Notes under the pieces: generated by a model
Database searches by the model: none
Told to the model about the DNA's origin: nothing
Seen by the model: the letters and a program-made list of their open reading frames with translations, nothing else
In this document: piece after piece, positions 1-15,200 of the stretch
Position numbering within the stretch: the stretch's first letter is position 1
Layout: every line of letters begins with the position of its first letter
Assembly (NCBI GenBank): GCA_947365485.1
Contig: CANAXK010000018.1
Location: 1 to 15,200 of the forward strand
Reading direction: 5' to 3'
Length of the DNA: 15,200 bases
DNA from: an uncultured bacterium
GTDB lineage: Bacteria > Cyanobacteriota > Vampirovibrionia > Gastranaerophilales > Gastranaerophilaceae
Program-made: the position numbers and the translations under genes

Positions 1-1
1 C

Positions 2-355
2 AAAAATAATAACAAATTGGCATTTCAGGGGACTGTAAATGGCAAATACTATGAAGACTGGGTAATTGCCAAAGCAAAAGCTACAATGCATAACTCTAAT
101 TGGAAAGATGAATTTTTAAAACGAAAGAAAAATGTTACCCAGGCATTAGAGCAATGGCATGAAAATTTAGATGTTGAAGGTCCCAAAACAACAAGAGTTT
201 TGATGGGAATCATGTCTTTGGGTGTTACAGAAGTTGGTTATGGTTTATTAAGTTTATTCGAAAGAAAGCAAGATAACGAAGAAATCGACCGAGAAATAGA
301 AGAAATTAGTAATTGTATTGCGGACTTGTGGCGGGAACAAAATAAAAATAGATAG
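2..355 (+). CDS. Hypothetical protein, 5' end outside window
   Basis: The reading frame is open from the first bases of the window to a TAG stop, so the true start probably lies upstream. A TTG at 17 is the first conceivable start but has no Shine-Dalgarno sequence. Numbered from that TTG, the protein has a lysine-rich segment (residues 18-45), a hydrophobic stretch at 61-81 that could be a membrane segment or buried helix, and a charged, probably helical C-terminus rich in Glu. The visible N-terminal part is Asn/Lys-rich and then reads LAFQG, which resembles IAFHS in the next gene. The AAA+ ATPase starts only 9 bases after the stop, so the two are probably co-transcribed and may act together. 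I do not recognise the family. The region is AT-rich relative to the rest of the window. Confidence 0.65.
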   Translation, partial: KNNNKLAFQGTVNGKYYEDWVIAKAKATMHNSNWKDEFLKRKKNVTQALEQWHENLDVEGPKTTRVLMGIMSLGVTEVGYGLLSLFERKQDNEEIDREIEEISNCIADLWREQNKNR

Positions 356-364
356 AAATTTATT

Positions 365-1537
365 ATGAACATATCAAAAATATCAAACAAAAACTACATA
401 GCTTTTCATTCAAACACTAATAAAAGTTTTTCAACATCCGAATTACCTAAAAACCCAAAAACATATAATAAAAAAGAAAAAATTATGTTCTTTTCTTTAC
501 TTGGAGGCTTGGCAGCTAGCACCCTACTGATGCTTGACAGAACTTCCAAAACACGATTACAGCAAATAGCTGCTGAAAAAACAAAAAAAATAAACCTTTC
601 AAGGTTAAGTAATGTTGAAATAGAGATTAAGTCTTTTAAAGATAATAAAAATGTTCTATCCATTGATGATTTATCAGGCATTGACTCATTAAAAGATTTT
701 ACCAATAAATTCAGACTACTGCAAAAAAATAAAGAAATAACGAAAGACCATGGAATAAAAAGTATGTCTTCGATATTACTATGGGGAGTTCCAGGTACAG
801 GAAAAACTAGTGCAGCAAAAGGTATTGCCAAAAAACTAGAGGCAGATTTCATTCAACTTGACAAAGAACTCTTTGACTCTGAATTTGTATCTGCAGGAGC
901 GAGGCAATTCGCATCATTAATTGATCAGATTGAAGAACATGCCCATTCTAATCCCGAGAAAACAATAGTTATTTTTATGGATGAAATAGATGGAACTATG
1001 TCTATAGATAAAGGTTATAATAATAGACATTCAGAGGACTTACTAAATACACTTAAAAAATCAATTTCATACTTGCAAGATGAATGTGATAATATATTAT
1101 TCATTGGCGCTACAAACAAAGACCCTAACGGTTTAAAAAGTGATAATGCAGCTGTTCGTTTAAATACAGCTATTTTAAGCAGATTTAATTACCAATTTGA
1201 AATAGGGTTGCCTGAGCCTAAAAATATAAAAGATGCTTGGGCAAAGCTTATCAAAACCAAAAGCGGAAAAGAAAAGTTCACAGAAAAACAAAATGAACTT
1301 ATTTCTCAAAAATTCTTTGAACTTGGGATGTCATATAGGGATATCAAAAATGTTTCCAATAAACTCAATATTGAAGATGCTGTTGAGTTTTGCAAAAAAG
1401 GCAGCTACAACTCTAAAAAGAATCTAATTTCTGTTATTCAAAATGATGAAAAAATCGGGTATGACGCAGTCAACAAGATTACCATATCAGAAGATAAAAA
1501 GAAAACAATTATTAAAGACCTAGAAAAAAGTCTATAA
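365..1537 (+). CDS. Membrane-anchored AAA+ ATPase
   Basis: A 390-residue protein with one AAA+ module. After a polar N-terminus there is a single predicted membrane segment at about 40-57, then a linker, then Walker A GVPGTGKT (141-148), Walker B IVIFMDEID (201-209), sensor 1 GATN (248-251) and an arginine-finger-like LSRF (271-274), followed by a small helical lid domain. This layout resembles FtsH-like or SpoVK/CbxX-like ATPases, but no zinc protease motif (HExxH) is present, so it is an ATPase without a built-in peptidase. It would be expected to remodel or unfold a protein partner near the membrane. The substrate is unknown; the gene just upstream is the first candidate. The start codon has only a weak ribosome site, suggesting coupling to the upstream gene. 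Codons are strongly AT-biased, unlike the helicase and oxidoreductase genes nearby, which could mean recent acquisition or simply an accessory gene. Confidence 0.85.
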   Translation: MNISKISNKNYIAFHSNTNKSFSTSELPKNPKTYNKKEKIMFFSLLGGLAASTLLMLDRTSKTRLQQIAAEKTKKINLSRLSNVEIEIKSFKDNKNVLSIDDLSGIDSLKDFTNKFRLLQKNKEITKDHGIKSMSSILLWGVPGTGKTSAAKGIAKKLEADFIQLDKELFDSEFVSAGARQFASLIDQIEEHAHSNPEKTIVIFMDEIDGTMSIDKGYNNRHSEDLLNTLKKSISYLQDECDNILFIGATNKDPNGLKSDNAAVRLNTAILSRFNYQFEIGLPEPKNIKDAWAKLIKTKSGKEKFTEKQNELISQKFFELGMSYRDIKNVSNKLNIEDAVEFCKKGSYNSKKNLISVIQNDEKIGYDAVNKITISEDKKKTIIKDLEKSL

Positions 1538-1564
1538 AAATGCGGGATTATTCCCGCATTTTTT
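1537..1564. terminator. Bidirectional intrinsic terminator
   Basis: A 10-bp perfect stem (1537-1546 with 1553-1562) with core GCGGG/CCCGC and a 6-base loop. It is followed by a run of six T on the plus strand and, read on the minus strand, by a run of five T. It ends the AAA+ unit from the left and the 2-oxoacid oxidoreductase operon from the right; the oxidoreductase gamma-subunit stop codon lies inside the T tract. Confidence 0.9.
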
Positions 1565-2105
1565 ATACTAAAGCCAAACTTGCAGCCCCGTTTTCTAACG
1601 CTTTCAGGTTCAGAGGTAATAAACTCTTTTTCTTCTCACCAAGCACTTTTTCTACCCCTTTGGCAAGAAAATCCTTTGATACAATCTTGCACACAGATGA
1701 AAGCACGCCTAAAGACACGACATTTGTTACCTTGCCGTTTCCCATATCGTTTGCAATCTTTGTCATCGGAGCAAAAACGTATTTGATGTCAGAGCGCGGA
1801 CGGCTTTCTGCAACAAGAGTAGAATTTGCAACAATCGTGCCGCCGGATTTTACCCTTTGCACAAACTTGTCAAACGACTGCTGGTTCAGAACAAGCGCAA
1901 AGTCTGTATCCTGCTTATGTACAGAGCTTACCTCTGTATCAGACACAACAATCTCGCAGTTTACAGTTCCACCACGCATTTCAGCACCATAGCAAGGATA
2001 CCATGTTACGTTTTTACCTTCAATCATAAAAGCATTTGCAAGCACAGTCCCTGCAAGAAGTACGCCCTGCCCGCCAAAGCCGGCTATTATAAAATTTGTT
2101 TCCAT
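1563..2105 (-). CDS. 2-oxoacid:ferredoxin oxidoreductase, gamma subunit
   Basis: A 180-residue protein matching the gamma subunit of ferredoxin-dependent 2-oxoacid oxidoreductases (KorC/VorC type). Diagnostic segments are the glycine-rich GFGGQGV at 9-15 and PCYGAEMRGG at 37-46, both highly conserved in this family, and the length is typical. With the alpha, beta and ferredoxin subunits encoded just upstream it would form an enzyme that oxidatively decarboxylates a 2-oxoacid to the acyl-CoA, passing electrons to ferredoxin. The ATG is preceded by AAGGAG at 2114-2119, which lies within the end of the beta-subunit gene; the beta stop codon is only 2 bases before this start, so translation is likely coupled. 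It is the last gene of the operon and runs into the terminator at 1537-1564. Confidence 0.93.
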   Translation of the reverse strand: METNFIIAGFGGQGVLLAGTVLANAFMIEGKNVTWYPCYGAEMRGGTVNCEIVVSDTEVSSVHKQDTDFALVLNQQSFDKFVQRVKSGGTIVANSTLVAESRPRSDIKYVFAPMTKIANDMGNGKVTNVVSLGVLSSVCKIVSKDFLAKGVEKVLGEKKKSLLPLNLKALENGAASLALV

Positions 2106-2107
2106 AA

Positions 2108-2845
2108 TTAAATCTCCTTAAACACGCCGAGCGGGAATACCGGCATCATCTCGTTACGAACTCTCTCATGCGCTTCCTCAGGTGTCATGTGCCAGTTTGT
2201 CGGACAAGACGAAAGGATTTCGACAAACCCGAACCCTTTGCCCTCAAGCTGAACCTGAAACGCTTTTTTGATTGCCTGCTTAGCCTTGTTGATATTAGCA
2301 ACAGTGTCAAGCGAAACACGCGCAGAAAAAGCTGTTCCGTCACAAAGCGCAATGTGCTCTGCTATCTTAATCGGATACCCGTAGTAATCCTTGTTTCTGC
2401 CGGTTGGCGAAGTCGTTGTCTTCTGACCCATTAAAGTTGTAGGCCCGAGCTGACCGCCTGTCATGCCGTAAGTCGTGTTGTTTATACAAAAAGCCGTTAT
2501 ATTTTCACCTCTTAAAGCAGTGTGCATTGATTCTGCAAGCCCGATTGAAGCAAAATCACCATCACCGGAATAGGTAAACACAACCTTGTCAGGTCTTGCA
2601 CGCTTAACCCCTGTTGCAGAAGCTAATGCACGACCGTGAGGCGCTTCAACAGCGTCTATATCTAAAAAGTCATATAAAAATACGGAGCAGCCAACAGAAG
2701 TTGATGAAATAATCTCTTCCCGAACTCCAAGCTCGTCAATAACCTCGCCGATAAGCCTAATTGCAATCCCGTGGTCGCAACCAGGGCAGAAGGTGTAGCG
2801 GAAGTCTTTTTTCATACTCTTAGGTTTACTAAATATTTGCTGCAT
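2108..2845 (-). CDS. 2-oxoacid:ferredoxin oxidoreductase, TPP-binding beta subunit
   Basis: A 245-residue thiamine-pyrophosphate-binding subunit. It has CPGC at 20-23, EAPHGRALASATGVK at 67-81, the GDGD magnesium/TPP motif at 94-97, and the NNTTYGMTGGQ motif at 122-132, all characteristic of the KorB/VorA-type subunit that carries out decarboxylation. CPGC is the conserved start of the domain in this class. The chosen ATG is supported by a strong ribosome site (GGGAGGT, about 7 bases upstream), which lies within the end of the alpha-subunit gene; the two genes overlap by 17 bases. An internal ATG at codon 11 is an alternative but has no comparable ribosome site. The motifs do not by themselves fix the substrate: 2-oxoglutarate, 2-oxoisovalerate and similar acids are all possible. 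Confidence 0.93.
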   Translation of the reverse strand: MQQIFSKPKSMKKDFRYTFCPGCDHGIAIRLIGEVIDELGVREEIISSTSVGCSVFLYDFLDIDAVEAPHGRALASATGVKRARPDKVVFTYSGDGDFASIGLAESMHTALRGENITAFCINNTTYGMTGGQLGPTTLMGQKTTTSPTGRNKDYYGYPIKIAEHIALCDGTAFSARVSLDTVANINKAKQAIKKAFQVQLEGKGFGFVEILSSCPTNWHMTPEEAHERVRNEMMPVFPLGVFKEI

Positions 2846-3911
2846 ATGCCTTACCTCCCTGCATAACTCTTTCTACTCCGGCAACGATTTCTTCTACGCT
2901 TAACCACTCACCGCAAGGTCTGTTAATCAAATCAACCTTAGATTTGCCATCAACCGCGTATTTAACATCCTTGAACATTTGCCCCATGTTCATTTCCACA
3001 ACCGCAAAGTCTTTTCCTTTTAACGCGAGTTCTGAAATACGGTTATGAGGGAAAGGAGAAAGCGTAACAGGCCTGAAACAACCAGCCTTAATACCTTTGC
3101 TTCTTAAAACATTCATCGCAGCCTTGATGTTTCTTGTCATTGAGCCAAAAGCCGTTAAAACTATTTCCGCATCATCTATATTAAATTCTTCGTAAGTCGT
3201 TTCGTTTTCAGCAATAACCTCAAACTTCTTGTGCAGGTCATAAATATGCTGAATCTGCTTCTTCTCATCCGGCGCTACGGAGTAAATCTTGCGAGCCTCT
3301 CTGCCCTTTGCCCCGGTTAAAGCCCAGCCTGACACGTCAACTTCAGGATAAGGATACTCGCCGAAGCTTGCAGGCTCCATCATCTGCCCCAAAAGTCCAT
3401 CTGCAAGCAGGATAACAGGATTTCTGTATTTTTGAGCCAGATAGAACGCTCTGTAAGTCAAATCAACGCACTCCTGAACTGTAGAAGGCGCGAGCACGAT
3501 TATTTTGTAATCCCCGTTTCCTCCGCCGTATACAGCCTGATTGTAATCACCTTGAGCCGGATAAATATACCCGAGACCCGGTCCTGTTCTCATAACGTTT
3601 ACAAGCACAACCGGAAGTTCGTCGGAAGCTGCGTAAGAAAGAGCCTCCTGCATAAGCGCAACCGCGCAGGATGAAGACGAAGTCATCGCCTTAACCCCTG
3701 TAGATACAGCTCCCATAACCATGTTTATCGCGCCGAGTTCGCTCTCTGCGCAGACATAAGCTCTTCCAAGCTCCTGCATTTTACCGCTAAGGTACTCGCC
3801 AATCTCAGTCTGCGGCGTAATCGGATAGCCAAAATAGCACTGGCAGCCGGCGTTGACAGCAGCCTGAGCTATTGCATAATTACCTTTTATTAAAACTTTT
3901 TCAGTAGTCAT
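2829..3911 (-). CDS. vorB: 2-oxoacid:ferredoxin oxidoreductase, alpha subunit (VorB type)
   Basis: A 360-residue alpha subunit. GYPITPQTEI near residues 28-37, the CAESELGAINM segment (54-64), TSSSS (77-81) and the GPGLGYIYPAQGDYNQ segment are typical of the pyruvate-flavodoxin oxidoreductase-like alpha chains. The length and the PITPQTE, GGGNGDY and ADGLLGQMMEP segments fit VorB (3-methyl-2-oxobutanoate:ferredoxin oxidoreductase) better than the longer KorA proteins, as I recall the families; this is an inference and the substrate could still be 2-oxoglutarate. In an anaerobe this enzyme links branched-chain amino acid breakdown, or reductive synthesis, to ferredoxin. The ATG has a clear GGAGG 5-6 bases upstream. 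A GC-rich palindrome sits in the 55-base gap between this gene and the ferredoxin subunit before it. Confidence 0.9.
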   Translation of the reverse strand: MTTEKVLIKGNYAIAQAAVNAGCQCYFGYPITPQTEIGEYLSGKMQELGRAYVCAESELGAINMVMGAVSTGVKAMTSSSSCAVALMQEALSYAASDELPVVLVNVMRTGPGLGYIYPAQGDYNQAVYGGGNGDYKIIVLAPSTVQECVDLTYRAFYLAQKYRNPVILLADGLLGQMMEPASFGEYPYPEVDVSGWALTGAKGREARKIYSVAPDEKKQIQHIYDLHKKFEVIAENETTYEEFNIDDAEIVLTAFGSMTRNIKAAMNVLRSKGIKAGCFRPVTLSPFPHNRISELALKGKDFAVVEMNMGQMFKDVKYAVDGKSKVDLINRPCGEWLSVEEIVAGVERVMQGGKAYAANI

Positions 3912-3923
3912 TTAACCTCCATG

Positions 3924-3960
3924 AACCCCCACCCCAACCCTCCCCGCAGGAGAGGGGGCA
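3924..3960. repeat. REP-like GC-rich palindrome between operon genes
   Basis: A C-rich run (3926-3935) leads into a hairpin: CCCTCCCC (3938-3945), loop GCA, GGAGAGGG (3949-3956), with a single C-A mismatch. The composition differs sharply from the AT-rich spacers around it. A close copy with the same mismatch sits at 13503-13522. The type (CCC-rich lead, then CCCTC...GAGGG hairpin in a spacer) resembles intergenic palindromic repeats known from many bacterial genomes. Located within the operon, it could affect mRNA stability between the ferredoxin and alpha-subunit genes. Confidence 0.6.
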
Positions 3961-3966
3961 TTAGTT

Positions 3967-4173
3967 TTATCTATACACATCAATTGCCATATCAGGACAG
4001 CGTTTCGCGCACATCGCACACCCGATACATTCACTGTTCTTGTCATCAAACTCTACCATATAATCGCCCAGGCGATTGGTTTTGTCACTTTTTTTAATAA
4101 GTCCTTTAGGACATGTCATCGTGCATATATAACATGATTTGCAACGATTGTTGTCTATAACTATTTTTCCCAT
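3967..4173 (-). CDS. 2-oxoacid oxidoreductase ferredoxin (delta) subunit, 2x[4Fe-4S]
   Basis: A 68-residue dicluster ferredoxin. Two CxxCxxCxxxC motifs (C11, C14, C17, C21 and C49, C52, C55, C59), the last Cys of each followed by Pro, are the standard ligands for two [4Fe-4S] clusters. Its length and position as the first gene of the alpha-beta-gamma operon fit the small delta subunit that carries electrons from the TPP/FeS centre to soluble ferredoxin in VOR/KOR enzymes. The ATG has AAGGAG (4179-4184) at good spacing, and an extended -10 promoter lies directly upstream, so this is the operon's first gene. The alternative, a free ferredoxin, is less likely given the gene order. Confidence 0.92.
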   Translation of the reverse strand: MGKIVIDNNRCKSCYICTMTCPKGLIKKSDKTNRLGDYMVEFDDKNSECIGCAMCAKRCPDMAIDVYR

Positions 4174-4192
4174 CTTTACTCCTTACATGAAA

Positions 4193-4201
4193 ATTATAGC
4201 A
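4193..4201 (-). promoter_or_regulatory. Extended -10 promoter of the 2-oxoacid oxidoreductase operon
   Basis: Read on the minus strand the sequence is TGCTATAAT, a perfect extended -10 element (TGnTATAAT). No convincing -35 is found 16-18 bases upstream, as is common with extended -10 promoters. The predicted transcript start near 4186 gives a very short leader with the ribosome site almost at the 5' end. Confidence 0.6.
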
Positions 4202-4266
4202 AAAACAATGCTTTCAGGCCTCTATTGTAACAAATTGTAAAAATTTTGTCCCAAAAGCGTTATTAA

Positions 4267-4295
4267 TTTTCAAAATGTGGAATTAAGAATATATA
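4267..4295 (+). promoter_or_regulatory. Candidate flagellin promoter
   Basis: TTTTCA (4267-4272) and TATATA (4290-4295) are separated by 17 bases, matching the sigma70 consensus at 4 of 6 positions each. An alternative -10, TATAAG (4292-4297), matches better but with a 19-base spacer. I found no clear sigma28-type (TAAA/GCCGATAA) element. The transcript would start near 4303 and have a leader of roughly 45-50 bases. Confidence 0.35.
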
Positions 4296-4302
4296 AGCAC
4301 AA

Positions 4303-4343
4303 ATGCAAGGATGCATTCGTAGGATGCAAATGCCAGAAAGGAG
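4303..4343 (+). promoter_or_regulatory. Flagellin leader with repeated GGA motifs
   Basis: AGGATGCA occurs twice (4308-4315, 4321-4328) with a 13-base period, and a third GGA lies in the Shine-Dalgarno AAAGGAG (4337-4343). TGCAT (4312-4316) can pair with ATGCA (4324-4328). Multiple GGA sites, one over the ribosome site, is the layout of CsrA-controlled flagellin leaders such as Bacillus hag; control by CsrA here is inference. Confidence 0.35.
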
Positions 4344-4350
4344 TATTAAA

Positions 4351-5217
4351 ATGGCAATTACTATCAACACAAACCTATCATCCCTCTTGGTTCAGTCCAA
4401 CTTGACAAAAGCAACAAGTTCATTGAACAAAGCAATTGAAAGAATGACCACCGGTTACAAAATCAACCACGCAGCTGACAACGCAGCAGGTTATTCAATC
4501 GCAAGCAACTGGGAAACACAGCTTGGCTCTCTTGATGTAGCAGCTGACAACGCAGCAACAGGCGCAGACATGTTGACAACACTTGAAGATACTTATTCTC
4601 TTGTATCATCACACTTACAACGTGTCAGAGACTTGACCGAACAAGCTGCAAACGGAACTTATGGTTCTGACTCACTAAAAGCAATCCAATCAGAAATCAC
4701 AGCAAGACTTGAAGAAGTTGACCGTATCGCTGCTAACTGCGAATTTAACGGTTTGAAAATGATGGACGGTTCTATGACACAGGACATCGCACTTCAAGTT
4801 GGGTTATATGGCGACGATGCAAGCCAAATAAAATTAGACAAATCTTTATTCAAAAAAGGCGATATAGAAAGCTTATTTGGCTCTCCACTAGAAGAAATTG
4901 CACAAAACTGTTCTGGATACGACGGAACAAGTATCGTTGGCAACCAGGGTCAAATGCTAGACAAAATCGATGTAGTATTAAACGAAATTTCATCACGTGC
5001 AACAACCCTTGGTGCTGCACAGAACAGAATCGAGTCTGCTGTAGAATCAATCGGTGTACAGTCTAACAACATCACATCATCACTTTCTACACTAAGAGAC
5101 GCAGACGTAGCAGAAGAATCTTCAGCATACATCAAAGCACAGATTCTTCAACAAGCTTCAGCAACATTGCTTGCTACTGCAAACCAACAGCCAAGCATTG
5201 CATTGAACTTGTTATAA
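4351..5217 (+). CDS. fliC: Flagellin
   Basis: The structural protein of the flagellar filament, exported by the flagellar type III apparatus. With the start at 4351, chosen for its AAAGGAG ribosome site 7 bases upstream and the typical MAITINTNLSSL N-terminus, it has 288 residues; an in-frame ATG at 4303 would add 16 unflagellin-like residues. The N-terminal D0/D1 region runs to about 140 (RMTTGYKIN at 31-39, RVRDLTEQAANG at 91-102, EFNGLKMMDG at 131-140) and the C-terminal D1/D0 from about 205 (ATTLGAAQNRIESA, then the usual AQILQQAS at 263-270 and a Leu-Leu end). The middle is only about 60 residues, so this is a compact flagellin without a large surface domain. It contains two cysteines (C130, C187), unusual for flagellins. 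It is monocistronic, with its own terminator; no other flagellar gene is in the window. Repeated use of ACA and GCA codons suggests high expression. Confidence 0.95.
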   Translation: MAITINTNLSSLLVQSNLTKATSSLNKAIERMTTGYKINHAADNAAGYSIASNWETQLGSLDVAADNAATGADMLTTLEDTYSLVSSHLQRVRDLTEQAANGTYGSDSLKAIQSEITARLEEVDRIAANCEFNGLKMMDGSMTQDIALQVGLYGDDASQIKLDKSLFKKGDIESLFGSPLEEIAQNCSGYDGTSIVGNQGQMLDKIDVVLNEISSRATTLGAAQNRIESAVESIGVQSNNITSSLSTLRDADVAEESSAYIKAQILQQASATLLATANQQPSIALNLL

Positions 5218-5243
5218 TTTTAGAATATATATTTATCCTAAAA

Positions 5244-5276
5244 AAGAGCACGGTCACAGCCCCGTGCTTTTCTTTT
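5244..5276 (+). terminator. Intrinsic terminator of flagellin
   Basis: AGCACGG (5247-5253) pairs perfectly with CCGTGCT (5262-5268), extended by A-T and G-T pairs, with an 8-base loop, followed by TTTTCTTTT. It ends the flagellin transcript before the helicase gene. Confidence 0.88.
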
Positions 5277-5300
5277 GAGCCAACTTCATGTTATTATAAA
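5273..5300 (+). promoter_or_regulatory. Weak candidate promoter of the helicase gene
   Basis: TATAAA at 5295-5300 is a good -10 match; the best -35 (TTTTGA, 5273-5278, 16-base spacer) matches poorly and overlaps the flagellin terminator's T tract. The gene needs its own promoter because a strong terminator precedes it. Confidence 0.3.
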
Positions 5301-5329
5301 TACAGGAATAGCAATTAAAGAGGTCTTTT

Positions 5330-7624
5330 ATGTACGATTTTCCCTTTGAGTTAGACGATTTTCAGAAAGAAGCATGCAGCTGTATTTCTGAAGGCAAAAG
5401 CGTTGTAGTTTGCGCCCCGACAGGCGCCGGCAAAACCGTTATTGCCCAGCACGCTATCCACTGCGCTCTTCAGGAAGGGAAAAAAGTCTTCTACACAACC
5501 CCTCTCAAGGCGCTTTCTAACCAGAAGTTCAGCGATTTTTCCGAAAAATACGGGGCTGATAAAGTCGGACTCTTAACAGGTGACTCGTCATTTAACAGAA
5601 GCGCGCAGATTGTGGTTATGACGACAGAAGTTTTCAGAAACATGCTCTACGGCACAAATTTCGGCTCTGTTACTGACAACCTTAAGGATGTAAAATACGT
5701 AATACTGGATGAAGTTCACTACATGAACGACGAGCAGCGCGGGACTGTATGGGAAGAGAGCATTATCTACTGTCCGACAAATGTCCAGATAATCGCGCTT
5801 TCTGCAACAGTTGCAAACGCAGACAAGCTCACAGAGTGGATTAACACAGTTCATTCACGCACAGAGCTTATTAACACAGATTTCCGTCCGGTGCCGTTGA
5901 GGTTCTACTATTTTGACTCATCTCAGCCGAACACGCTGCTTCCGCTCCTCACTCCAAACGGGGTTCTGAACAAGAAAATCAAGCCGGAGAAAAAAGTTTT
6001 CCAGCGCGGAAAAGCTGTGCAGAAGCGCAACATCGTAAAAGATGTGGTTAGAAACCTTCATGAAAAAGACATGCTTCCGGCAATCTATTTCACCTTTTCG
6101 CGCAAAAAATGCGACGAGCAGATGGAAAAATGCGCCTCACTTTGTCTTGTTACCCCGAAAGAGCAGGAAGAAATCAGAAGAATCATAGACGAATACATTG
6201 CTGAAAACCCGTATTTATACAAGAACAAGCACATTGAATACTTGTTACTTGGAGTGGCTTCGCATCACGCAGGACTTTTGCCTGGTTGGAAAGTGCTTGT
6301 AGAAAAACTTTTCCAAAAAGGTTTAATCAAGGTCGTATTTGCAACAGAAACGCTCGCGGCAGGGATTAACATGCCGGCGCGCTCGACTGTCATAAGTTCA
6401 ATCAGCAAGCGCACGGACAGCGGGCACAGAACGCTTACACCGAGTGAGTTTTTGCAGATGTCTGGTCGTGCAGGAAGGCGCGGGATGGATGAAATCGGAT
6501 ACGTTACTATTGTCGGCACGCCGTTCCAGACCCCGGAAGAAGTTGCAGAGCTTGTGTTGAGTGACGCGAATCCGCTTGAAAGCAAGTTTTCGCCGAGTTA
6601 TTCCATGGTGCTCAACCTGCTCCAGAGGTTCTCGCTTGAAGAAGCAAAAGAGCTTGTCTTAAAGAGTTTTGGTTATTATTCGTCTAATTCAAGAATCGAG
6701 CCGCTTCTCCTTGTACGAGACCAGAACAACGAGAAGATATGTGAATGCAATTCTTTCGAGTGTTTCTGCGGAAAATCGAACGAGGATTTGCTTGAATACA
6801 ACAAAATCAGAGACATTTACGTGCAGAACAGGCGTGTATTCAAGACAATCCAGAAGCAGGAGAAGAAAAAGAACAGGCCGCTTTCACCGGAAGCTGCGGA
6901 GTTTGGGCGTCAGACAAAGCAGATGCTGGAGAAAATGCATTCCTACGAGTGTGACACCTGCAAGCTGTTCAAGAAGCACATGAAAAATATTGATGTGCTT
7001 GAGAGGTACCAGTCTAAGCAAAAGGCGCTTGAGAAAGAGATTGAAAAGCAAAAAGACATTTTCTGGAACAAGTTTTTGGCGCACAGGGCTGTTTTGACGG
7101 ACTACAGCTACATAAAAGACGACTATCCGACAGAGCAGGGTATTACAATTTCCCAAATCCGGTCTGAGAACGAGCTATTCATGGCGCGTGTAATTTTTTC
7201 CGGCGTGTTGGAAGGGTTGACGCCTGCGGAGCTTGCAAGTGTTGTTTGCGCGCTCACAACAGAGGATATGAGGGCTGATTTGTATTCGCAGCTTCCGCTT
7301 TCGCCTACCGTTAGAAAGCGTTTGAACAAGATTAAGGACATCAAGCGTGATTTGGACAAGAAACAAAAGCACTATGATGTTGAAGACCCGATGTACATAA
7401 ACGGGTTTTACTCTCCGCTCATTGAAATGTGGGTAAACGGTTCTGAATGGGACGATATTATTGACCAGGTTGACATGGGCGAAGGCGACATTGTAAGGTG
7501 TTTCAAGCGCGTAATCGATGTTTTGCGTCAATTCTGCACGATTTCGAACATACCGGAAGATTTGGTCTTCACAGCACGGGAGGCAATTGAGCAGATTCAA
7601 AGAAGCCCAATAGATGTGGATTAG
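5330..7624 (+). CDS. Ski2-like DEVH-box RNA helicase
   Basis: A 764-residue superfamily 2 helicase. Walker A APTGAGKT is at 29-36, the DEVH box at 127-130, SAT at 158-160, motif V-like ATETLAAGINMPAR at 338-351, and motif VI QMSGRAGRRG at 376-385. The DEVH box, HHAGLLPGWK (312-320) and the C-terminal segment ending MGEGDIVRCFKR (716-727), which matches the end of the DSHCT domain, place it with the Ski2/Mtr4 family, RNA helicases that in eukaryotes feed the exosome; related proteins exist in cyanobacteria and chloroplasts. Its role here is probably RNA unwinding in decay or ribosome maturation, but this is not shown. Between the helicase core and DSHCT lie a Cys cluster (C471, C473, C478, C480; C541, C544) and a Lys/Glu-rich, probably coiled-coil segment (about 545-577). 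A ribosome site AAAGAGGT supports the start. The stop overlaps the XRE gene's stop on the other strand by 3 bases. Confidence 0.92.
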   Translation: MYDFPFELDDFQKEACSCISEGKSVVVCAPTGAGKTVIAQHAIHCALQEGKKVFYTTPLKALSNQKFSDFSEKYGADKVGLLTGDSSFNRSAQIVVMTTEVFRNMLYGTNFGSVTDNLKDVKYVILDEVHYMNDEQRGTVWEESIIYCPTNVQIIALSATVANADKLTEWINTVHSRTELINTDFRPVPLRFYYFDSSQPNTLLPLLTPNGVLNKKIKPEKKVFQRGKAVQKRNIVKDVVRNLHEKDMLPAIYFTFSRKKCDEQMEKCASLCLVTPKEQEEIRRIIDEYIAENPYLYKNKHIEYLLLGVASHHAGLLPGWKVLVEKLFQKGLIKVVFATETLAAGINMPARSTVISSISKRTDSGHRTLTPSEFLQMSGRAGRRGMDEIGYVTIVGTPFQTPEEVAELVLSDANPLESKFSPSYSMVLNLLQRFSLEEAKELVLKSFGYYSSNSRIEPLLLVRDQNNEKICECNSFECFCGKSNEDLLEYNKIRDIYVQNRRVFKTIQKQEKKKNRPLSPEAAEFGRQTKQMLEKMHSYECDTCKLFKKHMKNIDVLERYQSKQKALEKEIEKQKDIFWNKFLAHRAVLTDYSYIKDDYPTEQGITISQIRSENELFMARVIFSGVLEGLTPAELASVVCALTTEDMRADLYSQLPLSPTVRKRLNKIKDIKRDLDKKQKHYDVEDPMYINGFYSPLIEMWVNGSEWDDIIDQVDMGEGDIVRCFKRVIDVLRQFCTISNIPEDLVFTAREAIEQIQRSPIDVD

Positions 7625-7878
7625 TTTAAGTCTTTTAGCATATCATCAAGAGTTTTGTTAACAAGACTCGCTAATATAAAGGCATTTACCAGAGATATGC
7701 TGTGCTTTGCACCCTCAACATTGCTGACATAAGACTTGCTAAACCCTGTTTTAGCTACAACATCGTCCTGAGTCATTTTCTGCTTTGTTCTATACATTTT
7801 GAAATTAAATCCAAAATTTTCGAGAAGTTTTTGTTCGTTCATAATAGCGTTTTTGCCCAGCGTAACAGCTTGTTTCAT
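7621..7878 (-). CDS. XRE-family helix-turn-helix regulator
   Basis: An 85-residue single-domain DNA-binding protein. Residues 36-58 (TQDDVVAKTGFSKSYVSNVE and on) form a clear Cro/CI-type helix-turn-helix, with the preceding FGFNFKMYRTKQKMTQ and the following hydrophobic helices completing the usual five-helix fold. There is no extra ligand or oligomerisation domain. Neither possible start has a good ribosome site: the ATG at 7878 is used here, but the ATG at codon 13 (7842), beginning MNEQKLLENFG, would also give a typical small XRE protein of 73 residues. The gene follows the RWYD-repeat gene by 19 bases and is probably transcribed with it. It may regulate that operon or act elsewhere; no clear operator was found. 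Its stop overlaps the convergent helicase gene's stop, leaving no room for a terminator. Confidence 0.87.
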   Translation of the reverse strand: MKQAVTLGKNAIMNEQKLLENFGFNFKMYRTKQKMTQDDVVAKTGFSKSYVSNVEGAKHSISLVNAFILASLVNKTLDDMLKDLN

Positions 7879-7897
7879 GCAAGGGGGTGGGGAAGCC

Positions 7898-8290
7898 CTA
7901 CTCTTCAGGCGCCTCTAGCTCGACGTCATCAACATCTTCTTCTTTCTTGATAATGTCGATAACGTTTTTCGCCATTTCCTTGGCAATAACGCTTCTGGTT
8001 GAGTCAGGGCAGTTTTGAAGCAGGCTGATTGCAGTTCTTAGTGTACCGTCCAGGTCGTACCATCTGCCGTGTTTTGAATCGTCCAAAACATCTTCGGTTG
8101 CTGATACAATATCTTCTACTGATTCGTATTCAGTGCTTGAAAGGTGGTGCTCTGTAATAATCTTAATCAGGTTAAGAGCAACCTTGATTTGGGTCTCGTC
8201 ATCAGACTCCTCAAGGGTTTTCATCGCAGAAGACAAGACTGGGTCTTTGTCATACCAGCGGCGTGCGTTAGTTGTAAATTCTTCCTTCAT
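7898..8290 (-). CDS. RWYD-repeat protein 1 (unknown function)
   Basis: A 130-residue soluble, acidic protein built from two copies of one motif: RWYDKDPVLSSAMKTLEE from residue 11 and RWYDLDGTLRTAISLLQ from 76, each followed by a helical stretch with regularly spaced Ala, Leu and Ile. The second copy includes PDSTR. The same motif occurs twice in the protein at 14346-14669. A linker rich in Glu, Ser and Asp separates the copies, and the C-terminus (117-130) is strongly acidic. There are no membrane segments, signal peptide or catalytic motif I recognise. The start is set by AGGAGG (8295-8300) 4 bases before the ATG; an upstream ATG at 8317 lacks a ribosome site. A good promoter lies 33-61 bases upstream, and an XRE regulator follows by 19 bases. 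I do not know the function; a helical protein-binding role is a guess. Confidence 0.85.
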   Translation of the reverse strand: MKEEFTTNARRWYDKDPVLSSAMKTLEESDDETQIKVALNLIKIITEHHLSSTEYESVEDIVSATEDVLDDSKHGRWYDLDGTLRTAISLLQNCPDSTRSVIAKEMAKNVIDIIKKEEDVDDVELEAPEE

Positions 8291-8322
8291 AAAACCTCCT
8301 GATAAGCTGATTAACAAAGTCT

Positions 8323-8351
8323 ATTATACAATATTTTTTCAGATTTGTAAA
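8323..8351 (-). promoter_or_regulatory. Sigma70-type promoter of the RWYD1-XRE operon
   Basis: On the minus strand, TTTACA (8346-8351) and TATAAT (8323-8328) are separated by exactly 17 bases, matching the consensus at 5 of 6 and 6 of 6 positions. The expected transcript start is near 8316, giving a leader of about 26 bases. It lies just beyond the stop codon of the 67-residue gene upstream. Confidence 0.75.
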
Positions 8352-8356
8352 ACAGT

Positions 8357-8560
8357 TTACACAACAGGTCTTGTAGCAAGTTCAAACATAAGTCGTTTTC
8401 TTAAAGCCAAAGGGAGAGTTTTTGATTCAATATTCAAATCAATCATAGTTATAGACTTTTGCACTGGCTGCTCCGCTCTCCTTACCGGTTGCGCCTCCTT
8501 AAACAGATTTGATATTATCAAATCTAAATCTTTATCGGATGCTTGAGGTTTCTCTATCAT
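8357..8560 (-). CDS. Hypothetical protein, 67 aa
   Basis: A small soluble protein I do not recognise. The N-terminal half is acidic and helical-looking (DKDLDLIISNLFKEA at 9-23), the middle is Arg/Gln/Pro-rich (PVRRAEQPVQ), and the C-terminus (residues 44-67) is hydrophobic and basic with TLPLALRKRLMFEL, which looks like a conserved short helix. There is no signal peptide or membrane segment. AGGA lies 9 bases before the ATG, a moderate ribosome site, and two TATAAT sequences lie 54 and 64 bases upstream. It sits between the response regulator (110 bases upstream) and the RWYD1 promoter and is on the same strand as both. It may be an independent gene or the end of the rmuC-response regulator unit. 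A 137-codon frame runs antisense across it but looks like a shadow. Confidence 0.6.
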   Translation of the reverse strand: MIEKPQASDKDLDLIISNLFKEAQPVRRAEQPVQKSITMIDLNIESKTLPLALRKRLMFELATRPVV

Positions 8561-8613
8561 AATAGGTTTCCTGTCTTACTTGCTAAACTGTTTACTTTGC
8601 TCGCCTCTATAAT

Positions 8614-8629
8614 ATTATAAAGTATTATA
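8614..8629 (-). promoter_or_regulatory. Paired -10 boxes upstream of the 67-aa gene
   Basis: Two perfect TATAAT hexamers on the minus strand (8624-8629 and 8614-8619), 10 bases apart, in a 109-base AT-rich gap. No convincing -35 is found for either. TTGTTACAA (8659-8667), a short odd palindrome, lies upstream. No intrinsic terminator is visible after the response regulator. Confidence 0.3.
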
Positions 8630-8669
8630 TCTAAGCCTGATTTCAAAGTCCCCAAAAATTGTTACAAAA

Positions 8670-9365
8670 CTAAATATTTAACTTATACCCGCCGCCATAA
8701 ATGGTCTCAATGTACTTCTTCCCGTCAGCAATCTTGTCAATCTTGCTCCTCAAATGCCTTATGTGCACCCTTATTGTCTCAACATTGTCGTCCGGCTCAT
8801 ACCCCCAGATATCCTTGAGAAGCCTTGCTCCGGAGACCATGTTCCCATGGTTTTGGAACAGAAGATTGAATATATCAAACTCAATCGGAGTAAGCTTCTG
8901 CACCTTGTCATTAATCTGAACGCTGTACGTTTCAGGAAGAAGCGTGATTTCTTTATATGTAAGCAACTCTCTTACAGCAGTTGATTTTGGTATCTGCTGC
9001 GTACGTTTCAAAAGCGCGCGCACTCTCACAAGCAGCTCGTCAATCTCAAAAGGCTTGGTGAGATAATCGTCAACCCCGAGATTGAACCCGTTAACCTTGT
9101 CATTGAGCTGGGAAAGCGCTGTTAGCATTATAATCGGAGTCTCTGCGATTTCAGGACACTGGCCGATTCTCTGTGCAACCGTAAACCCGTCCACCTCAGG
9201 CATCATAACATCAAGTACAATAAGCGCCGGTGTTTCCTGCTTGGCAAGCGCAAAGCCTTCTACCCCGTTGAACGCCTGAATAACTTCGTAGCCATGAAGT
9301 TCAAGATTTATTTTTACAAGCTCGTTAATCGCTGCATCGTCGTCTATCACAAGAATTTTAGTCAT
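8670..9365 (-). CDS. OmpR/PhoB-type response regulator
   Basis: A two-component response regulator of 231 residues. The receiver domain (1-120) has the acidic pocket D8/D9/D10, phosphoacceptor D52 (in VLDVMMP), T82 and K104 (in LTKPF), so it should be phosphorylated normally. The C-terminal winged helix (about 130-231) has LTPIEFDIFNLL and ends with RVHIRHLRSKI and the YGGGYKL wing, characteristic of the OmpR/PhoB class that binds direct DNA repeats as a dimer. The start at 9365 gives the usual MTKILVIDDD beginning; a GTG four codons earlier is possible. It overlaps the end of rmuC by 8 bases, and AGAAGG for its ribosome site lies within rmuC, so the two are co-transcribed. No histidine kinase is encoded nearby, so its partner is unknown. 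The closest cyanobacterial analogues would be RpaA/RpaB-like regulators, but assignment is not possible here. Confidence 0.93.
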   Translation of the reverse strand: MTKILVIDDDAAINELVKINLELHGYEVIQAFNGVEGFALAKQETPALIVLDVMMPEVDGFTVAQRIGQCPEIAETPIIMLTALSQLNDKVNGFNLGVDDYLTKPFEIDELLVRVRALLKRTQQIPKSTAVRELLTYKEITLLPETYSVQINDKVQKLTPIEFDIFNLLFQNHGNMVSGARLLKDIWGYEPDDNVETIRVHIRHLRSKIDKIADGKKYIETIYGGGYKLNI

Positions 9366-10551
9366 TAGCAAAAACACCTTCTAACTCATCAACACCTTCT
9401 TCTTCCACAAGAAGATTAGCAGGAATCTCTTTTGGAGTATTGATTCCGTATTCTTTTAGCGCCTCAACCTGTGAAAACAGGCTCGGCTTGCTTTTGTTTC
9501 CGCGCTTAAATCTGTTAATTGTTTTGTTGAGCTGGGAAGACACTGTATCAAACTTCTTCTGCACATCCAGAAGGTCGTCACAGAACTGCACAAAAGTCTC
9601 ATACAGATTTGTTCCGGCATTTACGATTCGTGAAACGCTTTCGCACTGTCTCTGTTGTGCAAAGAGCTGGTTTACAAGTCTTATGGTTGTAAGAAGTGAA
9701 GATGTTCCGACAATAATAATATTTGATTTGTAAGCGCTATTAATCAGATCCGAATCCTCATAAAGCAGGTTTACAGAGGTCTCTACAGGCATGTACATAA
9801 GAACAAAGTCGGGCTGGGACAAGTCACCGGCGTTCTGGTAGTTCTTGTTTGCCAAATCAGAGATTCTTTTCTTAACTTCTGCCTTGAAATCTTTGAGTTT
9901 TGAATTGTCCTCAATATAGTCAAGGTAGCTTGTTAGTGTTACTTTTGAGTCAATAATCAAATGTCTGTCGTTTGGAAGATTTATAACAACATCAGGTCTT
10001 ATTACGTGCTCCTCGTCGTCTTTTAGGTTGGCAGAGGTTGTCACAAACTGTTTTGTATAATGAATCCCCTCGTGCATTCCGCAGGATTGCAGGATTGTAT
10101 CAAGAAGGTTTTCGCCGTAAGAGCCTTTTGTGTTCTGGTTTTTAGTAAGCGCCTCAACAAGGTTTTTAGCCTCTTGTTCAATAATTTTATTATTCTTTTC
10201 CAGATTCCCAATTTGTTCGATAATTTTTGTTGTGTTTTCAACGCCTGAAAGGTTAAACTTCTCGACCTTTGCCTTGAATTCTCCGAGCTCCTTTGTTAGA
10301 GGCAGAATTTTTTCTTCCAGAGACTCTCTGTTTTGTTTTCTCAAATCTTCCTGCTCGTTTTTGATAGTCTCATTAGCAAGCTGAACAAAGTCGCGTTTGA
10401 TTATCTCCTGCAAGTTTTCAGAAGTCTCCATCTTAGCCTTGAGTCTGATGAGTTCTTCACGGGCTCCGGCATGTTTTTGCGAGCAAACAAAATAAACAAG
10501 TGCCGCGCCTATTAGAGTTCCCAAAACGAATGATACAGCTGTAATAATCAT
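9358..10551 (-). CDS. rmuC: DNA recombination protein RmuC
   Basis: A 397-residue RmuC-family protein. An N-terminal membrane segment (2-22) is followed by a long coiled coil (about 30-140), then the RmuC domain with GSYGE (143-147), RPD (185-187) and IDSK (200-203), which form the PD-(D/E)XK nuclease-like site; the helical part QLFAQQRQCESV and the C-terminal KRGNKSKPS segment are also usual. In E. coli RmuC limits inversion recombination at short inverted repeats and may act as an endonuclease on DNA near the membrane. Its length and domain order are normal. The start has a strong GGAGG ribosome site. The response regulator gene overlaps its end. The upstream Bax-type gene is cut off by a terminator, so rmuC needs its own promoter or read-through; a TATAAT lies in that terminator's loop (10588-10593). 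Confidence 0.95.
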   Translation of the reverse strand: MIITAVSFVLGTLIGAALVYFVCSQKHAGAREELIRLKAKMETSENLQEIIKRDFVQLANETIKNEQEDLRKQNRESLEEKILPLTKELGEFKAKVEKFNLSGVENTTKIIEQIGNLEKNNKIIEQEAKNLVEALTKNQNTKGSYGENLLDTILQSCGMHEGIHYTKQFVTTSANLKDDEEHVIRPDVVINLPNDRHLIIDSKVTLTSYLDYIEDNSKLKDFKAEVKKRISDLANKNYQNAGDLSQPDFVLMYMPVETSVNLLYEDSDLINSAYKSNIIIVGTSSLLTTIRLVNQLFAQQRQCESVSRIVNAGTNLYETFVQFCDDLLDVQKKFDTVSSQLNKTINRFKRGNKSKPSLFSQVEALKEYGINTPKEIPANLLVEEEGVDELEGVFAND

Positions 10552-10568
10552 TTAATCCTCCTCAACCT

Positions 10569-10606
10569 AAAAAATCAGGCTTCCTTTATTATAAAAGAAG
10601 CCTGAT
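10569..10606 (-). terminator. Intrinsic terminator of the Bax inhibitor-like gene
   Basis: A perfect 10-bp stem, ATCAGGCTTC (10574-10583) with GAAGCCTGAT (10597-10606), followed on the minus strand by six T (10569-10574). It lies 8 bases after the Bax-type gene's stop. The plus strand lacks a T tract, so it acts one way. A TATAAT lies in the loop on the minus strand. Confidence 0.9.
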
Positions 10607-10613
10607 GAAAAAT

Positions 10614-11339
10614 CTATCTGCGGTCAGAAAATTTAGCCAGCAATCTTAATATTTCTATATACAACCAGACCATTGTGACCATAATCCCGAAAGCACCGTA
10701 CCACTCATAGTCTTTTGGAATCATATTCTGCGCCCCGCGTTCAATAAAATCAAAGTCAATAATGAGGTTTAGAGCAGCAATTACAACAATCACAAGACTT
10801 ACTACAATACCTGCATTAGAAGATGAGTTAATAAAAGGAACCTGCATGTGGAAGAAGCTTCCTATGAAATTCACAAGATAAACCACAAATACTGCGAACG
10901 TAGAAATAAAAATAACGCTTCTAAATTTATCAGTACACTTAATCAGCTTTGCTCTATATAAGATTAACATTGAAAACAAAGCTGCAAAAGAGCAGGCAAC
11001 TGCCTGAGAAACAATTCCCGGATACGAAGCCTCAAATACCGCTGAAAATCCGCCAAGAAATAACCCCTCACATGCTGCATAAATAGGAACCAAGTACTTA
11101 TTCTTTGTAAACGAAATAATAAGAGCCAGAACAAAACCTACAAAAAGCCCCCCATAAGTCAACAATTTTGCCAAATCAGTGTAGCCAAGAGTAAAACGTG
11201 ACCAAGAAAAAGCTGCTGTTGCAAGCAAAATAAGGCCTAAAAACGCCGTAATCTGGATAGTCCCGTTAACGGTCATCGGATGACCTTCTAAAATTCGTTC
11301 CTGTTCTGAAAAATTTTGGTTTAAAATCGGATTTGCCAT
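10614..11339 (-). CDS. Bax inhibitor-1/YccA family membrane protein
   Basis: A 241-residue integral membrane protein with a soluble N-terminus of about 25 residues and seven likely membrane segments (about 29-46, 60-77, 84-103, 109-127, 140-158, 175-195, 212-230). The end of the protein, ALNLIIDFDFIERGA then YEWYGAFG and the WLYIEILRLL helix, is the signature of the BaxI_1 group (PF12811) of the Bax inhibitor-1 superfamily, common in Bacteroidota, Actinobacteria and other bacteria. Family members are thought to be calcium-leak or membrane-protease-related proteins, but no role is established for this group. The two Asp in IIDFDFIE are the conserved polar residues of the last helices. The start is supported by AGGAGGG at good spacing, and an extended -10 lies just upstream. 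It is monocistronic, ended by the terminator at 10569. Confidence 0.93.
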   Translation of the reverse strand: MANPILNQNFSEQERILEGHPMTVNGTIQITAFLGLILLATAAFSWSRFTLGYTDLAKLLTYGGLFVGFVLALIISFTKNKYLVPIYAACEGLFLGGFSAVFEASYPGIVSQAVACSFAALFSMLILYRAKLIKCTDKFRSVIFISTFAVFVVYLVNFIGSFFHMQVPFINSSSNAGIVVSLVIVVIAALNLIIDFDFIERGAQNMIPKDYEWYGAFGIMVTMVWLYIEILRLLAKFSDRR

Positions 11340-11361
11340 AATCCCTCCTCTACTTATAATG

Positions 11362-11370
11362 ATTATACCA
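11362..11370 (-). promoter_or_regulatory. Extended -10 promoter of the Bax-type gene
   Basis: Minus-strand TGGTATAAT, a perfect extended -10 (TGnTATAAT), the second of this kind in the window. The -35 region is poor. The transcript start would be near 11355, leaving a leader of about 16 bases that contains the ribosome site. Confidence 0.6.
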
Positions 11371-11383
11371 CATTCTGAAATAT

Positions 11384-11412
11384 TTGCCCCATGAAATTAA
11401 TGTTTTTTTAAT
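11384..11412 (+). promoter_or_regulatory. Candidate promoter of the ABC transporter gene
   Basis: TTGCCC (11384-11389) and TTTAAT (11407-11412) are separated by 17 bases and match the consensus at 4 and 5 of 6 positions. The predicted start near 11419 leaves only about 7 bases before the ATG, consistent with the lack of any ribosome site. Confidence 0.4.
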
Positions 11413-11425
11413 GTAGTATGTATAT

Positions 11426-13153
11426 ATGCTAAGGGATTGCTTTAAGAAATTTTTCACATATTTTGACAGTAACAAAAAAGATTTTGTAAAGTACTCTTTT
11501 TTGTCCTTCATTGTCGGCGTGCTGGAGCTTTTCGGGGTCGCGCTTACCTATCCTTTTGTACTTAAACTACTTTCAAAAGAAGAAACCTCAAAAACCGCAA
11601 TAATCCTCGGACTTGGAATCATCGCACTTTTTATTGCAAAAAATGTCTTCATGATTTTCTACTCATCGCTTCAGGCAAAATTCACAAAATCAGTGGAAGT
11701 CGAAATCAACCTCAAATTCATGCAATATTTTCTTACAACTTCCTATCAGGAATCATCAGCGATTCCTGTTGCAAAAAAAGCCAACATTCTTAATTTTCTT
11801 ATTCCGAATGTTATCAACAATTTTGTTCTGAGGCTTTTGAATCTTAACGTAAATTTCTTTATCTTTGCCCTGATTTCAGCATTCCTTGTGGTGAAATTCC
11901 CGCTTGCAACTATTATTACAGTTGTTTGCGCAGGACTCTTAATCGGGATTCAAAACAGCTTCTTCAAACCAAGGCTTGAGAAGATTTCAAAAAAGGTCAG
12001 CGACGCGTCTGTAATGTACACCCAGCGCAGCAATGAGGTACTTTTGAATATCAAGGGGGTAAAGGTCTCAAACAACGAAAAATACTTTTTTGAGAATTAT
12101 AAATCAGCAATCCTTGATTTTGCAAGAATATCACGTGAAACCCTTTTTCTGAACACAATTCCGCCTTATGTTACAGAGCCGTTTATCATAATCCTGCTTT
12201 TTGTACTGCTTTCAATAATTTCGCTCCAGAATTACGCAGAGCCGGACAAGCTTGTGGCCTCTTTTGCTGTAATCGTATCTGCGATATTCCGCCTTGCGCC
12301 GACAATATCGCGCATTCAGGTTAATCTAAACGGAATAAATTCCGCGCTCCCGATTGTGGATGAGCTGTTTACGGAATACGAAAACTTTGACATGCAAAAC
12401 CTTAAGCCGCTTGATCAAAAAGAATTTATCCCACTTGACTCCTCAATTGAGCTTCGCGGAGTTGGTTTTGAATACGAGCCTGAAAAACCTGTTCTTAAAA
12501 ACATAAGTCTTACTATAAACAAGGGCGAGTTTATAGGAATAGCAGGGCTTTCAGGAGCCGGAAAAACAACTCTCATTGACATCATATCCGGGCTTCTTGA
12601 AATCAAATCCGGAGAAATTTTTATTGATTCAAAAAAATATGATTCGTTTCCTCCGCTCAAAATCGGCTACATTCCGCAGGAAATCAGTCTTATAAACGCT
12701 TCAATAAGAGAAAACGTTGCATTTGGAAGCCCTTCAATTGACGACAATCAGGTGATTGACGCGCTCAAAAAAGCCTGTCTTTACGATTTTGTAATCCAGA
12801 ATTACAAATACGGGATCTACGCCAACCCGTTTGTTGACACAACCGGATTTTCACAGGGTCAGAAGCAGAGGCTTGCAATTGCGCGCGCCCTTTATTCCAA
12901 TCCTGACATACTCATACTTGATGAAGCGACTTCGTCACTCGATTTGAAAACAGAGGATGAAATCTGCAATGTTTTAAACTCGCTCAAGGGAGAAAAAACA
13001 ATCATCGCGATTGCGCACCGGATTTCTACAATCAAAACAGCGGACAGAATTGCATACATAAAAAACGCTGAGATAGTTGATATCGCAGCGTGTGAAGAAT
13101 TATCAAGTATAAATCCTGAATTTAGCGAACTTGTTCGTCTGGCGTCATTTTAG
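11426..13153 (+). CDS. ABC exporter, fused permease and ATPase
   Basis: A 575-residue half transporter of the MsbA/exporter type that would work as a homodimer. The N-terminal domain (about 20-300) has six likely membrane helices. The ATPase domain (about 340-575) has Walker A GLSGAGKTT (374-382), Q-loop Q418, signature FSQGQ (475-479), Walker B ILILDE (495-500) and the switch H531. The signature departs from the usual LSGGQ at two positions, as in some exporters. Polysaccharide-linked oligosaccharide flippases (PglK-like) and lipid exporters share this layout; the substrate cannot be told from the sequence and there is no sugar gene cluster around it. It has no Shine-Dalgarno sequence. It is alone on its strand, and its stop overlaps that of the convergent 50-residue gene. 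Confidence 0.92.
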   Translation: MLRDCFKKFFTYFDSNKKDFVKYSFLSFIVGVLELFGVALTYPFVLKLLSKEETSKTAIILGLGIIALFIAKNVFMIFYSSLQAKFTKSVEVEINLKFMQYFLTTSYQESSAIPVAKKANILNFLIPNVINNFVLRLLNLNVNFFIFALISAFLVVKFPLATIITVVCAGLLIGIQNSFFKPRLEKISKKVSDASVMYTQRSNEVLLNIKGVKVSNNEKYFFENYKSAILDFARISRETLFLNTIPPYVTEPFIIILLFVLLSIISLQNYAEPDKLVASFAVIVSAIFRLAPTISRIQVNLNGINSALPIVDELFTEYENFDMQNLKPLDQKEFIPLDSSIELRGVGFEYEPEKPVLKNISLTINKGEFIGIAGLSGAGKTTLIDIISGLLEIKSGEIFIDSKKYDSFPPLKIGYIPQEISLINASIRENVAFGSPSIDDNQVIDALKKACLYDFVIQNYKYGIYANPFVDTTGFSQGQKQRLAIARALYSNPDILILDEATSSLDLKTEDEICNVLNSLKGEKTIIAIAHRISTIKTADRIAYIKNAEIVDIAACEELSSINPEFSELVRLASF

Positions 13154-13302
13154 ATGACCCTGACTTTGTCCATAAGTTTAGTGATTTTTTCCCTAAAAGC
13201 AGGGTCTACCGGACTTGAAGTATAGCCGTCAAGTTTCACGGCCTGTTCGCGTTGAATCAAATCTTTTTCAAGCATAGCCAATTTGCGCATTGCAATATTC
13301 AT
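13150..13302 (-). CDS. Small hypothetical protein, 50 aa
   Basis: A short gene with an excellent ribosome site: AGGAGG (13309-13314) exactly 6 bases before the ATG. The protein starts MNIAMRKLAMLEKDLIQ, a charged amphipathic helix, has a central DGYTSSPVDPAF turn region (residues 25-36) and a basic second helix ending KLMDKVRVI. It looks like a folded two-helix polypeptide, has no signal peptide or membrane segment, and is free of cysteine. I do not recognise it. Its stop shares bases with the stop of the convergent ABC transporter. The AT-rich stretch upstream (13315-13375) has several possible -10 boxes, for example GATAAT (13324-13329), but no good -35. The strong ribosome site and sensible composition are why I believe it is real; its function is unknown. 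Confidence 0.65.
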   Translation of the reverse strand: MNIAMRKLAMLEKDLIQREQAVKLDGYTSSPVDPAFREKITKLMDKVRVI

Positions 13303-13399
13303 AATTAACCTCCTGAGATACCTATTATCTTACTTTATCTTACATATATATAAAGTATTTTTTCTCAGAAAAATTGCGTTTTTATTAAGAAATGTTAAT

Positions 13400-13501
13400 G
13401 GGCAGCTGAACAGCTATGAGAGGCTGCGGGATTTGTCAAATTCTTGTTGTTAAACCCTCACCAAGAATTTCTAACATTCGCGAAGCTCATGTTGAAATTC
13501 T
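13400..13501. repeat. Nested inverted repeats in the 251-base gene-free spacer
   Basis: The spacer 13303-13553 contains no gene I can support except promoter sequence for the 50-aa gene. AAATTCTTG (13438-13446) is the exact complement of CAAGAATTT (13462-13470). That second copy also takes part in another hairpin: AGAATTTC (13464-13471) and AACAT (13473-13477), with one bulged T, pair with ATGTT (13489-13493) and GAAATTCT (13494-13501). The two hairpins exclude each other. A further GCAGC/GCTGC pair flanks 13402-13427. No T tract follows on either strand. Confidence 0.7.
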
Positions 13502-13502
13502 G

Positions 13503-13522
13503 TCCTCCCCCTATGGAGAGGA
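13503..13522. repeat. Second GC-rich REP-like palindrome
   Basis: CCTCCCC (13504-13510), loop CTAT, GGAGAGG (13515-13521), with one flanking T-A pair and one internal C-A mismatch at the same position as in the palindrome at 3938-3956. It lies 32 bases from the end of folE2 and could stabilise or process that transcript's 3' end. Confidence 0.55.
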
Positions 13523-13553
13523 GAAGGCTCGCTAATTCTTCACAGCCACTCCC

Positions 13554-14345
13554 CTATCCCTCTGACTGATAAGCCCATGCTGAGTGGTTGTGGATGCTCT
13601 CGATTGATTCACACTCAACCTCAAAAGAATCAATAATTTCATTGTTTCTCAAAAGCAGCACAACATCGCGCAAAACATCTTCCACGAACTTAGGGTTCTG
13701 GTAAGCCTTCTCTGTTACAAACTTCTCGTCTTCTCGCTTCAAGAGCGAATATAGCTCGCAGGACGAAGATTTTTCGATATCCTTAATCAAATCCTCTAGC
13801 CAGATGTGGTCTTCCTCAGGATAAGTAACTTTCACAGAAACAATCGCCCTCTGGTTGTGCGCACCAAAATCAGAAATCTCCTTTGAGCACGGACAAAGCG
13901 TTGTCACAGGCACCTTTACACCTAGAAAGAATCTGTACTCTTCATCTTCTTCACCGTAATTATCAAGAATGCCTTCAAAAAAGCAGTCGTAGCACATCGG
14001 CGCCGAAATCCCTGTTACAGGAGCTTTTTTATCGATAAAATATTTAAATTCAAGCTTCAAATAACCGCACTTTGCATCAAGCTTTTCAACAATTGCTTCA
14101 ACGCAACCTTTTATATCAACACCGAGAGTATTCTTGCTCCTCCACTCGTTCAAAACCTCGACAAATCGTGACATGTGGGTACCTTTGTAGTGCGAAGGCA
14201 AAGAAACTCCAGCTGTTGCATTTGAATAAATCACAATATCGTCCTTATCCTTACGCTGGATACAAAGCGGGAGTTCAATCCCTTTTATTCCGACTTTTTG
14301 AATATCAACACCGCGCATGTCGGTCTGATTTTGCACATCCTTCAT
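13554..14345 (-). CDS. folE2: GTP cyclohydrolase FolE2 (type IB)
   Basis: Catalyses GTP to 7,8-dihydroneopterin triphosphate plus formate, the first step of tetrahydrofolate and queuosine biosynthesis. The 263-residue length and conserved blocks identify the type IB family: VSLPSHYKGTHMSRFVEVL (47-65), CPCSKEIS with GAHNQR (151-166), DEKFVTEKAY (206-215) and SIHNHSA at the end. C151 and H163 correspond to the metal ligands C147 and H159 described for Neisseria FolE2. This form uses various divalent metals and replaces the zinc-dependent FolE in many bacteria when zinc is scarce; no Zur box was found here. The ATG directly abuts the stop of the RWYD-repeat gene (TAG then ATG), so the two are translated from one message. 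aroQ, of the shikimate route that feeds folate via chorismate, lies divergently beyond that gene. Confidence 0.95.
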   Translation of the reverse strand: MKDVQNQTDMRGVDIQKVGIKGIELPLCIQRKDKDDIVIYSNATAGVSLPSHYKGTHMSRFVEVLNEWRSKNTLGVDIKGCVEAIVEKLDAKCGYLKLEFKYFIDKKAPVTGISAPMCYDCFFEGILDNYGEEDEEYRFFLGVKVPVTTLCPCSKEISDFGAHNQRAIVSVKVTYPEEDHIWLEDLIKDIEKSSSCELYSLLKREDEKFVTEKAYQNPKFVEDVLRDVVLLLRNNEIIDSFEVECESIESIHNHSAWAYQSEG

Positions 14346-14669
14346 CTAGATTTCGACCCCTTCAAAAGTTTTCTGCTCTAATGCAATAAGAAGTTTTAGC
14401 GCAGCGACTCTTTGAACCTTTACAGGCGCGTTTCTCAAAAGCTCAACAGCCTTAAGCATCATTGGGTCGTTATCATACCAGCGATTACCTTTGCCCTGAT
14501 ATGTGTTAATAATATCGTAAACATGTTCAATAACTTCGCCAGCAACCTGTTCCTGCAATTGGAGCATAAAATTAGCAGCCTCGCTCCTTGTATCATCAGG
14601 AGAAAGTCTCAAGAGTTCTAAAGCTTCTTTTAGTATAGGATCTGAATCATACCAGCGTTTGTTAATCAT
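14346..14669 (-). CDS. RWYD-repeat protein 2 (unknown function)
   Basis: A 107-residue soluble protein with two copies of the motif seen in the protein at 7898-8290: RWYDSDPILKEALELL from residue 5 and RWYDNDPMMLKAVELL from 63, each followed by a helix rich in Ala, Leu and Gln; the first copy has SPDDTR. The spacing between copies is 58 residues, against 65 in the other protein, and it lacks that protein's acidic tail. There is no signal peptide, membrane segment or catalytic motif. The start has GAGG about 6 bases upstream. It directly precedes folE2 (TAG adjoining ATG), so it is made along with it. Whether it has to do with folate synthesis or is only co-transcribed is unknown, since the paralogue lies beside an XRE regulator instead. 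Confidence 0.87.
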   Translation of the reverse strand: MINKRWYDSDPILKEALELLRLSPDDTRSEAANFMLQLQEQVAGEVIEHVYDIINTYQGKGNRWYDNDPMMLKAVELLRNAPVKVQRVAALKLLIALEQKTFEGVEI

Positions 14670-14695
14670 TTTTTCCTCGCATTCTTTTTGTATAT

Positions 14696-14724
14696 ATTGT
14701 ATAATAAACGGGTGAATATTTAAA
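14696..14724 (-). promoter_or_regulatory. Promoter of the RWYD2-folE2 operon
   Basis: Minus-strand TTTAAA (14719-14724) and TACAAT (14696-14701) are separated by 17 bases, matching the consensus at 4 and 5 of 6 positions. Its -10 overlaps the aroQ -10 on the other strand. Confidence 0.5.
14700..14705 (+). promoter_or_regulatory. -10 box of aroQ
   Basis: A perfect TATAAT on the plus strand; no good -35 was found. The transcript would start near 14712, giving a leader of about 31 bases. It overlaps the -10 of the divergent RWYD2 promoter by two bases, so the two promoters may compete. Confidence 0.5.
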
Positions 14725-14742
14725 GCGAATTAAGGTCATCAG

Positions 14743-15174
14743 ATGAAAATTTTATTAATTAACGGTGCCAACCTGAACATGCTAGGCACGCGCGAGCCTG
14801 CAAAATACGGCTCAACAACTCTTGCAGACATTGAAAACTCTGTTATTGAGCGCGGACGCGAACTCGGAGCAGAAGTCGATGTTTTCCAACACAACCACGA
14901 AGGCTCGATTGTGGACAAAATCCAATCAGCAAAGGGAGTTTACGACGGGATTCTGATTAATGCCGGCGGATACACCCACACAAGTGTTGTAATCCGCGAC
15001 GCACTTTCGGCTGTAGCGATTCCGACTGTGGAAGTGCACATGACAAACATTCATGCCCGCGAAGAATTTCGACACACTTCTCTAATTTCAGGAGTGTCAA
15101 TCGCGCAGGTTGTAGGTTTCAAGGAGCTAAGTTACATTCTCGCTCTGGAAGGGCTTGTTAATTACTTGAAGTAA
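14743..15174 (+). CDS. aroQ: Type II 3-dehydroquinate dehydratase
   Basis: Converts 3-dehydroquinate to 3-dehydroshikimate by anti elimination, the third step of the shikimate pathway. The 143-residue length is typical. INGANLNMLGTREPAKYG (6-23) carries the family's N-terminal residues including the catalytic tyrosine Y22 and flexible-loop R17; ILINAGGYTHTS (70-81) holds N73; EVHMTNIHAREEFRHTS (97-113) holds the catalytic H99 and R110. These enzymes form dodecamers. TAAGGT (14731-14736) is the ribosome site 6 bases before the ATG. It is the first gene on its strand here and is followed by a terminator, so it appears monocistronic. Divergent to it lies the RWYD2-folE2 operon. Confidence 0.96.
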   Translation: MKILLINGANLNMLGTREPAKYGSTTLADIENSVIERGRELGAEVDVFQHNHEGSIVDKIQSAKGVYDGILINAGGYTHTSVVIRDALSAVAIPTVEVHMTNIHAREEFRHTSLISGVSIAQVVGFKELSYILALEGLVNYLK

Positions 15175-15178
15175 AAAA

Positions 15179-15200
15179 AAGCTTCCCCGAGGGGAAGTTT
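15179..15200 (+). terminator. Intrinsic terminator of aroQ, cut by the window end
   Basis: CTTCCC (15182-15187) pairs with GGGAAG (15192-15197) around loop CGAG, extended by A-T and G-T pairs, followed by TTT where the window stops. A run of eight A precedes it, so it may also work on the other strand. Confidence 0.75.

Follow-up and report, generated by a model that had tools for sequence, protein, structure and literature searches.

The window analysed here, a stretch of 15,200 nucleotides from an uncultured bacterium of the order Gastranaerophilales (class Vampirovibrionia), encodes two small paralogous proteins, A and B, each with two copies of the motif RWYD. These four copies had already been observed in a sequence-only reading of the window, and the observation is confirmed together with the positions of both proteins and their RWYD residues; both genes are encoded on the minus strand, and translation of the plus strand runs into stops. 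The features are as follows:

7621–7878, minus strand: XRE/HTH_3 gene directly downstream of A, with an HTH_3 match
7898–8290, minus strand: protein A, 130 aa, acidic, RWYD at residues 11 and 76
7925–8065, minus strand: repeat 2 of A (residues 76–122)
8135–8260, minus strand: repeat 1 of A (residues 11–52)
8357–8560, minus strand: 67-aa ORF, by eye like the C-terminus of the ~300-aa protein found ahead of A in relatives
13554–14345, minus strand: folE2, the conserved partner gene of B; its first base is the next after the B stop codon
14346–14669, minus strand: protein B, 107 aa, RWYD at residues 5 and 63, immediately upstream of folE2
14373–14483, minus strand: repeat 2 of B (residues 63–99), RWYD and predicted helices 69–80 and 83–99
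14550–14657, minus strand: repeat 1 of B (residues 5–40), RWYD and predicted helices 11–22 and 25–40

In A and B, the repeat unit comprises about 38 residues, RWYDxDP being followed by two helices, and each protein consists of two units. The second copy of A reads RWYDLDG, with G replacing P, and PD(S/D)TR occurs in two copies (A repeat 2 and B repeat 1), as had been read from the sequence. The model of B is confident and helical (50-sequence alignment, pLDDT 89.5, pTM 0.81), with helices predicted at residues 11–22, 25–40, 44–56, 69–80 and 83–99 and RWYD at 5–8 and 63–66. In both modelled hairpins of B the first helix begins six residues after the R, the helices are 12 and then 16–17 residues long, and the loop between them has two residues. 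For A, the model is of modest confidence (20 sequences, pLDDT 68.9, pTM 0.56) and has helices 17–28 and 31–52 after R11 and 82–92 and 96–122 after R76. All four copies are thus predicted to share one secondary-structure register, the main helix beginning six residues after the R, with the modest confidence of the A model applying to its two copies. The helix that had been expected after RWYD is present in the models; the single tail is not, as every repeat is predicted to form a two-helix hairpin.

Profiles of 70 first and 70 second repeats from which RWYDxDP had been removed matched each other with 97.1% probability and a score of 35, compared with a maximum score of 14 for column-shuffled controls (n = 50), and the repeats are therefore homologous beyond the motif. 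The rows were chosen by the pattern R[WFER][YH][DE], through which 70 of the 80 non-fused proteins entered, and the R is invariant in the profiles because this pattern fixes it. Some divergent members exchange the W (RFYD, REYD, RSYD) and retain R, Y and D. The RWYD residues could be either a binding surface or an element that holds the fold; W replacement fits either. In the 1.63-Mb host genome, a degenerate DNA pattern for RWYDx(D/N) occurs seven times, always within genes of the family, versus no occurrence of the same pattern read backwards as a control. Together with the match between repeat profiles and the 1,069 homologues of B (E ≤ 0.01), this indicates that the motif is more than chance.

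As the sequence-only reading had supposed, no named domain was found: A and B have no convincing family match in Pfam, NCBIfam or PDB sequences, the best Pfam (E 0.025) and NCBIfam (E 0.011) hits all lying far below cut-off. Up to E 1, neither protein has an ARM, HEAT or ReoM/IreB match in Pfam, and neither contains an HTH_3 domain; a SinI-type Pfam match is likewise missing from A, B and the three HTH-RWYD fusions scanned. When 50 members were compared with Pfam, scattered weak matches alone were obtained among 25 of 50 Pfam families listed, and one of the 50 members matched an ARM-type model (E 0.011). The family profile scores against the engineered helical-repeat proteins 4rv1 and 4hxt, with no single stretch passing alone, a Foldseek search gave no match, and inspection revealed no evident active-site pattern. 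The RWYD family is real, old and abundant and has no family in the libraries searched. What is new is the protein family in this sense; its mode of action may resemble that of known small regulators.

Five RWYD genes were found in the host genome (84% complete): A, B, one between murA and mfd, one beside a Na+/H+-antiporter-family gene and one after rnc. All 37 genomes in a sample of relatives were positive, with 4–11 copies each. The earlier suggestion of a small repeat domain, present in several paralogues and without a named family, is upheld. In a sample of the class, 70 of 146 genomes were positive (1–15 copies; class families f1, f9, f14 and f15), and the negatives listed belong to f8 and f10–f13 (76 negatives, 56 of them outside this list); a wider profile run on one f12 genome recovered no family member. 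The phylum sample gave 131 positives among 292 genomes, all in the window's own order (141 of the negatives outside the list), and its negatives presumably include photosynthetic cyanobacteria; the profile could miss more distant relatives.

A tree of 80 proteins from 13 genomes (three fusions of 83 proteins omitted), with few columns and some long branches, separates clades E (8 order rows, support 100/97), F (6 rows, 100/99), A (11 rows, 97/90, f9 and f14 included) and G (6 rows, 98/92) from a group of B and C (21 rows, 100/97), within which C is nested (99/96) with members from f9, f14 and f15; clade D is resolved less securely (13 rows, 94/91). A and B sit in distinct old clades, far apart in the tree, so that their presence within 7 kb does not reflect a recent duplication; the notion of a motif duplicated and spread as a local event is not supported. 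Judged from the stretches covered, at least 4 of 14 A loci in the genus likewise have B within ~3–7 kb. Tandem RWYD genes are found at L061 and L067 (genome G058) and at L177 and L183 (genome G022), so that recent local duplications do occur in other genomes. Some clade-E relatives are longer, at 180–239 aa, with an extra C-terminal region (L193, L195, L201, L205 and L206 in G073 of f9; L068 in f15); they share a recurrent S-G-x-x-V/I-L-x-L-Y/H-K/Q-like linker before the second repeat, and the extra region had no Pfam match in L193, L201, L205 and L206.

The usual order of genes in the genus is rmuC, a response regulator, a ~300-aa protein and A, the response regulator lying upstream of A in 11 of 14 genus loci (L262 differs, and two run into contig ends). 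Both rmuC and the response regulator are present in the window; in place of the ~300-aa protein there is only the 67-aa ORF, which has no Pfam match, and the remainder is missing. Of the different neighbours to which the sequence-only reading had drawn attention, folE2 beside B proved to be conserved, and the XRE gene beside A did not, as it turned up at none of 14 related A loci. This also weighs on the idea that A and the XRE gene, which are adjacent and co-oriented in the window and of which the latter matches HTH_3, form a toxin–antitoxin-like pair. As orthologues of A are moreover present in most sampled families of the order as well as in f9 and f14, we consider such a pair highly improbable.

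The paralogues keep close company with particular genes. All 78 named loci that had room have clade C directly after murA, often with an overlap of 14–17 bp (ORFs as called; starts are mechanical and gap lengths therefore approximate). The count derives from 80 loci, 73 scored by script and five (L097, L107, L120, L136 and L143) read from the gene list, and leaves out L112 and L150, which had no room; since the loci were fetched with a clade-C profile, it speaks for clade C alone. A clade-C profile has 2,515 homologues at E ≤ 0.001. This arrangement with murA was seen in ten class families (f1–f7, f9, f14 and f15). No single family supplies the gene above murA in more than 13 of 69 loci, or the gene below C in more than 12 of 70; with the outer genes shuffled in this way, murA and C behave as a pair of genes that move together. 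The 80 named records covered for the murA-linked member, the best of 541, carry the labels Gastranaerophilales, Vampirovibrionales, Caenarcanum, Melainabacteria, Cyanobacteria or simply bacterium, and a few of these 80 bear labels that look wrong (Heliobacteriaceae, Muribaculaceae, Clostridia). Outside the window's order, a DUF309-like gene (one Pfam-checked) follows clade C at L050, L051, L052, L078 and L187, which come from f9, f14, f15 and a Vampirovibrionales record. Four clade-C relatives of 113–121 aa (P0227, P0248, P0255 and P0287) are named "cell division protein FtsI/penicillin-binding protein 2" by one source, which at this size looks like a misannotation.

Clade B was detected in 43 of 117 genomes of the order (weakest B 147 bits versus 108 for the next match), and folE2 follows it directly on the same strand in 42 of the 43, the exception being G026. 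The gap measures −35 to +18 bp in all 30 loci read, and no one family accounts for more than 8 of 30 and 7 of 28 of the outer neighbours on the two sides. Conversely, folE2 is present in 112 of the 117 genomes; 69 of these 112 keep it without B, which is therefore not an obligate FolE2 subunit, and at all 12 such loci read the genes beside folE2 are different ones. B is absent from all five genomes without detected folE2, several of which are incomplete. Neighbour names in the reference genomes were partly read by eye, with one example per named family checked in Pfam. Five of six clade-F loci in these genomes have acpS immediately downstream of the RWYD gene. For clade A, ETF-QO/FixX is immediately upstream in 5 of 8 loci from the order and in none of three from f9/f14. 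For clade E, metK comes downstream in 4 of 8 loci from the order, at distances of up to ~580 bp, and at three loci a SpoIID-like gene follows the clade-D gene. Several genomes have lost the links of clades A and E, that of clade A being gone from the window's genus.

It is possible, if on the unlikely side, that the RWYD hairpin serves chiefly as a stable scaffold and that its paralogues have unrelated jobs, with gene links that reflect co-transcription without contact. The links of clades A and E do vary between genera, folE2 persists without B, and the retention of R, Y and D in divergent paralogues is what a fold element would show. Against this, murA–C and B–folE2 hold together although both outer flanks are shuffled.

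In several families a single repeat is fused behind an HTH_3 domain. Three such fusions (L176, L185 and L204) carry HTH_3 above cut-off, and their Pfam matches at E ≤ 0.01 are to HTH families alone. Searching with the RWYD part of a fusion returned 78 proteins, 48 with HTH Pfam domains and 30 without a Pfam domain; all 48 HTH-bearing matches (database clusters) have exactly one RWYD, and 29 of the 30 Pfam-less matches have two exact motifs (E 2e-10 to 3e-8). As the fusion query matches free proteins, fused and free repeats share descent. The fusion occurs in 24 of 117 order genomes (f2–f5, f7 and two genera of f1), and all 24 carry RWYD; a free member at E ≤ 1e-20 accompanies it in 23 of them, G417 being the exception. 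In 22 of 24 loci the fusion gene and that for 5-FTHF (5-formyl-THF) cyclo-ligase are arranged divergently (of the other two, one lies at a contig end and one truly differs), and a gene of a corrinoid adenosyltransferase family comes next after the fusion in 9 of 24. At L289, L290 and L292–L298 the adenosyltransferase follows HTH-RWYD and the cyclo-ligase is divergent, a setting that hints at one-carbon or cobalamin regulation.

Such fusions suggest an analogy with SinI and SinR, which pair through a helix pair each (PMC3163267): RWYD hairpins might pair in four-helix bundles, and the free proteins, usually of two repeats, might thereby control the one-repeat HTH-RWYD regulator, to which their repeats are homologous. 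We rate this as unlikely, given that HTH-RWYD is present in only 24 of 117 order genomes and that the three scanned fusions match only HTH families. The fused form was found in none of the six genomes of the window's genus, and free and fused forms do not occur together in the window's genome, so that SinI-like pairing cannot alone explain A and B.

The tight and often overlapping gene pairs and the aromatic and Arg residues of the motif would also fit RWYD proteins that bind the mRNA or DNA of their own operon and autoregulate it. This appears quite improbable in view of their charge: of 56 order members, 46 have a net acidic charge and seven a positive one, with a median pI of 5.2 (in the full set of 80, 57 are negative and 19 positive). 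Acidic charge, hairpin repeats, the HTH fusion and the two-gene units make protein docking a better fit than nucleic-acid binding.

Building on the observed family, its repeats and old clades, the tight gene pairs and the HTH fusion, we therefore favour, tentatively and with somewhat less than even confidence, a reading of the RWYD proteins as small accessory hairpin docking proteins, each a gene-dedicated regulator of the neighbouring enzyme. The RWYD repeat would be an alpha-hairpin docking module of this bacterial class, a nearly invariant RWYD lead-in with two helices, and each two-repeat protein would be encoded, and presumably co-transcribed, with a single specific core enzyme, which would be FolE2 in the case of B, MurA in that of clade C and AcpS, MetK or ETF-QO in others. 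Physical binding of the partner would probably tune its activity, stability or placement. Partner choice might reside in the linkers and helix faces particular to each clade, with the RWYD part that all share either fixing the fold or meeting a common target. The murA–C, B–folE2, acpS, ETF-QO/FixX and metK pairs, the helical model of B and the HTH fusions count for docking regulators; folE2 without B and the lost links of clades A and E count against them, and adjacency alone can persist without contact. A lineage-wide control network, in which this one multi-copy module couples MurA (cell wall), FolE2 and, through the HTH version, 5-FTHF cyclo-ligase (folate), MetK (SAM), AcpS (acyl carrier protein) and ETF-QO (electron transfer) to a shared hub via the RWYD face, is distinctly unlikely; if true, it would be a growth-tuning system undescribed in other bacteria.

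This old, undescribed two-repeat family is present in non-photosynthetic relatives of cyanobacteria, and the several small proteins that stay next to one core metabolic gene each, such as murA or folE2, hint at an unknown layer of enzyme control. Clade C, following murA in ten families, is a concrete candidate for a MurA partner, and the paralogues offer a comparative handle, one module being set beside different enzymes.

Among known systems, ARM and HEAT proteins resemble the family in their repeated helix pairs, and 4rv1 and 4hxt score with its profile; the RWYD proteins differ in their lead-in, in having only two repeats and in the missing ARM/HEAT Pfam (A, B) and Foldseek matches. XRE HTH_3 regulators are related through the fusions, which are HTH_3 proteins, whereas the C-terminal repeat of the fusions has no described family and the window's RWYD proteins have no HTH. 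In SinR/SinI of Bacillus subtilis, an HTH regulator with a C-terminal helix pair is controlled by a small helix-pair protein that shares the pairing surface (PMC3163267). Unlike SinI, free RWYD proteins have two repeats and lie beside metabolic genes, the three fusions have no SinI match, and the HTH form is missing from the window's genus. Dedicated controllers of MurA are known from other bacteria, one example being ReoM of Listeria, a small protein that controls the degradation of MurA (PMC7286690). A and B share no sequence match with it, and other RWYD clades are found beside other enzymes. Clade C, encoded directly after murA, would be the family's putative MurA partner.
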